A stretch of 64,000 bases of DNA, taken from Macrococcoides bohemicum. GTDB taxonomy: Bacteria; Bacillota; Bacilli; Staphylococcales; Staphylococcaceae. This document shows positions 1 to 64,000 of the stretch, piece by piece. The stretch spans positions 1 through 64,000 of the forward strand of contig NZ_PZJG01000006.1 of the NCBI RefSeq assembly GCF_003259675.1, given 5' to 3'. Below the pieces are notes generated by a model. It was not told the origin of the DNA. It made no database searches and saw only the letters and a list, made by a program, of their open reading frames with translations. Made by a program: the position numbers and the translations under genes. Positions within the stretch are counted from its first letter, which is position 1. Each line of letters starts with the position of its first letter.

Positions 1-118
1 AGATGAGATTTCCCAACTTCGGTTATAAGATCCCTCAAAGATGATGAGGTTAATAGGTTCGAGGTGGAAGTACAGTAATGTATGGAGCTGACGAATACTA
101 ATCGATCGAAGACTTAAT
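1..118 (+). rRNA. 23S ribosomal RNA, 3' end (partial)
   Basis: The first ~118 bases read as the 3' end of a Firmicute 23S rRNA, including the conserved helix before the terminus (TACTAATCGATCGAAGACTT). The gene begins outside the window. The exact 3' end is estimated. It is followed by a ~210-base AT-rich spacer and the 5S gene, the usual end of an rrn operon. I saw no tRNA in the spacer. Confidence 0.93.
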
Positions 119-329
119 CAATTTTATAGATTTTTTATTCGGTATTGCCGAGTAACATCTAAATTTTCTTCTTACTTATCTAGTTTTGAAAGTATAATTT
201 TAAGGTTGAAACGAGCGTTATGGTCCGTATTATTTTTGATAAATCGAATGAGAATCGCCAGATTCGATATGAGATTTAGAAAATGAATAGGGACAGCGAG
301 TTGAAACTGGATATCATATCTTTCATTTG

Positions 330-444
330 TCTGGTGACGATGGCAGAGAGGTCACACCTGTTCCCATACCGAACACAGAAGTTAAGCTCTCTAGCGCCGA
401 TGGTAGTTGGTCTTACGATCCGCGAGAGTAGGACGTTGCCGGGC
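330..444 (+). rRNA. 5S ribosomal RNA
   Basis: About 115 bases with the typical Bacillales 5S pattern: TCTGGTGACGATGGCAGAG at the start, the CCGAACACAGAAGTTAAG loop in the middle, and GTAGGACGTTGCCGGGCA closing the terminal helix. It is the last gene of the rrn operon, and a hairpin with a T run follows it. The ends are accurate to a few bases. Confidence 0.95.
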
Positions 445-452
445 AATGCATA

Positions 453-476
453 AGAGATCCTTCGGGGTCTCTTTTT
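453..476 (+). terminator. rrn operon terminator
   Basis: AGAGATCC-TTC-GGGGTCTCT followed by a T run forms a strong intrinsic terminator directly behind the 5S gene. Confidence 0.85.
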
Positions 477-503
477 TCTTTATATATTTAATGATATGGT
501 TGT

Positions 504-603
504 ATGAGTGGGCGAAATAATAATTATTTCGCCCACTCATACGATTTTTAATCAGAGTATCTAAAAGTGAGTGGACTGTAATACAACAATACAGACCACT
601 CAT
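504..603. repeat. Twin intergenic hairpin (GAGTGG/CCACTC), copy 1
   Basis: Two consecutive inverted repeats lie between the rRNA operon and tsaE. At 504-540 ATGAGTGGGCGAAAT pairs with ATTTCGCCCACTCAT. At 568-603 TGAGTGGACTGTA pairs with TACAGACCACTCA with one mismatch. The same two-hairpin arrangement recurs at 19308-19407 and 60085-60186, so this is a repeated element of the genome. The other copies sit between converging genes, which suggests a terminator function. Confidence 0.75.
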
Positions 604-696
604 AACCAAAAGAAATACTATTATCCAACAATCAATTACATTAATACAAACATTTCATGATACAATAATACATATTTGAAAAATAGGTGAAGAAAA

Positions 697-1167
697 ATGG
701 AATTACTAATTAATTCAATAGAAGAAACGCAAAAACTTGCTACAATAATTGCCCGATTTTCAAAGCCACAAACAGTTATTTTGTTAAAAGGTGATCTTGG
801 AGTTGGTAAAACAACATTTAGTCAATATTTTGGACAGGCGTTAGGTGTAACATCTGTTATCAGTTCTCCCACGTTTAATATCATTAAATCATATGAAGCA
901 CGCATTCCATTTCATCATATGGATTGTTACCGTTTAGAAGGTGCTGAAGATGATTTAGGGTTTGATGATTATTTTTATGGTGAAGGCGTTACATTGGTTG
1001 AGTGGCCACAAATGATTGCTGACTTTCTACCTGAAGATTATCTGCAAATTGAAATAGAACGTATTGATGATACGAGACGTTTATTTAAACTTGCGTCACA
1101 TGGTAATCGTTCAACAAATTTAAAGGAGCAAATTGAGTATGAGACTACTACATATCGATACGAGTAA
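697..1167 (+). CDS. tsaE: tRNA threonylcarbamoyladenosine biosynthesis ATPase TsaE
   Basis: This is the ATPase subunit of the bacterial t6A machinery, working with TsaB and TsaD to put threonylcarbamoyl on A37 of ANN-decoding tRNAs in the cytoplasm. The 156-aa protein has the family's Walker A motif (GDLGVGKTT, around residues 32-40) and the SSPTF switch region. The ATG start follows an AGGTGA ribosome binding site. The 3' end overlaps tsaB by 29 bases, so the genes are translationally linked. It is the first gene of tsaE-tsaB-rimI-tsaD, the same order as in B. subtilis ydiBCDE and in staphylococci. Confidence 0.95.
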   Translation: MELLINSIEETQKLATIIARFSKPQTVILLKGDLGVGKTTFSQYFGQALGVTSVISSPTFNIIKSYEARIPFHHMDCYRLEGAEDDLGFDDYFYGEGVTLVEWPQMIADFLPEDYLQIEIERIDDTRRLFKLASHGNRSTNLKEQIEYETTTYRYE

Positions 1168-1801
1168 TCAACCGTTATCTGTTGCAATTACCGAGGGAAA
1201 TGAAGTATTAGCAGAATTTAATAGTGGTATGAGAATCAACCATTCAATTACGATGATGTCTCAGATTGAATCTTTGTTAGAATATACAAAGCTTGAAATG
1301 AAAGATATCGAAGGTATTGTAGTTGCAAAAGGACCAGGTTCATATACAGGGTTACGTATAGGCGTTACAGCTGCAAAGACACTTGCTTATACATTAAATA
1401 TTCCATTATATGCTGTATCTAGTTTAGCAGCGATTGCTGCAACAGTGAGAATGCATGAATTTTTATTGGTACCTGTTATTGATGCAAGACGTAACCACGT
1501 GTATGCGGGCATATATCGATACAAAGGTATTAAATTAGAACTTGTTGAAGATGATACGTATATATCAGTTGATGATTTAAACCAAAAATTAAAAGAACAA
1601 CATTTACCGTATTTATTTATTGGGATGGATGCTGAAAAACTGGCAGAACAGTTAAAAGGTCCATCTTACTATTGTATTCCACGCAGTGCTGAAATGAGAA
1701 GACTCATTAATGAATCGTATTTAGTCAATGCACATACATTTGAACCTACGTATTTGAGAATATCTGAGGCTGAGCGTAATTGGCAGAACAATCAGGCTTA
1801 A
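1139..1801 (+). CDS. tsaB: t6A biosynthesis protein TsaB
   Basis: TsaB is an inactive paralogue and dimerisation partner of TsaD in the t6A synthase complex. The N-terminal ASKHA-fold start (LLHIDTSNQPLSVAI) and the KGPGSYTGLRIGV segment around residue 67 are typical. The ATG at 1139 is preferred over the upstream TTG at 1133 because AAAGGAG sits 10 bases before it. At 220 aa the length is normal for a Firmicute TsaB. It overlaps tsaE at the start and rimI at the end, so the operon is compact. Confidence 0.94.
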   Translation: MRLLHIDTSNQPLSVAITEGNEVLAEFNSGMRINHSITMMSQIESLLEYTKLEMKDIEGIVVAKGPGSYTGLRIGVTAAKTLAYTLNIPLYAVSSLAAIAATVRMHEFLLVPVIDARRNHVYAGIYRYKGIKLELVEDDTYISVDDLNQKLKEQHLPYLFIGMDAEKLAEQLKGPSYYCIPRSAEMRRLINESYLVNAHTFEPTYLRISEAERNWQNNQA

Positions 1802-2235
1802 CAATTAGAAAGATGTTGCTTGAAGATGTTCCGGCAATATATGAGATAGAACAAAAAGCGTTTCCATCAGGTTCATGGAATTTAGATGCTTTTTATCATG
1901 AACTCGAAAAAAATGAGTTTGCGCATTATTTTACGATGTTGCAGGATAATAAAGTAATAGGATATCTCGGTATGTGGATAGTTATTGATCAGGCACAAAT
2001 TACTACGGTTGCGATAGATGAAACAATGCGTGGCAAAGGATACGGTAAGTTATTATTAGAGTATGTTATGAATTATGCACGCCTTACTTGTGAAATGATG
2101 AGTCTGGAAGTGAGAGAAGAGAACTTAACGGCTCGTCATTTGTACGAATCATTTGGTTTTACATATGGTGGAGTTAGACGTGACTATTATGGTCCGAATC
2201 AGGATGCGAAAGTAATGTGGGTGAAATTAAAATGA
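1780..2235 (+). CDS. rimI: Ribosomal protein bS18 alanine N-acetyltransferase RimI
   Basis: GNAT-fold acetyltransferase of 151 aa. The family acetylates the N-terminal Ala of ribosomal protein bS18. The acetyl-CoA loop is visible as [10 protein letters not shown] (about residues 85-94) and the C-terminal part has the usual [13 protein letters not shown] helix. The likely start is TTG at 1780, inside the end of tsaB; the next in-frame ATG (1813) would remove the first beta strand. The location within the t6A operon is standard for the order Bacillales. Confidence 0.92.
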
Positions 2236-3233
2236 GCGATGTAACAATATTAGCAATAGAAACCAGTTGTGATGAAACGGCAGTGAGTATCGTAAGAAAT
2301 GGATATGAGGTGCAGAGCAACGTCGTCAACAGCCAAATAGAATCTCATAAACGATTTGGGGGCGTTGTACCAGAAGTAGCAAGCAGACATCATGTTGAAA
2401 ATATTACAATCGTTATTGAAGAAGCAATTGATGAAGCCAATCTTAGTTGGAATGACATTGATGCCGTTGCAGTGACAGAAGGGCCGGGATTAATCGGTGC
2501 ATTGCTTGTAGGCATTAACGCAGCAAAAGCATTAGCGCTAGCGCATAACAAACCTTTAATACCTGTACATCATATCGCAGGGCATGTTTATGCGAATCAT
2601 ATTGAAGCGCGATTAACTTTTCCGTTATTAGCTTTAGTGGTGTCAGGAGGTCATACAGAACTAGTTGTTATGAAAGACCATATGGACTTTGAAATTATTG
2701 GACAGACACGTGATGATGCTGTCGGTGAAGCGTACGATAAAGTAGCTAGAACTATTAATCTACCTTATCCGGGAGGGCCTCATGTTGATAGATTAGCCGC
2801 CATTGGTGAGGATAATCTAAAATTACCACGTCCAATTTTAGAAGGATATGATTTTAGTTTTAGCGGTTTAAAAAGTGCCGTAATTAATACATTGCATAAT
2901 AAGAATCAAAAAGGTGAAAGTTATAAAGCAGAAGATGTGGCAGCAAGCTTTCAGGCGAGTGTAATTGATGTGTTATCAGAAAAAACATTTGATGCATTAG
3001 CTGAATATAATATCAAACAATTACTGATTTGCGGTGGTGTAGCGGCTAATAAAGGATTGCGTGAACGTATGACGCAACTATGTGAAGAAAAGAATATTAA
3101 ATTGATGATACCTCGCTTTGAATTATGCACAGATAACGCGGCGATGATTGGTGCAGCAGCATATTATCAGTATATAAAATCAGATTTTGCAGGAATGAAT
3201 TTAAATGGAAGATCAAATATTGAATTAAAATAA
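2232..3233 (+). CDS. tsaD: tRNA N6-adenosine threonylcarbamoyltransferase TsaD
   Basis: Catalytic subunit of t6A synthesis, transferring threonylcarbamoyl from threonylcarbamoyl-AMP to A37. The protein (333 aa) begins [16 protein letters not shown] and carries the metal-binding HHIAGH motif around residue 115, the VSGGHTEL phosphate loop and the [10 protein letters not shown] motif. The ATG at 2232 overlaps the rimI stop codon as ATGA; an upstream GTG at 2217 would only add five residues inside rimI. It is the last gene of the operon and a terminator follows. Confidence 0.96.
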
Positions 3234-3266
3234 AAAGGACAAAGTGAAAACTTTGTCCTTTTTTTA
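3233..3266. terminator. Bidirectional terminator after tsaD
   Basis: AAAAAGGACAAAG-TGAAAA-CTTTGTCCTTTTT is A-rich on the left and T-rich on the right, so it can stop transcription from both sides. It ends tsaD and also lies at the 3' end of the possible small gene on the minus strand. Confidence 0.85.
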
Positions 3267-3368
3267 ATGCATTATAGCGACGCAACCGTTTAACAGTACC
3301 GTTAAAATGATTGAAAGAATAACCGATAGAATAATACTTCCTAAACAACTCCGTGGAAATCGATACAT
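3264..3368 (-). CDS. Possible 34-residue hydrophobic peptide
   Basis: A short minus-strand frame opens with ATG at 3368 and stops with TAA at 3264. It encodes 34 residues: a basic N-terminus (MYRFPRSC), one continuous hydrophobic stretch (GSIILSVILSIILTVLL) and the tail NGCVAIMH. A strong AAGGGG ribosome binding site lies 7 bases before the ATG. The stop abuts the bidirectional terminator. Good RBS, membrane-spanning composition and matching terminator speak for a real gene, but I recognise no family. It could be a small membrane protein or a type I toxin-like peptide. No antisense partner was identified. Confidence 0.45.
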   Translation of the reverse strand: MYRFPRSCLGSIILSVILSIILTVLLNGCVAIMH

Positions 3369-3510
3369 ATATATACCCCTTAAAATATGATGGTGTCTGA
3401 TTGAATAAAGTTTCTACAATATATATACCACTTACATATAAATTTAAGCATTCATTTTCTCAATTTGTCTGTATTTTATCTACGCGAACACACGTACTTG
3501 TACACAAGTT

Positions 3511-3646
3511 GTGCACAAAATGTGTATAACTTAATGTCAATAGGTAGTATTACACAAAATTAATTATAATATCATACACATTTTCTGTGGATAACTAGGA
3601 TAACTCTGTGGATTATTGAAATAAAAGGGTTTTTGCTGTGTATAAC
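3511..3646. promoter_or_regulatory. Cluster of DnaA-box-like sites
   Basis: Within about 140 bases lie one exact DnaA box in reverse orientation (TGTGGATAA at 3586-3594) and three one-mismatch variants: TGTGTATAA at 3521 and 3637, and TGTGGATTA at 3607. A related TGTGCACAA is at 3510. All have the same orientation. The rest of the 3370-3675 gap is AT-rich, and I see no further gene. This is not the replication origin, because dnaA and dnaN are absent. A DnaA-titration or regulatory site is an inference. Confidence 0.5.
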
Positions 3647-3675
3647 TTTGTGAACAAAAAAACCGGCTATGCCGG

Positions 3676-5592
3676 TTAATTTTCTAATGCTAATTCTAAT
3701 GCTGTCCACTGTTCGACTTTTTGTTCGAGTATTTGATTTAATCTAATGAGTTCGTCATTTAAAGCATGAGATTTTTCATGGTCGTTAAATACTTCTGGTT
3801 GCGTAAGCTGTTCCTCGATACTACTGATTTGACTTTCCAGGTGCTGAATATCTTTTTCTGTACTTTCTAATTGACGTTCTAGTTTACGTCTTTCTTTTTG
3901 GTTCGCTTTAAAGTCATCGTTGGTCGTTTCTTTAGTAATTTGCTTTGACTCCTGTTCGACTAAGCTTTCGTGGGCTAATCGTTCTTCTTCTTTTTCGATA
4001 AAATATGAATAGTCGCCGAGGAATAGCTTTCCACCCTTATCAGTCATCTGGAATATCTTTGTCGCTATTTTATTGATGAAATAACGGTCATGGCTGACAA
4101 ATAACAAGGTGCCGGGATAATGGATAAGTGCATCTTCAAGTACTTCTTTTGCATCAATATCCAGGTGGTTAGTCGGCTCATCAAGGATTAACACATTGTT
4201 TTCTTCAAGACTAAGTTTAGCAAGTTGTAATCTTGCTTTTTCTCCACCTGATAAGTCATTGATAATCTTTTTAACATCATCCTGAACGAATAGAAAGCGT
4301 CCCAGTACGGTACGAATATCTTTTTCAGGCATCGTTGGATAGTACTGCCATAATTCTTCTAGTACAGTATTATTTGAAGAAAATTCTGCCTGTTTTTGAT
4401 CGTAATAACCGATTGAAAGATTAGCACCATACTTAATGTCACCGTGCAGTGCGGTTAATTGTTTAGCAATAGTTTTAATAAGCGTTGTTTTACCGATACC
4501 GTTTGGTCCGATAAATGCAACAGCATCCTGTTTTTTTATATCTAAGGTTAAATGTTCAGCAAGTGGCGTATCATAGCCGATAGCAAGGTCATCGATTCGT
4601 AACACGTCATTTCCTGTTTCCTTCTGAATATTAAATCTTAAATTCATCGAGTGATCGTCTTGTTTCGGAATATCAATCTTAGTCATCTTCTCAAGTACTT
4701 TACGACGTGATTTCGCCATACCACTCGTTGACGCACGTGTAATATTTTTTTGGACAAAGGTTTCCAGACGTTTTATCTCGGCCTGTTGTCGCTCATACTG
4801 TGCCTGCATCTTTTCGTAAAATTGATCACGTTGCTCAATGAATTTAGAATAGTTACCGACATATTTCTGAACTTGACCTAATGCAACATCGTATACTGTG
4901 TTTACAACTTTATCTAAAAAGTAGCGATCATGTGAGATAATCACGATGGCACCATCATACGTCGATAAATAATTTTCAAGCCAGGCAGTTGTATCCATGT
5001 CGAGATGGTTAGTAGGTTCATCGAGTAGTAGTAAGTCTGGATTATGAAGTAGCATTTCAGCAAGAGCAAGACGTGTCTTTTGTCCACCTGAAAATGTATC
5101 GATCTTCTGATCAAAGTCTTCAGGTTTAAAGTTTAGACCTGAGAGCACTGTTTTAATCTTAGTTTCGTAAAGATAGCCATCCTGAGCTTCAAACTGTTGT
5201 TGTAATTTCTCATAGCTCGTTAATTTCTCCTGATATGCATCCGTGTGCGCATTATGACTTTCTTCGCTTAAATACAAAGCGATTTTGTCTAATTCCTGCT
5301 TCATTTTTTCAAGATGAAGGAACGGCTTTTTCATCGCTTCGTAGACGGTTCCTTCTGCATTCAAAGTCATTTGCTGAGTAAGATAGCCGAGTCTGATATT
5401 TTTAGACATTGAAAGATTACCTGTATCGTAATCTTCAGTCCCGGCTAGAATCTTCATTAAAGTGGTTTTACCAGCACCATTTCTTCCGACGATAGCGATA
5501 CGGTCGTTAGATTTAACTTCGAATTTCACATTCGAAAATATATTTTCACCTGAGTAGGATTTAGTTAAATTGCTTGCTTGTAATAATATCAA
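3676..5592 (-). CDS. ABC-F family ATPase (YdiF-like)
   Basis: Soluble duplicated ABC protein of 638 aa without membrane segments. Members of this family act on the ribosome as translation factors, and some protect against antibiotics. Two Walker A motifs (GRNGAGKTT near residue 37 and GPNGIGKTT near 362), two signatures (SGGQKTR, SGGEKAR) and two DEPTNHLD Walker B boxes are intact, with a C-terminal coiled coil. The start is TTG at 5592 with GAGG 9 bases upstream. Its position beside rex matches B. subtilis ydiF, so a housekeeping ABC-F is more likely than a resistance determinant. Confidence 0.92.
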   Translation of the reverse strand: MILLQASNLTKSYSGENIFSNVKFEVKSNDRIAIVGRNGAGKTTLMKILAGTEDYDTGNLSMSKNIRLGYLTQQMTLNAEGTVYEAMKKPFLHLEKMKQELDKIALYLSEESHNAHTDAYQEKLTSYEKLQQQFEAQDGYLYETKIKTVLSGLNFKPEDFDQKIDTFSGGQKTRLALAEMLLHNPDLLLLDEPTNHLDMDTTAWLENYLSTYDGAIVIISHDRYFLDKVVNTVYDVALGQVQKYVGNYSKFIEQRDQFYEKMQAQYERQQAEIKRLETFVQKNITRASTSGMAKSRRKVLEKMTKIDIPKQDDHSMNLRFNIQKETGNDVLRIDDLAIGYDTPLAEHLTLDIKKQDAVAFIGPNGIGKTTLIKTIAKQLTALHGDIKYGANLSIGYYDQKQAEFSSNNTVLEELWQYYPTMPEKDIRTVLGRFLFVQDDVKKIINDLSGGEKARLQLAKLSLEENNVLILDEPTNHLDIDAKEVLEDALIHYPGTLLFVSHDRYFINKIATKIFQMTDKGGKLFLGDYSYFIEKEEERLAHESLVEQESKQITKETTNDDFKANQKERRKLERQLESTEKDIQHLESQISSIEEQLTQPEVFNDHEKSHALNDELIRLNQILEQKVEQWTALELALEN

Positions 5593-5655
5593 GTTATTTC
5601 ACCTCACTTTCATTGTACATGAAGTACGATAAGGTGGGAATATTTTAATCAGTTT

Positions 5656-5724
5656 TGTGAAATTTCACATAGTCAATTAATACGTTAAGTGATATAATCA
5701 AAAGTGATGTGAAATCTATCACAA
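5656..5724. promoter_or_regulatory. Rex operator(s) and rex promoter
   Basis: ATGTGAAATCTATCACAA at 5707-5724 matches the Rex consensus TTGTGAAWWWWTTCACAA at nearly all positions. A second palindrome, TGTGAAATTTCACA, is at 5656-5669 with a shorter centre. A TATAAT box lies between them at 5693-5698. The arrangement fits NADH/NAD-responsive autoregulation of rex. Binding of Rex to both sites is inferred. Confidence 0.7.
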
Positions 5725-5748
5725 ATTTACTTGAAACAGGTGAGTAGG

Positions 5749-6381
5749 ATGTCAAAGAACGAAATAAAGATTCCTAAAGCCACACTAAAGAGACTTCCTT
5801 TATATTATCGTTTTGTGAATACGTTATATAATTCAAATGTAGAAAGAGTCAGTAGTAAGGAGCTAAGTGAAGGCTTACAAATTGATTCGGCAACAATACG
5901 AAGAGATTTTTCTTATTTTGGTGAGCTAGGAAAAAAAGGTTATGGCTACAACGTTAACTTTTTATTAAACTTTTTTAAGACAACTTTACAGCAGGACATG
6001 ATTACAAAAGTTGCAATTATCGGGGTAGGGAATCTGGGAACTGCACTTGTTAATTATAACTTCTCGATCAATGATCGCATGAAGATTACAGCAGCCTTTG
6101 ATACAAGCTCAACTTCAATCGGTAAGACGATTGGTAAGATAACAGTTGAAGATATGAAGAATTTTGAAAAAATTGTTGAAGAAACTGGCATTCAAGTTGT
6201 AATATTAACTGTACCAGGTGCAGTAGCACAAGATGTGGCAAATAGAGTGACAAAAGCACAAATAAAAGGTATATTAAACTTTACACCAGAACGTTTAACA
6301 GTGCCAAATGGGGTGCATGTACATCACATTGATTTAGGTGTTGAATTACAGTCGCTAATATTCTTTATGAAAAATCATTAG
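5749..6381 (+). CDS. rex: Redox-sensing transcriptional repressor Rex
   Basis: Rex senses the NADH/NAD ratio and represses fermentation and anaerobic genes when NADH is low. The 210-aa protein has an N-terminal winged helix ([24 protein letters not shown]) and a Rossmann domain with [16 protein letters not shown] around residues 85-100. The ATG at 5749 is chosen over a TTG at 5731 because AGGTGA lies 5 bases before it. A Rex-type operator sits just upstream. It is followed by tatA-tatC as in B. subtilis. Confidence 0.95.
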
Positions 6382-6393
6382 GGGGTAAAATAG

Positions 6394-6588
6394 ATGTTAT
6401 TTGTAAATACAGTTGGTATGATATCACCTGCAATTGCTATTTTCTTAGGGATTATCGCGTTAATTATTTTCGGACCTAAGAAATTACCAGAATTCGGTCG
6501 TGCGATGGGCACATCTTTAAAAGAATTTAAAGATGCAACAGATGGTATTATGAAAGACCATGACAAAGATAACAAAGACGTAAAATAA
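6394..6588 (+). CDS. tatA: Sec-independent (Tat) protein translocase subunit TatA
   Basis: 64-aa membrane protein forming the pore component of the twin-arginine translocase that exports folded proteins. It has one N-terminal transmembrane helix, the hinge [14 protein letters not shown] and an amphipathic helix with a charged tail, exactly the family layout. The ATG at 6394 follows GGGGG with good spacing. An ATG at 6418 is possible but would remove part of the periplasmic N-terminus. tatC follows after a small terminator. Confidence 0.93.
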
Positions 6589-6599
6589 TTTAGAAATTC

Positions 6600-6629
6600 A
6601 AAACGGCGACAGTGTTTGCCGTTTTTTTA
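6600..6629 (+). terminator. Hairpin between tatA and tatC
   Basis: AACGGC-GACAGTGTTT-GCCGTT followed by seven T. It probably attenuates transcription between tatA and tatC, which would give an excess of TatA over TatC. The effect is inferred. Confidence 0.7.
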
Positions 6630-6649
6630 TGAGGAGGTTCATTCCTTAG

Positions 6650-7405
6650 ATGAATAAAGATGATTTAACCGTTGTTGAGCATTTGGACGAGTTGCGTAAA
6701 CGCATTATGGTCGTGCTCTATTGTTTAGTAGCAGGGACGGCAGTCGGATTTTACTTTGGTAAACCAGTTACGAAATTCTTAACAAAAGATGATGTACCCA
6801 AAAGTATTGAATTACATTATTTTAAAGTGAGTGATCCATTAACGATTTATATTACAGTGATAATGATTATTGCATTGATCATTATATCGCCCGTCATTTT
6901 ATATCAGTTATGGGCATTTATATCACCCGGATTACATCCTAAAGAACGTCGTGCAACATTATCATACATTCCAATCAGTTTAATTTTATTTCTATTAGGA
7001 CTCAGTTTTAGCTATTTTTATGTATTTCCTTATTTGATTCAGTTCACCATTGGACTTGCGAGTGAGATGGGGGTTAATCAGATGATCGGTGTCAGGGAGT
7101 ATTTCAATGAAATGCTGAGATTTACGATTCCATTCGGATTCTTGTTCCAGCTACCGATACTGCTGTTATTTCTAACAAGACTTGGAATTGTAACACCGAT
7201 GTTCTTAAAGAAAAATCGAAAATACGCATACTTTGCTTTATTTGTGATTACTGCATTAATTTCACCGCCGGATCTAATTTCATATTTGATGTTCTCATTC
7301 CCGATGTTGTTGTTATATGAAGTGAGCATACAAATTAGTAAGATTGGATATCGCCAATTTTTAAAAGGTGAACAACGTTTAATTGAAGAAGAACTAATGG
7401 ACTAA
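6650..7405 (+). CDS. tatC: Sec-independent protein translocase subunit TatC
   Basis: Polytopic (six-helix) receptor of the Tat translocase that recognises the twin-arginine signal. The 251-aa sequence begins LTVVEHLDELRKRI, the conserved cytoplasmic entry motif, and contains YQLWAFISPGLHPKER and the late FRKNRKYAYFALFVITALISPPD-like region. GAGGAGG precedes the ATG at 6650. Substrates cannot be deduced from this window. Confidence 0.95.
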   Translation: MNKDDLTVVEHLDELRKRIMVVLYCLVAGTAVGFYFGKPVTKFLTKDDVPKSIELHYFKVSDPLTIYITVIMIIALIIISPVILYQLWAFISPGLHPKERRATLSYIPISLILFLLGLSFSYFYVFPYLIQFTIGLASEMGVNQMIGVREYFNEMLRFTIPFGFLFQLPILLLFLTRLGIVTPMFLKKNRKYAYFALFVITALISPPDLISYLMFSFPMLLLYEVSIQISKIGYRQFLKGEQRLIEEELMD

Positions 7406-7432
7406 CCACTCTGGAGAGTGGTTAGTTTTTTT
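7404..7432 (+). terminator. tatC terminator
   Basis: AACCACTC-TGG-GAGTGGTT followed by a T run, right behind the tatC stop codon. Confidence 0.85.
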
Positions 7433-7443
7433 GATATTTCATG

Positions 7444-7742
7444 GAAGAAATTACAAACAAATGCCCACATGGAATCAGAAGTGTGCATGAACAGGAAGAA
7501 ACTTCAAACAAATGCCCACAACGAACTAGAAGTGTGCACGAACAGGAAGAAACTTCAAACAAATGCCCACATGGAATCAAAAGTGTGCACGAACAGGAAG
7601 AAACTTCAAACAAATGCCCACAACGAACTAGAAGTGTGCACGAACAGGAAGAAACTTCAAACAAATACCCACATGGAATCAGAAGTGTGCATGAACAGGA
7701 AGAAACTTCAAACAAATGCCCGCATGGAATCAGAAGTGTGCA
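7444..7742. repeat. Tandem array of six 51-bp units
   Basis: Six head-to-tail units of 51 bp, the last one truncated, start at 7444, 7495, 7546, 7597, 7648 and 7699. Each contains AACTTCAAACAAATGCCCAC and AGAAGTGTGCA. Two unit variants occur (core ATGGAATCA or ACGAACTAG), so units 1, 3, 5 and 6 differ from 2 and 4. TGCCCAC and GTGTGCA inside each unit can form an imperfect hairpin. Because 51 is divisible by three, reading frames stay open on both strands, but no RBS supports translation. It lies between the tatC terminator and the NERD gene. Confidence 0.9.
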
Positions 7743-7764
7743 TCTATACCCATTAATATCCAAC

Positions 7765-8658
7765 TCAAATTTGATATGTACCTTCTTTATCAGTACGTTT
7801 TAAATTTTTCCTGATAAAACGCTCGATTTTGTAGTTTCTCCTATCACTTCCCGCAATAAACTTCGTAAATTTACCAACTTTCACACTGCTCACTTTATGA
7901 ATTGCACAATATTCTTTAAGTGCATAGTACATCACATCATTAAAACGATAAATTTCATAACAACATGACATCTTTATCAGGTTAGAAAATTCTACGTCTT
8001 GCACAACAGCACATTTCGGACATTTCAAACCTTTAAAAAACACAGCTTCTGATATATCCAGTTCAACACTATGAATTGATTCTAATCGATGAGCTTTCAC
8101 AAGTGATTCTGCAATATCATAGTCAACTTCCATTACAGGGTGCATCTTTAATTCATGAAATGATGACTGTAATTCGTTTGCGTGTAACAAGCGCGGATGT
8201 CTGTCGTCATTTCTAAACGTCACATCATTATTTACAAATACAAAAAAACCCACTACTGCAAAGTTCACGCCGAAATGCTTCCATATATAATTCCTTAAAA
8301 AAGTTTCAGATCTGCTGATCTGTAAATCAGGATTCTCAATCTCTTTATAACCGTGATAGAACTTGCCATCTTGATAACGAGAATCCCTAGTATAGTATTT
8401 CGCGTCTAATATATATCCACTTTGATTCACGATAACGATTGTATCGAACTGTCGTTCTGTTTTACCATCTAACAATCGTAAATCCTGAATGACTAATGCA
8501 TTTCCGAAATCTACACGACTAACAATACGATCAAGTAGTTGCTCGCCGTAATAGCCTTTTAATTCTAATTCATAATCGGATAAATCGAGACTACTGCGTC
8601 CTTTGAGGTGGTGTAACTGAAGCAAAGAAGAGGAAGGTTGTCTTGTTTTGATAATCAT
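7765..8658 (-). CDS. NERD-domain (nuclease-related) protein
   Basis: 297-aa protein with a nuclease-related domain in its N-terminal half: a YGEQLL segment near residue 38, then QDLRL and ERQFDTIVI, and the DAKYYTRDS stretch that corresponds to the core Asp/Lys of this PD-(D/E)XK-like fold. The C-terminal part has a CPKCAVVQDV pair of cysteines and a basic tail. The ATG at 8658 has AGGAG 5 bases upstream; a longer frame starting at 8688 lacks an RBS. The substrate is unknown. Its 3' end touches the tandem repeat block. Confidence 0.8.
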   Translation of the reverse strand: MIIKTRQPSSSLLQLHHLKGRSSLDLSDYELELKGYYGEQLLDRIVSRVDFGNALVIQDLRLLDGKTERQFDTIVIVNQSGYILDAKYYTRDSRYQDGKFYHGYKEIENPDLQISRSETFLRNYIWKHFGVNFAVVGFFVFVNNDVTFRNDDRHPRLLHANELQSSFHELKMHPVMEVDYDIAESLVKAHRLESIHSVELDISEAVFFKGLKCPKCAVVQDVEFSNLIKMSCCYEIYRFNDVMYYALKEYCAIHKVSSVKVGKFTKFIAGSDRRNYKIERFIRKNLKRTDKEGTYQI

Positions 8659-8756
8659 AAAGTCTCCTATTAGATATTCAATGATCAATACACTCTCTTT
8701 ATATCACGAATTTCTAAAACATGCTAAAATAAAGTCAATATGTAAGGGGTGGCAGC

Positions 8757-9731
8757 ATGAATAATATATTAGATATTGCGAATCTCGCTGGCGTTTCAAA
8801 AAGCACCGTCTCACGATATTTAAACGGTGGTTCAGTAAGTGAGAAGACGAGACAGAAAATTGATAAAATTGTGCAGGAAACGGGTTTCAAGCCTAACCAG
8901 TTTGCACAAAGTTTAAAAGCGAAACGCACCAACATGATAGGTGTTATCGTACCCCGACTAAATTCATTTGCTTCTAATGAAACGTTACTCGGTATTGAAA
9001 CGACACTACGCCGTCAAAACTATCAAACTTTAATTGCCAATACTGATCTATCACTTGATTTAGAGTTAAATGCGATTAAGACTTTTCATACGAGTAAAGT
9101 AGATGGCATCATTCTGTTGGCTACGACTTTAACTGAAGAACATATCGAACTCATCGCTTCATTAGATAAACCATTCCTGCTTATTGGTCAACAAGATAAA
9201 CATATCCACTCAATTATTCAGAATGATTATGCAGCAGGCATAAAAATCGGTAAATATTTTAAAAATCTCGAATATCAAAATATCGCTTATCTTGGTGTAC
9301 CTGAAACTGATATTGCAGTGGGTCAAAAAAGAAAACAAGGTGTAATTAATGGGTTTGGTCAAACCATCCCTATATACGAAACAACTTTTAAACTTCAGGA
9401 TGCAACAGAAACTGCAAAGCAGTTAGTAGATAAATATGATGCACTTATTTGTGCAACAGATAATATTGCACTCGGTGTATTGAAAGCAGCCCAACAACAA
9501 AACTTAAAAGTACCTGACCAACTATCGATAACTGGATTTGGCGGTTATGAAACGACATCTATTGTGACGCCGATGATTACGACGATTAAATTTCCCTATT
9601 TTGAAACAGGCGCGTTAGCAGCTAAATCAATGCTCGATTTAATTGACGAAAAAGAGGTGCCGTTACTTCAGGAAATGTCGTTTGAATTAGAAGAAAAAGA
9701 AAGCGTTGACAAAAAAGCAGTACAAGCATAA
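8757..9731 (+). CDS. scrR: Sucrose operon repressor ScrR (LacI family)
   Basis: 324-aa LacI/GalR regulator. The N-terminal helix-turn-helix DIANLAGVSKSTVSRYLNGG is followed by a periplasmic-binding-protein-like sensor domain (GVIVPRLNSFASN onward). Its direct location upstream of scrB and scrK identifies it as the sucrose regulator; in staphylococci ScrR represses scrA and scrB. AAGGGGTGG precedes the ATG. The three genes probably form one transcript, as only 46 bases separate scrR from scrB. I could not identify an operator with confidence. Confidence 0.88.
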   Translation: MNNILDIANLAGVSKSTVSRYLNGGSVSEKTRQKIDKIVQETGFKPNQFAQSLKAKRTNMIGVIVPRLNSFASNETLLGIETTLRRQNYQTLIANTDLSLDLELNAIKTFHTSKVDGIILLATTLTEEHIELIASLDKPFLLIGQQDKHIHSIIQNDYAAGIKIGKYFKNLEYQNIAYLGVPETDIAVGQKRKQGVINGFGQTIPIYETTFKLQDATETAKQLVDKYDALICATDNIALGVLKAAQQQNLKVPDQLSITGFGGYETTSIVTPMITTIKFPYFETGALAAKSMLDLIDEKEVPLLQEMSFELEEKESVDKKAVQA

Positions 9732-9777
9732 AATGACACTAAATAGAATGGAACCGGTACCAAAAAGGAGTATAAAT

Positions 9778-11262
9778 ATGATTGAATGGACACGAGAAGA
9801 ACGATATCAAAGATTAGAAACATTCCCTGAAGACCAATATTTAAAATTAATAGAACAGACGAAACAATCTCCTCACAGACAGTTATTTCATATTCAGCCA
9901 CCAACGGGATTACTCAACGATCCAAATGGATTTGCTTATTTCAACGGACAGTATCATTTATTCTATCAATGGTTTCCGTTAGGACCCGTACATGGTTTGA
10001 AGTACTGGTATCATACCGTAAGTGATGATCTTGCAACTTTTAAAAATGTAGGAATTGCACTCCGTCCAGATACACAGTTTGATAGTCATGGTGCTTATTC
10101 GGGCTCCGGACTAGTTGTAGATGATACGCTGAAACTAATCTATACAGGCAATCATCGTACAGATGCATGGGAACGCATACCTTATCAGATGATTGCAACG
10201 TTGCATAAAGACGGCATGATTACAAAGGATGAGACACCGATTATTAGTGGTCCACAATCTGGCTATACAGATCATTTCCGCGACCCGAAAGTATGGTTTG
10301 AAAATGGATACTACTATGCCGTGATTGGCGCACAAAGAACCGATGAGACAGGTACTGTTGTTGTATATCAATCAATTGATTTAAAACACTGGACATTTAT
10401 CTCTGAGTTAAAAACTGACTATACCGACTTTGGATATATGTGGGAGTGTCCGGATTATTTTGAATTGAATAATACGGATGTATTATTATTCTGCCCACAA
10501 GGCGTGGATAAATATGAGGATCAGTTCTGGAACATTTATCAATCTGGCTATGTGCTCGGTAAACTCGACAAAGAGACATTCGAAATGATACATGGTGATT
10601 TTATAGAACTGGATCATGGATTTGATTTCTATGCACCTCAAACAACACTCGATAAAGATGGAAACAGAGTATTAATTGGATGGATGGGATTACCTGATAC
10701 AGGCTATCCAACCGATAAAGAAGGATGGGCGCACTGTTTAACAATTCCACGCGTATTAACGATAGAAGATAACAAGTTACGTCAACGTCCGGTGGAATCA
10801 CTTAAATCATTACGTGGTAACGTAGAAACGGCAGAAGGTTATGCTACGAAAAAGAATGTAAAACTTCATCCTTATGAAGGGACGCACTATGAATTAATCG
10901 TTGATGTTCTGGACAATGATTCAACAGAATTTTATATAGAGTTACGTGTATCTAAGAAAGAAAGTACCATGATCACATATAACAAAGCAGAGAAACGCAT
11001 CACGCTGGATCGATTTGATAGTGGGCAATTACCAGAAGGTGTTGATGGGTATAGCCGTTCAGTTGTATTAGATGAAGATTTAAAGCAATTACAAATATTC
11101 GTTGATACTTCGTCCATAGAAATTTTTATCAATGACGGAGAGAAAGTAATGACAACGCGTATCTTTACATCTCAAGATGCTAAAGGAATTCGCACATCGA
11201 CTGAATCAGGTCAGGTGTACTTTAAATTTACAAAATATGACCTAAAGGAGGCTAATGAATGA
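9778..11262 (+). CDS. scrB: Sucrose-6-phosphate hydrolase (GH32)
   Basis: Glycoside hydrolase family 32 enzyme of 494 aa that splits sucrose-6-phosphate into glucose-6-phosphate and fructose. The nucleophile motif LLNDPNGFAYFNGQYHLFYQ, the transition-state motif FRDPKV and the acid/base motif WECPDYF are all present, followed by a C-terminal beta-sandwich. The start is ATG at 9778 with AAAAGGAG 7 bases before it. The stop overlaps the scrK start (ATGA). The intracellular phosphorylated substrate implies a PTS transporter, which is not in this window. Confidence 0.95.
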   Translation: MIEWTREERYQRLETFPEDQYLKLIEQTKQSPHRQLFHIQPPTGLLNDPNGFAYFNGQYHLFYQWFPLGPVHGLKYWYHTVSDDLATFKNVGIALRPDTQFDSHGAYSGSGLVVDDTLKLIYTGNHRTDAWERIPYQMIATLHKDGMITKDETPIISGPQSGYTDHFRDPKVWFENGYYYAVIGAQRTDETGTVVVYQSIDLKHWTFISELKTDYTDFGYMWECPDYFELNNTDVLLFCPQGVDKYEDQFWNIYQSGYVLGKLDKETFEMIHGDFIELDHGFDFYAPQTTLDKDGNRVLIGWMGLPDTGYPTDKEGWAHCLTIPRVLTIEDNKLRQRPVESLKSLRGNVETAEGYATKKNVKLHPYEGTHYELIVDVLDNDSTEFYIELRVSKKESTMITYNKAEKRITLDRFDSGQLPEGVDGYSRSVVLDEDLKQLQIFVDTSSIEIFINDGEKVMTTRIFTSQDAKGIRTSTESGQVYFKFTKYDLKEANE

Positions 11263-12209
11263 GCGCATTATATGCAATTGGGGAAGCATTAATTGACTTT
11301 ATTCCGCAGACAAAAGGGGTTAAATTAAAAGAGGTTAAATCTTTTGAGACAAAAGTAGGAGGGGCTCCAGCAAACGTTGCAGCAAGTGTAGCTAAGTTAG
11401 GCGGAAAGTCTTATTTAATTTCACAACTTGGTGTTGATGCATTTGGAGATTTAATCATCGATACGCTGGAAGATACAGGCGTCGATACCTCATATATTAC
11501 ACGTACAAACGAAGCGAACACTGCACTTGCTTTTGTAAGTTTAACGCTGGAAGGAGAACGCGATTTTTCCTTTTACCGAAATCCTTCTGCAGATATGTTA
11601 AGAACAGCAGACAACTTACCTAGAGAGATTCGACCGGAAGACATTATGCATTTCTCATCAGTTGATTTAATTCCTTCACCGATGAAAGACACACATATCG
11701 CATTGATAGAAAAATTCCATGAAGCAGGTGGGTTAGTCATCTTTGATCCAAACTTAAGATTTCCACTTTGGCCAGATAAAGCATTACTTAAAGAAACAGT
11801 ACAGACTTTTATGCCGAAAGCACATATTTTGAAAATTTCAGATGAAGAACTGGAATTTATTACAGGTATCAGTGATGTTAACGAAGCAATTCAAAGTCTG
11901 TTTATTGGTCATACAGAAGCGGTCATCTATACAGAAGGTCCAAAAGGCGCAACCCTATATTTTAAAGATCATAATGTTCACGCACCAGGAGAAGTTGTCA
12001 CGGTAGAAGATACGACAGGCGCAGGAGATGCTTTTATCGGTGCTGTAATCTATCAATTGTTAAATAAAACACAACAAATTAGCTATCTCAAAGAAAATGC
12101 TTACGATATATTAGCATTTGCTAATCAAGTAGGGGCATACACCACAACAGGTAAAGGTGCTATCGAAAGTTTACCAAATAAAAATGACTTAAAACTACGA
12201 TTTTCCTAA
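11259..12209 (+). CDS. scrK: Fructokinase (PfkB family)
   Basis: 316-aa ribokinase/PfkB-family sugar kinase that phosphorylates the fructose released by ScrB. It has the family entry GEALIDFIPQ, the first signature GGAPANVAASVAKLGG and the second signature DTTGAGDAFIGAV containing the catalytic Asp. AAAGGAG lies 8 bases before the ATG, within the scrB end. A terminator follows. In S. aureus the agr operon starts beyond this gene; here it does not. Confidence 0.93.
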   Translation: MSALYAIGEALIDFIPQTKGVKLKEVKSFETKVGGAPANVAASVAKLGGKSYLISQLGVDAFGDLIIDTLEDTGVDTSYITRTNEANTALAFVSLTLEGERDFSFYRNPSADMLRTADNLPREIRPEDIMHFSSVDLIPSPMKDTHIALIEKFHEAGGLVIFDPNLRFPLWPDKALLKETVQTFMPKAHILKISDEELEFITGISDVNEAIQSLFIGHTEAVIYTEGPKGATLYFKDHNVHAPGEVVTVEDTTGAGDAFIGAVIYQLLNKTQQISYLKENAYDILAFANQVGAYTTTGKGAIESLPNKNDLKLRFS

Positions 12210-12224
12210 AATTGTAGTTTTTTT
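12191..12224 (+). terminator. scr operon terminator
   Basis: AAAACTAC-(16-base loop region)-GTAGTTTTTTT overlaps the scrK stop and ends in a T run. Confidence 0.8.
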
Positions 12225-12369
12225 AATAAAATGCATTTTTTATGAATAATTTAAAAATTTATTTAAATTATTCACAACATGTAGTATATAATATATATAA
12301 GTATTAATTACAAATTAATATTTTGTAATATTGTCTTGTTTTTAATGAAAAGTTTGGAGGTTATTAGCT

Positions 12370-13221
12370 ATGTATTCCGTTTTAGGCCAAATTACACAAA
12401 TGTACGACACATTCACCCCCGTAGAGAAACGCATTGCAGATTTGATGATTGATCAGCCTGTAAAAGTAGTGAATTTACCGATTAAAGAGATAGCGAAAAT
12501 GGCAGGAACGAGTGAAGCTGCCATCGTACGGTTCAGCAAGCGCCTAGGACTTTCTGGAATAAAAGTTGTAAAAGTAGAACTTGCAAGAGAATTACATACG
12601 ATTGACATTGAGAAAAAACCTTCTAAGATAGAATTTACAGACTCCGTTGAAGTTTTAAAAGAAAAAGTATTCAATAATTCAATTCAAGCTTTATACAATA
12701 CAGAAAAGATATTGTCGCCAAAATTAATTGATGATGCAGCCCAAGCTATCATCAAAGCAAAGCGTATGATGATATTTGGCGTTGGGATAGCTCAAGTTGT
12801 TGGAGAAGACTTCAGACTTAAGCTTGCGCAAATTGATAAACTTGCACATATTGCAAGTGATTCATTTACCGCAGTATCAATGCTTGGCAACTTCGAACAA
12901 GGTGACGTATTGTTTGCAATAACTTCATCAGGTAGAAGTAAAGAAATTATTGAAGTAATTAAGTATGCTAAGAGACAAAATGTTACGATTGTCTTACTTA
13001 CTCAAAAAGTACCTTCTCCTGCTTTGAGAATGGCTGATATTGCTCTTGCTATGGCGAAAGAAGAAAATGAAATTAAAGTTGGAACGATGACAGTACGTAT
13101 TGTTCAACTTGCTATTATTGATGCAGTATATTTAAGAATTGGCTCAATCCAAAAAGAAGAAGTTGTTAAAATATTAACAAATGTTAATAATGCACATAAA
13201 GAGATTCAAGATGCACAATAA
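12370..13221 (+). CDS. RpiR/MurR-family transcriptional regulator
   Basis: 283-aa regulator with an N-terminal RpiR-type helix-turn-helix (IKEIAKMAGTSEAAIVRFSKRLG, about residues 37-59) and a C-terminal SIS sugar-phosphate-binding domain (MMIFGVGIAQ..., ITSSGRSKEIIEVI). Such proteins respond to phosphosugars. GGAGG precedes the ATG. No metabolic partner gene is adjacent on the same strand, so the effector is unknown; sugar or amino-sugar metabolism is likely. The very AT-rich 5' region (12240-12350) contains the promoter but no recognisable operator. Confidence 0.87.
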   Translation: MYSVLGQITQMYDTFTPVEKRIADLMIDQPVKVVNLPIKEIAKMAGTSEAAIVRFSKRLGLSGIKVVKVELARELHTIDIEKKPSKIEFTDSVEVLKEKVFNNSIQALYNTEKILSPKLIDDAAQAIIKAKRMMIFGVGIAQVVGEDFRLKLAQIDKLAHIASDSFTAVSMLGNFEQGDVLFAITSSGRSKEIIEVIKYAKRQNVTIVLLTQKVPSPALRMADIALAMAKEENEIKVGTMTVRIVQLAIIDAVYLRIGSIQKEEVVKILTNVNNAHKEIQDAQ

Positions 13222-13233
13222 TGTTAAATAAAT

Positions 13234-13272
13234 AAAAAAGATCATTGAAATATTTTTTCAATGATCTTTTTT
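13234..13272. terminator. Bidirectional terminator
   Basis: AAAAAAGATCATTGAAA-TATTT-TTTCAATGATCTTTTTT, a long perfect hairpin between the converging RpiR-family and nitroreductase genes. Confidence 0.9.
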
Positions 13273-13278
13273 ATAAGG

Positions 13279-13902
13279 TTACTTTTTAACGATAAAGCGG
13301 TTCTCTACAGGTTGGAACTCTTTTGGACCAACTTCTGAACCAACTGAACCAAACGGCATTTGTGCAACAAGTTCCCAAGTTGCAGGAATATCGAATTCGC
13401 TTGCAACTTTCTCATCGATAACACCATCATAATGTTGTAATGATGCACCTAATCCTTTATTGGCAAAAGCTGTCCAGATTGCAAATTGATGCATTGCATT
13501 TGATTGTTGTGCCCATAGAGGGAATTTCGGAGCATAAGCAGCGAATTTTTCTTGTAATCCTTCAGTTACTTTACTATCGATGTAATATAATACAGTACCG
13601 TAACCAGCCTTAAAGCTATTGATTTTTTGTTCGGTTTCACTGAAATCGCGGTCTGGCCCCATCAATTCTTTTAAGCTGTCTTTAGTGATATCCCATAATT
13701 TTTTATGCTGATCATTTAATAATAAAACAACACGCGTACTTTGTGAGTTGAAAGCTGATGGTACATGTTTAACTGTGTCAGAAATAATTTTTTCGATTGC
13801 TTCATCAGAAATTGGTGATTTTGGTTCGATGTGATAAATTGAACGTCTGTTTTCGATTGCCTCTTCAAAACTTTCTGCTAAATCTTTTTTAAATAAACTC
13901 AT
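13279..13902 (-). CDS. Nitroreductase-family flavoprotein
   Basis: 207-aa FMN-dependent oxidoreductase of the nitroreductase superfamily. The ENRRSIY start and the APSAFNSQ-like segment (VPSAFNSQSTRVV) that binds FMN are visible, as is the C-terminal GLGASLQHY. A strong AAGGAG precedes the ATG. It lies 24 bases downstream of the VOC dioxygenase gene on the same strand, a pairing reminiscent of B. subtilis quinone and catechol detoxification genes (mhqA/mhqN type). The actual substrate is unknown. Confidence 0.85.
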   Translation of the reverse strand: MSLFKKDLAESFEEAIENRRSIYHIEPKSPISDEAIEKIISDTVKHVPSAFNSQSTRVVLLLNDQHKKLWDITKDSLKELMGPDRDFSETEQKINSFKAGYGTVLYYIDSKVTEGLQEKFAAYAPKFPLWAQQSNAMHQFAIWTAFANKGLGASLQHYDGVIDEKVASEFDIPATWELVAQMPFGSVGSEVGPKEFQPVENRFIVKK

Positions 13903-13926
13903 TGTCGTTTCTCCTTTTTTATTATA

Positions 13927-14778
13927 TTAATTACTTCGTATCATTAACCTGATACCTATACCATTTGGATCTTTTATAACTTCAGAATTCCCGTCTTTAT
14001 GCATCATTAATCCTTTTTCGTGTAACAACTTTTTGAAATACGCAACATCTTCATCATTTGGCATCTGAATATCGAAACGGCGTATACCTGGTGCGTCTTG
14101 TTCAGGTTGTTCAGTCGCTTTATCCCACGTATTTAAGCCGAGATGATGGTGATATCCAGCTGCTGATAGAAATGCAGCACTCGTTCCGTATTTAGTCATA
14201 ACATCCATGCCGAAGAAATTCTCATAGAAAGCAATACTTTTATCGAGATCGATGACAGATAGATGCATATGTCCCATAATTGTATCAGGATGTAACCCTT
14301 TGAAAGGTAAGTTGTTATTCGTAGCAAGTACACCGCTGAAATCCATTTCAGTTGTACCCATCACGATATCGCCGTTTTCTTCAAATTCCCATTTTGAAGA
14401 TGGCACATCACGATAAATTTCAATGCCATTACCTTCTGGATCTTGTAGATAGATCGCCTCAGATACATCATGATTACTTGCGCCGGAAAGCGGATAACCA
14501 GTTTTGATGAGGTGGAAAAAGATATTACCTAATGCTTCGCGAGACGGCACAAGTAATGCAAAATGAAATAATCCAGCTGACTTTACTCTTTTTTTATTCG
14601 TTTGGTACAGATAAATTAAAGGACGGTTTCTAGTGCCGAGTACTGCATATTGATCCGTTGTCTCTAAAATATTTAGTCCTAAAATTTCGTTGTAAAATAC
14701 TAAACTGTTCTCCATAAAATTTACATTTAGATGGATTGCACCGATATGCGTGTCGTTCGAAAAATATTTTGCTTCCAT
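13927..14778 (-). CDS. VOC-family ring-cleavage dioxygenase (CatE-like)
   Basis: 283-aa vicinal-oxygen-chelate protein made of two VOC modules. The N-terminal module starts HIGAIHLNVNFMENSLVFY and the second HMHLSVIDLDKSIAFYENFFG. The metal ligands are probably the His of HMHLSV, the His of YHHHLGLNTW and the Glu near the end of the second module. The family includes catechol-2,3-dioxygenases such as CatE and the MhqA group. With the downstream nitroreductase it probably forms a quinone/catechol stress operon. An AGGAG site precedes the ATG. Confidence 0.85.
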   Translation of the reverse strand: MEAKYFSNDTHIGAIHLNVNFMENSLVFYNEILGLNILETTDQYAVLGTRNRPLIYLYQTNKKRVKSAGLFHFALLVPSREALGNIFFHLIKTGYPLSGASNHDVSEAIYLQDPEGNGIEIYRDVPSSKWEFEENGDIVMGTTEMDFSGVLATNNNLPFKGLHPDTIMGHMHLSVIDLDKSIAFYENFFGMDVMTKYGTSAAFLSAAGYHHHLGLNTWDKATEQPEQDAPGIRRFDIQMPNDEDVAYFKKLLHEKGLMMHKDGNSEVIKDPNGIGIRLMIRSN

Positions 14779-14804
14779 AGTTTAATGACTCCTAAGTATA
14801 TTTT

Positions 14805-14828
14805 GTATATTATATATAATTAATATAC
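14805..14828. promoter_or_regulatory. Palindrome upstream of the dioxygenase operon
   Basis: GTATATTA and TAATATAC form perfect 8-bp arms around an 8-base AT spacer, 27 bases before the VOC gene. This is the expected place and form for a MarR/DUF24-type operator. The regulator is not in the window and the assignment is inference. Confidence 0.4.
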
Positions 14829-14996
14829 CACATCATATTATAAATTAAAACGATTTAATGTTATTATACCAACTTTTATAAATTTATTGCAGTTATATAT
14901 ACTATGTTAAATATATGTAACAATACGCTCACTTAATAGAAAATAATATATCTGTGCTTTATAATGAATATAATTGGAAATTTGGAGGAATGTATA

Positions 14997-15980
14997 ATGC
15001 GCAAATTAAAGCTACATTCGATTGCTTTAACGACAGCTGCTTTAACGTTAAGTCTAAATGCATTAGACATTAACTCAGCAGAGGCTAACGAAATCACACA
15101 TAAACCAGCAAGTACAGTAGAAATCGTTTCAACAGAAATGAATCAACCCACTAATGACACACCTTCTATAGAGCGCCCTACGACAGAAGCAAGAACCACT
15201 GAAACACCGACTACTGAGGAAAAGTCTACCGAAAAGACGATTGTTACATCTCAAACAAGTGAAACGAATAATAAAGGAACTGAAAAGCCGGCAGAAGAAC
15301 CCGCTAAGACTACTACCCCTTCAACAAAGCCAGCTACGAATGATCAGACCCTTAAGCCAAGTGTAGGGGCACCAGTGACGACTGAAAAGCCGACTACTGA
15401 GCAACCTGTGAAAGTACCAGGTCCTGTGACACAACCAACAGAGCCTGTGACAACTGAAAAACCGAATGTTCCAACGGATAATAATATTGGAACTAACCCT
15501 TCAACACCAGGTATACCATCACAGCCAGGGATACCGAGTACTGGAGGCGGGGACGATACACCTGTACCACCAGCACCAAAGCCACCTGTCGATGGGAGTA
15601 TAGATGAAGACAAACATGAATATACTGAGAAACCAGGTGAATTCTCTCCAGCTAAAGGTGAAGCTTACTATACAGCGTTAGACAAACACGTTGGAGAACT
15701 TGTGACAACAAAGATTGAAAAGTCTAAAGATATAGATGATGCAACACAGACAGAAGATTTAGTTGCAGATAATAAAGACAAGAAAGTATCGAACGAAACG
15801 GGTACTTCAAAACAAACAAAATCGACTAAAGATAAACAAAAAGATTCAGACAAAGAGAAACAGTCGAAAAAAGAAAAAGACCAGATAAAAGCATTACCTG
15901 ATACAGGTGAAGTAACGTCATTATTTGGATATATCACAGCACTTCTACTAGCAGGATCTGTTTTAGTGAGAAAGAAATAA
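14997..15980 (+). CDS. LPXTG-anchored, Thr/Pro/Glu-rich surface protein
   Basis: 327-aa cell-wall protein. It has a signal peptide (MRKLKLHSIALTTAALTLSL to about the SAEANE cleavage region), then a low-complexity stalk rich in Thr, Glu and Pro (PTTE, EKPTTEQP repeats) up to residue ~200, a short charged region and a Lys/Asp-rich spacer. The C-terminus has LPDTG, a hydrophobic segment and RKK, a complete sortase A signal. No ligand-binding A domain is recognisable. The ATG at 14997 follows TTTGGAGG; TATAAT at 14960 is a probable -10 box. Confidence 0.88.
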   Translation: MRKLKLHSIALTTAALTLSLNALDINSAEANEITHKPASTVEIVSTEMNQPTNDTPSIERPTTEARTTETPTTEEKSTEKTIVTSQTSETNNKGTEKPAEEPAKTTTPSTKPATNDQTLKPSVGAPVTTEKPTTEQPVKVPGPVTQPTEPVTTEKPNVPTDNNIGTNPSTPGIPSQPGIPSTGGGDDTPVPPAPKPPVDGSIDEDKHEYTEKPGEFSPAKGEAYYTALDKHVGELVTTKIEKSKDIDDATQTEDLVADNKDKKVSNETGTSKQTKSTKDKQKDSDKEKQSKKEKDQIKALPDTGEVTSLFGYITALLLAGSVLVRKK

Positions 15981-15990
15981 TTACAAAAAA

Positions 15991-16017
15991 TACGCTTAGG
16001 CTCATAGCCTAAGCGTA
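15991..16017. terminator. Bidirectional terminator
   Basis: TACGCTTAGGC-TCATA-GCCTAAGCGTA lies between the converging surface-protein and peptidase genes, with A and T runs on the two sides. Confidence 0.85.
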
Positions 16018-16027
16018 TTTCTACGTA

Positions 16028-17722
16028 TTAAAATTTAGAAGTATCAATTTGTTCTAGATAGTCTTCAAGGAATGCCATCACATCTTTTAATGTTCCATCT
16101 TTAAATGGAGATTTTAAGTGTGCAGCTTCTACAATTTTATTGAATGGCAGAGATCCACCGATATCACAAATATGCAGATAATCTTTCCATGCTCCTTCAA
16201 AATCTTCACTAGAACGTTTAAAGAATTGGAATGCACATACTTGAGCTAAAGTGTAATCGATATAATAGAATGGAGATTCAAATATATGTCCTTGTCTATG
16301 CCATAATGCGCCATCGATTAGTGGTGCAATACCATCATAATCTTTATGCGGTAAGTATTTAGCTTCTAGAGATTGCCATGCCTCACGTCGTTCTTTCGGT
16401 GTCATTTCAGGATTACCATAGACGATATGCTGGAACTCGTCCACTGCAACACCATAAGGAAGGAATTGAATCGCATCTCCGATATGTTTATATTTAAATT
16501 TATCCGCATTGTTAAAGAATAAATCCATCCATTTGTAAGTGAAGAATTCCATACTCATTGAATGAATTTCACATGATTCATGTGTCGGCCATAAATAATC
16601 AGGCACACTTAGTTCGCGAGAGCGATATACCTGGAAGGCATGTCCTGCTTCATGTGTTAATACAGTAATATCATGGTCTGTGCCGTTAAAATTAGAGAAG
16701 ATGAATGGTGATTTGTAATCATCGATAAATGTACAATATCCACCTGCCTGTTTACCTTTTTTCGCTTCCACATCAAAGAGTTCACGTTCCATCATAAACT
16801 GATAGAATTCATCTGTTTCAGAGCTTAATTCACGATACATCTTACGACCATTTTCTAAAATCGTCTGAGCATCATCTTTTGGTGACTCATTACCATCTGT
16901 AAATAAAATCGGTTCATCATAAACCTTTAAACGATCAACGCCGATACGTTCAGCTTGCGCCTGATATAATTTTTGTGCAAGTGGCACAACATGCGTTTTA
17001 ATTTGCTCGCGATAGTTTTGTACCATGTCAGGTGTATAATCAACGCGGCGCATACGCACATATCCAAGTTCGATGAAGTTGTCAAAACCTAGTTTCACTG
17101 CGATTTCGTGACGTACTTTAACTAAACGGTCATAAATATCATCATATTGATCCATTAACCCTGCACGATAATTTTGTACGGCAAGTGTCGCAGACTTACG
17201 TTCTTCACGGTCACTAGACTCGAGGAATTTCCCCATTTGAGCAAAAGTATACGTTTCACCTTTATATTCAATTTCAGCTGAAGCCACAAGTTTAGAGTAC
17301 TCAGAAGAAATCTTATTTTCTTTATTTAATAGATCTTTAATAGATTCATCGAACTGTTTCACATAAAGTTCAGCTAAATCAAAAAGTTGTTCCCCGTACA
17401 CTGCTTTGAGCTCATCTTTGAATTGACTTCTGTTTAATGCATTGTAATAAAGTGATTCAAAATAGACGATTTCCCCGTTGTTATCATCGAAGAAATCACG
17501 TTCTTTTTCGTAGAATGCATCCTTTGTATTAATTGATGCGCGAACATATGCCAGATTAAACATTGAATCAATCTTGTTACGTAAAGCATTGATTTTATCA
17601 ATGACTTGAATCTGTTCTTCTACAGATTGTGCCTGATCAAAGTCAGTATATAACTGTGTAAACTGTTCCTTTGCATCTGTTAAATCGGGTCTCGCATATT
17701 TGTAGTCTTGGAAAGTAGTCAT
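16028..17722 (-). CDS. M3-family oligoendopeptidase
   Basis: 564-aa zinc metallopeptidase related to PepF that degrades intracellular oligopeptides. The catalytic HEXXH motif is seen as LTHEAGHAFQV around residue 340, followed by the third ligand region THESCEIHSMSMEFF. No signal peptide is present, so it acts in the cytoplasm. An AAGGAG site precedes the ATG. It is monocistronic and divergent from the PPK2 gene. Confidence 0.93.
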   Translation of the reverse strand: MTTFQDYKYARPDLTDAKEQFTQLYTDFDQAQSVEEQIQVIDKINALRNKIDSMFNLAYVRASINTKDAFYEKERDFFDDNNGEIVYFESLYYNALNRSQFKDELKAVYGEQLFDLAELYVKQFDESIKDLLNKENKISSEYSKLVASAEIEYKGETYTFAQMGKFLESSDREERKSATLAVQNYRAGLMDQYDDIYDRLVKVRHEIAVKLGFDNFIELGYVRMRRVDYTPDMVQNYREQIKTHVVPLAQKLYQAQAERIGVDRLKVYDEPILFTDGNESPKDDAQTILENGRKMYRELSSETDEFYQFMMERELFDVEAKKGKQAGGYCTFIDDYKSPFIFSNFNGTDHDITVLTHEAGHAFQVYRSRELSVPDYLWPTHESCEIHSMSMEFFTYKWMDLFFNNADKFKYKHIGDAIQFLPYGVAVDEFQHIVYGNPEMTPKERREAWQSLEAKYLPHKDYDGIAPLIDGALWHRQGHIFESPFYYIDYTLAQVCAFQFFKRSSEDFEGAWKDYLHICDIGGSLPFNKIVEAAHLKSPFKDGTLKDVMAFLEDYLEQIDTSKF

Positions 17723-17853
17723 TAAAATGCTCCTTATCTATTTATTATCTAATTTTTCTTACTATTCTTATAATACTCTAAACATACAGAATAAGGAATA
17801 TATTTATTGTTATTCAGATGATATAATTAATGTATGAGATTAGGGGGATGAAT

Positions 17854-19296
17854 ATGACAAAGATAGATGAATCTTTAGCACTCAAAACAGCAGAACTTGT
17901 AAGACAGACACATGAAGCGGGAATCCCGGTTATGGTAGTGTTTGAAGGTATTCCGGCATCAGGGAAATCAAGGTTATCAAATGAATTGTTATTGACACTT
18001 GATGCAAAGTATACGAACTTCTATGCAACACCACGTCCAGACAGTGAGTTATTGCGCTATCCTTTTTTATATCCGTACTGGAAGAATATACCGAATAAAG
18101 GTGGCGTAACATTATTCTTCAGAAGCTGGTATGCACAGAAGTTAGATTATGAAATGAATGAACTTAAAAAAGACATTATTAAAGATTATGACTTGTTAAC
18201 GCAGGAGATTGCTGGATTTGAATCGATGCTTAAAGAAGATGGTTATGAAATTATTAAATTCTATCTTTCTGTTAATGAACAAAAGCGCCTTGAACATATT
18301 CAGCAAACGAAGAAAAATCCTTTGACACGCTGGAAAGCACAAGAATATGAAACAGGTATACCGACAAAAGATTATCAGGAAGGTATGATCGATTTAATGA
18401 AAGCGACTGAGGATATTTCTCCATGGACGCATATCGATTATACAGAACGTGGTAAAGCAGCGAATGAAATGTACGAAACGATTATTAAACGATTAGAGAA
18501 AGCATTGAAAGAGAAAAAGAAAAAGACTGAACACCGTAAAGTAGACGGCGAATTTACTGAAGACTTCTCAACAGATATGTTTGATGATACTTCAGATGAT
18601 ATGTCAAAAGCGGAATATAAAGAATTGTTACCGAAGTTACAGAACAGAATTCGTGAATTACAATATGCATTATATGAAAAGAAAATTCCGATGATGCTTG
18701 TATATGAAGGCATGGATGCAGCAGGTAAAGGCGGTAATATTAAACGTGTACGTGAAAGTCTTGATCCTACAGGTTATGAAGTAAATGCGGTTAGTGCCCC
18801 GACTGAAACGGAGCTGAGCTACCATTACTTATGGCGCTTTGCGACAGACGTACCCCGTTCTGGTCATATCGAAATATTTGATAGAAGCTGGTATGGCCGT
18901 GTATTAGTAGAGCGTGTTGAAGGATTTGCATCTACTGAAGAATGGCAACGTGCGTATGATGAAATTAATAAATTTGAACGTGCTTTAACAATTGAAGGAT
19001 CAATTGTTATAAAATTCTTCTTAGTATTAGATAAAGATGAGCAGTTAAAGCGCTTTGAAGAAAGACAAGTAACACCTGAGAAGCAGTGGAAGATTACTGA
19101 TGAAGACTGGCGTAATCGTGAGAAGTGGGATCTATATCTTGAAGCGAGTAAGGATATGATTGATAAAACATCAACAGACGATGCACCATGGGTAATTATA
19201 CCTGCGAATAATAAACGTGCAGCACGTATTAAAGCGCTGAAGACGATTATTACAGCTTGTGAAGAGCGTCTATGGGGCGTTAAGAAACTGTGGTAA
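17854..19296 (+). CDS. Two-domain PPK2-family polyphosphate phosphotransferase
   Basis: 480-aa fusion of two PPK2 domains. The first has VFEGIPASGKSRLSNELL (near residue 28) and FFRSWY; the second has VYEGMDAAGKGGNIKRV (near residue 282), RPTG-like DPTGYEV and EIFDRSWYGRV. Two fused domains are typical of class II polyphosphate:AMP phosphotransferases, which make ADP from AMP and polyphosphate. The second domain keeps the canonical motifs and is probably the active one. AGGGGG lies 6 bases before the ATG at 17854; two upstream in-frame ATGs are less well placed. Confidence 0.88.
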   Translation: MTKIDESLALKTAELVRQTHEAGIPVMVVFEGIPASGKSRLSNELLLTLDAKYTNFYATPRPDSELLRYPFLYPYWKNIPNKGGVTLFFRSWYAQKLDYEMNELKKDIIKDYDLLTQEIAGFESMLKEDGYEIIKFYLSVNEQKRLEHIQQTKKNPLTRWKAQEYETGIPTKDYQEGMIDLMKATEDISPWTHIDYTERGKAANEMYETIIKRLEKALKEKKKKTEHRKVDGEFTEDFSTDMFDDTSDDMSKAEYKELLPKLQNRIRELQYALYEKKIPMMLVYEGMDAAGKGGNIKRVRESLDPTGYEVNAVSAPTETELSYHYLWRFATDVPRSGHIEIFDRSWYGRVLVERVEGFASTEEWQRAYDEINKFERALTIEGSIVIKFFLVLDKDEQLKRFEERQVTPEKQWKITDEDWRNREKWDLYLEASKDMIDKTSTDDAPWVIIPANNKRAARIKALKTIITACEERLWGVKKLW

Positions 19297-19307
19297 TAAT
19301 AGTTTTA

Positions 19308-19407
19308 GTGAGTGGTCGAAATAACAGGTATTTCGACCACTCACATAATTTTTGAAATATAAAACAACACCGAGTGGTCAGATGACGTAATCCGACCACT
19401 CGGTGTT
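19308..19407. repeat. Twin intergenic hairpin (GAGTGG/CCACTC), copy 2
   Basis: GTGAGTGGTCGAAAT pairs with ATTTCGACCACTCAC at 19308-19344. AACACCGAGTGGTC...GACCACTCGGTGTT forms a second hairpin at 19366-19407. The element fills the whole gap between two converging genes and ends in T and A runs, so it probably acts as a double bidirectional terminator. It is related to 504-603 and 60085-60186. Confidence 0.85.
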
Positions 19408-19410
19408 TCT

Positions 19411-20178
19411 TTATAGATTAAAATATGATCTTATAATTGGAGCAATAAATTGTGTCGTTTGCTTTAATTGTTCCTGTGCTTCCTGTACTTTGTCTGCAAA
19501 CACGACCTGCATGATCACGACAAAAGCATTCATCGACATATGCGCGGCAATCGGTACAATGATACGATTCGTTAATACATATAAACTACTGAACACTAAC
19601 GACATCCCCATATAGATTAACGTATGGTCAAAGTCATTGTGGGCTGCTGAGAAGATAAATCCACTAATTAATACTGCGATGGTAAAAGCAAGCCAGCGAG
19701 GACCTTTAATCACTTCATATAGTTCACCGAAAATAACCTTTCTAAAGACAAATTCCTCTAGAATTGGACCAACGATAGCAATCAATATAATAAATACTGG
19801 TGCAGCTTTAGCGATATCCATGATATTTTTAGTATTCTGACTTTCTAGTGGCTGATGTAAAATATATGTATTAATCATACCGAAGATCATCTGAGCAAAC
19901 AGTGAGATAAAGAATCCACCGACAATCCAGCCGATTGTAGCCAATGTATCAGACTTTGGAAGGCGTTCTAACTGCGTTTTATTTTTAATACGTGTGTTGA
20001 TAAATATGACTAAAATAGAAGCAACAATAAAAGAAGCAACATAATAAGGGATAGATTTTAAGAATGCATCTGACTCGCTTAAACCTTGTTTCATAAAATA
20101 AATATTAGGAATTAAGACGAAAAACTGTGAGCCGATGTAAATTAAGACGGTAAGCACGTTGATCCATATACGTTTCAT
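19411..20178 (-). CDS. CPBP-family intramembrane protease (MroQ/YdiL-like)
   Basis: 255-aa polytopic membrane protein of the Abi/CPBP family (glutamic intramembrane endopeptidases). The catalytic motifs are present: EEFVFRKVIFG (EExxxR) near residue 155, SAAHNDFDHT and a C-terminal AAHMSMNAF. Its position directly before groES is the one held by ydiL in B. subtilis and mroQ in S. aureus; MroQ is linked to agr peptide signalling there. agr is not found in this neighbourhood, so the substrate here is open. Confidence 0.88.
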   Translation of the reverse strand: MKRIWINVLTVLIYIGSQFFVLIPNIYFMKQGLSESDAFLKSIPYYVASFIVASILVIFINTRIKNKTQLERLPKSDTLATIGWIVGGFFISLFAQMIFGMINTYILHQPLESQNTKNIMDIAKAAPVFIILIAIVGPILEEFVFRKVIFGELYEVIKGPRWLAFTIAVLISGFIFSAAHNDFDHTLIYMGMSLVFSSLYVLTNRIIVPIAAHMSMNAFVVIMQVVFADKVQEAQEQLKQTTQFIAPIIRSYFNL

Positions 20179-20300
20179 GTAAATTTTAATTCTCCTTCAA
20201 ATTTAAATACTTTATACATTGTACATTAAATTGGTAGTAATAAAAACTCAATCGAATTAATTAAAAATAATTTTAAAAATCAAATTAAAATATTTGCAAT

Positions 20301-20317
20301 CTTGACCTTCTTTGATT
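20301..20317 (+). promoter_or_regulatory. Probable CtsR operator of groESL
   Basis: CTTGACCTTCTTTGATT fits the reverse complement of the CtsR heptad repeat (TTTGACY-N3-TTTGACY) with two mismatches. It covers the TTGACC -35 box. Dual control by HrcA and CtsR is known for staphylococcal groESL. The site is degenerate, in contrast with the perfect one before hsp20. Confidence 0.6.
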
Positions 20318-20331
20318 ATTATAAAATTATG

Positions 20332-20358
20332 TTAGCACTTAAGCGTATAGAGTGCTAA
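20332..20358 (+). promoter_or_regulatory. CIRCE element (HrcA operator)
   Basis: TTAGCACTT-N9-GAGTGCTAA is the classical HrcA-binding CIRCE inverted repeat with a single deviation in the left arm. It lies between the promoter region and the groES start, as in other Firmicutes. Confidence 0.96.
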
Positions 20359-20393
20359 AAACATGAATTTATTTTTTCAAGGAGGAAAATATC

Positions 20394-20681
20394 GTGATAA
20401 AACCATACGGAAATCGTGTTGTAATCGAAAAAACTGAAAGAGAACAAACTACTGCAAGTGGAATCGTCTTAACTGATTCTGCAAAAGAAAAGTCAAACGA
20501 AGGTACAGTCATTGCAGTTGGCACAGGCCGTATCCTTGAGAATGGTGAAAAAATTGATATCCAGGTAGCTGTAGGTGACCGTGTAGTTTATGAACCATTT
20601 GGTGGTACTGAAGTGAAAGCTGGGGACGAGAAGTACATCGTATTAAAAGAAGAAGATATCATCGCGATTATTGAAGATTAA
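20394..20681 (+). CDS. groES: Co-chaperonin GroES
   Basis: 95-aa heptameric lid of the GroEL chaperonin. It starts [16 protein letters not shown] and contains the mobile loop ([19 protein letters not shown]) and the [15 protein letters not shown] core. The start is GTG at 20394 behind AAGGAGG. It is heat-inducible through CIRCE and forms an operon with groEL, 53 bases downstream. Confidence 0.97.
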
Positions 20682-20713
20682 TCAAATTATAATAAATACA
20701 TTCTATAATATAA

Positions 20714-22354
<1,641 letters not shown>

Positions 22355-22374
22355 TTTAATAATAGATTTTAAAG

Positions 22375-22407
22375 ATTCCGGATACATTGCGTATCCGGAA
22401 TTTTTTT
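22375..22407 (+). terminator. groESL terminator
   Basis: ATTCCGGATAC-ATTGC-GTATCCGGAAT followed by a T run. Its stem belongs to the TTCCGGATA family repeated downstream. Confidence 0.92.
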
Positions 22408-22434
22408 GTGATGATGTTTAGATATTTAGGTAGG

Positions 22435-22524
22435 CTTTTCCGGATACTTGGACTATTCGGAAAAGATGGAGATAAAATTGGTGAAATAATGATTAACAAT
22501 TCCGGATACTTGGACTATTCGGAA
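22435..22524. repeat. Two TTCCGGATA-type palindromes
   Basis: TTCCGGATACTTGGACTATT followed by CGGAA occurs at 22437-22462 (flanked by CTTTT and AAAAG) and again at 22500-22524. Both copies form imperfect hairpins and are almost identical, 63 bases apart. They derive from the same sequence family as the groEL terminator stem. Confidence 0.8.
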
Positions 22525-22622
22525 AAGATTTCAAAAAATTAATATTTTAATTTAAGTTAAATGATTATATAATATGTGATAGACATGTATTTAAATTAAA
22601 AACATCTAAGAGGAGGCATCTC

Positions 22623-23768
22623 ATGAAAGGTAAGGGGTTATTTGCAACATTTATCACTGTTATTTTACTAGGGATTTTCTTTCTACTCTCTTTACCTTAT
22701 GTAAAAGGAGAGAAAGATTTAATTAGCAGTGAAAAAACATCAGTAGCGGCAAAATCAGATGAAAAAGAAGAAAAAAAGAAAGAAAAGTTTACTGCAGCTA
22801 GTCTTGAACGAGCTATTAAGAAACAAGATCTATATGCTGTAGATGCAAAGTATGTTGTCCTGCATGATGAATTTAAATCGTTGTATCCTGATAATTTACA
22901 GGCGACGATTAAAAATAACACAGATAAAGATATAAAAGACGTGCAATATGGATTTGTAGCGTGGGATAAAAATGGATTACCGATAAAAATTAAAGGTGAT
23001 ATCGATTTTGGAAAGAGTTATTTCAGAGGAGTAACGGCAGATGCAGCAAACATTAAAGGGTATGGTAGATTCGGAGAAGAAAAAGGCTACCGTATTGATA
23101 GTTCAATTGGAGTGCATAGCTTTAAACCATTTGTTGTGAGTTATATTGACTTTGAAGGTAAAAAATGGACAAATCCTTTGCATAAAGATTTCTTGAAAAT
23201 GTATGAAGGCAAACGTTTGAAAGATATAAAAGATGCGGAAAAGTATATCTATTTTAAAGATAAATCCCCCCAACCAGAAAATAATCAAACAGAAAATATT
23301 GATCCTGTGAAATACAATGAAATTAGTCAAAAGATAAAAGAGAAAAATGAAATATCAAGTGAAGCACTCGAAGAATATATCGCGTATCTTCAGTTGATGG
23401 GATTACTTTCATACCTGGAATATTATGAATCACAAAATAATATTGATATAAATCAGTATTATGATTTGTCTGAAAAAAATATTAATCACTACACAGAAAA
23501 TGACTTCATTGATTATGAGGATTCATATGATTATGAAAATAGCGATGACAGCTATGACGATTCCTATGTAGAGGATGAAGCATTAGAAGAAGAGCCGGAA
23601 GAATATTATGAAGAAGACATTGATGATAGTGTTGAAGATAGCTACTATGAAGATGAAACGGAAGAAACTTATGATGAATCAGATGTTTCTGAAGAAGATT
23701 ATTATTATGAAGAATATGATTATTCAGAAGACCCAGTTGAAGAAGAGTATATAGAGGAAGAATATTAA
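22623..23768 (+). CDS. Membrane-anchored protein with long acidic Tyr-rich tail
   Basis: 381-aa protein of unknown function. An N-terminal hydrophobic segment (GLFATFITVILLGIFFLLSL) acts as a signal anchor, followed by a Lys/Glu-rich linker. Residues ~60-200 form an extracellular domain (ATIKNNTDKDIKDVQYGFVA...VVSYIDFEGKKW) of the type seen in Bacillales proteins annotated as DUF5780. The last ~90 residues are almost only Asp, Glu, Tyr and Ser. AGGAGG precedes the ATG. It is flanked by the TTCCGGATA repeats. A cell-surface role is likely; the acidic tail could bind cations. Confidence 0.75.
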   Translation: MKGKGLFATFITVILLGIFFLLSLPYVKGEKDLISSEKTSVAAKSDEKEEKKKEKFTAASLERAIKKQDLYAVDAKYVVLHDEFKSLYPDNLQATIKNNTDKDIKDVQYGFVAWDKNGLPIKIKGDIDFGKSYFRGVTADAANIKGYGRFGEEKGYRIDSSIGVHSFKPFVVSYIDFEGKKWTNPLHKDFLKMYEGKRLKDIKDAEKYIYFKDKSPQPENNQTENIDPVKYNEISQKIKEKNEISSEALEEYIAYLQLMGLLSYLEYYESQNNIDINQYYDLSEKNINHYTENDFIDYEDSYDYENSDDSYDDSYVEDEALEEEPEEYYEEDIDDSVEDSYYEDETEETYDESDVSEEDYYYEEYDYSEDPVEEEYIEEEY

Positions 23769-23774
23769 AACTAT

Positions 23775-23805
23775 AGCCATTTCGAAAATTATTCGGAATG
23801 GCTTC
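23775..23805 (+). terminator. Terminator after the acidic protein gene
   Basis: AGCCATTTCGAA...TTCGGAATGGCT forms a stem with a T-rich 3' side. Confidence 0.7.
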
Positions 23806-23840
23806 TTACTTTTTTATTTTGAGTTGAAAGGAGTAAACTA

Positions 23841-23865
23841 TTCCGGATATTCGGACTATCCGGAA
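23841..23865. repeat. TTCCGGATA-type palindrome, further copy
   Basis: TTCCGGATATTC-GGACTATCCGGAA is a near-perfect palindrome, followed by AAAGATGGAGA as at 22462-22472. It is the most symmetrical of the intergenic copies around groEL. Confidence 0.75.
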
Positions 23866-23946
23866 AAGATGGAGAACTATAAATTTATCTGTAATTAAAA
23901 TATATTAAAAAGTTTTAATTCCAAGTGAAATTTTATAAAAATAACT

Positions 23947-24013
23947 AAAAGTTTAAAGTTGAAGTGAAACTTTGATATAATTTATATAAAAGTTTAAAGT
24001 TGAGGTGAAACTT
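23947..24013 (+). promoter_or_regulatory. Duplicated operator-like palindrome at the ATPase promoter
   Basis: AAAGTTTAAAGTTGAAGTG followed by AAACTTT is present at 23948-23973 and, with one change, at 23989-24013 (41 bases apart). Each copy is an imperfect palindrome (AAAGTTT/AAACTTT). A TATAAT box at 23976-23981 lies between them. The first copy covers the -35 area, and the second spans from the start of transcription through the ribosome binding site GAGGTGA. A weaker related sequence is at 23910-23936. This is the layout of a self-repressed gene. Confidence 0.6.
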
Positions 24014-25228
24014 ATGAGTGAATTAGTAATGAGAGAAGAATATATCAATTTCCTAAGACGACATCGTGATAAGCAAGTTATTAAAGTTGTTTCTGGTGTT
24101 AGAAGATCTGGCAAATCAACTTTATTTAAGTTGTTTCAGGATGAGTTATTGTCTGAAGGAGTGAACCAATCACAGATTATTGCGATCAATTTTGAAGATA
24201 TATCCTATCATCATCTATTGAATTATATGGATCTATACCAGTATTTAATTGATAAAATACACCCAATTGAAAAGACTTACATTTTCCTGGATGAGATTCA
24301 GATGATTGATCAGTTTGAAAAAGTAGTCGATTCTTTATTGTTAAAAAACAATGTCGATTTGTATATCACTGGTTCAAATGCATACTTTTTAAGCAGCGAA
24401 TTAGCAACGTTACTTTCGGGGCGATATGTTCAACTTAATATGTTACCTCTGTCTTTCAAGGAATTTGTGACCTGGCATAAGCAGAAAGATAGCAATCATT
24501 CGTTGCCGGATTTGTATGAAGCGTATATACAAACAAGTTTTCCATATGCGATTAAAATTGATAACCCATTAGAACGTTTTGAATATTTACAAGGATTGTA
24601 TTCAACGGTAGTTTTAAACGATATAGTAAAGCGAATGAATATTCAGGATGTTGGTGTACTAGAACGAATTATTGCAGCACTATTCTCTTCAATAGGTAGT
24701 TTAGTTACAGTAAATAAAATTAAGAATACGTTAGTTTCAAAAGGATATAAAATAGCGCATCAAACGATTGATCGTTATGTAAAAGGCATTCTCGATAGTT
24801 TAATCATGTATGAAGTAAAGCGATATAACATTAAAGGAAAAGCCTTATTGGAAAGCCAGTCAAAATATTATACCGTTGATACAGGGTTAAGACAGTTAGT
24901 ATTGAGAGATCATCTACAGGATTATGGACATATACTAGAAAATATAATTTATCTAGAACTTAAGCGTAGAGGTTTTGAAGTGTATATTGGTGAAAATAAT
25001 CAGTATGAAGTCGACTTTGTAGCAATTGCACCGGATAATAGTATTGAATATTATCAAGTTGCATTATCAACTTTAGATGAAAGCACTTTGAAAAGAGAAT
25101 TAAGGTCATTAGCATCCATTGATGATCAGTATCCGAAGTATTTATTAACGCTAGATCAATTTAATCAAACAGCAAATTATAACGGGATACAGAAATTGAA
25201 TGCATTACAATGGTTGATGGGAGAATAA
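24014..25228 (+). CDS. AAA_14/DUF4143 ATPase
   Basis: 404-aa P-loop ATPase. Walker A is GVRRSGKSTLF (near residue 28) and Walker B YIFLDEIQM (near residue 93); an arginine-finger region SGRY follows. The C-terminal half is the DUF4143 domain with a nuclease-like segment (ENIIYLELKRRGFEVYIG...YEVDFVA). Such proteins are widespread, often mobile, and functionally unassigned. The ATG at 24014 follows GAGGTGA, which is part of a repeated operator-like palindrome. It may be an accessory gene; the following region contains gene debris. Confidence 0.85.
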   Translation: MSELVMREEYINFLRRHRDKQVIKVVSGVRRSGKSTLFKLFQDELLSEGVNQSQIIAINFEDISYHHLLNYMDLYQYLIDKIHPIEKTYIFLDEIQMIDQFEKVVDSLLLKNNVDLYITGSNAYFLSSELATLLSGRYVQLNMLPLSFKEFVTWHKQKDSNHSLPDLYEAYIQTSFPYAIKIDNPLERFEYLQGLYSTVVLNDIVKRMNIQDVGVLERIIAALFSSIGSLVTVNKIKNTLVSKGYKIAHQTIDRYVKGILDSLIMYEVKRYNIKGKALLESQSKYYTVDTGLRQLVLRDHLQDYGHILENIIYLELKRRGFEVYIGENNQYEVDFVAIAPDNSIEYYQVALSTLDESTLKRELRSLASIDDQYPKYLLTLDQFNQTANYNGIQKLNALQWLMGE

Positions 25229-25243
25229 TGACGAGGTGATATG

Positions 25244-25303
25244 ATGGACTGGAGAGAATATTTTACGCCGATAGTGTTAGAACGAGGAATGAGATGTATT
25301 TAA
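25244..25303 (+). pseudogene. N-terminal fragment, SWIM-type zinc-finger protein
   Basis: A well-placed start (GAGG 7 bases before ATG) encodes only 19 residues, MDWREYFTPIVLERGMRCI, then TAA. The W-x-x-F-x-x-x-ILERG pattern resembles the beginning of SWIM zinc-finger proteins, which normally run to several hundred residues. The remainder is missing. The TAA overlaps the ATG of the next frame (TAATG). The family assignment rests on a short motif and is uncertain. Confidence 0.4.
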
Positions 25304-25407
25304 TGTTAGACGACTTCATTGGAATAATCTATACAATTATACGTGGTTGCACAGTTGTTTACTTTACTTACTGACTTATTCGTAAAGATAAGCAAAAAAA
25401 TAGATGA
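25303..25407 (+). pseudogene. Fst/PepA1-family type I toxin, interrupted by TGA
   Basis: From ATG at 25303 the frame reads MLDDFIGIIYTIIRGCTVVY, then FTY, a TGA codon (25372-25374), then LIRKDKQKNR and TGA. Fst-family toxins of staphylococci and enterococci are ~30 residues, with a hydrophobic helix ending in a Trp followed by L and a basic tail. Here TGA stands exactly where TGG (Trp) would be, so a single G-to-A change explains the break. Without readthrough the peptide has 23 residues and no basic tail. A convergent-type hairpin follows, as in par/Fst loci. The GAGG ribosome binding site is 15 bases away and weak. Confidence 0.55.
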
Positions 25408-25413
25408 TTAAGC

Positions 25414-25459
25414 CCACCAAAAAACCCCTTTTCTGTCCGACTAGAAAAGGGGTTTGGTG
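25414..25459. terminator. Strong bidirectional hairpin behind the toxin remnant
   Basis: CCACCAAAAAACCCCTTTTC pairs with GAAAAGGGGTTTGGTG around a short loop. In Fst-type systems the toxin mRNA and the antitoxin RNA converge on such a shared terminator, which supports the toxin assignment. Confidence 0.75.
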
Positions 25460-25667
25460 TATCTATGTTAGAAATCCTCGTTAAAAATGTAATAACATCT
25501 TATTAGTATAGTTGTAAATGAATTGTTCATTGATCTATTTATATTTGAGATTAGCCATGTGGATAATCTAATTTTTATAGAGATCTGTTTTAAGATACAT
25601 ATTTTAGAATTTCAAAGTAGTAAAAAACATGTACTTTATTCCGTACTTAATTTAGAATTTTATAAAA

Positions 25668-25775
25668 AAATAAAAACCTCACTGACACAGTGAGGTGTTG
25701 GTATGAGTACCACTTTAACGCTTTAAGCTTATTTTAACTTAACTATGATCTTTTAGAATGAAGCGAATGGCTTCT
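25668..25775 (-). ncRNA. tracrRNA of the type II-A CRISPR system
   Basis: The plus strand at 25742-25763 carries a copy of the central repeat sequence (ACTATGATCTTTTAGAATGAAG), so a minus-strand RNA has a matching anti-repeat of more than 20 bases. Behind the anti-repeat the RNA continues GTTAAGTTAAAATAAGCTT, like the lower-stem/nexus part of known tracrRNAs, and ends in the hairpin CCTCACTG-TGT-CAGTGAGG with a T run (25671-25695). The 5' end is estimated from the promoter. It pairs with pre-crRNA for RNase III processing and guides Cas9. Confidence 0.88.
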
Positions 25776-25781
25776 AAAAAT

Positions 25782-25809
25782 ATTATAACAAATTTTAAGG
25801 AATTGTCTA
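25782..25809 (-). promoter_or_regulatory. tracrRNA promoter
   Basis: On the minus strand TAGACA and TATAAT are separated by 16 bases, the TATAAT being complementary to 25782-25787. The predicted start of the RNA is around 25775. Confidence 0.65.
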
Positions 25810-25898
25810 TATAAAATTAACTGAAAATTCTAAAATAAAAGTACCCAATAAAAAATTTACATGTTATATTTACAATATAATACAAAGGAGTGGTTTTT

Positions 25899-28800
25899 AT
25901 GGATGAAAGTATTAAGCCTTACATTTTGAGTTTAGACATCGGTACCGCATCAGTCGGTTATAGTGCAATGGATAAAAACTTTAATATCCTCAAATATCAC
26001 GATAAACATGCAATCGGTGTTCTTACTTTTGAATCAGCGAGTACTGCTGCTGAGCGTCGTTTGCAAAGAGGTGCGAGAAGAAGATATAACCGTCGTGTAA
26101 AACGATTAGGATTACTACAGGAAGTATTGGCACCACTCGTTAAGAATCCGAACTTCTATAAATATGAAAACCTTTCTAAGTGGAAAAATAATAATCATGA
26201 TTTTCAAGGGAAATCGTTATCGGAAGTTTTGAGATTTCTTGGTATGGATGGGCGCAAGTATCCTACAATCTATCATTTACAATATGCACTGCTTACAGAA
26301 CAAAAAAAGTTTGCTCCTGAGCTTATATACATAGCGTTGTATCATTTAGTGAAATATCGCGGACATTTTTTGTTTGATCAGCTTGACTTAAGCAAACGTA
26401 CAGGAAATGAAGGTGTCGCTGATTTACAGGAACTAATCGAATCATTTGAGTCACTAAATGAAATGAATCTATCAATAGATTCAGCTAAACTACAAGAAAT
26501 ATTTGAAATACTGAAAGATGAAAGTTTAACTAGAAATGATCGTTCAAAACAACTGAACAAAATTCAGAAACCTTTATCAGATATGTTTAAAATGTTGCTT
26601 GGGATGAAATTCAAAGAATTTGAGCTTTTTCCTGGAATGGACAATTACGAATCCTTAAAAGAAGACAAAAAGTCATATGCATTATCTGAAGACTATGAAG
26701 CTTCGATGAGTGAGCAATTAAAACAAGAGCAACGTGAATTTATTGAACTAGGAAATAAAGTATACATGTCATTAGTGCTTGAATCAATTCTACAAGATGC
26801 ATCGTGCGTATCACACTCTAAAGTTAATGATTACAATAAGTTTAAAAATGAATTAACAACTGTTAAAGATATTATTTATAAAAAAGATGCTACAAAACAA
26901 TTGTATACAAACATATTTGTTTCTTCTAAAGAGGCGATAAGAAATTATGATGCATTACCAAGCGATGAGAATTATAAAAAATTATGTTTATTTGATCAGT
27001 ATTTAAAGCATCCAAAAACCAAATATGATGACTTGAATAAAGAATTAAAAAAACATATCGACAAGTCTCATCCATTCTATGAATTACTTGAAGAAAACAA
27101 ATTGTTAAGAGTGTTAAATACCGTTGATAATTCAAGTATTCCAATGCAAAATAATCTTTTTGAAGCAGAACGTATATTAAAGAATCAGCAAAGTTATCAT
27201 AAAGAAATTACAAATGAAATGATTGAGCAAGTTTTAAGCATCATTAGATTCAGAATTACTTATTATGTAGGACCATTAGTAAAACATTCAGAAAACCAAA
27301 AGTTTGGATGGATGACTAGAAATTCGGATGAACGTATTAAACCATGGAATTTTGATAGTATTGTAAACCGCTCTAAGAGTGCTGAAGAGTTCATACGCAA
27401 AATGACGAATAAATGTACTTACTTGATGAATGAAGATGTACTTCCGAAAAACAGTTTGATTTATCAAGAAATGGAAGTATTAAATGAATTGAATGGTGTT
27501 CAAATTAGACCTGAAAATGCACCTAAACATAAGAAATATAGACTTGAACCAAGCGTAAAACTATATATTTATAATGAAATCTTCAAGAAAAGTAAGTCTG
27601 TAACACATAAATCATTAATCGATAAAATGAAAAAATCTGAACATAAGTCATTCTTTACATCTTTCGATGATAAGCTAAGGGTTTTTGGTACTCAGGATGA
27701 AACTAAATTTGTATCAAAACTATCAACATATCAAGATATGAATCGTATCATTGGTGATGTTGAAAATAATTACGACATGATTGAAGAAATTGTTCTTTGG
27801 ATTACAATATTTGAAGACAAAAATATACTTGAAGATAAAATTAAAGAAAAATATTCAGAGTTATCTAAGAAACAGATTGAACAGTTGAAGAAGCTCAACT
27901 ATTCTGGGTGGGGTAGAATTAGTGAAAAATTATTAACACATGACTATAAAGGTTTTACTGTAATTGATCTATTACGCCGAACAGATCAAAACTTTATGGA
28001 AATTATTACGAGTAAAGATTATGGTTTCAAAGAATTCATCTCTGACGAAAATCAAATCGAACACCATCAGGTAAGATACAAAGATGTCGCAGCATTAGCT
28101 ACATCACCAGCACTTAAGAAAGGGATTTGGAATACATTAGAAATTGTGCGTGAATTAACAACAATTTTTGGTGAACCTGAATACATTGTTATGGAGTTTG
28201 CTACTGAAGATGGTGAAAAAGCGAAACGACAAAAATCAAGAAAACAGCAGTGGGATAGTAATATTAAAGTTAATAAACTGAAGTCAGTTGCTGATTATAA
28301 AAAAGTCATTGATGAGTCTTCTGATGAAAACTTTGATTTTCAGAATGATAGGTTATGGCTCTATCTATCTCAAAATGGAAAATGTATGTATACACATGAA
28401 AGCATAGATTTAGGAAGATTATTAAATGATAAATCAAATCAAGTTTATGAAATAGATCATATTTATCCACAACGATTAGTGAAGGATGACAGTATTAATA
28501 ATAAGGTACTTGTAGTAAAATCTGCAAACCAACATAAGTCTGGGGATGCAATGCCACTTGAAAAAATGTCTGAAACGAAACGTGGATATATGATTAGTTT
28601 CTGGAAACGATTAAATGATAATGGTTTAATAAGCAGTACTAAATTGGCTAGATTAATGAAACAGACATTATCAGAACTAGATAAAGAAGGGTTCATTCAA
28701 AGACAGTTAGTAGAAACGAGACAAATTTCTTCTCACGTAAGAGATTTTCTAGAAGAAGAATATTCTGATACTAAAGTTATTCCTATGAAATCAAGATTTG

Positions 28801-29924
28801 CAAGTGAATTTAGAAAACGATTTGAAATTCCGAAGATACGTGAGCTTAATGATAGTCATCATGCGATTGATGCTTATTTGAACGGTGTTGTATACCTGGC
28901 AGGTCGAGTGTTATATCCAGATGTTGACTTCTTTGATTTTAACTTTAAACGTGAAAAAGTTCGTCAAAAGTGGAAAGCAATGGGAGAAAATTTAAATGAA
29001 AATAGAAAAAAAGATGACTTCTTCTTCTTTAATAAAATCAAAAATTTAGATCTATCACAAGGTGAATTATTGACTTCTAAGATTAAGATGGACATCGATA
29101 ACTTTAAAATTAATTACGTAAGAAAAACAGGTGGTCAAGAGAGCGCATTCTATAAACAGACAGCTTATTCACCAAAATTAAATCAAGCAAAATACGATTC
29201 TAACAAAAATGATTTTGTAGTTTATAAAGAAATGAAGGTTTTAAAATCGCATGCTATTTATTACGTAGAGGTTGGTAAGAATGGTAAACCTAAAGAAAAA
29301 TATAGCGTAGTAGATGAGCTAGTTATTGAAAGCTATCAAAATCAAGGATTATCAAAAGATGAACTTGCATTGTATTTAGCAAATAGAGAAAGTAAATTTG
29401 AAGTAACAGAAGCAAAGTATTTATTTGAAATTAATAAGGGAGATATTATTTATCTTAATGAACATCCGACTTATTTCGTTTCAAGTGGAGAAGTTATCAA
29501 CGGTCGTCAATTTAGAATGTCAATTGAAGAGCAAATTAACTTAAGAGAGACTTTAAGAGGTAAGATTAATCAATCTAAAGAAGAATTAAACGTAGTTTAT
29601 CAATCTGTCGCACAAAAACTTATTGAAGACTATGCGATTATACTACCGAAAAAAGATAAAGAATCTAAAATAGAAAAAATTATGAAATACTTTGAAACTA
29701 CAGAGATGACTTTAGAAGACTTTGAAAAGTGTATAAAAGAAGTTTTTAAAGTGGCTGGTGCAAACGCAGGACGCTCAGATTATCTGGGTGGAAGAATGAG
29801 TGGTCTGTCAGATACTACTTTCTTCGGTAAAGATATCAATGCTAAAATTCAATATAAATCAATTACAGGACTTAAATCCACAAAATTAAAATCCCTTTAT
29901 AAACTCGCGGAGTCATTAAAATGA
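25899..29924 (+). CDS. cas9: CRISPR-associated endonuclease Cas9 (type II-A)
   Basis: 1341-aa RNA-guided double-strand DNA endonuclease. RuvC-I has LSLDIGTASVGYS with Asp13; the Arg-rich bridge helix is RRLQRGARRRYNRRVKRL. RuvC-II has IVMEFATEDG with Glu766, HNH has EIDHIYPQ with His854, and RuvC-III has SHHAIDAYLNG with His988 and Asp991. All nuclease residues are intact. The length is that of the long II-A group (S. pyogenes-like), not of the 1053-aa S. aureus protein. The ATG at 25899 has AAAGGAG 8 bases before it. It forms an operon with cas1-cas2-csn2 with overlapping or close junctions. Confidence 0.98.
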   Translation: MDESIKPYILSLDIGTASVGYSAMDKNFNILKYHDKHAIGVLTFESASTAAERRLQRGARRRYNRRVKRLGLLQEVLAPLVKNPNFYKYENLSKWKNNNHDFQGKSLSEVLRFLGMDGRKYPTIYHLQYALLTEQKKFAPELIYIALYHLVKYRGHFLFDQLDLSKRTGNEGVADLQELIESFESLNEMNLSIDSAKLQEIFEILKDESLTRNDRSKQLNKIQKPLSDMFKMLLGMKFKEFELFPGMDNYESLKEDKKSYALSEDYEASMSEQLKQEQREFIELGNKVYMSLVLESILQDASCVSHSKVNDYNKFKNELTTVKDIIYKKDATKQLYTNIFVSSKEAIRNYDALPSDENYKKLCLFDQYLKHPKTKYDDLNKELKKHIDKSHPFYELLEENKLLRVLNTVDNSSIPMQNNLFEAERILKNQQSYHKEITNEMIEQVLSIIRFRITYYVGPLVKHSENQKFGWMTRNSDERIKPWNFDSIVNRSKSAEEFIRKMTNKCTYLMNEDVLPKNSLIYQEMEVLNELNGVQIRPENAPKHKKYRLEPSVKLYIYNEIFKKSKSVTHKSLIDKMKKSEHKSFFTSFDDKLRVFGTQDETKFVSKLSTYQDMNRIIGDVENNYDMIEEIVLWITIFEDKNILEDKIKEKYSELSKKQIEQLKKLNYSGWGRISEKLLTHDYKGFTVIDLLRRTDQNFMEIITSKDYGFKEFISDENQIEHHQVRYKDVAALATSPALKKGIWNTLEIVRELTTIFGEPEYIVMEFATEDGEKAKRQKSRKQQWDSNIKVNKLKSVADYKKVIDESSDENFDFQNDRLWLYLSQNGKCMYTHESIDLGRLLNDKSNQVYEIDHIYPQRLVKDDSINNKVLVVKSANQHKSGDAMPLEKMSETKRGYMISFWKRLNDNGLISSTKLARLMKQTLSELDKEGFIQRQLVETRQISSHVRDFLEEEYSDTKVIPMKSRFASEFRKRFEIPKIRELNDSHHAIDAYLNGVVYLAGRVLYPDVDFFDFNFKREKVRQKWKAMGENLNENRKKDDFFFFNKIKNLDLSQGELLTSKIKMDIDNFKINYVRKTGGQESAFYKQTAYSPKLNQAKYDSNKNDFVVYKEMKVLKSHAIYYVEVGKNGKPKEKYSVVDELVIESYQNQGLSKDELALYLANRESKFEVTEAKYLFEINKGDIIYLNEHPTYFVSSGEVINGRQFRMSIEEQINLRETLRGKINQSKEELNVVYQSVAQKLIEDYAIILPKKDKESKIEKIMKYFETTEMTLEDFEKCIKEVFKVAGANAGRSDYLGGRMSGLSDTTFFGKDINAKIQYKSITGLKSTKLKSLYKLAESLK

Positions 29925-30796
29925 GTTTCAGAACAATAGTGATAACAAAAGAGTCGAAACTGTCATTGCGAATGAATCATCTTGTTGTGAAGTCAGAGAC
30001 ACATACACAAGTTCCTATTGGAGAAATATCTTGTCTAATCATTGAAAATCCAAACATTTCGTTAACAGGTCATTTAATGAATGCTTTAACAGAAAATAAA
30101 ATTATGACAATTGTTTGTGGTAAAGATCATTTACCACAAACATTTCTACATGCAGTGTACGGGCATCATCGTCAATCCAGACTTATTGAGCAACAAATGA
30201 ATTGGCATCCAGAATTTAAGGAACGCATGTGGCAATTGATTATCAAGAAAAAAATAGAATATCAAAAGCAAATTATTAAGTACTATTTCAAAACACTGGA
30301 TGTTTCAATTTTCGATGAATACATCCGTGATGTTAAGCCTGGAGACTATACAAATAGAGAAGGTCATTCAGCGAAAGTATATTTTAATATTATCTTCAGT
30401 AACGAAATTACCAGAAACACAGAACATGTGAAAAATGCAGGGTTGGATTATGGGTATCAAATTATATTAGCAATATTTGCAAGAACAATAATAAGTAAAG
30501 GTTATCTTACAGAGATTGGAATCATGCATAGAAATGAATTTAATTTATATAATCTAGCATCTGACCTAATGGAAGTAATACGACCACTTATAGATTATAC
30601 TGTGCTGGATACAATTAGAGATTCATTTGAAAAAGAAGAAAAAAGAAAAATTGCAGATGTTCTCAATAAAAAAATATGTGTAAATAATAAAATGTATTAC
30701 TTAGTGAACGCCATAGAAATATATGTTGAAAGTGTATTTAAATATTTATCCACTGGAAATGAAAAATATATTAAGTTTCCAAGTTGGAAATATTAA
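29921..30796 (+). CDS. cas1: CRISPR-associated endonuclease/integrase Cas1
   Basis: 291-aa adaptation integrase that with Cas2 inserts new spacers at the leader end. The sequence begins MSFRTIVITKESKLSLRMNH and contains the conserved IMHRNEFNLYNLASDLME segment with the catalytic His and the following Glu/Asp region. The ATG overlaps the cas9 stop (ATGA), and CGGAG lies in front. The type II-A Cas1 length is normal. Confidence 0.96.
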   Translation: MSFRTIVITKESKLSLRMNHLVVKSETHTQVPIGEISCLIIENPNISLTGHLMNALTENKIMTIVCGKDHLPQTFLHAVYGHHRQSRLIEQQMNWHPEFKERMWQLIIKKKIEYQKQIIKYYFKTLDVSIFDEYIRDVKPGDYTNREGHSAKVYFNIIFSNEITRNTEHVKNAGLDYGYQIILAIFARTIISKGYLTEIGIMHRNEFNLYNLASDLMEVIRPLIDYTVLDTIRDSFEKEEKRKIADVLNKKICVNNKMYYLVNAIEIYVESVFKYLSTGNEKYIKFPSWKY

Positions 30797-30807
30797 AGGA
30801 GATATGT

Positions 30808-31131
30808 ATGGGGGCGAAATATTTGAGGTTATTTGTAATGTTCGATTTGCCAGTTGAAACTTCTAGGGAGAGGCGTGCTTATCGTCAGTTCGTCAAATAT
30901 TTGACTAAAGAAGGTTTTGTCAGAATACAATATTCTATCTATAGTAAGCTCATCTTTAATAGAGGTACATTGATTCACCAAATGAATAAGTTAAAGCAAG
31001 AAGTACCACTTAACGGAACAGTCCAGACCTTAACAGTAACTGAGAAGCAATTTAGTGAAATGACATATTTGGTAGGAGAACCTCCGCAAGGCATGATTGG
31101 ATTACGAACAGATAGGATGATTGAGTTATGA
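30808..31131 (+). CDS. cas2: CRISPR-associated protein Cas2
   Basis: 107-aa structural partner of Cas1 in spacer integration, with the family start YLRLFVMFDLPVETSRERRAY (ferredoxin-like strand and conserved Asp) and the GFVRIQYSIYSKL segment. The ATG at 30808 follows AAAGGAG 6 bases upstream; an in-frame TTG inside cas1 is not the start. The stop overlaps the csn2 start. Confidence 0.96.
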   Translation: MGAKYLRLFVMFDLPVETSRERRAYRQFVKYLTKEGFVRIQYSIYSKLIFNRGTLIHQMNKLKQEVPLNGTVQTLTVTEKQFSEMTYLVGEPPQGMIGLRTDRMIEL

Positions 31132-31973
31132 AAATATCAAGTAATCTGTCTGCAGTAATTGATATTAAAGAAAATAAAATTAACGCAATTACTTTTGAGG
31201 ATACTTATCAATGTAATGAATTTATAAGAAATTTGCTTAACTACCTTAATGCTAAAGAAGACGGAGATGACTTATTTAGTGAGCTGATAGATGAAGATAT
31301 TGAAACAGTTAATGTAAAGTCATTTCATAGTATTATACTTAATTGTGGGACTTTAGATTTGATATCAGAGAAACAGATGAAAGATGCTATGATGAAAAGA
31401 CTTGAGCAAGATTGTCTAGGTAAAGAAGAGATAGGAAATATATATGAACGCATTGAAAAAGAAATGAGCCTTTTATCTTCTATAATGAAGATAAAAGATG
31501 ATTATTATCAAATTGAGATAGATGAAACTCAGTTGAAGTTTAAACAATTTTTAAAGCTTTTTAAAATAGATGTTCATAATGATTTTAGTCATTTAAGTGC
31601 AATACAGGCGAGGAAAGCATGTATTGATTTGATGAAGGAGGAGAAAAAAGAAAATATTCTTTTTCTGTTGTTTCCTGAATCAAATCTGGGTGTGAAAGAC
31701 GTTAAAGCTTTTATGGATTTAATTAAAAATTATGGAATGACAACGATTATGGTTACAAATCATCCGTATTTTATGATAGAAGCGGATTCTTTGTCTATGA
31801 GTAAGGATAATATGACTTTATTTGATATTAATCAGGTTAGAGACGAATTTCGATTAATGTTCCCAAACGAAGAGATAGATGAGAACATTGTGAGACAAAT
31901 AGCTATTAATGAATTTTCTCGACAATACTTTATTAAAGATGAGCGCTATATCAGATTTATTAATGAGTACTAG
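31128..31973 (+). CDS. csn2: Csn2-like type II-A adaptation protein, long variant
   Basis: 281-aa protein in the fixed Csn2 position behind cas2, overlapping it by 4 bases. Csn2 forms rings around DNA ends during spacer acquisition. The length lies between the ~220-aa S. pyogenes form and the ~350-aa S. thermophilus form, so it belongs to a less common subfamily. A KKENILFLLFPES stretch with a following helix-strand pattern (MTTIMVTNHPYFM) resembles the C-terminal half of the Csn2 P-loop-like core; no intact Walker A motif is seen. Assignment is by position and weak sequence pattern. Confidence 0.8.
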   Translation: MKISSNLSAVIDIKENKINAITFEDTYQCNEFIRNLLNYLNAKEDGDDLFSELIDEDIETVNVKSFHSIILNCGTLDLISEKQMKDAMMKRLEQDCLGKEEIGNIYERIEKEMSLLSSIMKIKDDYYQIEIDETQLKFKQFLKLFKIDVHNDFSHLSAIQARKACIDLMKEEKKENILFLLFPESNLGVKDVKAFMDLIKNYGMTTIMVTNHPYFMIEADSLSMSKDNMTLFDINQVRDEFRLMFPNEEIDENIVRQIAINEFSRQYFIKDERYIRFINEY

Positions 31974-32056
31974 TCGTGTATAATAAGTAATAACTATAAA
32001 AACTGTTTCATTATCATTACAAAGAGTAGTTTATACCTCATAACTTCGTGTTTTGA
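31974..32056 (+). promoter_or_regulatory. CRISPR leader
   Basis: The 83-base AT-rich gap between csn2 and the first repeat ends in TTTTGAG directly at the repeat. This resembles the ATTTGAG leader-anchoring sequence of S. thermophilus-type II-A arrays, which directs Cas1-Cas2 to the first repeat. The leader side is therefore at the csn2 end. Confidence 0.7.
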
Positions 32057-35000
32057 GTTTTAGAACTATGATCTTTTAGAATGAAGTGAAACTATGGCAG
32101 TTGCTAAAGTTCAAGCAGTAGGTTTTAGAACTATGATCTTTTAGAATGAAGTGAAACAAAGGTATGGCAAAGTCATTTAAAGCTTCGTTTTAGAACTATG
32201 ATCTTTTAGAATGAAGTGAAACATATCGATTGGTCCACTCGCATTATTAAAGTTTTAGAACTATGATCTTTTAGAATGAAGTGAAACGTTTTATCATCTG
32301 AGTATATTGCAATATTGTTTTAGAACTATGATCTTTTAGAATGAAGTGAAACTGATTTTGATAAGACGGTAAATATTGTTATGTTTTAGAACTATGATCT
32401 TTTAGAATGAAGTGAAACTAGCAGAAACGCAGACATCACAAGCAGCAAGTTTTAGAACTATGATCTTTTAGAATGAAGTGAAACATTGACGAGAAGGTGC
32501 CAATAAAAGAGCTGTTTTAGAACTATGATCTTTTAGAATGAAGTGAAACCACTTGGAACGCTGTAGCTTTTGAAATGGCGTTTTAGAACTATGATCTTTT
32601 AGAATGAAGTGAAACATCGTCTACCTTTCTTCGTCCAAATCATAAGTTTTAGAACTATGATCTTTTAGAATGAAGTGAAACATCATTTATGGCGATGATT
32701 TAATGATGCGCGTTTTAGAACTATGATCTTTTAGAATGAAGTGAAACAACCCTATTACTTAATTTCTTAAGTAGTAGTTTTAGAACTATGATCTTTTAGA
32801 ATGAAGTGAAACGTTCGTAAGAGTGCTTAAGAATGATGTACAGTTTTAGAACTATGATCTTTTAGAATGAAGTGAAACCAAGTGAACTAATTGAATTAAT
32901 CATCATGTGTTTTAGAACTATGATCTTTTAGAATGAAGTGAAACATGATTGATAACTAACTTAAGTAAGTCTATGTTTTAGAACTATGATCTTTTAGAAT
33001 GAAGTGAAACACAGATTTGAAACAGAGACAGGCAAACCACGTTTTAGAACTATGATCTTTTAGAATGAAGTGAAACTAAATGAAAGCACACCATTTATTA
33101 TTTGTTGTTTTAGAACTATGATCTTTTAGAATGAAGTGAAACGATTAGTAGGTAATAAGAAAGATTGGTTCCGTTTTAGAACTATGATCTTTTAGAATGA
33201 AGTGAAACGTTTACTGCATCATTTAATAAAGCACCATTGTTTTAGAACTATGATCTTTTAGAATGAAGTGAAACGTCAATGAGTGTCACGACATATGGAA
33301 GTATGTTTTAGAACTATGATCTTTTAGAATGAAGTGAAACTAAAATGTTTTGATAATACATATGTTCTCTGTTTTAGAACTATGATCTTTTAGAATGAAG
33401 TGAAACACTTTGTTGCCCATTCGCACGATTTCCTCCGTTTTAGAACTATGATCTTTTAGAATGAAGTGAAACTAAGGCTGGCGAGGGCGTTAAGTGGCTT
33501 GCGTTTTAGAACTATGATCTTTTAGAATGAAGTGAAACGAAAGAGAATGCTGGATGTCGTTGTAGTATGTTTTAGAACTATGATCTTTTAGAATGAAGTG
33601 AAACAAAGAGAAATCATAGGAACCGCTCATGTAGTTTTAGAACTATGATCTTTTAGAATGAAGTGAAACTAAAGGATTCTTCCAATTGTTTCAAGGTAAG
33701 TTTTAGAACTATGATCTTTTAGAATGAAGTGAAACATTATTTAACAAGTGACCAAGAAAAAGATTGTTTTAGAACTATGATCTTTTAGAATGAAGTGAAA
33801 CTTGTACCATTGAATGTTATAAGCATGGTTGTTTTAGAACTATGATCTTTTAGAATGAAGTGAAACTGAAGATGCACAGTTTATTGAAATATACGAGTTT
33901 TAGAACTATGATCTTTTAGAATGAAGTGAAACAGAAAGAAAACTGGAGGAAACAAATACGTAGTTTTAGAACTATGATCTTTTAGAATGAAGTGAAACTT
34001 CTGAATTAAAACCGTTTCACTAATTTTAGTTTTAGAACTATGATCTTTTAGAATGAAGTGAAACTTCAAATAATGATTCGTTTGAAAGCGTCCAGTTTTA
34101 GAACTATGATCTTTTAGAATGAAGTGAAACCTTGCTTTAGGTTCTGCCATGGCATCTGTGTTTTAGAACTATGATCTTTTAGAATGAAGTGAAACAAGAA
34201 TAGAAAGCCTACATTTAACGACTGGTTTTAGAACTATGATCTTTTAGAATGAAGTGAAACGCAATTCAGCGTGGGGAGCAGATGCGTACTGTTTTAGAAC
34301 TATGATCTTTTAGAATGAAGTGAAACTGGTGGTCAACTTGTATATGATTATTACTTGTTTTAGAACTATGATCTTTTAGAATGAAGTGAAACGTAACGTT
34401 CAATCCGTGGAATGAGCGCCATGTTTTAGAACTATGATCTTTTAGAATGAAGTGAAACATATCCGAATTCATAAATTGATGGATATTTGTTTTAGAACTA
34501 TGATCTTTTAGAATGAAGTGAAACATTAGAATTAGTTTATGATAAAGAGATGCCGTTTTAGAACTATGATCTTTTAGAATGAAGTGAAACTCCGTACTAG
34601 TTCTAAAGCTAGTACGGTTGGTTTTAGAACTATGATCTTTTAGAATGAAGTGAAACACCATCTGTAATGATGGACTCATGGGAATAGTTTTAGAACTATG
34701 ATCTTTTAGAATGAAGTGAAACAGTATTGGTCGTACAATCTACATAACAGGTGTTTTAGAACTATGATCTTTTAGAATGAAGTGAAACACATTAGATGAA
34801 CTTATGGAAAAAGCTACGGTTTTAGAACTATGATCTTTTAGAATGAAGTGAAACAATTTTAGTTGATAGTGTGAGTAGTGTTTGTTTTAGAACTATGATC
34901 TTTTAGAATGAAGTGAAACATACTGTTTACCATCTGCATATCGCATGTTGTTTTAGAACTATGATCTTTTAGAATGAAGTGAAACAACACATTTATTTCG

Positions 35001-38000
35001 GATGTCGAGCCTATGGTTTTAGAACTATGATCTTTTAGAATGAAGTGAAACTTTTTCTGTAACTGAACAGTCTATGAATATGTTTTAGAACTATGATCTT
35101 TTAGAATGAAGTGAAACACAGAGTCGTGGCGTATCTCGGGTGTAAAGTTTTAGAACTATGATCTTTTAGAATGAAGTGAAACGAGTAAGCCTTTTCCTAC
35201 CCACTCGAATAAGTTTTAGAACTATGATCTTTTAGAATGAAGTGAAACTGTAAATTTCACGGTTCTTCGTGATATTTTGTTTTAGAACTATGATCTTTTA
35301 GAATGAAGTGAAACAAAAGTCTTATCAAGTTTTATCTTCTCAATGTTTTAGAACTATGATCTTTTAGAATGAAGTGAAACAGATATGTTTGTGAACAAGG
35401 ATTACGAAGTGTTTTAGAACTATGATCTTTTAGAATGAAGTGAAACCCATATGATTTTCCCCATATCTTTTTCGGTGTTTTAGAACTATGATCTTTTAGA
35501 ATGAAGTGAAACAAGCAAGACGTAAGGAACAGGAAATTGTTGTTTTAGAACTATGATCTTTTAGAATGAAGTGAAACAGGTTCATCGCTTTATATAAGAC
35601 GTTTCAGTTTTAGAACTATGATCTTTTAGAATGAAGTGAAACGTAGCGACATGGCACAAACTTCTAAAGTTAGTTTTAGAACTATGATCTTTTAGAATGA
35701 AGTGAAACTCGTTTTCGAGATACAGAGGTTCATCATTTGTTTTAGAACTATGATCTTTTAGAATGAAGTGAAACAGGACGTGACGGTTATAGATTAATCG
35801 GAGCGTTTTAGAACTATGATCTTTTAGAATGAAGTGAAACCATACTCACTTGATATGAGTTCCATATCTCGTTTTAGAACTATGATCTTTTAGAATGAAG
35901 TGAAACCGAAATACGTATAGATCACGTGTGAATACGTTTTAGAACTATGATCTTTTAGAATGAAGTGAAACAAGTTATTATGACAAAGGGAGTGTGAGGA
36001 GGTTTTAGAACTATGATCTTTTAGAATGAAGTGAAACCGCTTGTTCTGAAATGGTTAGTACTGCGATGTTTTAGAACTATGATCTTTTAGAATGAAGTGA
36101 AACTATCATAGTGACTTGATTTACTGTTTTGACGTTTTAGAACTATGATCTTTTAGAATGAAGTGAAACAAAAACTACTAAACGCTCATAATCATATATG
36201 TTTTAGAACTATGATCTTTTAGAATGAAGTGAAACATCTTTTTGCGTGCCATCTGTAGCCGTGAAGTTTTAGAACTATGATCTTTTAGAATGAAGTGAAA
36301 CATATCGATCCAATGGATTACTTTAGTAAGTGTTTTAGAACTATGATCTTTTAGAATGAAGTGAAACAAAAGAAATGGAAATTAAAAAAGTTGGTAAGTT
36401 TTAGAACTATGATCTTTTAGAATGAAGTGAAACATAAGAAGACAATTAAATATTGGGAAGATAGTTTTAGAACTATGATCTTTTAGAATGAAGTGAAACA
36501 TATAATCAGACAAAATCTTATAACTTAATGTTTTAGAACTATGATCTTTTAGAATGAAGTGAAACTGGTCCATCAGTTGAGAATAACTTTAACTCGTTTT
36601 AGAACTATGATCTTTTAGAATGAAGTGAAACGCAGTATGGAGGTATAATCCTCCGTTTATGTTTTAGAACTATGATCTTTTAGAATGAAGTGAAACAACA
36701 ACACAGATAATACTGTTACATCTACGTTTTAGAACTATGATCTTTTAGAATGAAGTGAAACAAATGGTATTAAAAACCACTTAATCTATCCGTTTTAGAA
36801 CTATGATCTTTTAGAATGAAGTGAAACTAAAATCAGTTTTCTTTCCCATGTTTTTTGTTTTAGAACTATGATCTTTTAGAATGAAGTGAAACTACCTCCG
36901 TTTAATTTCGTTTATATTTCGTGTTTTAGAACTATGATCTTTTAGAATGAAGTGAAACTTTAGGACCAAATGTTAATAACCCTGTTTCGTTTTAGAACTA
37001 TGATCTTTTAGAATGAAGTGAAACTAGTAGTGAAGCAATTACTTTAAAATATATGTTTTAGAACTATGATCTTTTAGAATGAAGTGAAACTACAAGCTGT
37101 GTTGTTGTCTCAGTGTTTGTGTTTTAGAACTATGATCTTTTAGAATGAAGTGAAACGGTTGAGCGCTATGTAAGTGAACAGTTAGGTTTTAGAACTATGA
37201 TCTTTTAGAATGAAGTGAAACTGCTATATCTGTACTTGCGCCTTCTCCGTTGTTTTAGAACTATGATCTTTTAGAATGAAGTGAAACCGAAAAATTTAAT
37301 TTGTGGGAGGTTTAACGGTTTTAGAACTATGATCTTTTAGAATGAAGTGAAACATAACAACTGCAACAATTTGAGCAACAATGTTTTAGAACTATGATCT
37401 TTTAGAATGAAGTGAAACTGTTCCGTACTTAAATAATGAGTATCTTATGTTTTAGAACTATGATCTTTTAGAATGAAGTGAAACTTATCGAGAACCCTGC
37501 ACATGGTCGTATCTGTTTTAGAACTATGATCTTTTAGAATGAAGTGAAACTAAAATGTTAGGAGAGTTCGCAGAGTTGATGTTTTAGAACTATGATCTTT
37601 TAGAATGAAGTGAAACGGCGGTATTACTCAAAATTACGATAGCTGGGTTTTAGAACTATGATCTTTTAGAATGAAGTGAAACGGCAGCGGACCAGGCCGG
37701 CGCAACATACGTGTTTTAGAACTATGATCTTTTAGAATGAAGTGAAACTTCCTTTTATCTTATTCTTCGCATTCTCAACGTTTTAGAACTATGATCTTTT
37801 AGAATGAAGTGAAACAAATATTGCAACTGAATATTTAGACTTACGTTTTAGAACTATGATCTTTTAGAATGAAGTGAAACTAAAAAGAACGCATTGACAG
37901 CTTACTTTGTGTTTTAGAACTATGATCTTTTAGAATGTATGTTTTAGAACTATGATCTTTTAGAATGAAGTGAAACTTAATCTACTGCTTTTCTACGTCT

Positions 38001-38087
38001 GCGTTTGTTTTAGAACTATGATCTTTTAGAATGAAGTGAAACCTATCGCTTTAAGAGTAGGATTGCACGAGTGTTTTAGAACTATGA
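32057..38087 (+). CRISPR. Type II-A CRISPR array, about 91 spacers
   Basis: A 36-bp repeat begins GTTTTAGAACTATGATC and ends GAATGAAGTGAAAC. It is repeated with spacers of 29-31 bases (mostly 30). I counted 91 full spacers by hand. Repeats are nearly invariant over 6 kb. Near the distal end one repeat is cut after 27 bases (37911-37937) and followed by only 3 bases before the next repeat. The last unit is a 15-base partial repeat at 38073. Repeats match the tracrRNA anti-repeat, so array and cas genes belong together. Several spacers contain gene-start-like sequences, as expected for phage or plasmid targets. Confidence 0.99.
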
Positions 38088-38120
38088 GATGGTGGATGGG
38101 ATAGAGAGATTGAGTTTGTA

Positions 38121-38222
38121 GTTTTAGTACTCTGCGAAATTTAGTATAAGTGAGATTTTGATGCGTATTATAAATCTTTAAAATGCGTTATAGTACTCTG
38201 TGAAATATGGATTCTGACCAAC
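38121..38222 (+). CRISPR. Relic of a second, different CRISPR array (two degenerate repeats)
   Basis: GTTTTAGTACTCTGCGAAAT at 38121 and GTTATAGTACTCTGTGAAAT at 38187 are exactly 66 bases apart, the 36+30 period of type II-A arrays. Their first 14 bases (GTTTTAGTACTCTG) equal the start of the repeat used by the S. aureus Cas9 type, not that of the array here. The first copy continues with a TTTAG-TATAAGTGAGAT part also resembling that repeat; the second decays after 22 bases. No matching cas genes are present in the window. Confidence 0.6.
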
Positions 38223-38269
38223 CCTATAAATTAGATGTTCCGAGGTTAGTAATCTAGAGAATATGCAGA

Positions 38270-38389
38270 TTGATTTCGGATAGTGAACACTTTAACTATA
38301 CGCTCGAAAACGTTAATAAGAAATACAAGATGAACGTTAAAGAGTTAGGTAAGGATAAAGAGAAGTTAGAATTGTTTCTAGAAAAATAA
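38270..38389 (+). pseudogene. C-terminal coding remnant, unknown
   Basis: A 39-codon open stretch ends at TAA 38387. It encodes a charged, helix-like sequence (NVNKKYKMNVKELGKDKEKL) that looks like the end of a real protein, but no plausible start or RBS exists apart from a TTG. A stop lies a few codons upstream. It fits gene debris between the CRISPR arrays and the DUF262 genes. No family is recognised. Confidence 0.3.
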
Positions 38390-38407
38390 TATAAAATGAT
38401 TCTTTAC

Positions 38408-38434
38408 AACCGATTCCTAATCGAATCGTTTTTT
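38408..38434 (+). terminator. GATTC/GAATC hairpin with T run
   Basis: CCGATTCCTAATCGAATCG followed by six T. It is nearly the same sequence as the terminator at 41730-41748 on the other side of the DUF262 pair. Confidence 0.65.
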
Positions 38435-38526
38435 CATGTCCAAAATTTTTCACTATATCACATAATTTTCAAATATTTAATGTATTTATATTATAATAAA
38501 GAAAATATTAATTAAGAGGATACGAC

Positions 38527-39876
38527 ATGACACTTATAACTAATGACTTAAAGATACTATCGCTTAAAGATTTGATGTTGAGTTCAAATGGAGAAGGATC
38601 ATTAACCCTTAAAATTCCTTCCTATCAAAGGCCTTATCGCTGGAGTTCTAAATCTGCTAATCAATTATTTATGGATATCTATGAAGCATTTAATAATAAT
38701 ATATCAGAATATCGCTTAGGGAGTGTGATTCTTCACAAAGATAACGATTTCTATAATATTGTAGATGGTCAGCAGAGGCTTACCACATTATCTATCTTAT
38801 TATTTGTTATAAAAAGTGAAAACAGTGATTATGAAGACAGATTATCTTTACTTAATGAAAAGTATGACGACTTGTCTCATGCAGCGATCGTTCGTAACTT
38901 TGATATCTTGAACAAACGTGTTGGAGAATTAAGTCTGGATGAAATAAAGAGATTAGAGCAGTATCTGTTAGAACGATGTACAATCGTTCAGATTGTTACA
39001 GACAACGTTCAGGAAGCATTTCAGTTCTTTGATTCTCAGAATTCTAGAGGAAAGGCACTTGCGCCGCATGATTTACTCAAGTCTTATCATTTACGAGAAA
39101 TGAAACATAATGATGAACAAGCGACTATGGATTTAATTCAGCAGTGGGAGAATATCGATCAAGCGAGACTTTCACTGATATTTGAGTGGTATCTCTATCC
39201 AATCCATCAGTGGCAAAGAAATAAAGATGGTATTGGTTATTCTTCAAAGAATATAGATGTATTTAAAGGGATTAACGCTGACAGTACGTTTAACTATGCA
39301 ATGTATCATAAAGCAAGTCACCTTTATGTTGAACAGTTTAATAGAAGTGGCAACAATGAGCTCTTCGCTTCTACTCCTATAACGCAGTTTCAATTAACAG
39401 AACCGATTATAGCAGGTAGGCGTTTTTTTGAATATATATTGTATTACGAGAAATTGCTAAAGAAAGTAGCATATAGAATCAATAATGCGAACCGTGAGCA
39501 TCCAGAAGTGCTGGGGGACGAAAGTGTGCGAGGCGATTGGCTTACGAAAAGGTTGTATGAAGCTTTAGTATTAATGTGTATTGATCGTTTTGGAGAGGAA
39601 GCATTCACTCCAAGGATTGAAAATATATTATATACATGGAGTTATTCGATTAGACTGCATATGAAAAGAGTGAGCAAACTAACGATTAATAAGTATGCGC
39701 AAGGCAATCATGAAATTAATCCAGGATTGAATTTATTTGAGCGTATTAAAGAAATGAGACATCCAAATGAACTTATGGAAATACTGTTTAAACAACCTGA
39801 ACACCATAATAAATATAAAATAATGAAAGAAGAAATTTTCAAAATTAATCATTGGAGCTTAAATAATGACGAATAA
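38527..39876 (+). CDS. DUF262 protein (ParB-like NTPase), partner A
   Basis: 449-aa protein with an N-terminal DUF262 domain: PSYQRPYRW (near residue 31), GSVIL and IVDGQQRLTTL (near residue 78), the conserved nucleotide-binding pattern, and QFFDSQNSRGKALAPHDLLKSY around residue 165. The C-terminal half is helical and has no HNH motif. DUF262 proteins include GmrS of type IV restriction systems, BrxU and SspE. AAGAGG precedes the ATG. The end overlaps the next gene by 11 bases, so the two are coupled. Location directly behind a CRISPR array suggests a defence role; this is inference. Confidence 0.88.
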   Translation: MTLITNDLKILSLKDLMLSSNGEGSLTLKIPSYQRPYRWSSKSANQLFMDIYEAFNNNISEYRLGSVILHKDNDFYNIVDGQQRLTTLSILLFVIKSENSDYEDRLSLLNEKYDDLSHAAIVRNFDILNKRVGELSLDEIKRLEQYLLERCTIVQIVTDNVQEAFQFFDSQNSRGKALAPHDLLKSYHLREMKHNDEQATMDLIQQWENIDQARLSLIFEWYLYPIHQWQRNKDGIGYSSKNIDVFKGINADSTFNYAMYHKASHLYVEQFNRSGNNELFASTPITQFQLTEPIIAGRRFFEYILYYEKLLKKVAYRINNANREHPEVLGDESVRGDWLTKRLYEALVLMCIDRFGEEAFTPRIENILYTWSYSIRLHMKRVSKLTINKYAQGNHEINPGLNLFERIKEMRHPNELMEILFKQPEHHNKYKIMKEEIFKINHWSLNNDE

Positions 39877-41740
39877 TAAACAGAGTATATCAGGATATAC
39901 AAATAAAAATGTATTTACCAAATCAGCATCCGAAATTTTTAAGAACATGCGTTTCTTGATCCCCATCTATCAACGAAATTATGCATGGGGTGAGACTCAA
40001 ATTGTACAACTCATTGAAGATATAGACAGTGCAGTGACACTGGATACGGATACAGGTGAGTACTTCTTAGGAAATTTAATCTTAAATAAAAGAGATACGT
40101 TATCTGACGAAGACTATCTATATACGAATGAAGTCATTGATGGGCAGCAGAGGCTCACGACATTGTATTTACTATGTATTTATTTAGGCATCGACTTTGA
40201 TAAAGAAGCATTGAGGTTTGAAGCGAGAGTACAGTCAAATCAGACGTTGGATTTAATTAATGAAGCTAATGTTAATAATTATGGCAGTATACTATCTGAT
40301 GAAATCTTAAAAGGTTATGAGATTATTAAAAATTATTTCCTGGTACATAAAATAGTTAAAGAAGACTTTAAAACTAAGTTAACTAAAGTGAAGTTAGTTG
40401 TTATCTATGTCCCACAAGATATTGATTTGAACCATTACTTTGAAATTATGAATACACGTGGTGAGCAGCTTGAACTACATGAAATTGCTAAGGCAAGAAT
40501 CTTAGAGCAAATGACATCTAGTAATGATCAAACGTTAGCTGCAACAATCTGGGATGCATGTTCCAATATGAATCGATATGTACAGATGAATTTTAGCAGC
40601 GATTTTAGGGGAGAAATATTTAATGATAACTGGGATAATCTTAAAGAAAATCTAAAGTGCTTCGATGATTTATCAACGAATAATAATAGTGGAAATCACA
40701 ACGAGCAAATGACACTAATAGATAGAATTAAGGGTAAAGGTGATACAAAAGGAGATACGAGCAACACTGTATTCGAAAATGATGGTGAACGATTCGATTC
40801 TATTATTTCATTTCCTAATTTTTTGCTCCAGGTTAACGCTGCCTTAAGTAAAGAGGATAATGAAACACCGGGTTTAGATGATAAACAGCTATTACAAAGC
40901 TTAGCGTGGGTCTGGCAGAAAAATGATGATGAAAGCGATGAAGACAGAGGAAAGCAATCTAAAGACTTTCTATTTCAACTATTAAAGACAAGAATCATAT
41001 TCGATAGAATAATTATCAAAAGAGAATACAAAGGTAAAGCTCTAAATGAAGGTAGATGGTCATTACAGAAAATGAAAAGATATGTCGAGAGAGAAAATTA
41101 TACAGCTGATTATGTTGATACTTTAAAAGGGTCAGAGAATAAACAATTAAAAGTGTTACAATCAGCGCTTAGAGTGACCTATACATCACCGAAAGCAATG
41201 CGCTGGATTACGCTAGTGCTTAAAAGTATCCTGAATGAGAATAAAGAGGAATCAGATGTTATTCAGATACTTGAAGATTACTGTAGAGAAAGCGTAAGAA
41301 AATCTGATTATAAGAACAAACGTGGTTTTCAGATAGAACATATCGTATTTAATTATCTGGATTATCTATTGTACAGAGATGGGTATGAAAATGAACAAAA
41401 GCAAGTGATTACTAAGTTATCAAACTGGGAGTTCCAATTTAGAAACTCAATTGAACATTTCTATCCACAACATCCTTTGAATGGAGATATATGGGATGAA
41501 CACGATGAATTAAATAGCTTCGGTAATCTCGCACTTATATCAGTAAGTGGCAATTCAATGTTCTCCAATCGTATACCGGAAGAGAAAGCTAAAGTTGAGC
41601 ATATCATTAACCAAAGCTTGAAACTGGAGATTATGGCACATATAACGAAAAAATCAGGGTGGAGTAAAGAAAAGGTTAAATGTCATTGTGATGAAATGAT
41701 AACGATAATAGATAATGATATTAGAAAAGCCGATTCATAA
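39866..41740 (+). CDS. DUF262-DUF1524 HNH nuclease, partner B
   Basis: 624-aa protein. The N-terminal DUF262 has IPIYQRNYAWGETQ and EVIDGQQRLTTLY and FEIMNTRGEQLELHEIAKA. The C-terminal DUF1524 domain carries the HNH pattern SIEHFYPQHP (near residue 530), then NSFGNLALIS and a late NRIPEEKAKV. All expected residues are present. In GmrSD-type enzymes the DUF262 NTPase controls a DUF1524 nuclease that cuts modified phage DNA. Here the partner A has DUF262 only and this gene has both, so the system is GmrSD-like but not the single-fusion form. A terminator follows. Confidence 0.9.
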   Translation: MTNNKQSISGYTNKNVFTKSASEIFKNMRFLIPIYQRNYAWGETQIVQLIEDIDSAVTLDTDTGEYFLGNLILNKRDTLSDEDYLYTNEVIDGQQRLTTLYLLCIYLGIDFDKEALRFEARVQSNQTLDLINEANVNNYGSILSDEILKGYEIIKNYFLVHKIVKEDFKTKLTKVKLVVIYVPQDIDLNHYFEIMNTRGEQLELHEIAKARILEQMTSSNDQTLAATIWDACSNMNRYVQMNFSSDFRGEIFNDNWDNLKENLKCFDDLSTNNNSGNHNEQMTLIDRIKGKGDTKGDTSNTVFENDGERFDSIISFPNFLLQVNAALSKEDNETPGLDDKQLLQSLAWVWQKNDDESDEDRGKQSKDFLFQLLKTRIIFDRIIIKREYKGKALNEGRWSLQKMKRYVERENYTADYVDTLKGSENKQLKVLQSALRVTYTSPKAMRWITLVLKSILNENKEESDVIQILEDYCRESVRKSDYKNKRGFQIEHIVFNYLDYLLYRDGYENEQKQVITKLSNWEFQFRNSIEHFYPQHPLNGDIWDEHDELNSFGNLALISVSGNSMFSNRIPEEKAKVEHIINQSLKLEIMAHITKKSGWSKEKVKCHCDEMITIIDNDIRKADS

Positions 41741-41756
41741 TCGAATCGGCTTTAAT
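41725..41756 (+). terminator. Terminator of the DUF262 operon
   Basis: AAAGCCGATTC-ATAATC-GAATCGGCTTT followed by AATTATT. The core is shared with 38408-38426 upstream of the pair. Confidence 0.8.
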
Positions 41757-41769
41757 TATTGAATGAAGC

Positions 41770-42522
41770 TTAATTGTCTGGCGCCAGCAACAGTTCATAG
41801 CGTTCAGCTATCTTTTCATAACCTTGTCGCTGATACATATCGCGTGCGGTATCGTTTCCATCTGCAATAAGGAATACCTGCTTGCCGTGGGCCAAGTCAT
41901 ACACCGCTTCTTGCAGACGACTCCCGATACCACGTTTACGATACGTTTCAATCACGTAGAAGTCATCGATTTCTACCGTCTCGTCTTCTATAATCGCTTC
42001 TATCTTACCTGCAGGCATATTGTCTATGTATGCGACAATCTGTAGTATGTTATGCTTTAACAAATCACGTCTATGTGTCTCGTCTTTCAGCTTTACAAAG
42101 TCTTCTCCGTACTCGATTTCTCCAGCTGCACAGACCTTTAGGAAGTCATCGAATATGGGTCCGTCCTGTGTAACTACCTCGCAAACGACCTCATCGTTAC
42201 GTCTTAACTGTTTCGGATGCTTTAGTTCATACAATTCCATCATCTCTAGGTTACAACCATGTGATTTCGCATAAGCGACAATTGATTCCGGAATCACTTC
42301 GTTGTCAGGAAAGATGAATAGTAGGTGTTGTTGATGATATTTCATATGAAAATCACGCTGATATGATAAATCTTCTTTAAATAGTTCTAGCGTCGGCATC
42401 TCTTTATATTCGAAGTAGTTTGCGTAATACTTAATTAACTGACTCGACGTATGATAGTGAATATAACGGGCGCTTTCTTCTAATATGTCCGCACTATTAT
42501 GTGTATCTTTAAATGACAGCAT
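41770..42522 (-). CDS. GNAT-family acetyltransferase
   Basis: 250-aa protein with the acetyltransferase fold in the C-terminal third: VIETYRKRGIGSRLQEAVYDLA is the acetyl-CoA loop and helix, followed by FLIADGNDTARDMYQRQGYE. The N-terminal part is an additional domain without clear family. The ATG at 42522 has GAGG 8 bases upstream; a longer frame lacks an RBS. The substrate is unknown. Confidence 0.85.
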   Translation of the reverse strand: MLSFKDTHNSADILEESARYIHYHTSSQLIKYYANYFEYKEMPTLELFKEDLSYQRDFHMKYHQQHLLFIFPDNEVIPESIVAYAKSHGCNLEMMELYELKHPKQLRRNDEVVCEVVTQDGPIFDDFLKVCAAGEIEYGEDFVKLKDETHRRDLLKHNILQIVAYIDNMPAGKIEAIIEDETVEIDDFYVIETYRKRGIGSRLQEAVYDLAHGKQVFLIADGNDTARDMYQRQGYEKIAERYELLLAPDN

Positions 42523-42627
42523 GTTATTACCTCGCTTTTTATTATTTATTATACATGATTTTATATACACTATATATTTTACAGTAATTGTATTAAAATG
42601 GTATTAATATGATAAAAGAGGTGCTAC

Positions 42628-43167
42628 ATGGATAAAAAGGATTTCAAGAGAACATTTCAATATTTTATAAAGAATTTATTTAACTTTAAAGGAGAACTGC
42701 CATTTCATCTGTATAAGAAGCTGATGCTTATTCCGCAAATCTGTGCTTTTATTATACTTGCATTATTCATGATCTATTTATTTAAAGATATATTCAGTGG
42801 TTATCCTTATCACGATTTGTCGCTGAAAGAAGCAGAACGTCTAGAGGCACTGGATCAGTTCAAACGCTTTAGTGCTATTATATTTTTCTTCGTATTCTTG
42901 TATTTATCATCTTTATCTACAGAGATAAAGCGATTCAGATTTCTAAGGAAGTCACCAGCTGTGTATTTAGCGCTTGGATGCATAGGTTTACCTTTAATCT
43001 ATGCCTATAGTTATTATTCTAACGTTATTATGCATAGTACGAGTACCGTCGGCATATTACTCATCATTTTAATACCGTGGTTTGCGAACAATAAGAATAA
43101 ACCGACCGACCGCGACAAATTGTATGAAGACTATGATTTTGAGGATATCGAAAAGTTGGAACAGTGA
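42628..43167 (+). CDS. Membrane protein of unknown function
   Basis: 179-aa protein with about four hydrophobic segments (IPQICAFIILALFMIYLF, FSAIIFFFVFLYLSSL, VYLALGCIGLPLIYAY, TVGILLIILIPWF), a basic N-terminus and an acidic cytoplasmic tail (KLYEDYDFEDIEKLEQ). AGAGGTG precedes the ATG. No family is recognised. It probably shares a transcript with the next membrane protein gene, 35 bases away. Confidence 0.7.
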   Translation: MDKKDFKRTFQYFIKNLFNFKGELPFHLYKKLMLIPQICAFIILALFMIYLFKDIFSGYPYHDLSLKEAERLEALDQFKRFSAIIFFFVFLYLSSLSTEIKRFRFLRKSPAVYLALGCIGLPLIYAYSYYSNVIMHSTSTVGILLIILIPWFANNKNKPTDRDKLYEDYDFEDIEKLEQ

Positions 43168-43202
43168 AGTTATATTAAAACATATAGAAAGGATGTCGTG
43201 AT

Positions 43203-43625
43203 ATGACGAAGAAACTATGGCTAAATTATCTTATCTATGGAATTATTGTAGTGATGTTATTATGGTTATTGATTGATAGTGGCGTGCAGCAGGAACCGTT
43301 TATATTTACTTTTCTTATAGTAGTTTTAATTGGACCATTCTTTATCATTTCTCACGAAACGAGACTCAGGCAGTTACTTCATAGAAATCGACTGGCAGGG
43401 TTAGAGCAACGTGTAGCACAGAAGAAGTACGAATATACAGTGCTTGCAGTGATGTTGATTATCTCTTTGTTATTGCATATGTATTACAAGATGAATGATA
43501 TGGATACGTCAGGGTTGTTCAATTTTACCGTTGCTATTTTCGGTGCAGCGGTAGGTACGAACATGAGGCATATTGTTGATAGACAGGAGATAAAAGAAAT
43601 AAAAGAGAAATCCATGTTTAAGTGA
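43203..43625 (+). CDS. Small membrane protein of unknown function
   Basis: 140-aa protein with four hydrophobic segments (LIYGIIVVMLLWLL, FTFLIVVLIGPFFII, YTVLAVMLIISLLLHMY, FNFTVAIFGAAVGTN) and a Lys/Glu-rich tail. GAAAGGA precedes the ATG. It lies in tandem with another unknown membrane protein and has no recognised family. Confidence 0.7.
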   Translation: MTKKLWLNYLIYGIIVVMLLWLLIDSGVQQEPFIFTFLIVVLIGPFFIISHETRLRQLLHRNRLAGLEQRVAQKKYEYTVLAVMLIISLLLHMYYKMNDMDTSGLFNFTVAIFGAAVGTNMRHIVDRQEIKEIKEKSMFK

Positions 43626-43627
43626 AT

Positions 43628-43680
43628 AAACTGCACCCCGAAAGTTAGATTTTAAGTCAAACGTTCAGGGTGCCGTTTAT
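43628..43680. terminator. Terminator between converging genes
   Basis: AAACTGCACCC...GGGTGCCGTTT forms a long imperfect hairpin between the membrane protein gene and the hydrolase gene. Confidence 0.6.
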
Positions 43681-43694
43681 TTGTATTAAGCCTT

Positions 43695-44531
43695 TTATTT
43701 CTTGGGTAATGACTTAATCTCATCACGCTTACCATTTAAAACATCGTCTAAATATTTACCGTATAACCCTTCATCGTCTTTAGAAATTAAATGACCATAA
43801 CCTTCCAGCACGATACGTCTTGTATCCCATCCCTGACTTCGATAGAAAGCCTCACTTTCCTTACTTTTCTTTAATGTATTAAAGCCTTTCGCGTATTTGT
43901 CAGTACCATCATCATGTTCTCCTACAATCCATGTTAATGGGAATGGTTCCTGGATGACGTCACTTTTAGGTAATGTATCTGTAATACCTTCAGACTTCGG
44001 TGAGCCCCCGCCACCAAATAATACAGCACCACCGCGTTTCACACCTGCTTTCTTCAAATCATGAAGCAACCAGTATGCCACTTCTTCAGAACCTCCCGAG
44101 AATGACCCGATCCATAAGTTGTCGTGAGCTGGTAATGTGTGAATAAGCTCGACGAGATATTCATTATTCTGCTCCCCGTTTGTCCACCAAGTCTTGTCCT
44201 TACTCGGCGTCTTCGGTACAATGAGCGTTAATTGATGTGCTGCAGCTGTCTGTTTTATGCCGTGTGGTCCTTCCAGATAATACTTTGTATCAGGTTCATA
44301 AAATTCTGCTGCCCCGTCACCATGTAGCCAGAGTAACGTTCCTTTTGCGTGTGTTGCAGGGTAGATAAGATAGTTAATCTGCGTACCATCACTCGTAGTG
44401 AAGTGTTCAGGATTATTTGCTTTGTGGGTTACAACATGTGTCGTTTTATTCGTGACGATAATGAATAGAGTAATCAGAACGATTAAGCTGAAGCATACAA
44501 TAATAAGTTTATTTCGTGACGTATTTGTCAT
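43695..44531 (-). CDS. Membrane-anchored alpha/beta hydrolase
   Basis: 278-aa protein with an N-terminal membrane anchor (LIIVCFSLIVLITLFIIV) and an extracytoplasmic alpha/beta-hydrolase domain. The oxyanion region LLWLHGDGAAEF, the nucleophile elbow GSFSGGS and a late GYGHLIS with the catalytic His are visible; the Asp is probably in GEHDDGT. The substrate is unknown. GAAAGGA precedes the ATG. Confidence 0.82.
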   Translation of the reverse strand: MTNTSRNKLIIVCFSLIVLITLFIIVTNKTTHVVTHKANNPEHFTTSDGTQINYLIYPATHAKGTLLWLHGDGAAEFYEPDTKYYLEGPHGIKQTAAAHQLTLIVPKTPSKDKTWWTNGEQNNEYLVELIHTLPAHDNLWIGSFSGGSEEVAYWLLHDLKKAGVKRGGAVLFGGGGSPKSEGITDTLPKSDVIQEPFPLTWIVGEHDDGTDKYAKGFNTLKKSKESEAFYRSQGWDTRRIVLEGYGHLISKDDEGLYGKYLDDVLNGKRDEIKSLPKK

Positions 44532-44730
44532 AGTGCATCCTTTCGAACATTAATATGTATATAGGATAAGTCTTTTGGTGTTTAAGTTCACTAGCTTCGT
44601 AGTTAATCGAATTATCATACTTTGCATGATAGTCCTCCATTATAATTGCCAGGTCATTTGCGTCCATACCTTTTGCATTTTGCATCGTAATATTGATATC
44701 TTTGTATCCAATCTTATTATTCAGATGCAT
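44509..44730 (-). CDS. Possible small protein upstream of the hydrolase
   Basis: A 73-codon frame overlaps the hydrolase start by 23 bases. Its composition (ITMQNAKGMDANDLAIIMED) looks like a real protein rather than a shadow, but no clear ribosome binding site precedes the ATG and no family is recognised. It may be an intact small gene coupled to the hydrolase or the end of a decayed one. Confidence 0.35.
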   Translation of the reverse strand: MHLNNKIGYKDINITMQNAKGMDANDLAIIMEDYHAKYDNSINYEASELKHQKTYPIYILMFERMHYDKYVTK

Positions 44731-44896
44731 CGTTTATTTGTATATTATTATACCCTCTATCTTAGCAAATAAATCTTAAAAGGACATCTAGATCAAATAC
44801 CTTTCTGTACTATGTTAAAACATACATACTATAAAGATTGAGGGAACTCATATATAATCATTCTTTGAATATTACAAGTCATATAAGGGGTTGTTT

Positions 44897-45038
44897 ATGC
44901 TGGATTATGGTTCAGCAGTATTTGTCGGCGAACTGGAACTCATCTTTCCATATAGCACGTGAGAATAAGATGTGGATTGAATGCGAACCTCTAGGACGTT
45001 CTTTGATAGAGGAAGGTTATATTATAAAGCGTTTCTAG
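44897..45038 (+). pseudogene. Possible frameshifted gene remnant
   Basis: ATG at 44897, 7 bases after AAGGGG, opens MLDYGSAVFVGELELIFPYS and stops at TGA 44960. The neighbouring frame then continues ENKMWIECEPLGRSLIEEGY to a stop at 45038. A +1 shift would join them into one ~47-residue protein. No family is recognised. The rest of the 44731-45143 gap is AT-rich and I see nothing else in it except the promoter region of the next gene. Confidence 0.3.
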
Positions 45039-45143
45039 TATTATTGTTGAATAATAAATCATAATCTTTGTTGTAAGTTAATCTTAAGTGTTATTATATT
45101 AGTATGATTGAGAACAATAATATAAAGTTGAGGTGGGGAATAT

Positions 45144-46544
45144 ATGAACAATAAACATTATGATGTGATTTATATCGGAAGTGGTCATGCAGCATGGCAC
45201 GGCGCACTTATCTTGAACCAGATGAAGAAGCGTGTAGCGATAATTGAAAAAGATAAGATTGCTGGTACGTGTACGAATTATGGGTGTAATCCTAAAATCT
45301 TATTAGAAGGACCATTTGAAGCGATTGAGTCTCTCAAGCATTATGGTGATATTGTAGATACGCTCCCTCAAGTGAACTGGTCGAAGTTAATGGATTATAA
45401 ACGCGAGACGATTAATCCGATGCATGAAGGATTGGAACAAATCTTCAAAGATCAGGGCATTGATATTATCAAAGGTGAAGGGCTGCTGAAAGATGCGCAC
45501 ACGGTGAGCGTTGATGGAACAGAATACCACGGGAAGTTCATCGTGCTTGCAACGGGACAGCGTAGTCATATACTAGATATTGAAGGTAAGGAACTTATGC
45601 ACAACAGTACCGACTTTATGGAGCTGGATACGTTCCCTGAACGCATCACCTTCCTGGGCGGTGGTTATATCAGCATAGAGTTCGCTTCAATTGCTGCCAA
45701 GATGGGCAGTGAAGTGTCGGTGATTGGTCATTCTGATACTGTGCTGAAGCAATATCATCAGCCATATGTACAGAAACTGGTCAAGAAGCTGGAAGATGAA
45801 GGTGTGAAATTCCACCTGAATATTGATGTCAATAAGCTTGAACAGACAGAGGATGGTTTGAAGTTCACTGACGACAAAGGCTTTGAACTATATACAGATT
45901 ACGTTGTAGATGCAACAGGGCGTGTACCGAATGTGGAAGGTATCGGATTAGAGCAAGTGGGTGTGGATTACGATAAGCAAGGTATTAAAGTCAACAAGTT
46001 CATGCAGACATCTGTGCCAAACATCTATGCCAGTGGGGATGTGGTAAGTAAGAAAATACCGAAATTAACACCGACGGCAACATTCGAATCGAACTATATT
46101 GCATTAAATATTTTAGGAAGCGATGCAGACAAGAAGAAATTCCCGCTAAAGGCATTAAAGTTATTACCGATTAAATATCCAGCGATTCCAAATGTCGTGT
46201 ATTCACTTCCTCGAATTGCACACGTTGGTATGACCGTAGAAGAGGCGAGTAAGAAGTCGGGATATAAAGTGAAGACGATTAAATTTGGTGAACAGCTTGA
46301 ATTTCAGTATAAGCATGAACGTGATGCTGAAATGAAAGTCGTGCTTGATGGTCGTAATAGATTGAAAGGTGCTGTAATCTATGGCAGTGCAGCAGATGAT
46401 TTAATCAATATTCTAACACTGATTATTAATAAGAAAATGAGTGGTCGGGAAGTAAATAAGATGATATTTGCATTTCCAAGTGCATCAAGTGGTGTTATCC
46501 AGCTTCTTGGCATGCATATGATGGGCGTGGATATTGATTTATAA
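45144..46544 (+). CDS. FAD/NAD(P)-dependent disulfide-oxidoreductase-like protein
   Basis: 466-aa flavoprotein related to dihydrolipoamide dehydrogenase and mercuric reductase. It has the FAD-binding start YIGSGHAAWHGALIL, the redox-active CXXXXC as GTCTNYGCNPK (residues ~45-50), the NAD motif FLGGGYISIEFASIAAKMG and the second FAD motif IYASGDVV. The usual C-terminal HPTxxE base motif is not present; the position reads FAFPSASSG. A reductase for an unknown disulfide or metal is likely. GAGGTGGGG precedes the ATG. Confidence 0.85.
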   Translation: MNNKHYDVIYIGSGHAAWHGALILNQMKKRVAIIEKDKIAGTCTNYGCNPKILLEGPFEAIESLKHYGDIVDTLPQVNWSKLMDYKRETINPMHEGLEQIFKDQGIDIIKGEGLLKDAHTVSVDGTEYHGKFIVLATGQRSHILDIEGKELMHNSTDFMELDTFPERITFLGGGYISIEFASIAAKMGSEVSVIGHSDTVLKQYHQPYVQKLVKKLEDEGVKFHLNIDVNKLEQTEDGLKFTDDKGFELYTDYVVDATGRVPNVEGIGLEQVGVDYDKQGIKVNKFMQTSVPNIYASGDVVSKKIPKLTPTATFESNYIALNILGSDADKKKFPLKALKLLPIKYPAIPNVVYSLPRIAHVGMTVEEASKKSGYKVKTIKFGEQLEFQYKHERDAEMKVVLDGRNRLKGAVIYGSAADDLINILTLIINKKMSGREVNKMIFAFPSASSGVIQLLGMHMMGVDIDL

Positions 46545-46548
46545 AATA

Positions 46549-46582
46549 AAGTGCGAAAGACATTAGTCTTTTGCACTTTTTT
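46549..46582 (+). terminator. Terminator of the oxidoreductase gene
   Basis: AAGTGCGAAAGAC-ATTA-GTCTTTTGCACTT with a T run; the stem has one wobble or mismatch. Confidence 0.8.
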
Positions 46583-46662
46583 AATGTATATTGACTTTTT
46601 ATGACATTTAGTACTAATATGAATTAATGGTAAAAATAACAAATGCCTATAGGAGATGGATG

Positions 46663-46914
46663 ATGAAAAAGATATTGTTAGGTATATTAATCGCGATTGT
46701 AATCATGACAGTCGACGTTGTGCTTAGTTTCATTTTCACCCACGTTTATCCTATTTTACCGATTGATTTCACCGATAAGGGTGGGTTGGCACAGATGCTG
46801 ATGTTGACACTTCTTTTATCACTGCCTTGGTTATTCTTATTTATCTGCAACTTCATCCGTGGTAATCATGGTCCAAATAAATACGGAGAAGATCCGAAAC
46901 AAACTGTATATTAA
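46663..46914 (+). CDS. Small two-helix membrane protein
   Basis: 83-aa protein with two hydrophobic segments (ILLGILIAIVIMTVDVVLSF and MLMLTLLLSLPWLFLFICN) and a polar tail GNHGPNKYGEDPKQ. The ATG at 46663 has AGGAG 7 bases before it; a tandem ATG at 46660 is the alternative. No family is recognised. A bidirectional terminator separates it from ktrB. Confidence 0.65.
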   Translation: MKKILLGILIAIVIMTVDVVLSFIFTHVYPILPIDFTDKGGLAQMLMLTLLLSLPWLFLFICNFIRGNHGPNKYGEDPKQTVY

Positions 46915-46917
46915 AGA

Positions 46918-46951
46918 AAAAATTCGTAGCCCTTTAATGGCTACGAATTTT
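46918..46951. terminator. Bidirectional terminator
   Basis: AAATTCGTAGCC-CTTTAAT-GGCTACGAATTT between the converging small membrane protein gene and ktrB. Confidence 0.85.
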
Positions 46952-46952
46952 T

Positions 46953-48281
46953 TTATCCTGTTAAGATATCTTCTTTTGGATAGCTATAAAGTTGTTTATT
47001 TGGTCTAGAGAATGTAAGGACGATTGTCAGTACACCGACTTTACCGATCATCATCATCAGGATGATAAGGAGTTTACCGATGACCGAGAGTTTACCGGTA
47101 ATCCCCATCGTCAGACCGACTGTACCGAATGCTGAAATAACTTCAAACATGAGTGGTAAGAACGGTAGATTTGGTTCTGCCAGCACGAGACAGAAGACAA
47201 TCGTAAAACAGAATCCTGAGCTCAATACTGCAATCGCTAAACTTTTAAATAAAAATCTTGGATCAATCGTACGTTTAAATAAACTTAAATGTGCTCTTTG
47301 TTTAATAAAGCTTAACGTACCAAATATGATAACGACGGTTGTTGTCAATTTAATACCACCGGCAGTCGATGTTGGTCCACCACCGATAAACATGAGCAGC
47401 ATCATAATAAGGATGGTTGGTGTTGTTAGAGCACCGATATCAATCGTATTAAATCCTGCTGTTCTCGTCGTGATCGCCTGGAAATAAGCCATTTGGAACT
47501 GATCAAACGTTGAATGCCCACCAAGCGTTGCTTTATTGCCATATTCGAGTATAAAGATGATGAGTGTTGCACAAAAGTTAATAATTAATGTACTGAGTAA
47601 CATCACTTTCGTATGCACTCTTAGTTTTTTAAAGTGCTTTGTTTTGTATAGATCAAGAATAACTGTAAACCCGATTCCACCGATGATGATTAAACTTGTA
47701 ATGATGAAGTTGATGACTGGATTCGTTCTGAATTGTACTAAGTTATCGCTATGCAAGGCAAACCCTGCATTGTTAAACGCACTGACAGCAGTGAAGACGC
47801 TATGAAATAATCCTCTTTTAAACCCTAGTTGAGGAATCCATTCCAGACAGAGTAACAATGCACCGATACTTTCAAAGATTAAACTGACTGAGAAAAGTAT
47901 GAGTACGAGACGTATGATTCCGCCTGTATTCTGTTGGTTTAAGGCTTCGGTTGCGAGAGATCTTCCTTTGAATCCTACCTTCTTACCGAGCATGATAAAT
48001 ACGATCATGGCCAACGTAATAATCCCGAGACCACCGGCCTGTACAAGTATCATAATGATGATATAGCCGATATAATTGAAGTTGGCTGTTATATCAATTG
48101 TTGCCAATCCGGTAACAGTAAATGCACTTGTAGCAATAAACAGACAATCTACAAATGATGTAGGTTGTTTCTGAGAGAATGGCATATAAAGTAATAAAGT
48201 ACCGATCGTAAGAAAGACTAAGAATGCACTGATAATAACTAAATATGGGTTTCTTGTACTTACTTTATTTTTTTTTTCCAT
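46953..48281 (-). CDS. ktrB: Potassium uptake protein KtrB (TrkH/KtrB family)
   Basis: 442-aa integral membrane channel-like transporter with four M1-P-M2 repeats. Selectivity-filter-like segments are seen as ATSAFTVTGL, TAVSAFNNAGFAL, AITTRTAGFNTID and EVISAFGTVGLTMG. It needs a cytoplasmic RCK partner (KtrA or KtrC), which is not adjacent. GAGG lies 8 bases before the ATG. I looked for a c-di-AMP riboswitch upstream and found none; the 148-bp gap before the gene has no clear structure. Confidence 0.93.
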   Translation of the reverse strand: MEKKNKVSTRNPYLVIISAFLVFLTIGTLLLYMPFSQKQPTSFVDCLFIATSAFTVTGLATIDITANFNYIGYIIIMILVQAGGLGIITLAMIVFIMLGKKVGFKGRSLATEALNQQNTGGIIRLVLILFSVSLIFESIGALLLCLEWIPQLGFKRGLFHSVFTAVSAFNNAGFALHSDNLVQFRTNPVINFIITSLIIIGGIGFTVILDLYKTKHFKKLRVHTKVMLLSTLIINFCATLIIFILEYGNKATLGGHSTFDQFQMAYFQAITTRTAGFNTIDIGALTTPTILIMMLLMFIGGGPTSTAGGIKLTTTVVIIFGTLSFIKQRAHLSLFKRTIDPRFLFKSLAIAVLSSGFCFTIVFCLVLAEPNLPFLPLMFEVISAFGTVGLTMGITGKLSVIGKLLIILMMMIGKVGVLTIVLTFSRPNKQLYSYPKEDILTG

Positions 48282-48482
48282 TTGGCATCCTCTTTTTTAG
48301 AATGATTAAGTAAGAATAGCGTACATGATAGTTACAGAAAATACAATTCAAATTTTAATATTTTGAAAAGATATTTATTAATTAATTTATAGGGATATTT
48401 TTTAACACAATCTTAACTTTAGAATGCTTTGAAACTCCTTTATAATCAACTAAGAGAAATTCAAACATTAAGGATGTTAATA

Positions 48483-49127
48483 ATGAACTATTTTTTAGTT
48501 GGCGATATACATGGGTGTTACAATACATTAAAGAACATACTAAAGCACTGGAATCCAAAAGATGAGCAGCTGATCTTTGTCGGAGATTATATCAATAAAG
48601 GAAAACATTCTAAAGAGGTTGTCCGCTGTGTACGCAAGCTTCAGCAGGATTATCCGAATACAATTTGTATTCAGGGCAATCACGAGTATCAAATGGCGCA
48701 GTATATTTTTAATGAAACGTCAAAGTCAGACATGAAAGAGAATTATAAGCATACGATAGAAGATTATGACTTATGTGATAAACATATAGATGATGCAAGA
48801 TGGATGCGGGGTTTACCGTTGTTTTACGAGAATGGTGTGCTGTATGTATCTCATGCGGGTGTTAACTTTTTAGGGTTTAGAAAGTTTCATACAGAGAGTA
48901 TGTGGAGTGTGTTACGTTTCCGCGGTAAGCTTAAAAAGATGAAGAAGCTTCAGGTCATTGGACATACACCAACTGAAATCGGGAAGCCGATATATTTAAA
49001 ACAATACAATGTGTTAAACATTGATGCCGGAGCAGGGAATCATGATGCGCTTGCTGCAGTCGTCATTAATAAGAATGGTAAATTGGTTAGAACGTATATT
49101 GAGGAAATATTGAAGAGTGATTATTAA
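48483..49127 (+). CDS. Calcineurin-like metallophosphoesterase (PrpE/PP2A-type)
   Basis: 214-aa phosphatase with the family's metal motifs in order: YFLVGDIHGCYN, VGDYINKGKHSKEVV, IQGNHEY, SHAGVN and a late IGHTPTE. Members dephosphorylate proteins or dinucleotide polyphosphates. The ATG at 48483 follows AAGGA with 8-base spacing; the longer frame from 48429 includes implausible sequence. Confidence 0.88.
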   Translation: MNYFLVGDIHGCYNTLKNILKHWNPKDEQLIFVGDYINKGKHSKEVVRCVRKLQQDYPNTICIQGNHEYQMAQYIFNETSKSDMKENYKHTIEDYDLCDKHIDDARWMRGLPLFYENGVLYVSHAGVNFLGFRKFHTESMWSVLRFRGKLKKMKKLQVIGHTPTEIGKPIYLKQYNVLNIDAGAGNHDALAAVVINKNGKLVRTYIEEILKSDY

Positions 49128-49132
49128 ACAGA

Positions 49133-49163
49133 AAGAGAGCGGATATTTTATCCGCTCTCTTTT
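49133..49163. terminator. Bidirectional terminator
   Basis: AAGAGAGCGGATA-TTT-TATCCGCTCTCTTTT, a strong symmetrical hairpin between two converging genes. Confidence 0.88.
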
Positions 49164-49177
49164 AGTATTTATAATGG

Positions 49178-49411
49178 TTAGCCCATATTTTTAACGTTTT
49201 TTGGTGTAATTTTTACGATTTTATCGATATTAATTGAGCAAGTTGATGATTCATCGTTAATCGGTAAAAAGCCTGTCTCATTTAAATCAAGTTTCTTAAT
49301 GAAGTTATTAAATGCGATCTTTTCATCTGTCGTAAAGAACTCCTGATGGTTTACTGTTTCACCGTTGTCTAATTGAATTTCAATGTTTAAATAATTGCTT
49401 TCTGCATCCAT
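49178..49411 (-). CDS. Small protein of unknown function
   Basis: 77-aa acidic soluble protein (IEIQLDNGETVNHQEFFTTD at residues 10-29), with AAAAGGAG upstream of its ATG and a terminator behind it. No family is recognised. Well-formed expression signals make it a likely real gene. Confidence 0.7.
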   Translation of the reverse strand: MDAESNYLNIEIQLDNGETVNHQEFFTTDEKIAFNNFIKKLDLNETGFLPINDESSTCSINIDKIVKITPKNVKNMG

Positions 49412-49528
49412 TTAAATTAAAAGCTCCTTTTAAAATATTATTTATTCATTAATTAATGTTCCCTTATTAAAAATTAATAAACATTTCATTCAAATAATTG
49501 TTTGGATGAGTGCATTGTTGTATACTAT

Positions 49529-49548
49529 ATTCAAATGAATATTTGAAT
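49529..49548 (+). promoter_or_regulatory. cad operator (CadC binding site)
   Basis: ATTCAAAT-GAAT-ATTTGAAT is the palindrome known from staphylococcal cad operons, located 35 bases before the cadC start. CadC releases it when Cd, Pb or Zn bind. Confidence 0.88.
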
Positions 49549-49582
49549 GACAGTAAGATATATTATGAATGGAGTGTTGTAG

Positions 49583-49942
49583 ATAGCTCAAGATACTTGT
49601 GATTTATATTTGTTTGATGTTGAGAAGGTAAAGCGTGTGAAATCACAACAGGATTTAGTTGATTTAAATCCAGTGCTTGTTATTTATAAAGCCTTAGCAG
49701 ATGAGAAACGTTTGAAAATTTGCTTTAGTTTATTGCTCGAAGATGAATTATGTGTATGTGACCTGGCAAACATACTGGATGCGAGTGTCGCTACGACAAG
49801 TCACCATCTCAGATATTTAAATCAGACGAAAGTGCTTGATTTTAGAAAAGAAGGTAAAAATGCATTCTATCGTTTGAAAGATGATCATATTAAGACATTG
49901 ATCCGTACAGCATTAGCGCATGGGGGTGAATCTGATGAGTAA
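49583..49942 (+). CDS. cadC: Cadmium-responsive repressor CadC (ArsR family), apparent ATA start
   Basis: Winged-helix metal sensor of about 119 aa, controlling cadA. From 49583 the frame reads (I/M)AQDTCDLYLFDVEKVKRV, matching the KDTCEIF-type N-terminus of pI258 CadC with its metal-binding Cys; ELCVCD carries the other two ligands and SVATTSHHLRYL is the recognition helix. The only start that keeps the DTC motif is ATA, 8 bases behind GGAG and directly after an in-frame TAG. The first conventional candidate, TTG at 49610, would lose the motif and has no RBS. The second N-terminal Cys of pI258 CadC is Leu here. Confidence 0.85.
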   Translation: MAQDTCDLYLFDVEKVKRVKSQQDLVDLNPVLVIYKALADEKRLKICFSLLLEDELCVCDLANILDASVATTSHHLRYLNQTKVLDFRKEGKNAFYRLKDDHIKTLIRTALAHGGESDE

Positions 49943-52013
49943 GGAGAAAGAGGAAACATATCGTCTGGAAGGTTTGAGCTGTACGAACTGTGCAGCAAAA
50001 TTTGTGAAAAATATTGAAGCGATTCCTGGTGTAGATACAGTGGATTTAAATTTTGGGGCTGCGAAATTGAATGTAACGGGTGACGTCACTGTTGAACAGT
50101 TAGAAGCGGCGGGGAAATTTGATCATATTAAAGTACGTCCGGCGAATGTAAAACGTACAAAGAAAGTTCCGTTTTATAAGAATAAAGCGCATTTACCGTT
50201 TGCCATTGCTTTAATTCTGTTTATTGCGGGCTTAATCACAGGTTTTAATGTTGGTGAAGATAGTCTGTATACGAAAGTAATCTTTATCGCAGCGATTGCA
50301 ATCGGTGGTTATTCATTGTTTATTGAAGGTATGAAACAACTGTTCAAATTAAACTTTAATATGAACGTCTTAATGACCATTGCAATTATTGGTGCGATGT
50401 TAATTGGCGAAGTACAGGAAGGTGCCATGGTCGTTCTGTTATTTGCAATAAGTGAAGCGCTTGAAGGATACGCGATGGAGAAATCACGTGACAGTATTCA
50501 GAGTCTGATTGATCTGACACCTGACATGGCATTAAAACGAATTGGTAATGAATACGTAGAAGTTGCTGTAGATGATTTAATGATTGATGACGTCGTGAGA
50601 ATACTGCCAGGTAAGAAAGTACCGATTGATGGCATAGTAATAAATGGTCAGAGCAATGTCAATCAGGCAAGTATTACAGGCGAAAGTATCCCTGTTACAA
50701 AGGGAATGGATGACGAAGTATACTCAGGAACACTGAATGAGTCTGGACAGTTAGAAGTGCGAGTTACTAAACGCAGCCATGAAACAAAGCTTGCGAAGAT
50801 GATTCATCTTGTGGAAGAAGCGCAAAGTGAGAAAGCACCGACACAGAAATTTGTAGATAAGTTTGCGAAATACTATACACCGCTCATTATGCTCATAGCA
50901 TTGCTTGTAATCGTAATCCCACCATTATTTGGTGGTGACTTCAAACATTATCTTTACCAAGGTTTATCAGTACTCGTTGTAGGTTGTCCTTGTGCGCTTG
51001 TTGTCTCAACACCGGTTGCTATCGTTACCGCAATTGGTAGTGCTGCACGTCGTGGTATTTTAATAAAAGGTGGTATTCATTTAGAGAACGCAGGTCATAT
51101 CGATACGATTGCTTTTGATAAGACAGGCACATTAACTAAAGGAGAGCCTGTTGTTGTTGAACGTGTTGATTTCACAGTACTAACGCAAGACGAAAAAAAT
51201 GTTATCTATACCCTTGAAAAAGATGCCGGACATCCATTAAGTAAAGCAATCGTGAACAGTTTGACAAATTGTGAAACAGTCGAGTTAACAGATTATGAAG
51301 TTGTTACTGCTAAAGGGGTACAAGGTAGTTATAAAGATAAAAAATATCGTATCGGACAACCGAAATTCTTTAATGTAAATGAGACTGATGCACAGAAACT
51401 TGCTGAAACTAATAGAAGTGGCGCAACAAAAGTATTGTTCGGTACAGAAGAGCGTATAATAGCTGTCTTCTTTATTCAGGATACACTTCGCGATGAATCA
51501 AAAGATGTCGTGCGCAGGTTGAATAAAGAAGGAATAGAGACACTGATGCTCACGGGTGATAATAAAGCTGTAGCCGATGCAATTGGAAATACTTTATCTA
51601 TCACACGCGTGCACTCAGAGTTATTACCTGAAGATAAGTTGAAATTAATTAAAGACTATCAGCGAAAAGGAAGTCACATTGCCATGGTTGGTGATGGTGT
51701 GAATGACGCACCGGCACTCGCACAGGCAGACGTAGGATTCTCAATGGGCGGTGCAGCAACTGATACTGCAATTGAGACTGCTGATATTACATTTATGAAG
51801 GATGATTTAAGCGATTTACCGAAAGTGATTCGCCTGAGCAAGCGTACATTAAATATCATCAAACAAAATATCGGGTTTGCTTTGGGACTTAAATTAATTG
51901 TGATATTACTCGTTATTCCAGGCTGGTTAACGTTATGGATAGCGATATTTGCTGATATGGGTGCTACATTACTCGTTACTTTAAACAGTTTAAGATTACT
52001 GAAACATAAATAA
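49935..52013 (+). CDS. cadA: Cadmium/zinc-exporting P1B-type ATPase CadA
   Basis: 692-aa efflux ATPase. One N-terminal heavy-metal-associated domain (GLSCTNCAAKF, Cys-x-x-Cys), eight expected membrane helices, the metal-translocating GCPCALVVSTP motif, the phosphorylated DKTGTLTKGEP and the nucleotide-domain LTGDNKAVADAIG and VGDGVNDAPALAQAD motifs are all intact. The CPC motif and HMA type indicate Cd/Zn/Pb specificity. The ATG at 49935 overlaps cadC by 8 bases, so the two form an operon under the cad operator. Confidence 0.95.
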   Translation: MSKEKEETYRLEGLSCTNCAAKFVKNIEAIPGVDTVDLNFGAAKLNVTGDVTVEQLEAAGKFDHIKVRPANVKRTKKVPFYKNKAHLPFAIALILFIAGLITGFNVGEDSLYTKVIFIAAIAIGGYSLFIEGMKQLFKLNFNMNVLMTIAIIGAMLIGEVQEGAMVVLLFAISEALEGYAMEKSRDSIQSLIDLTPDMALKRIGNEYVEVAVDDLMIDDVVRILPGKKVPIDGIVINGQSNVNQASITGESIPVTKGMDDEVYSGTLNESGQLEVRVTKRSHETKLAKMIHLVEEAQSEKAPTQKFVDKFAKYYTPLIMLIALLVIVIPPLFGGDFKHYLYQGLSVLVVGCPCALVVSTPVAIVTAIGSAARRGILIKGGIHLENAGHIDTIAFDKTGTLTKGEPVVVERVDFTVLTQDEKNVIYTLEKDAGHPLSKAIVNSLTNCETVELTDYEVVTAKGVQGSYKDKKYRIGQPKFFNVNETDAQKLAETNRSGATKVLFGTEERIIAVFFIQDTLRDESKDVVRRLNKEGIETLMLTGDNKAVADAIGNTLSITRVHSELLPEDKLKLIKDYQRKGSHIAMVGDGVNDAPALAQADVGFSMGGAATDTAIETADITFMKDDLSDLPKVIRLSKRTLNIIKQNIGFALGLKLIVILLVIPGWLTLWIAIFADMGATLLVTLNSLRLLKHK

Positions 52014-52018
52014 TGCAT

Positions 52019-52091
52019 CCCTCACCATAAAACTGTAAAAAGGCCGTGCCTACGTTATAATGTAAGTAAAGCAGACAGTTGAAGGTGAGGG
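52019..52091 (+). promoter_or_regulatory. Promoter and possible RBS-sequestering inverted repeat
   Basis: CCCTCACC at 52019-52026 is the exact complement of GGTGAGGG at 52084-52091, which is the ribosome binding site of the following gene. A TATAAT at 52056 lies between the arms. Transcripts reading through from cadA could mask the RBS, while those from the local promoter would not contain the left arm. This is inference. Confidence 0.4.
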
Positions 52092-52097
52092 GTTTTT

Positions 52098-52712
52098 ATG
52101 TGGATTGATATTTCTCAGACATTAAAGCAGGGTATAGCAACATGGCCAGGGGATCAGCCTTTTGTGTATCAGATGGATAGTCAGTTAGAAGGTCAAACTG
52201 GTGCCAACGTAGGCAGTATTAAAATGAGTTTACATACTGGTACACATTTAGATGCACCTTTTCACTATGACCATGAAGGCGTAACGATTGATGAGATTGA
52301 TATTAATCGCTTAATCGGTGAAGCGCAGGTGATTGAATTAATCGATGAGGAAATTGTTACTCAGAAATTATTAGAGGACTTTGTGATTGATAAGCCAATT
52401 GTATTGTTTAAGTCAGTATACAGCAAAGAACAAAGTGTATTTTTAGGAGACTTTATGACCTTTGAAAGTGCTGCCATTCATTATCTGGGAGACCTTGGTG
52501 TTGAAGTGATTGGCACGGATATGCCAAGTATAGATACTGTAGATAATGAAACGCTCGATGCACACAAAGCATGTTTAGAAAATCAAATATTGATTATAGA
52601 AAATTTAGAATTAAATAAAGTGAGAGTAGGGTATTATGATTTTATCGGGTTGCCACTTAAGATAGAAGCTGATGCCAGTCCAATTCGTGCAGTTGTAAAA
52701 AAGAAATTATAA
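52098..52712 (+). CDS. Cyclase-family (arylformamidase-like) hydrolase
   Basis: 204-aa metal-dependent hydrolase of the cyclase family, related to kynurenine formamidase. The defining metal motif HTGTHLDAPFHY is present near residue 48, as are DMPSIDT and a C-terminal GLPLKIEADASPIRAV. No tryptophan catabolism genes are nearby, so the substrate is unknown. GGTGAGGGG precedes the ATG. It probably forms an operon with the next gene, 15 bases away. Confidence 0.87.
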   Translation: MWIDISQTLKQGIATWPGDQPFVYQMDSQLEGQTGANVGSIKMSLHTGTHLDAPFHYDHEGVTIDEIDINRLIGEAQVIELIDEEIVTQKLLEDFVIDKPIVLFKSVYSKEQSVFLGDFMTFESAAIHYLGDLGVEVIGTDMPSIDTVDNETLDAHKACLENQILIIENLELNKVRVGYYDFIGLPLKIEADASPIRAVVKKKL

Positions 52713-52727
52713 GATGAGGTGAGTTAC

Positions 52728-53843
52728 ATGCGCATCGGTATTATCGGGGCAGGTATTGGCGGTTTAACTGCTGCAATTGCTCTAAAGTCTGCCGGACATG
52801 AGGTGGATATATTAGAAAAGCGCCATGTATTGAAACAGCTCGGTGTTGGTTTAGGTGTTGGGGGTAATGCTATACGTGCTTTGAAACAGTATGGAATAGA
52901 CGAAGATATTCGTGCAGCGGGAAACCCGTTAATTGAATGTCAGTTTAGAACAGATAACGATGAGCTATTAAATACACTTATATTATCATTATCAGAAGAA
53001 GAAAATATAACGATTCAGCGTGAGCAACTACATGATATTTTATTGCAGCATAATGATGCCGATATCCATTTAATAAAAGATGTTGTAGGTATTAAAGACT
53101 TTAATAATCCAGCTTTAACATTACAGGATGGTGCCAAATATCAGTATGATTTAATTATCGCAGCTGATGGCGTACATTCTAACATTAGACGACAGATGTT
53201 TAAAGATAGTGAAGCAATCTATCAAGGTTACACGTGTTTTAGAGGAACGAGTAAGGCAGTATCTGTTGATCATAAAGTTGCGCTTGAGTATTGGGGAGAT
53301 ACAGGTAGGTTTGGTATCGTACCACTGAAAGATAATCAAGTGTATTGGTTCTGCTGTATGAATGCCGAAGAAAGAGATACAGAATTTAGAAATTATAATA
53401 AGAAGAAACTGTTGCAATACTTTAAATCATTCCCTGATGCTGTGTTAGAAACGCTTGAAAAGACTGTCGGAGATCCTATTCAACATGATATTTATGATAT
53501 CAATCCATTGAAGACATTTTATAAAGGCCGCGTCGTATTGTTAGGGGACGCAGCACATGCAACAACACCTAATATGGGACAGGGCGCATCACTCGCTATG
53601 GAAGATGCGGTATGTCTGGCGAATCAACTCAAGAAGTACCCGATAGATGATGCATTAAAAGCATATGATAAATTAAGTGTAAATCACACGAAAAAGGTGA
53701 TTTTAAAATCACGTCAAATCGGTAAATCAGCACAACTAGAAAATAAAACACTTATTAAAGCAAGAAACAAAGCGTTGAAATTAGTACCTTTATCATTTTT
53801 AGAGAAACAAACATTCTTCTTAAGTCATCGTCATATTAATTAA
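52728..53843 (+). CDS. FAD-dependent monooxygenase
   Basis: 371-aa flavoprotein hydroxylase of the PHBH type. The dinucleotide motif IGIIGAGIGGLTAAIALKSA starts at residue 2, the DG motif is AADGVHSNIRR, and the second FAD motif is VVLLGDAAHATTPNMGQGA. The ATG at 52728 follows GAGGTGA. The pairing with a cyclase-family hydrolase suggests modification of an aromatic or urate-like compound, but nothing fixes the substrate. Confidence 0.88.
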   Translation: MRIGIIGAGIGGLTAAIALKSAGHEVDILEKRHVLKQLGVGLGVGGNAIRALKQYGIDEDIRAAGNPLIECQFRTDNDELLNTLILSLSEEENITIQREQLHDILLQHNDADIHLIKDVVGIKDFNNPALTLQDGAKYQYDLIIAADGVHSNIRRQMFKDSEAIYQGYTCFRGTSKAVSVDHKVALEYWGDTGRFGIVPLKDNQVYWFCCMNAEERDTEFRNYNKKKLLQYFKSFPDAVLETLEKTVGDPIQHDIYDINPLKTFYKGRVVLLGDAAHATTPNMGQGASLAMEDAVCLANQLKKYPIDDALKAYDKLSVNHTKKVILKSRQIGKSAQLENKTLIKARNKALKLVPLSFLEKQTFFLSHRHIN

Positions 53844-53850
53844 TACAAAA

Positions 53851-53877
53851 TAAAAAAGCTCATCATGAGCTTTTTTA
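53851..53877. terminator. Bidirectional terminator
   Basis: AAAAAAGCTCA-TCA-TGAGCTTTTTT between converging genes. Confidence 0.88.
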
Positions 53878-54306
53878 ATTAAGTCTAGTCACTTTTAAAT
53901 TTTGAATTTCCTGATCCAGAGTGTTATCAAGCACTTCAAAGAAAGTCATTAAGAAACGAATTTTACCACGTAACTCATATTCATTGAAGATAAGTGGCAT
54001 CACATCGTTAGGATGTACTGGATTTTGTTCGATTGCATAATCAATGTTATCGAAATAATTTTCTACATCATGAAAATTTAATGTGTGACCTTTTTCTTTA
54101 AATAGCGCGTAATCACCAATCTGGTCTTTATGTTGATCTAAGCCTTCATGATATGCATAAGCGATTTGGAGTAAGTTGTATTTGATACTTTTAAACTTTG
54201 ATCCGAAATTATAGTTAAATTGTGACGCGCTTAGTTTTTGGATTTGGCTGAGCAATTCATCTCTTGAAGATTTGACTTCTGTATAAATTTGATTACTATT
54301 GTTCAT
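53875..54306 (-). CDS. Protein of unknown function
   Basis: 143-aa predicted soluble, helical protein (VKSSRDELLSQIQKLSASQF at residues ~11-30). GAGGTGAAC precedes the ATG, and the stop lies in a terminator hairpin. No family is recognised. It is divergent from the membrane protein-helD-dinB operon. Confidence 0.7.
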   Translation of the reverse strand: MNNSNQIYTEVKSSRDELLSQIQKLSASQFNYNFGSKFKSIKYNLLQIAYAYHEGLDQHKDQIGDYALFKEKGHTLNFHDVENYFDNIDYAIEQNPVHPNDVMPLIFNEYELRGKIRFLMTFFEVLDNTLDQEIQNLKVTRLN

Positions 54307-54378
54307 TCAGTTCACCTCACAGTTTGATAGTTACTTATACCCTGAAAGCATATATTTATGACATAAAAAGGAGAAACA

Positions 54379-54888
54379 ATGCAAAATTCATTGATTAAAG
54401 AATTAAAAAGTTTATACACGGGTGAAGGATTTTCAAGTGTAATGTTCTTTCTCATCTGGTTGTACTGTTGTTTCAATCATGAGTATCAGGAAATAGCACG
54501 TAGCCTCCATATTGCTTTTCCGCTCATAACGTTATGTTTTATCCTTGCTATTGGTGCGCATTTCTGGAAACTGATGCATGACGTAGTAAAGAAGCGTGGT
54601 AAGATGCATATGACGATTAAGCAGCAGCATTTGTTCATTTTATTTAAGCGTGTATCTATTATACTCATCATGATTTGTAGTATGATATTTTTCTATGGGT
54701 TTATGACAAGTGAACGATATTTATTGTTAAGTGCTTTATTACTTTGCTTTGTGATTGTTGAATACATCAATTATTTTCATATTCGATTATCCTATTTAAC
54801 GCCGCGAGAATTTGGGGCACTGCTTAAACATAAAAGATTGAGGCGTTCGCACTTAAATCGCGTCATGTACGAGGAGGTTAGAGATTGA
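54379..54888 (+). CDS. Membrane protein of unknown function
   Basis: 169-aa protein with four hydrophobic segments (SSVMFFLIWLYCCF, AFPLITLCFILAIGAHF, VSIILIMICSMIFFYGF, LLLSALLLCFVIVEYI) and a basic C-terminus. AAAGGAG precedes the ATG. Its stop overlaps the start of helD, so it is the first gene of an operon. No family is recognised. Confidence 0.75.
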   Translation: MQNSLIKELKSLYTGEGFSSVMFFLIWLYCCFNHEYQEIARSLHIAFPLITLCFILAIGAHFWKLMHDVVKKRGKMHMTIKQQHLFILFKRVSIILIMICSMIFFYGFMTSERYLLLSALLLCFVIVEYINYFHIRLSYLTPREFGALLKHKRLRRSHLNRVMYEEVRD

Positions 54889-56957
54889 ACTTAAAACAGA
54901 GTGAAACGAAATATTTAACAGCAGTGCATGCTTTAATTGATATCATTCAGAATAAATTAACCGGAGAGCTCACAAAATCTACGACTGAACTCATCGAAGA
55001 ACGCCGCTTTGCCTTTGAAGAGCTCGGTACAGAAATTTCTGATGATGCGCAGATTGAATATTCGCAAGTACTACCTTCTTTAAAATTACAAGAAGAAATT
55101 CAGGTTAACCGAAATAAGGTCACACAGCAGTTTAATAAGATGAAAAATCGTCCTTATTTTGGTGCTGTCACTTTAAAAGATGACGAGCATGAAACAGAAA
55201 AGTTTTATATCGGATTAAATAGTCTGAAGGATCCTTCAACAGGAGATCTCATAATCTATGACTGGAGAACACCGATTGCCAGTACATATTATGAGAACCA
55301 ACTTGGTGAAGTAAGCTATAATGTGCCGTCTGTCGGTACACAAGTCGTAGATGTGTTGTCACGTATACAGATTGTTATTGAACAAGGGCGTCTGTTAGAT
55401 GTTTTCGATTCAGAAATATATATTGGTGATGATGCACTGCAGCATCTGCTCGTTGATAGTGCAAAAGATAAGATGAAATCTATCGTTACAACGATTCAGC
55501 AGGATCAGAATGCAATTATACGTATGACTTCAAATCATGATATTTTAGTATTAGGACCACCAGGATCAGGTAAAACATCGATTGCAATGCAGCGTATTGC
55601 CTACCTTCTATATTTACATAGAAATAAAATGACAGCAGAACATATGCTGTTTATTACACCCAATGAGATGTTCGGCGATTATATATCTGATGTATTACCG
55701 GAGTTAGGAGAAGCACCGATTAATGCGACGAGCTTTTTCAGGTTAAAAGATAAAATGAATCGTCGTCACTTTCATGTCGAATCGTTATTTCAAAATATCG
55801 AGCGCATGCGTCATGCAGATGATCACGAACGAGCGTTATTTAAAATTAAAAATAGTAAGTTACTGCTACAAAAGATGGAACAAAAGATTGCATCGATTGC
55901 AGTGAAAAATATTAAATTTAATATATTAACAATTGGAGGCACACCTTTTGTAACGAAAGAGCATCTATCTTATTTATTTTATGATAAATTTGGTGAATCT
56001 CCGATTGATGCACGACTTAAAAAAATTCAGGTAGAATTAGAGCCGATTTACGAGGAACATTTACAGCAAGCGATAAAAGACAGAACGAAAGCATTAAAGA
56101 AAGTAACGCGATATATCGGTACAGATGAAGAACTTGAGAAGCGTGCTAAACGTGAAAAGACAAAGCAATATAAAGTGCTGAAACAATATATTAAAGATAT
56201 TCAGTTTATCAATATTGAACGTATTTATCTCAATATATTAAAGTCGATAGAACAGAAAGCATACGAAGCAACACTCAATCAATTTAGAAACAAACAAATA
56301 TATTATGAAGATATAGCGCCATTGCTATATTTATCAGTTAAGATAAAGGGATTGCACAGAGAAAGTATGATGCAGCACATCATTATTGATGAGGTGCAGG
56401 ATTATTCAGTCGTCCAATTAGCTGCAATTAGTGCGGTCTATCCCAATGCACGAAAGACGATGCTCGGCGATAGTAATCAAATTGTACATCCTGCAGTGAC
56501 ATTTAAATTACCAGATGACATCAATGTCATTCATTTAACAAAATCTTATCGCTCTACAGTTCAAATTACTGAATTTACGAAAGGTTTGATAGGTAACAAT
56601 GATACAGAGTCTTTAGGTGTTCAAGGCGAAGATGTATTAGAACTAGATTACGAAGCGTTTGTTAATACTGTAGAAGCATTGCAATCTGAAAGTGTCGCCA
56701 TTATCGCACGTGATGTTCGACATGCTAATAAGATAGCCCAGACTTTAAAGGGATGTACTTTATTAACGCACGATCAATATACATTCACTAAAGGAAAAGT
56801 TATCATGCCGAATTATATGGCCAAAGGGTTTGAATTCTCGCATGTATTTATTGTCGGGTTTAATCAGTATGATCGGGAACAAGATCAGTTACTTTTGTAT
56901 ACAATCGCCAGTAGAGCGACACGTCATCTTTATTTGGTAGGTGATATCAATGATTAG
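54885..56957 (+). CDS. helD: RNA polymerase recycling motor HelD
   Basis: 690-aa superfamily 1 UvrD-like ATPase that removes stalled RNA polymerase from DNA. The N-terminal coiled coil, Walker A VLGPPGSGKTSIAMQRIAYL (near residue 223), Walker B IIIDEVQDYS and motif IV-like LTKSYRSTVQITEF are present. The protein is somewhat shorter than B. subtilis HelD (774 aa). The start is TTG at 54885 behind GAGGAGG, overlapping the stop of the previous gene. The end overlaps the dinB-like gene. Confidence 0.9.
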   Translation: MNLKQSETKYLTAVHALIDIIQNKLTGELTKSTTELIEERRFAFEELGTEISDDAQIEYSQVLPSLKLQEEIQVNRNKVTQQFNKMKNRPYFGAVTLKDDEHETEKFYIGLNSLKDPSTGDLIIYDWRTPIASTYYENQLGEVSYNVPSVGTQVVDVLSRIQIVIEQGRLLDVFDSEIYIGDDALQHLLVDSAKDKMKSIVTTIQQDQNAIIRMTSNHDILVLGPPGSGKTSIAMQRIAYLLYLHRNKMTAEHMLFITPNEMFGDYISDVLPELGEAPINATSFFRLKDKMNRRHFHVESLFQNIERMRHADDHERALFKIKNSKLLLQKMEQKIASIAVKNIKFNILTIGGTPFVTKEHLSYLFYDKFGESPIDARLKKIQVELEPIYEEHLQQAIKDRTKALKKVTRYIGTDEELEKRAKREKTKQYKVLKQYIKDIQFINIERIYLNILKSIEQKAYEATLNQFRNKQIYYEDIAPLLYLSVKIKGLHRESMMQHIIIDEVQDYSVVQLAAISAVYPNARKTMLGDSNQIVHPAVTFKLPDDINVIHLTKSYRSTVQITEFTKGLIGNNDTESLGVQGEDVLELDYEAFVNTVEALQSESVAIIARDVRHANKIAQTLKGCTLLTHDQYTFTKGKVIMPNYMAKGFEFSHVFIVGFNQYDREQDQLLLYTIASRATRHLYLVGDIND

Positions 56958-57426
56958 TATTATAGAACCGATATTTAGGCAAATTGAATTTCAGGTAGAA
57001 AGTATAAAAATGCTTGCAAACAAAGTAGATATATTTATGTTAGAACAGGAAATCTATCCGGGTGGCAGAACTTGCTTTGAATTGCTAACACATATTGCAT
57101 TGATACCTGAAGCTGATGTAATGCTTATCAAAGGTGCAGAGAAGTCTGAAATGGATGATTATTATCACTACTGGCAAAAAGAAGTGACATCAATAGAGGT
57201 TTTTGAAGCGAGACTTGAACTCAGCATGAATATGCTTCATGATTTTTATAATCAGCTTGAAGAAGATGAAATGCTTAATATGAAAATGACATATTGGCAG
57301 ACACGTCAAACATATTTAGACTGGTTACTCGTTATTTTGACGCATTTAACACATCATAGAGCACAGTTGTATAGTGCGGTTAGACAATTTGGTGATGATG
57401 AAGGATTAAGTAATTTATTTGAATAA
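56950..57426 (+). CDS. DinB-family protein
   Basis: 158-aa four-helix-bundle protein of the DinB/YfiT type. Metal-binding histidines typical of the family are visible in ELLTHIALIPEAD and LTHLTHHRAQLYS. Its function is unclear; many act as thiol-dependent transferases, for example with bacillithiol. AGGTGA precedes the ATG, which overlaps the helD end by 8 bases. Confidence 0.82.
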   Translation: MISIIEPIFRQIEFQVESIKMLANKVDIFMLEQEIYPGGRTCFELLTHIALIPEADVMLIKGAEKSEMDDYYHYWQKEVTSIEVFEARLELSMNMLHDFYNQLEEDEMLNMKMTYWQTRQTYLDWLLVILTHLTHHRAQLYSAVRQFGDDEGLSNLFE

Positions 57427-57453
57427 AAAATAGCTGACTATTTTGTCAGCTGT
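57427..57453. terminator. Bidirectional terminator
   Basis: AAATAGCTGAC-TATTTT-GTCAGCTG between converging genes, partly within the thioredoxin-like gene end. Confidence 0.75.
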
Positions 57454-57989
57454 TCCATAATTGATTCGTATACTTCATTCCAGAATTCAGGTGTATTTTT
57501 ATATTTTTCATGAATTTGATGGTGGACTTCTTTTTGTTTAGATTCAAAAAGTTTATCATCTTTAGCGGGTAAATCTTTACGTAAAACCATAACAAAATTT
57601 TGAACTTTCTCAGCGCGAGGACCCCAGTTTGTATATTCTTTACCCGATTCATCCAGGAAGACAAATTTCGGAATAGAACGTCCTCCATTTGTTAAATACT
57701 GATCCATTAATGATGGATTTGAATCACGTAAACTAATGCTTAACGGCATATCTGTCGCTTCCGCAATTTTCATTAGCACAGGTAAGTTCATCATCGCGTC
57801 ACCACACCAATCTTCAGTGATGACGATGGCCTTTAAGTGTTTGTCTTTTACAGTTTGTAAACGTGGATCATCTGCAGGTAATTCAAAAGTTTCATAGATT
57901 TTATGCATTTCTGCTTTATTTACTTCCATTTGGTTAATATATTGCTCTAAAGATAAGCCTTGATTAAAATATTCGATTAAAGTCGTCAT
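57438..57989 (-). CDS. Thioredoxin-like protein with WCGDA motif
   Basis: 183-aa thioredoxin-fold protein. The active-site region is ITEDWCGDAMMNLPVL (near residue 60), so only the first Cys of a CxxC pair is present, and a cis-Pro loop follows (RSIPKFVFLD). This fits the thioredoxin_9 family of Bacillales. A monothiol oxidoreductase is possible. AGGAGG precedes the ATG. Confidence 0.83.
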   Translation of the reverse strand: MTTLIEYFNQGLSLEQYINQMEVNKAEMHKIYETFELPADDPRLQTVKDKHLKAIVITEDWCGDAMMNLPVLMKIAEATDMPLSISLRDSNPSLMDQYLTNGGRSIPKFVFLDESGKEYTNWGPRAEKVQNFVMVLRKDLPAKDDKLFESKQKEVHHQIHEKYKNTPEFWNEVYESIMEQLTK

Positions 57990-58180
57990 AAGTGCCTCCT
58001 GTAAGCTTTAATAATATAAATGTATTATAACAATATCAGAATAATCAAACAAAAGATATTATTTTCACTAAATAAATGAACATAAATTCATAAATATTAC
58101 GGTATATACGGATGTTTAGCGTGATGTGAAGTGATACACTTACCTTAGCTAATAATTTTTCATACATGTAAGTCTTCTCT

Positions 58181-58209
58181 ATGGGTAGTTTAACTACCCA
58201 TCTTTTTTT
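58181..58209 (+). terminator. Orphan terminator, possible small RNA end
   Basis: ATGGGTAGTT-TAACTACCCAT with a T run on the plus strand. The gene before it runs in the opposite direction, so this hairpin has no obvious mRNA to end. A short RNA starting somewhere in 58020-58150 or an attenuator of the following gene is possible. No conserved RNA family was recognised. Confidence 0.5.
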
Positions 58210-58271
58210 ATTTTCAACATTTGTAATTTTATGGTATATTAGTAGAGATAAAATAGGAAAGTGTGAGAAGT

Positions 58272-58754
58272 ATGAAAAAATACGTATCAATTATTATCGT
58301 GCTCATACTAAGTGTCAGCATCGCATTATGGTTATATAACTATTGTACTACGCCTGACAATGATTTAAGTGAAGAACGCCTAGGTGATGTTAAAATTGGT
58401 GAAGAGTATGAAGAAAAAGATAAAGATTTTGTGAAAGATGCACGTATTCAGTTAGAAGGTAGAACATTTTATCGATCTGTTAAACGCAGAGGGTTAATCA
58501 TTAGAAAAGATAATAAAAACAATCATATCACAGCAGTATCTTTATTTAAGAACCCCGCTGTTAAAACGAGTCGTGATATTACAATCGATAGTTCGAAACA
58601 AGAGGTTATCGATGCATACGGAAATACTTATAAAAAGTCGTTATTACCCAAACAGCAGACACAATTTCATTATAAGGATAAAGAGCATCATATCGGTATG
58701 AAATTTGTCTTTAGAGATAATAAAGTAAAAAGAATAGAAATATTTGCAGAGTAA
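58272..58754 (+). CDS. Membrane-anchored or secreted small protein
   Basis: 160-aa protein with an N-terminal hydrophobic segment (YVSIIIVLILSVSIALWLY) and a charged extracellular domain (ITIDSSKQEVIDAYGNTYKK). GTGAGAAG precedes the ATG at 58272. No family is recognised. The orphan terminator lies 63 bases upstream. Confidence 0.7.
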   Translation: MKKYVSIIIVLILSVSIALWLYNYCTTPDNDLSEERLGDVKIGEEYEEKDKDFVKDARIQLEGRTFYRSVKRRGLIIRKDNKNNHITAVSLFKNPAVKTSRDITIDSSKQEVIDAYGNTYKKSLLPKQQTQFHYKDKEHHIGMKFVFRDNKVKRIEIFAE

Positions 58755-58782
58755 GAGGTGACATCGTCGCCTCATCTTTTTT
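58755..58782 (+). terminator. Terminator
   Basis: AGAGGTGAC-ATC-GTCGCCTC with a short T run behind the small membrane-anchored protein gene. Confidence 0.6.
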
Positions 58783-58843
58783 GTTTTCATTTACTTCGGT
58801 TTCCGATATAATGATATCAATAAGAGATTGAGGAGGAAATTAT

Positions 58844-60073
58844 ATGAATTATAAAGAAATTGTAAAAAAATATGCTGAAACAGTTGTAAGCGTAGGTTTA
58901 AATGTACAACCAGACCAAACGGTTGTAGTAACAGCTGATATTGATGCAATTGATTTTGTACGTGAAGTGACAAAAGCAGCGTATGAAAAAGGTGCAAGAG
59001 AAGTAATTCAGAAACTAACAGATGGTCCATCATCTCAAATGAAATTTGAATTTGCGCCAATTGAAGTGTTTGAACATATTCCGCAATATAGAATTGATGA
59101 AACGAATGATTTTGTACAGAATAAAGTAGCACATTTACGTGTCTATTCACAAACGCCTGAGTTATTGAAAGATGCAGACCCAAAAAAGATTGCTGCACAG
59201 GCAAAAGCATTAGGTGAAGCGAATAAAGATTTCTCAAGAGCAGTTGGTCGTTATGACTTCTCTTGGTGTATTGTAGGATTTCCGAATGATAAATGGGGTG
59301 AACTTGTATTCCCTGAACTCAAAGGAGAAGATGCAAAGTTAAAGTTACTTGAAGCGATGATAAAAGCAGTGCGTGTCGATCAGGATGATCCTGTAGCTGC
59401 ATGGAAACTACATAATGAAACTTTAAATAAAAAAGCACAGCAGTTGAATGAAAAAGCATATGATAAATTACATTATAAATCATCTACAACAGACGTTGAA
59501 ATTGGTTTGACGAAAGGACATGTATGGTTAGGAGCGAGTGCGATAAACTCTGACGGCGTAGAGATTCAGGTTAATATGCCGACAGAAGAAGTATTTACTT
59601 CACCAGACTATCGTCGAGTTAATGGTGTTATCGGTAATACACGCCCGCTTGCTTATCAAGGCGCAATTATAGATGACTTTAAATTAACGTTTAAAGACGG
59701 TGTGGTTACTGACTTTGAAGCAGGAGTCGGTTATGACGTTCTGAAGAATTTGCTGAACAATGATGAAGGTGCACGTCGTCTAGGTGAAATTGCATTAGTA
59801 CCAGACGATTCTCCGATTTCTAACTCTGGCATCCTTTATTACAATACGTTATATGATGAGAATGCATCTTGTCACGTTGCATTAGGTCGTTCGTTCCCTA
59901 ATGCGATTAAAGATGGTAAATCTTTATCCAAAGAAGAATTGATGGATAAAGGGTTAAATCAATCAATGATTCATGTTGACTTTATGATGGGTGGCAGTGA
60001 TCTATCAATTGATGGTATTAAAGAAGATGGCACAGTTGAACCAGTATTTAGAGATGGTAACTGGGTAATTTAA
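58844..60073 (+). CDS. M29-family aminopeptidase (AmpS-like)
   Basis: 409-aa metallo-aminopeptidase. The N-terminal domain VQPDQTVVVTADIDAIDFVRE and the C-terminal two-metal active site are present (VNMPTEEVFTSPDY with metal Glu, FEAGVGYDVL, GEIALVPDDSPI, NASCHVALGRSF and VDFMMGGSDL). All family ligands appear intact. Such enzymes complete intracellular peptide breakdown. GAGGAGG precedes the ATG. Confidence 0.93.
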   Translation: MNYKEIVKKYAETVVSVGLNVQPDQTVVVTADIDAIDFVREVTKAAYEKGAREVIQKLTDGPSSQMKFEFAPIEVFEHIPQYRIDETNDFVQNKVAHLRVYSQTPELLKDADPKKIAAQAKALGEANKDFSRAVGRYDFSWCIVGFPNDKWGELVFPELKGEDAKLKLLEAMIKAVRVDQDDPVAAWKLHNETLNKKAQQLNEKAYDKLHYKSSTTDVEIGLTKGHVWLGASAINSDGVEIQVNMPTEEVFTSPDYRRVNGVIGNTRPLAYQGAIIDDFKLTFKDGVVTDFEAGVGYDVLKNLLNNDEGARRLGEIALVPDDSPISNSGILYYNTLYDENASCHVALGRSFPNAIKDGKSLSKEELMDKGLNQSMIHVDFMMGGSDLSIDGIKEDGTVEPVFRDGNWVI

Positions 60074-60084
60074 TTTTTAGTAGG

Positions 60085-60186
60085 TTGAGTGGTCGATTTA
60101 AGTTATAATTCGCCCACTCAAGCACATTTTAACTTCAAAATAATAAATGAGTGGGCGAAAAACATTGTTTTCGGCCCACTCATTTT
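60085..60186. repeat. Twin intergenic hairpin (GAGTGG/CCACTC), copy 3
   Basis: TTGAGTGGTCG...CGCCCACTCAA at 60085-60121 and AATGAGTGGGCGAAAA...TTTTCGGCCCACTCATT at 60146-60186 fill the gap between two converging genes. The layout equals that at 19308-19407. The second hairpin ends in a T run and is a good terminator. Confidence 0.85.
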
Positions 60187-61221
60187 TTATTCGACGGCAT
60201 TTTCAGTAATAATAAATGTTTTATTATCTGCATCAATTACCGCATTTCGTCCATACGGTACAATACATTTTGGTTCATTATGTCCAAATGATGCATTAAA
60301 CAACACCGGTTTATCCTCATGTCCCCATTCTTTCATGATCTTCTGAACGACTTCTTTATATTCATCATATAAATCACCGTTTTGAGGACGTCCAAATATA
60401 ATGCCGTTAATACGGTCTAAAGTACCTAATGCACCTAAACTACGCATAAAATCTTCCATCAACCATTGTGGCATCAATACTTCAGAGGTTTCTAAAAATA
60501 ATATTGCACCATCAAAATCTGTTTCATCTGGATAAACATCAGTGCCACGTAGAGAGATCATTAACTCCAGACAACCGCCGATTAACGGTCCGCTTGCCTG
60601 TCCTTTTCCATTTACTACGTCATATCCAGTATTATCAATTTTTTCACGGTCTATTAATTCATTTTCTTTATCCCAGCTTAATCCGTGTTTGTATACAAAG
60701 TCTGATGTCGGAATGTCACCGATGATTTCATTCTGAGTAAGCGTCTTATTAAAATGATTTCGTGAATACTCTGGAAAAGCATTATTTTCTGCAAAATCCG
60801 TAAGTAGTGACAAACCATAAAAACTTGAAAATCCAGCTTTTAAACAAACAAAATGTGTAAACGTTGAATCGGAATAACCCATAAAGATTTTAGGATGCTG
60901 ACTAATGATCTCAAAATCCAGATAAGGTAGTAAACGTACGCTATCATCGCCACCAAGCGTAGAGATAATCGCCTTAACTTCCGGATCAATAAATGCTGCC
61001 ATTAACTCTTCAGCACGTGCTTTTGGATGATCATAGTTAAATGCGAGACCTTTTAACGCGTTAGGCATAACTTTTACTTTGTAGCCCATCTCTTCAATAC
61101 GTTTAATGCCAAGCGTTGTACGATGTTTCATCGTTGGCTCGCCTGCTAAACCTGAAGATGATGAAACAAGCGCAATCGTGTCTCCTTTATTAAGGCGTTT
61201 TGGTTTCTTAAGTTGAAGCAT
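60187..61221 (-). CDS. S66-family LD-carboxypeptidase (MccF-like)
   Basis: 344-aa serine peptidase of family S66. The nucleophile region is IFMGYSDSTFTHF (near residue 110), and the later Glu and His of the triad lie in FLETSEVLMP and NASFGHNEPK. Family members cut LD-tetrapeptides in cell-wall recycling or inactivate microcin C-like compounds; the MccF branch fits this length. GGTGAT lies 5 bases before the ATG at 61221; the longer frame from 61239 lacks an RBS. Confidence 0.88.
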   Translation of the reverse strand: MLQLKKPKRLNKGDTIALVSSSSGLAGEPTMKHRTTLGIKRIEEMGYKVKVMPNALKGLAFNYDHPKARAEELMAAFIDPEVKAIISTLGGDDSVRLLPYLDFEIISQHPKIFMGYSDSTFTHFVCLKAGFSSFYGLSLLTDFAENNAFPEYSRNHFNKTLTQNEIIGDIPTSDFVYKHGLSWDKENELIDREKIDNTGYDVVNGKGQASGPLIGGCLELMISLRGTDVYPDETDFDGAILFLETSEVLMPQWLMEDFMRSLGALGTLDRINGIIFGRPQNGDLYDEYKEVVQKIMKEWGHEDKPVLFNASFGHNEPKCIVPYGRNAVIDADNKTFIITENAVE

Positions 61222-61290
61222 AATATCACCACTTTCCATAAATTATCTCAATTATATCAGAAAATTTAGAAAATAAAACTGAATATAAAA

Positions 61291-61332
61291 AATGAGTAGT
61301 CGGAAAAGATTAATTTCCTGCTACTCATTTTA
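61291..61332. terminator. Terminator behind hsp20 (ATGAGTAG-type hairpin)
   Basis: AATGAGTAGTCGGAAAA...TTTCCTGCTACTCATT forms a hairpin with T and A runs. It resembles the GAGTGG family but with altered stem bases. Confidence 0.75.
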
Positions 61333-61337
61333 TTAAT

Positions 61338-61784
61338 TTATATTTCATTGTCTATTTTAATAGATTGTTTTGGTGCTTCAGTAACATGTAGTTTTGGTAA
61401 TAAGATATCTAGCGTACCATCTTTTTTAAAAGTTGCTTTAATCGCTTCCACCTGAACATCTGGTAAGTATAAAGAACGATGCATTGAACCAAATGAGCGT
61501 TCGCGTTTAATATAGTTATGTTCATTGTTCTCTACTACAGTTTCTTCAAGGCGCTTCGCTGTAATACTTAATGCATCATTTTGATAGTCTAGTTGGATAT
61601 CTTCCTGTTTAATTCCTGGTAAATCTACATGAACAGTATAATCATTATTTGTTTCTTTAATATCTAACTTAAAACTATGATTATAAGCGTTATCTGCAAA
61701 TTGACTGACCGATTTCGTTAACATGTCGTTTGCAACATCAAATACATTTTGTCCGCGAGAAAAGATACTATATTTATTATCCAT
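61338..61784 (-). CDS. Hsp20/alpha-crystallin small heat-shock protein
   Basis: 148-aa holdase chaperone. The alpha-crystallin domain runs from VHVDLPGIKQEDIQLDYQND to KKDGTLDILLPK, and a C-terminal IKI-type anchor (QSIKIDNEI) is present. The ATG at 61784 has AGGAG 8 bases before it; the ATG at 61790 is too close to the RBS. A perfect CtsR operator overlaps its promoter, so it belongs to the heat-shock regulon. Confidence 0.92.
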   Translation of the reverse strand: MDNKYSIFSRGQNVFDVANDMLTKSVSQFADNAYNHSFKLDIKETNNDYTVHVDLPGIKQEDIQLDYQNDALSITAKRLEETVVENNEHNYIKRERSFGSMHRSLYLPDVQVEAIKATFKKDGTLDILLPKLHVTEAPKQSIKIDNEI

Positions 61785-61814
61785 GTTCATCACTCCTATT
61801 GATTTGATATATTT

Positions 61815-61844
61815 ATCATAACACTAAGGTCAAATATGGTCAAA
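61815..61844 (-). promoter_or_regulatory. CtsR operator and promoter of hsp20
   Basis: GGTCAAATATGGTCAAA at 61828-61844 is a perfect CtsR heptad direct repeat (RGTCAAA-N3-RGTCAAA). On the minus strand TTGACC and TATGAT (61815-61820) are spaced by 17 bases, so the operator covers the -35 box. The site touches the stop codon of the HAD gene. Confidence 0.92.
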
Positions 61845-62498
61845 TTATTGAGTGTCATTTGTAATAGCATCTAATAAATAATCGACGGTTGCAATAGTAT
61901 AGGTTGGTTGTGCCTCTCTAATCTCATCTACATCTCCGTAACCATAGAGTACACCGATTGTATCGATATTATTCTTTTGTCCACCGATGATATCATGTTT
62001 GCGATCACCGATCATGATGCATTCATCTCTATTGAGTCCGTGTGTATCAATGACATGCTGGATTACTTCTGCTTTATTAGTCCGTGTGCCATCTAACTCA
62101 CTACCGGTAATAGACTCGAAGTAATGTGCAAGATTAAAATGTTCTAAAATCGGTACAGCAAAATACGTTGGTTTACTTGTTGCGATATACAACTTTTTAT
62201 CCATCGATTTTAATGCTTGTAATAGTAATGGAATGCCTGGATATACTTCATTTTCAAACATTCCTTTATCGCTGAAGTATTCTCTGTATAGTCTGATTGC
62301 TTCGGCATTATTGTCGCCTGATAATTGATAGAAAGTTTCATAACTTTCATGCAGTGGTGGACCGATAAACGGAATAAGTGCTGCATTATCCGGGGCTTCA
62401 ATATTTAATTTTTGCAGAGAATAGATAATGCTATTCGTAATGCCCATATAAGGGTCAGTTAACGTGCCATCTAAATCAAAAAGTATATGTTGATACAT
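61845..62498 (-). CDS. HAD-family phosphatase (phosphoglycolate phosphatase-like)
   Basis: 217-aa haloacid-dehalogenase hydrolase. Motif I is ILFDLDGTLTD (nucleophile Asp near residue 8), motif II IATSKP, motif III the Lys of GTRTNKAEVI, and motif IV IMIGDRKHDIIGG. It resembles the PGPase/5'-nucleotidase branch. Its ATG overlaps the namA stop codon, so both are cotranscribed. Confidence 0.88.
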   Translation of the reverse strand: MYQHILFDLDGTLTDPYMGITNSIIYSLQKLNIEAPDNAALIPFIGPPLHESYETFYQLSGDNNAEAIRLYREYFSDKGMFENEVYPGIPLLLQALKSMDKKLYIATSKPTYFAVPILEHFNLAHYFESITGSELDGTRTNKAEVIQHVIDTHGLNRDECIMIGDRKHDIIGGQKNNIDTIGVLYGYGDVDEIREAQPTYTIATVDYLLDAITNDTQ

Positions 62499-63538
62499 TA
62501 ATGGATGCCTCTTTCATATTGCATAGGCACATTAATATCATCGCGTAATGCTTTCACAGCATGGATTGCCCAGTATGGATCGTTAAGCATTCCGCGACCG
62601 ACTGCAATTAAATCTGCATCATCGTTACGAAGTGTCATTTCAGCTGTTTCGGGTGCGTCTAAAATACCTACAGCAATTACGGGTACATCAAACTTTTCTT
62701 TGAAGCGTTTTGCAAATGGTACTTGATAGCCAGGATAGTTACCTGGTTTATCAATGCCAGCAGGTGCTTCACCTCCTGTAGAAATATGAAACATGTCGAC
62801 ACCAGCATTTAAATATTTTTCTGATATGGCTAAAGCATGTTCTATATCATAGCCACCATCCATATATTCTCGTGCTGAAATTCTAAAGATTAAAGGCATA
62901 TCTTCCGGCATTACTGATTTTGCAGCTTTAATTACTTCAACGCCAAACAATGAAAGGTCCTTGCCGTATTCATCGTCACGTTTATTGATACCTGGGGAAT
63001 GGAATTGATGAATTAAATAACCGTGTGCTCCGTGAAGTTCAATTGCATCAAACCCAGCTTCAACTGCTCGACGTACACTTTCTTTATATTTAACGACCAT
63101 CGCTTTGACTTCTTCGTTTGAAAGTTCACGAGGATAGCGAATTGGACCGAAATCTGTAGGTTCTTCTACTGGCGTTGTAGATGATGAAACTGGCGTTTCA
63201 ACATCACGAGCTTTTCTACCTGCATGGGCAATTTGAATAGCAGCTTTGGCACCATTATTATGAATACCTTCTACAATATGCTTATAAGCTGGAATTTGGG
63301 CATCATCCCATAAACCAAGACAGTTTTTCGTAATACGACCTTCTGGTTCAACATTTGTCATTTCTACAATAATAAGCCCCGTTTGACCAACAGCACGTGA
63401 TGCATAATGGACGTAATGCCATTCAGTAGGCGTTCCATCCTCTTTTTCTACAGAATATTGACACATCGGTGGCATGACGATTCTGTTTTTTAGTTCCAGA
63501 CCTTTGAATGAATAAGGGGTATTTAATAATGTTTTCAT
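62498..63538 (-). CDS. namA: NADPH dehydrogenase NamA (old yellow enzyme family)
   Basis: 346-aa FMN oxidoreductase related to B. subtilis YqjM/NamA that reduces activated alkenes and nitro compounds. It has the entry LKNRIVMPPMCQYS with the FMN-tuning Cys, IQIAHAGRKA, the catalytic HGAHGYLIHQF and the C-terminal VGRGMLNDPYW. AAAGGAG precedes the ATG. Confidence 0.94.
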   Translation of the reverse strand: MKTLLNTPYSFKGLELKNRIVMPPMCQYSVEKEDGTPTEWHYVHYASRAVGQTGLIIVEMTNVEPEGRITKNCLGLWDDAQIPAYKHIVEGIHNNGAKAAIQIAHAGRKARDVETPVSSSTTPVEEPTDFGPIRYPRELSNEEVKAMVVKYKESVRRAVEAGFDAIELHGAHGYLIHQFHSPGINKRDDEYGKDLSLFGVEVIKAAKSVMPEDMPLIFRISAREYMDGGYDIEHALAISEKYLNAGVDMFHISTGGEAPAGIDKPGNYPGYQVPFAKRFKEKFDVPVIAVGILDAPETAEMTLRNDDADLIAVGRGMLNDPYWAIHAVKALRDDINVPMQYERGIH

Positions 63539-63726
63539 AATGATGCTCCTTTAGTTTTTTTATTTATTATAAAGCTTCTATCCGGAGAATGATAAACATC
63601 TGTTTGAATAACAATGCTGAACTGTAGCATTAATTAAATATTAATTAAATTTACATTTTAGTTAAATGAAATATCATTTTAAATAACGTATAATAAAAGT
63701 AAGTGAAGGTAAAGGGTGTGTATGAG

Positions 63727-64000
63727 ATGTTTGAAGTGAAAACAGAGATTAAAATTATTCCTGATGGCTACGAATCTACAAACCGTTATTTCCATAAGCA
63801 TGTATTAAATAATTATTTAGAGTTAGGTGTTACGTTGATCGGTCGATGGGTGAATGAGGACAAGACAATCATTACAGAGATTTGGGGATACTTAGACGAA
63901 AAGCATTATCGAGATTTCTTTGAGCTCCGTAAAAAGACGAAACACTATCAAAACTCATTACCAGATAAGTTAGCAAATGATAAGTGGATTATTTCAAAGA
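63727..64000 (+). CDS. Partial gene, unknown (NIPSNAP-like), cut by window end
   Basis: From ATG at 63727 (AAGGGTG in front) the frame stays open for 91 codons to the window edge. The sequence (ITEIWGYLDEKHYRDFFELR, about residues 48-67) resembles the NIPSNAP/dimeric alpha-beta barrel type, but the assignment is weak. The 3' end is outside the window. Confidence 0.6.
   Translation, partial: MFEVKTEIKIIPDGYESTNRYFHKHVLNNYLELGVTLIGRWVNEDKTIITEIWGYLDEKHYRDFFELRKKTKHYQNSLPDKLANDKWIISK

What the first reader, a model, noticed from the sequence alone, without database searches (positions are those of the whole stretch)
38527..41756. Coupled DUF262 + DUF262-DUF1524 pair behind a CRISPR array: candidate two-protein defence module
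Two genes overlapping by 11 bp encode a DUF262 NTPase-like protein without nuclease and a second DUF262 protein fused to a DUF1524 HNH domain. Both keep the DGQQRLTT motif, and the HNH residues (EHFYPQHP, GNLALIS) are intact. GmrSD-type IV restriction uses DUF262 and DUF1524, but usually as one NTPase and one nuclease or as a fusion; here there are two different DUF262 domains, suggesting a heteromeric NTPase controlling one nuclease. It sits next to an active-looking CRISPR locus and gene relics, as expected of a defence hotspot.
Basis: partly seen in the sequence, partly recalled or inferred. Interest (0 to 1): 0.75.

Follow-up and report, generated by a model that had tools for sequence, protein, structure and literature searches.

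The report
Two-protein anti-phage DNA-cutting system
Two neighbouring bacterial genes encode a sensor protein and a sensor-plus-DNA-cutter that most likely work together to destroy phage DNA carrying chemical modifications; it looks like a new relative of a defence system already shown by others in cholera bacteria and E. coli.

Summary
Window 38527-39876 (A, 449 aa) is a DUF262 protein without nuclease; 39866-41740 (B, 624 aa) is DUF262 plus DUF1524/HNH. They overlap by 11 bp, downstream of a type II CRISPR locus. The pairing is not chance: of 79 genome loci found with A alone, 77 have a B homologue next door in the same order. A and B diverge in step (Mantel r 0.956, 0 of 2000 permutations), and the DGQQR motif of both and the HNH residues of B are conserved. 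The architecture is published and tested twice: TgvAB of Vibrio cholerae (PMC11411939) and GmrS1/GmrSD2 of E. coli ECOR17 (PMC12373910). In both, neither gene protects alone and the HNH site is needed; in TgvAB both DUF262 motifs are needed too. The window pair matches E. coli pairs of this architecture subunit by subunit over nearly full length. Best reading: a two-subunit, modification-dependent type IV restriction system of the TgvAB / two-gene GmrSD kind, a new member in a branch rich in Bacillota. The modification sensed is unknown; A-B contact and phage defence were not tested.

The parts
38527..39876 (+). Gene A: DUF262 + DUF7834 protein, 449 aa, no nuclease domain (TgvA / GmrS1-like subunit)
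38578..39090 (+). DUF262 (GmrSD_N, ParB/Srx-like) domain of A, residues 18-188; DGQQR at 38764-38778
   Evidence: Pfam; alignment; fold on SspE DUF262
39127..39813 (+). DUF7834 helical part of A, residues 201-429
   Evidence: Pfam; model
39866..41740 (+). Gene B: DUF262-DUF1524 (HNH) protein, 624 aa (TgvB / GmrSD2-like subunit); starts 11 bp before the end of A
39929..40501 (+). DUF262 domain of B, residues 22-212; DGQQR at 40139-40153
   Evidence: Pfam; alignment
41315..41704 (+). DUF1524 / HNH nuclease domain of B, residues 484-613; E530 H531 at 41453-41458, N554 at 41525-41527, N563 at 41552-41554
   Evidence: Pfam; these columns identical in 79 of 79 aligned pairs
38411..38428 (+). Hairpin CGATTCCTAATCGAATCG followed by T run, upstream of A (terminator-like)
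41731..41748 (+). Second copy of the hairpin, overlapping the end of B
25890..38042 (+). Neighbouring type II CRISPR-Cas locus (Cas9, Cas1, Cas2, presumed Csn2, 91 repeats); neighbour, not part of the pair

Best explanation
A and B form a two-subunit, modification-dependent (type IV) restriction system of the TgvAB / two-gene GmrSD kind. Inferred mechanism: the DUF262 domains of A and B bind nucleotide in their DGQQR pockets and together sense modified bases in invading phage DNA; nucleotide binding or hydrolysis then licenses B's DUF1524 HNH nuclease, which cuts or nicks that DNA, while host DNA is spared because it lacks the mark. Shown here: architecture, intact motifs, near-obligate pairing, co-divergence, folds. 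Shown by others in homologues: both proteins and the HNH site are needed for phage defence, and in TgvAB both DUF262 motifs. Inferred: A-B contact, the modification sensed, activity in this host.
For: Pair in order A-B in 77 of 79 loci found with A alone. Mantel r 0.956 between A and B distances over 79 pairs, 0 of 2000 permutations. DGQQR columns kept in A (Q82 in 78 of 79, the other four in 79 of 79) and in B (79 of 79); B E530, H531, N554, N563 in 79 of 79. Near full-length subunit-by-subunit homology to E. coli pairs lying in hsdM-hsdS-A-B-hsdR operons: A 30% (E 3e-64, 2e-62), B 32% and 30% (E 4e-85, 2e-78), cross A-B only E 4e-10 to 1e-14; one of them has E582 H583, the very positions of the ECOR17 active site. 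Folds: A residues 1-175 on SspE DUF262, Z 15.2, rmsd 2.4, 169 aligned; B on SspE, Z 15.7, rmsd 8.5, 492 aligned. Experiments on TgvAB and ECOR17. Own genome has no match to the C5-cytosine methylase family PF00145 (control rings in 10 of 14), so a 5mC-type reader would spare self.
Against: No phage or biochemical test here. The nearest tested systems share only 30-35% identity, so the mark may differ. The host genome's lack of C5-methylase is permissive only. No complex was modelled. V. cholerae TgvAB itself was not aligned; E. coli pairs of the same operon architecture stood in for it. B model has low-confidence stretches (1-13, 275-282, 293-304).
Confidence: 0.8

Rival explanations
1. B is a complete single-chain GmrSD/BrxU-like enzyme and A is an accessory, for example a decoy or shield against phage inhibitors of type IV enzymes, not a sensor subunit.
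For: B has both domains of a single-chain GmrSD and lies on full-length SspE, DndI and BrxU. The TgvAB authors name overcoming a phage inhibitor as one possible role of TgvA.
Against: B is next to A in 77 of 79 loci and co-diverges with it; A keeps its own DGQQR pocket; TgvA DGQQR changes abolish defence and neither TgvAB nor ECOR17 genes protect singly.
Confidence: 0.1
2. The pair is an abortive-infection nuclease: once triggered it damages host and phage DNA alike and kills the cell, instead of cutting phage DNA selectively.
For: Joint over-expression of the ECOR17 pair was grossly toxic. Single-chain GmrSD-like PFLU4242 is linked to plasmid cost and DNA damage (one passage of PMC8544851).
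Against: TgvAB cultures mostly kept growing under phage attack and the authors conclude direct action. Toxicity was seen under over-expression.
Confidence: 0.07
3. The pair works as an accessory of the neighbouring CRISPR-Cas locus.
For: It starts about 480 bases after the last exact repeat on the same strand, and both are absent from the corresponding place in two sister species.
Against: A terminator-like hairpin lies between. The plasmid and E. coli relatives that I opened are annotated without cas genes nearby; TgvAB works when moved alone into E. coli. The flanks of the 79 genome loci were not searched for cas genes.
Confidence: 0.02

Closest known systems
TgvAB (VC1767-VC1766), Vibrio cholerae; PMC11411939 (abstract and passages seen)
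   Same: Two adjacent genes; DUF262 in both, DUF1524 only in the second; DGQQR in both; His-Me nuclease residues in the second, with H571-N602 31 apart there and H531-N563 32 apart here.
   Different: TgvAB lies inside a type I restriction operon; no hsdR, hsdM or hsdS homologue was found in the 64-kb window with V. aerogenes queries. The paper itself reports 1,341 tgvAB hits against 79 for the five-gene cluster. V. cholerae sequences were not aligned here.
GmrS1/GmrSD2 (GmrSD_ECOR17, CLS_003/CLS_004), E. coli; PMC12373910 (passages and section 10 seen)
   Same: Same two-gene architecture; an E. coli pair with E582 H583 (L139) matches window A at 30% (E 2e-62) and B at 30% (E 2e-78).
   Different: Only about 30-33% identity; another branch by nearest neighbours. 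Known to act on T-even phages and to be blocked by T4 Ip3; nothing of the kind known for the window pair.
Single-chain GmrSD, BrxU, SspE, DndI (PMC4619093, PMC10952713, passages)
   Same: DUF262-helical-DUF1524 fold of B; A resembles the part without the nuclease.
   Different: One protein does both jobs. Single-chain GmrSD-like proteins of the same genus score 67-96 bits with the A profile and 56-89 bits or nothing with the B profile, against at least 320 (A) and 371 (full-length B) for members of pairs.

Membership tests
TgvAB / two-gene GmrSD systems | Two adjacent genes, nuclease-less DUF262 gene first, DUF262-DUF1524 gene second | tested here: met
   same order in 77 of 79 relatives
TgvAB / two-gene GmrSD systems | DGQQR pocket intact in both proteins | tested here: met
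TgvAB / two-gene GmrSD systems | His-Me finger (H...N...N) residues intact in the second protein | tested here: met
   B H531, N554, N563
TgvAB / two-gene GmrSD systems | Each subunit homologous to its own counterpart over most of its length | tested here: met
   against two E. coli pairs in hsdM-hsdS-A-B-hsdR operons; V. cholerae and ECOR17 sequences themselves not aligned
TgvAB / two-gene GmrSD systems | Both genes and the nuclease needed for defence against modified phage | not testable with these tools
   needs plaque assays
TgvAB in the narrow sense of its name (type I-embedded) | Lies inside a type I restriction operon | tested here: not met
   no hsdR/M/S match in the window at E 1e-8 with V. 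aerogenes queries; the paper does not treat this as defining (1,341 pairs, 79 five-gene clusters)
Single-chain GmrSD / BrxU | One protein sufficient, no second DUF262 partner | tested here: not met
   partner A present and conserved; sufficiency of B not testable here
SspE / DndI phosphorothioate-sensing systems | Host makes phosphorothioate DNA | tested here: inconclusive
   DndC model TIGR03183: 0 matches in the own genome, but no control genome passed the cut-off either; SspABCD not searched

The most novel reading that the evidence does not exclude
The branch to which the window pair belongs (17 of 26 rows Bacillota) may read a different mark from the sugar-modified hydroxymethylcytosine of T-even phages, for example hydroxymethyluracil or another hypermodified base of Gram-positive phages (recalled, no call). 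The two DUF262 subunits would form a paired reader whose specificity has been retuned between branches.
Probability: 0.25. Interest if true: 0.5.

Novelty: new member of a known kind. Interest (0 to 1): 0.22.

Why it matters
In what I read, two-protein type IV restriction had been tested with systems of V. cholerae and E. coli only. The pair here, with relatives in Streptococcus, Lactococcus, Enterococcus, Bacillaceae and Clostridium, carries it to another branch. The near-strict pairing and the conserved NTP motif in the nuclease-less subunit make the papers' open question, what TgvA/GmrS1 does, testable by comparing branches. The finding itself is ordinary in kind.

Tried and rejected
Viral contigs: no relative of A. 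The Pfam model DUF7834 (PF25202) matched 3 of 398 phylum genomes, 2 above its cut-off, so it marks only part of the family; a profile of A was used instead. Array against phage genomes: no match by megablast, which needs a 28-base exact word, so spacers could be missed. Promoter before A: sites in the region not above shuffles (27 against mean 25.1, sd 5.2). A second CRISPR repeat type: 0 of 9 genus genomes with the pattern tried, and that pattern did not match the window's own degenerate copy either, so it tests little. NCBIfam: no match for A or B.

Neighbours of relatives in the window's branch: 102 of the 103 flanking proteins picked were scanned (one left out by me); scattered families, e.g. 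ResIII 3 members, Recombinase 3, PADLOC mREase_IV 3. The 66 more distant ORFs picked as a control were not scanned, so no enrichment is claimed. hsdM homologues were found in 13 of 87 loci with one query. 145 ORFs of the variable region in sister species were listed but not scanned.

Eight of the nine rows of the A profile came with a B next door (the window, seven plasmid pairs; B of the ninth, G023, was found later). The two loci without a B: L092 (A runs into the contig end) and L068 (A itself truncated). Five of the 77 B are short: L087 and L090 at contig ends, L063, L094, L095. The tree used 77 of 87 loci; the Mantel test these 77 plus two E. coli pairs; ten loci with truncated or missing partners were left out. 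By regular expression, DGQQR-like was seen in 84 of 87 A (misses L048, L068, L084) and EH..PQ in 76 of 79 long B (misses L103, L105, L119). A whole-structure fit of both models to solved enzymes has large rmsd; only the DUF262 fit of A is tight.

Full report
What is there. Two genes on the + strand, 38527-39876 (A, 449 aa) and 39866-41740 (B, 624 aa), overlap by 11 bp. Pfam finds DUF262/GmrSD_N in both, DUF7834 in the rest of A, and DUF1524/GmrSD_C at the end of B; A has no nuclease domain. PADLOC's nearest models, HEC-06, Orf5 and SspE, match both proteins in pieces; NCBIfam has no match. Upstream lie Cas9, Cas1, Cas2 and a 281-aa protein in the place of Csn2 (inferred; no Pfam match), then 91 exact repeats. 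Downstream is a GNAT acetyltransferase on the other strand.

Is the pairing real? Genomes were searched with a profile of A only (best 80 of 540 relatives kept, 79 distinct loci). In 77 of 79 a B homologue follows on the same strand: gap -107 to +14 bp in 76, and +418 in L065, whose A is truncated (mechanical ORF starts). The two exceptions are a contig end (L092) and a locus with a truncated A (L068). Most rows of the A profile came from known pairs, a mild bias, but B played no part in the search. The loci come from Bacillota, Bacteroidota, Pseudomonadota, Spirochaetota, Fibrobacterota, an archaeon and others. On plasmids A matches 1035 and B 1016 of 72,556 records, mostly Klebsiella. In the seven plasmid regions opened A and a B-type gene are neighbours, though in Picosynechococcus B is in pieces with an IS1 transposase inside. 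A and B distances over 79 pairs correlate at r 0.956 (0 of 2000 permutations; largest permuted value 0.157).

Residues. Over those 79 pairs the DGQQR columns are D79 G79 Q78 Q79 R79 in A and 79 throughout in B; B E530, H531, N554 and N563 are in 79 of 79, N568 in 73. The motif of the nuclease-less subunit is thus as conserved as that of B, as expected of a working sensor or NTPase.

Structure. AlphaFold models: A mean pLDDT 89.5, pTM 0.74; B 85.2, 0.68. A's first 175 residues lie on SspE's DUF262 at Z 15.2, rmsd 2.4, 169 aligned. B lies on SspE (Z 15.7, rmsd 8.5, 492 aligned), DndI (Z 14.0, rmsd 14.2, 461) and BrxU (Z 8.1, rmsd 10.6, 374). The large rmsd values probably reflect domain orientation (inference).

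What it is. The same architecture has been tested twice. TgvAB: both proteins carry DUF262, TgvB also DUF1524; neither gene protects alone; DGQQR substitutions in either, or H571A or N602A in TgvB, abolish defence; 1,341 tgvAB hits in 41,142 genomes (PMC11411939, passages). GmrS1/GmrSD2 of E. coli ECOR17: both genes needed, E582A H583A inactive, joint over-expression toxic; 3 two-gene groups among 15 enterobacterial GmrSD groups (PMC12373910, passages and section 10). The E. coli pairs L138 and L139 lie in hsdM-hsdS-A-B-hsdR operons, and L139 B has E582 and H583. Window A and B match them subunit for subunit: A 30% and 30% (E 3e-64, 2e-62), B 32% and 30% (E 4e-85, 2e-78); cross A-B matches reach only E 4e-10 to 1e-14. 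Filing the pair with two-gene GmrSD/TgvAB is therefore a tested homology to that architecture; the V. cholerae and ECOR17 proteins themselves were not aligned. In a quick tree of 77 B proteins the window falls in a starred set of 26 rows, 17 of them Bacillota, while the Vibrio pairs beside hsdRMS (L115, L021) fall in another starred set of 23.

Mechanism. Shown here: pairing, motifs, folds. From homologues: both subunits and the HNH are needed. Inferred: the DUF262 domains sense a base modification, and nucleotide binding or hydrolysis licenses B's nuclease. The own genome (2.4 Mb, completeness 100 by the tool) has no match to the C5-cytosine methylase family PF00145 (control rings in 10 of 14 genomes), so self DNA would lack that mark; other enzymes were not searched, and this is permissive only. 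DndC also gave no match, but its control is weak.

Place in the genome. Of 9 genus genomes searched with A only the window's has the pair; the other matches, one more in the own genome included, are single DUF262 proteins with 67-96 bits to the A profile and 56-89 bits or none to the B profile, against at least 320 and 371 for members of pairs. In G004 and G008 the GNAT flank lies about 1.4 kb from the homologue of the 22623-23768 gene, with neither CRISPR nor pair between; in G003 the homologues of that gene and of the 24005 ATPase gene follow each other. So CRISPR locus and pair sit in 16-18 kb that these sister species lack at that place; I read it as defence DNA gained or lost. One 18-nt hairpin brackets the pair at 38411 and 41731; exact copies occur nowhere else in the genome, and two more with 2 mismatches (in the window 2 matches against 0.21 expected). 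Whether it marks a cassette exchange or two like terminators is open.

Literature searched: TgvAB with GmrSD (3 papers), DUF262 with DUF1524 (19 papers), DUF7834 (none), TgvAB (4 papers), GmrSD/Macrococcus/Staphylococcus/two-gene (none of the 20 listed of 811 holds GmrSD). I saw no report on a Bacillota pair in these; most subscription papers are not held. The host was not identified by any search; from its proteins I guess a staphylococcal relative, perhaps Macrococcus.

Verdict: real, well explained, a new member of a published kind with an unknown target modification.

Noticed in passing
38411-38428 and 41731-41748: The same hairpin (18 nt, one variable base) brackets the pair; exact copies occur only here in the whole genome. 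Possible cassette boundary or two like terminators.
   Followed up: partly
L140:4006-4269 (E. coli K-12 yfjM), beside abpA-abpB: K-12 yfjM (87 aa) looks like the surviving C-terminal end of a B-type nuclease: 95.4% identical to the last 87 residues of the Citrobacter freundii B, which also lies beside abpA and a DEAD/DEAH helicase. blastn matched 388 of 5426 E. coli genomes, 362 records at 95-99%.
   Followed up: partly
38121-38140 and 38187-38206: Two degenerate 66-nt-spaced repeats (GTTTTAGTACTCTG-like) right after the main array; from recall they resemble the repeat type of S. aureus-like Cas9 loci, perhaps a relic of a second array.
   Followed up: partly
38290-38388: A short open stretch ending in a stop codon before the upstream hairpin, perhaps the 3' end of a lost gene.
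   Followed up: no
L024 and other Klebsiella plasmid records: 871 plasmid records hold an A homologue and 869 a B homologue at 80% coverage or more, most records being Klebsiella; in the K. pneumoniae record opened they are adjacent.
   Followed up: partly
G000 contig C24:25115-25777 (L013, L014): The same genome holds a second, single-chain DUF262 protein (557 aa ORF) unrelated to the pair in detail.
   Followed up: no
7418-7803: Short tandem repeats open in three frames (LQTNAHMESEVC-like peptide) between two gene clusters.
   Followed up: no
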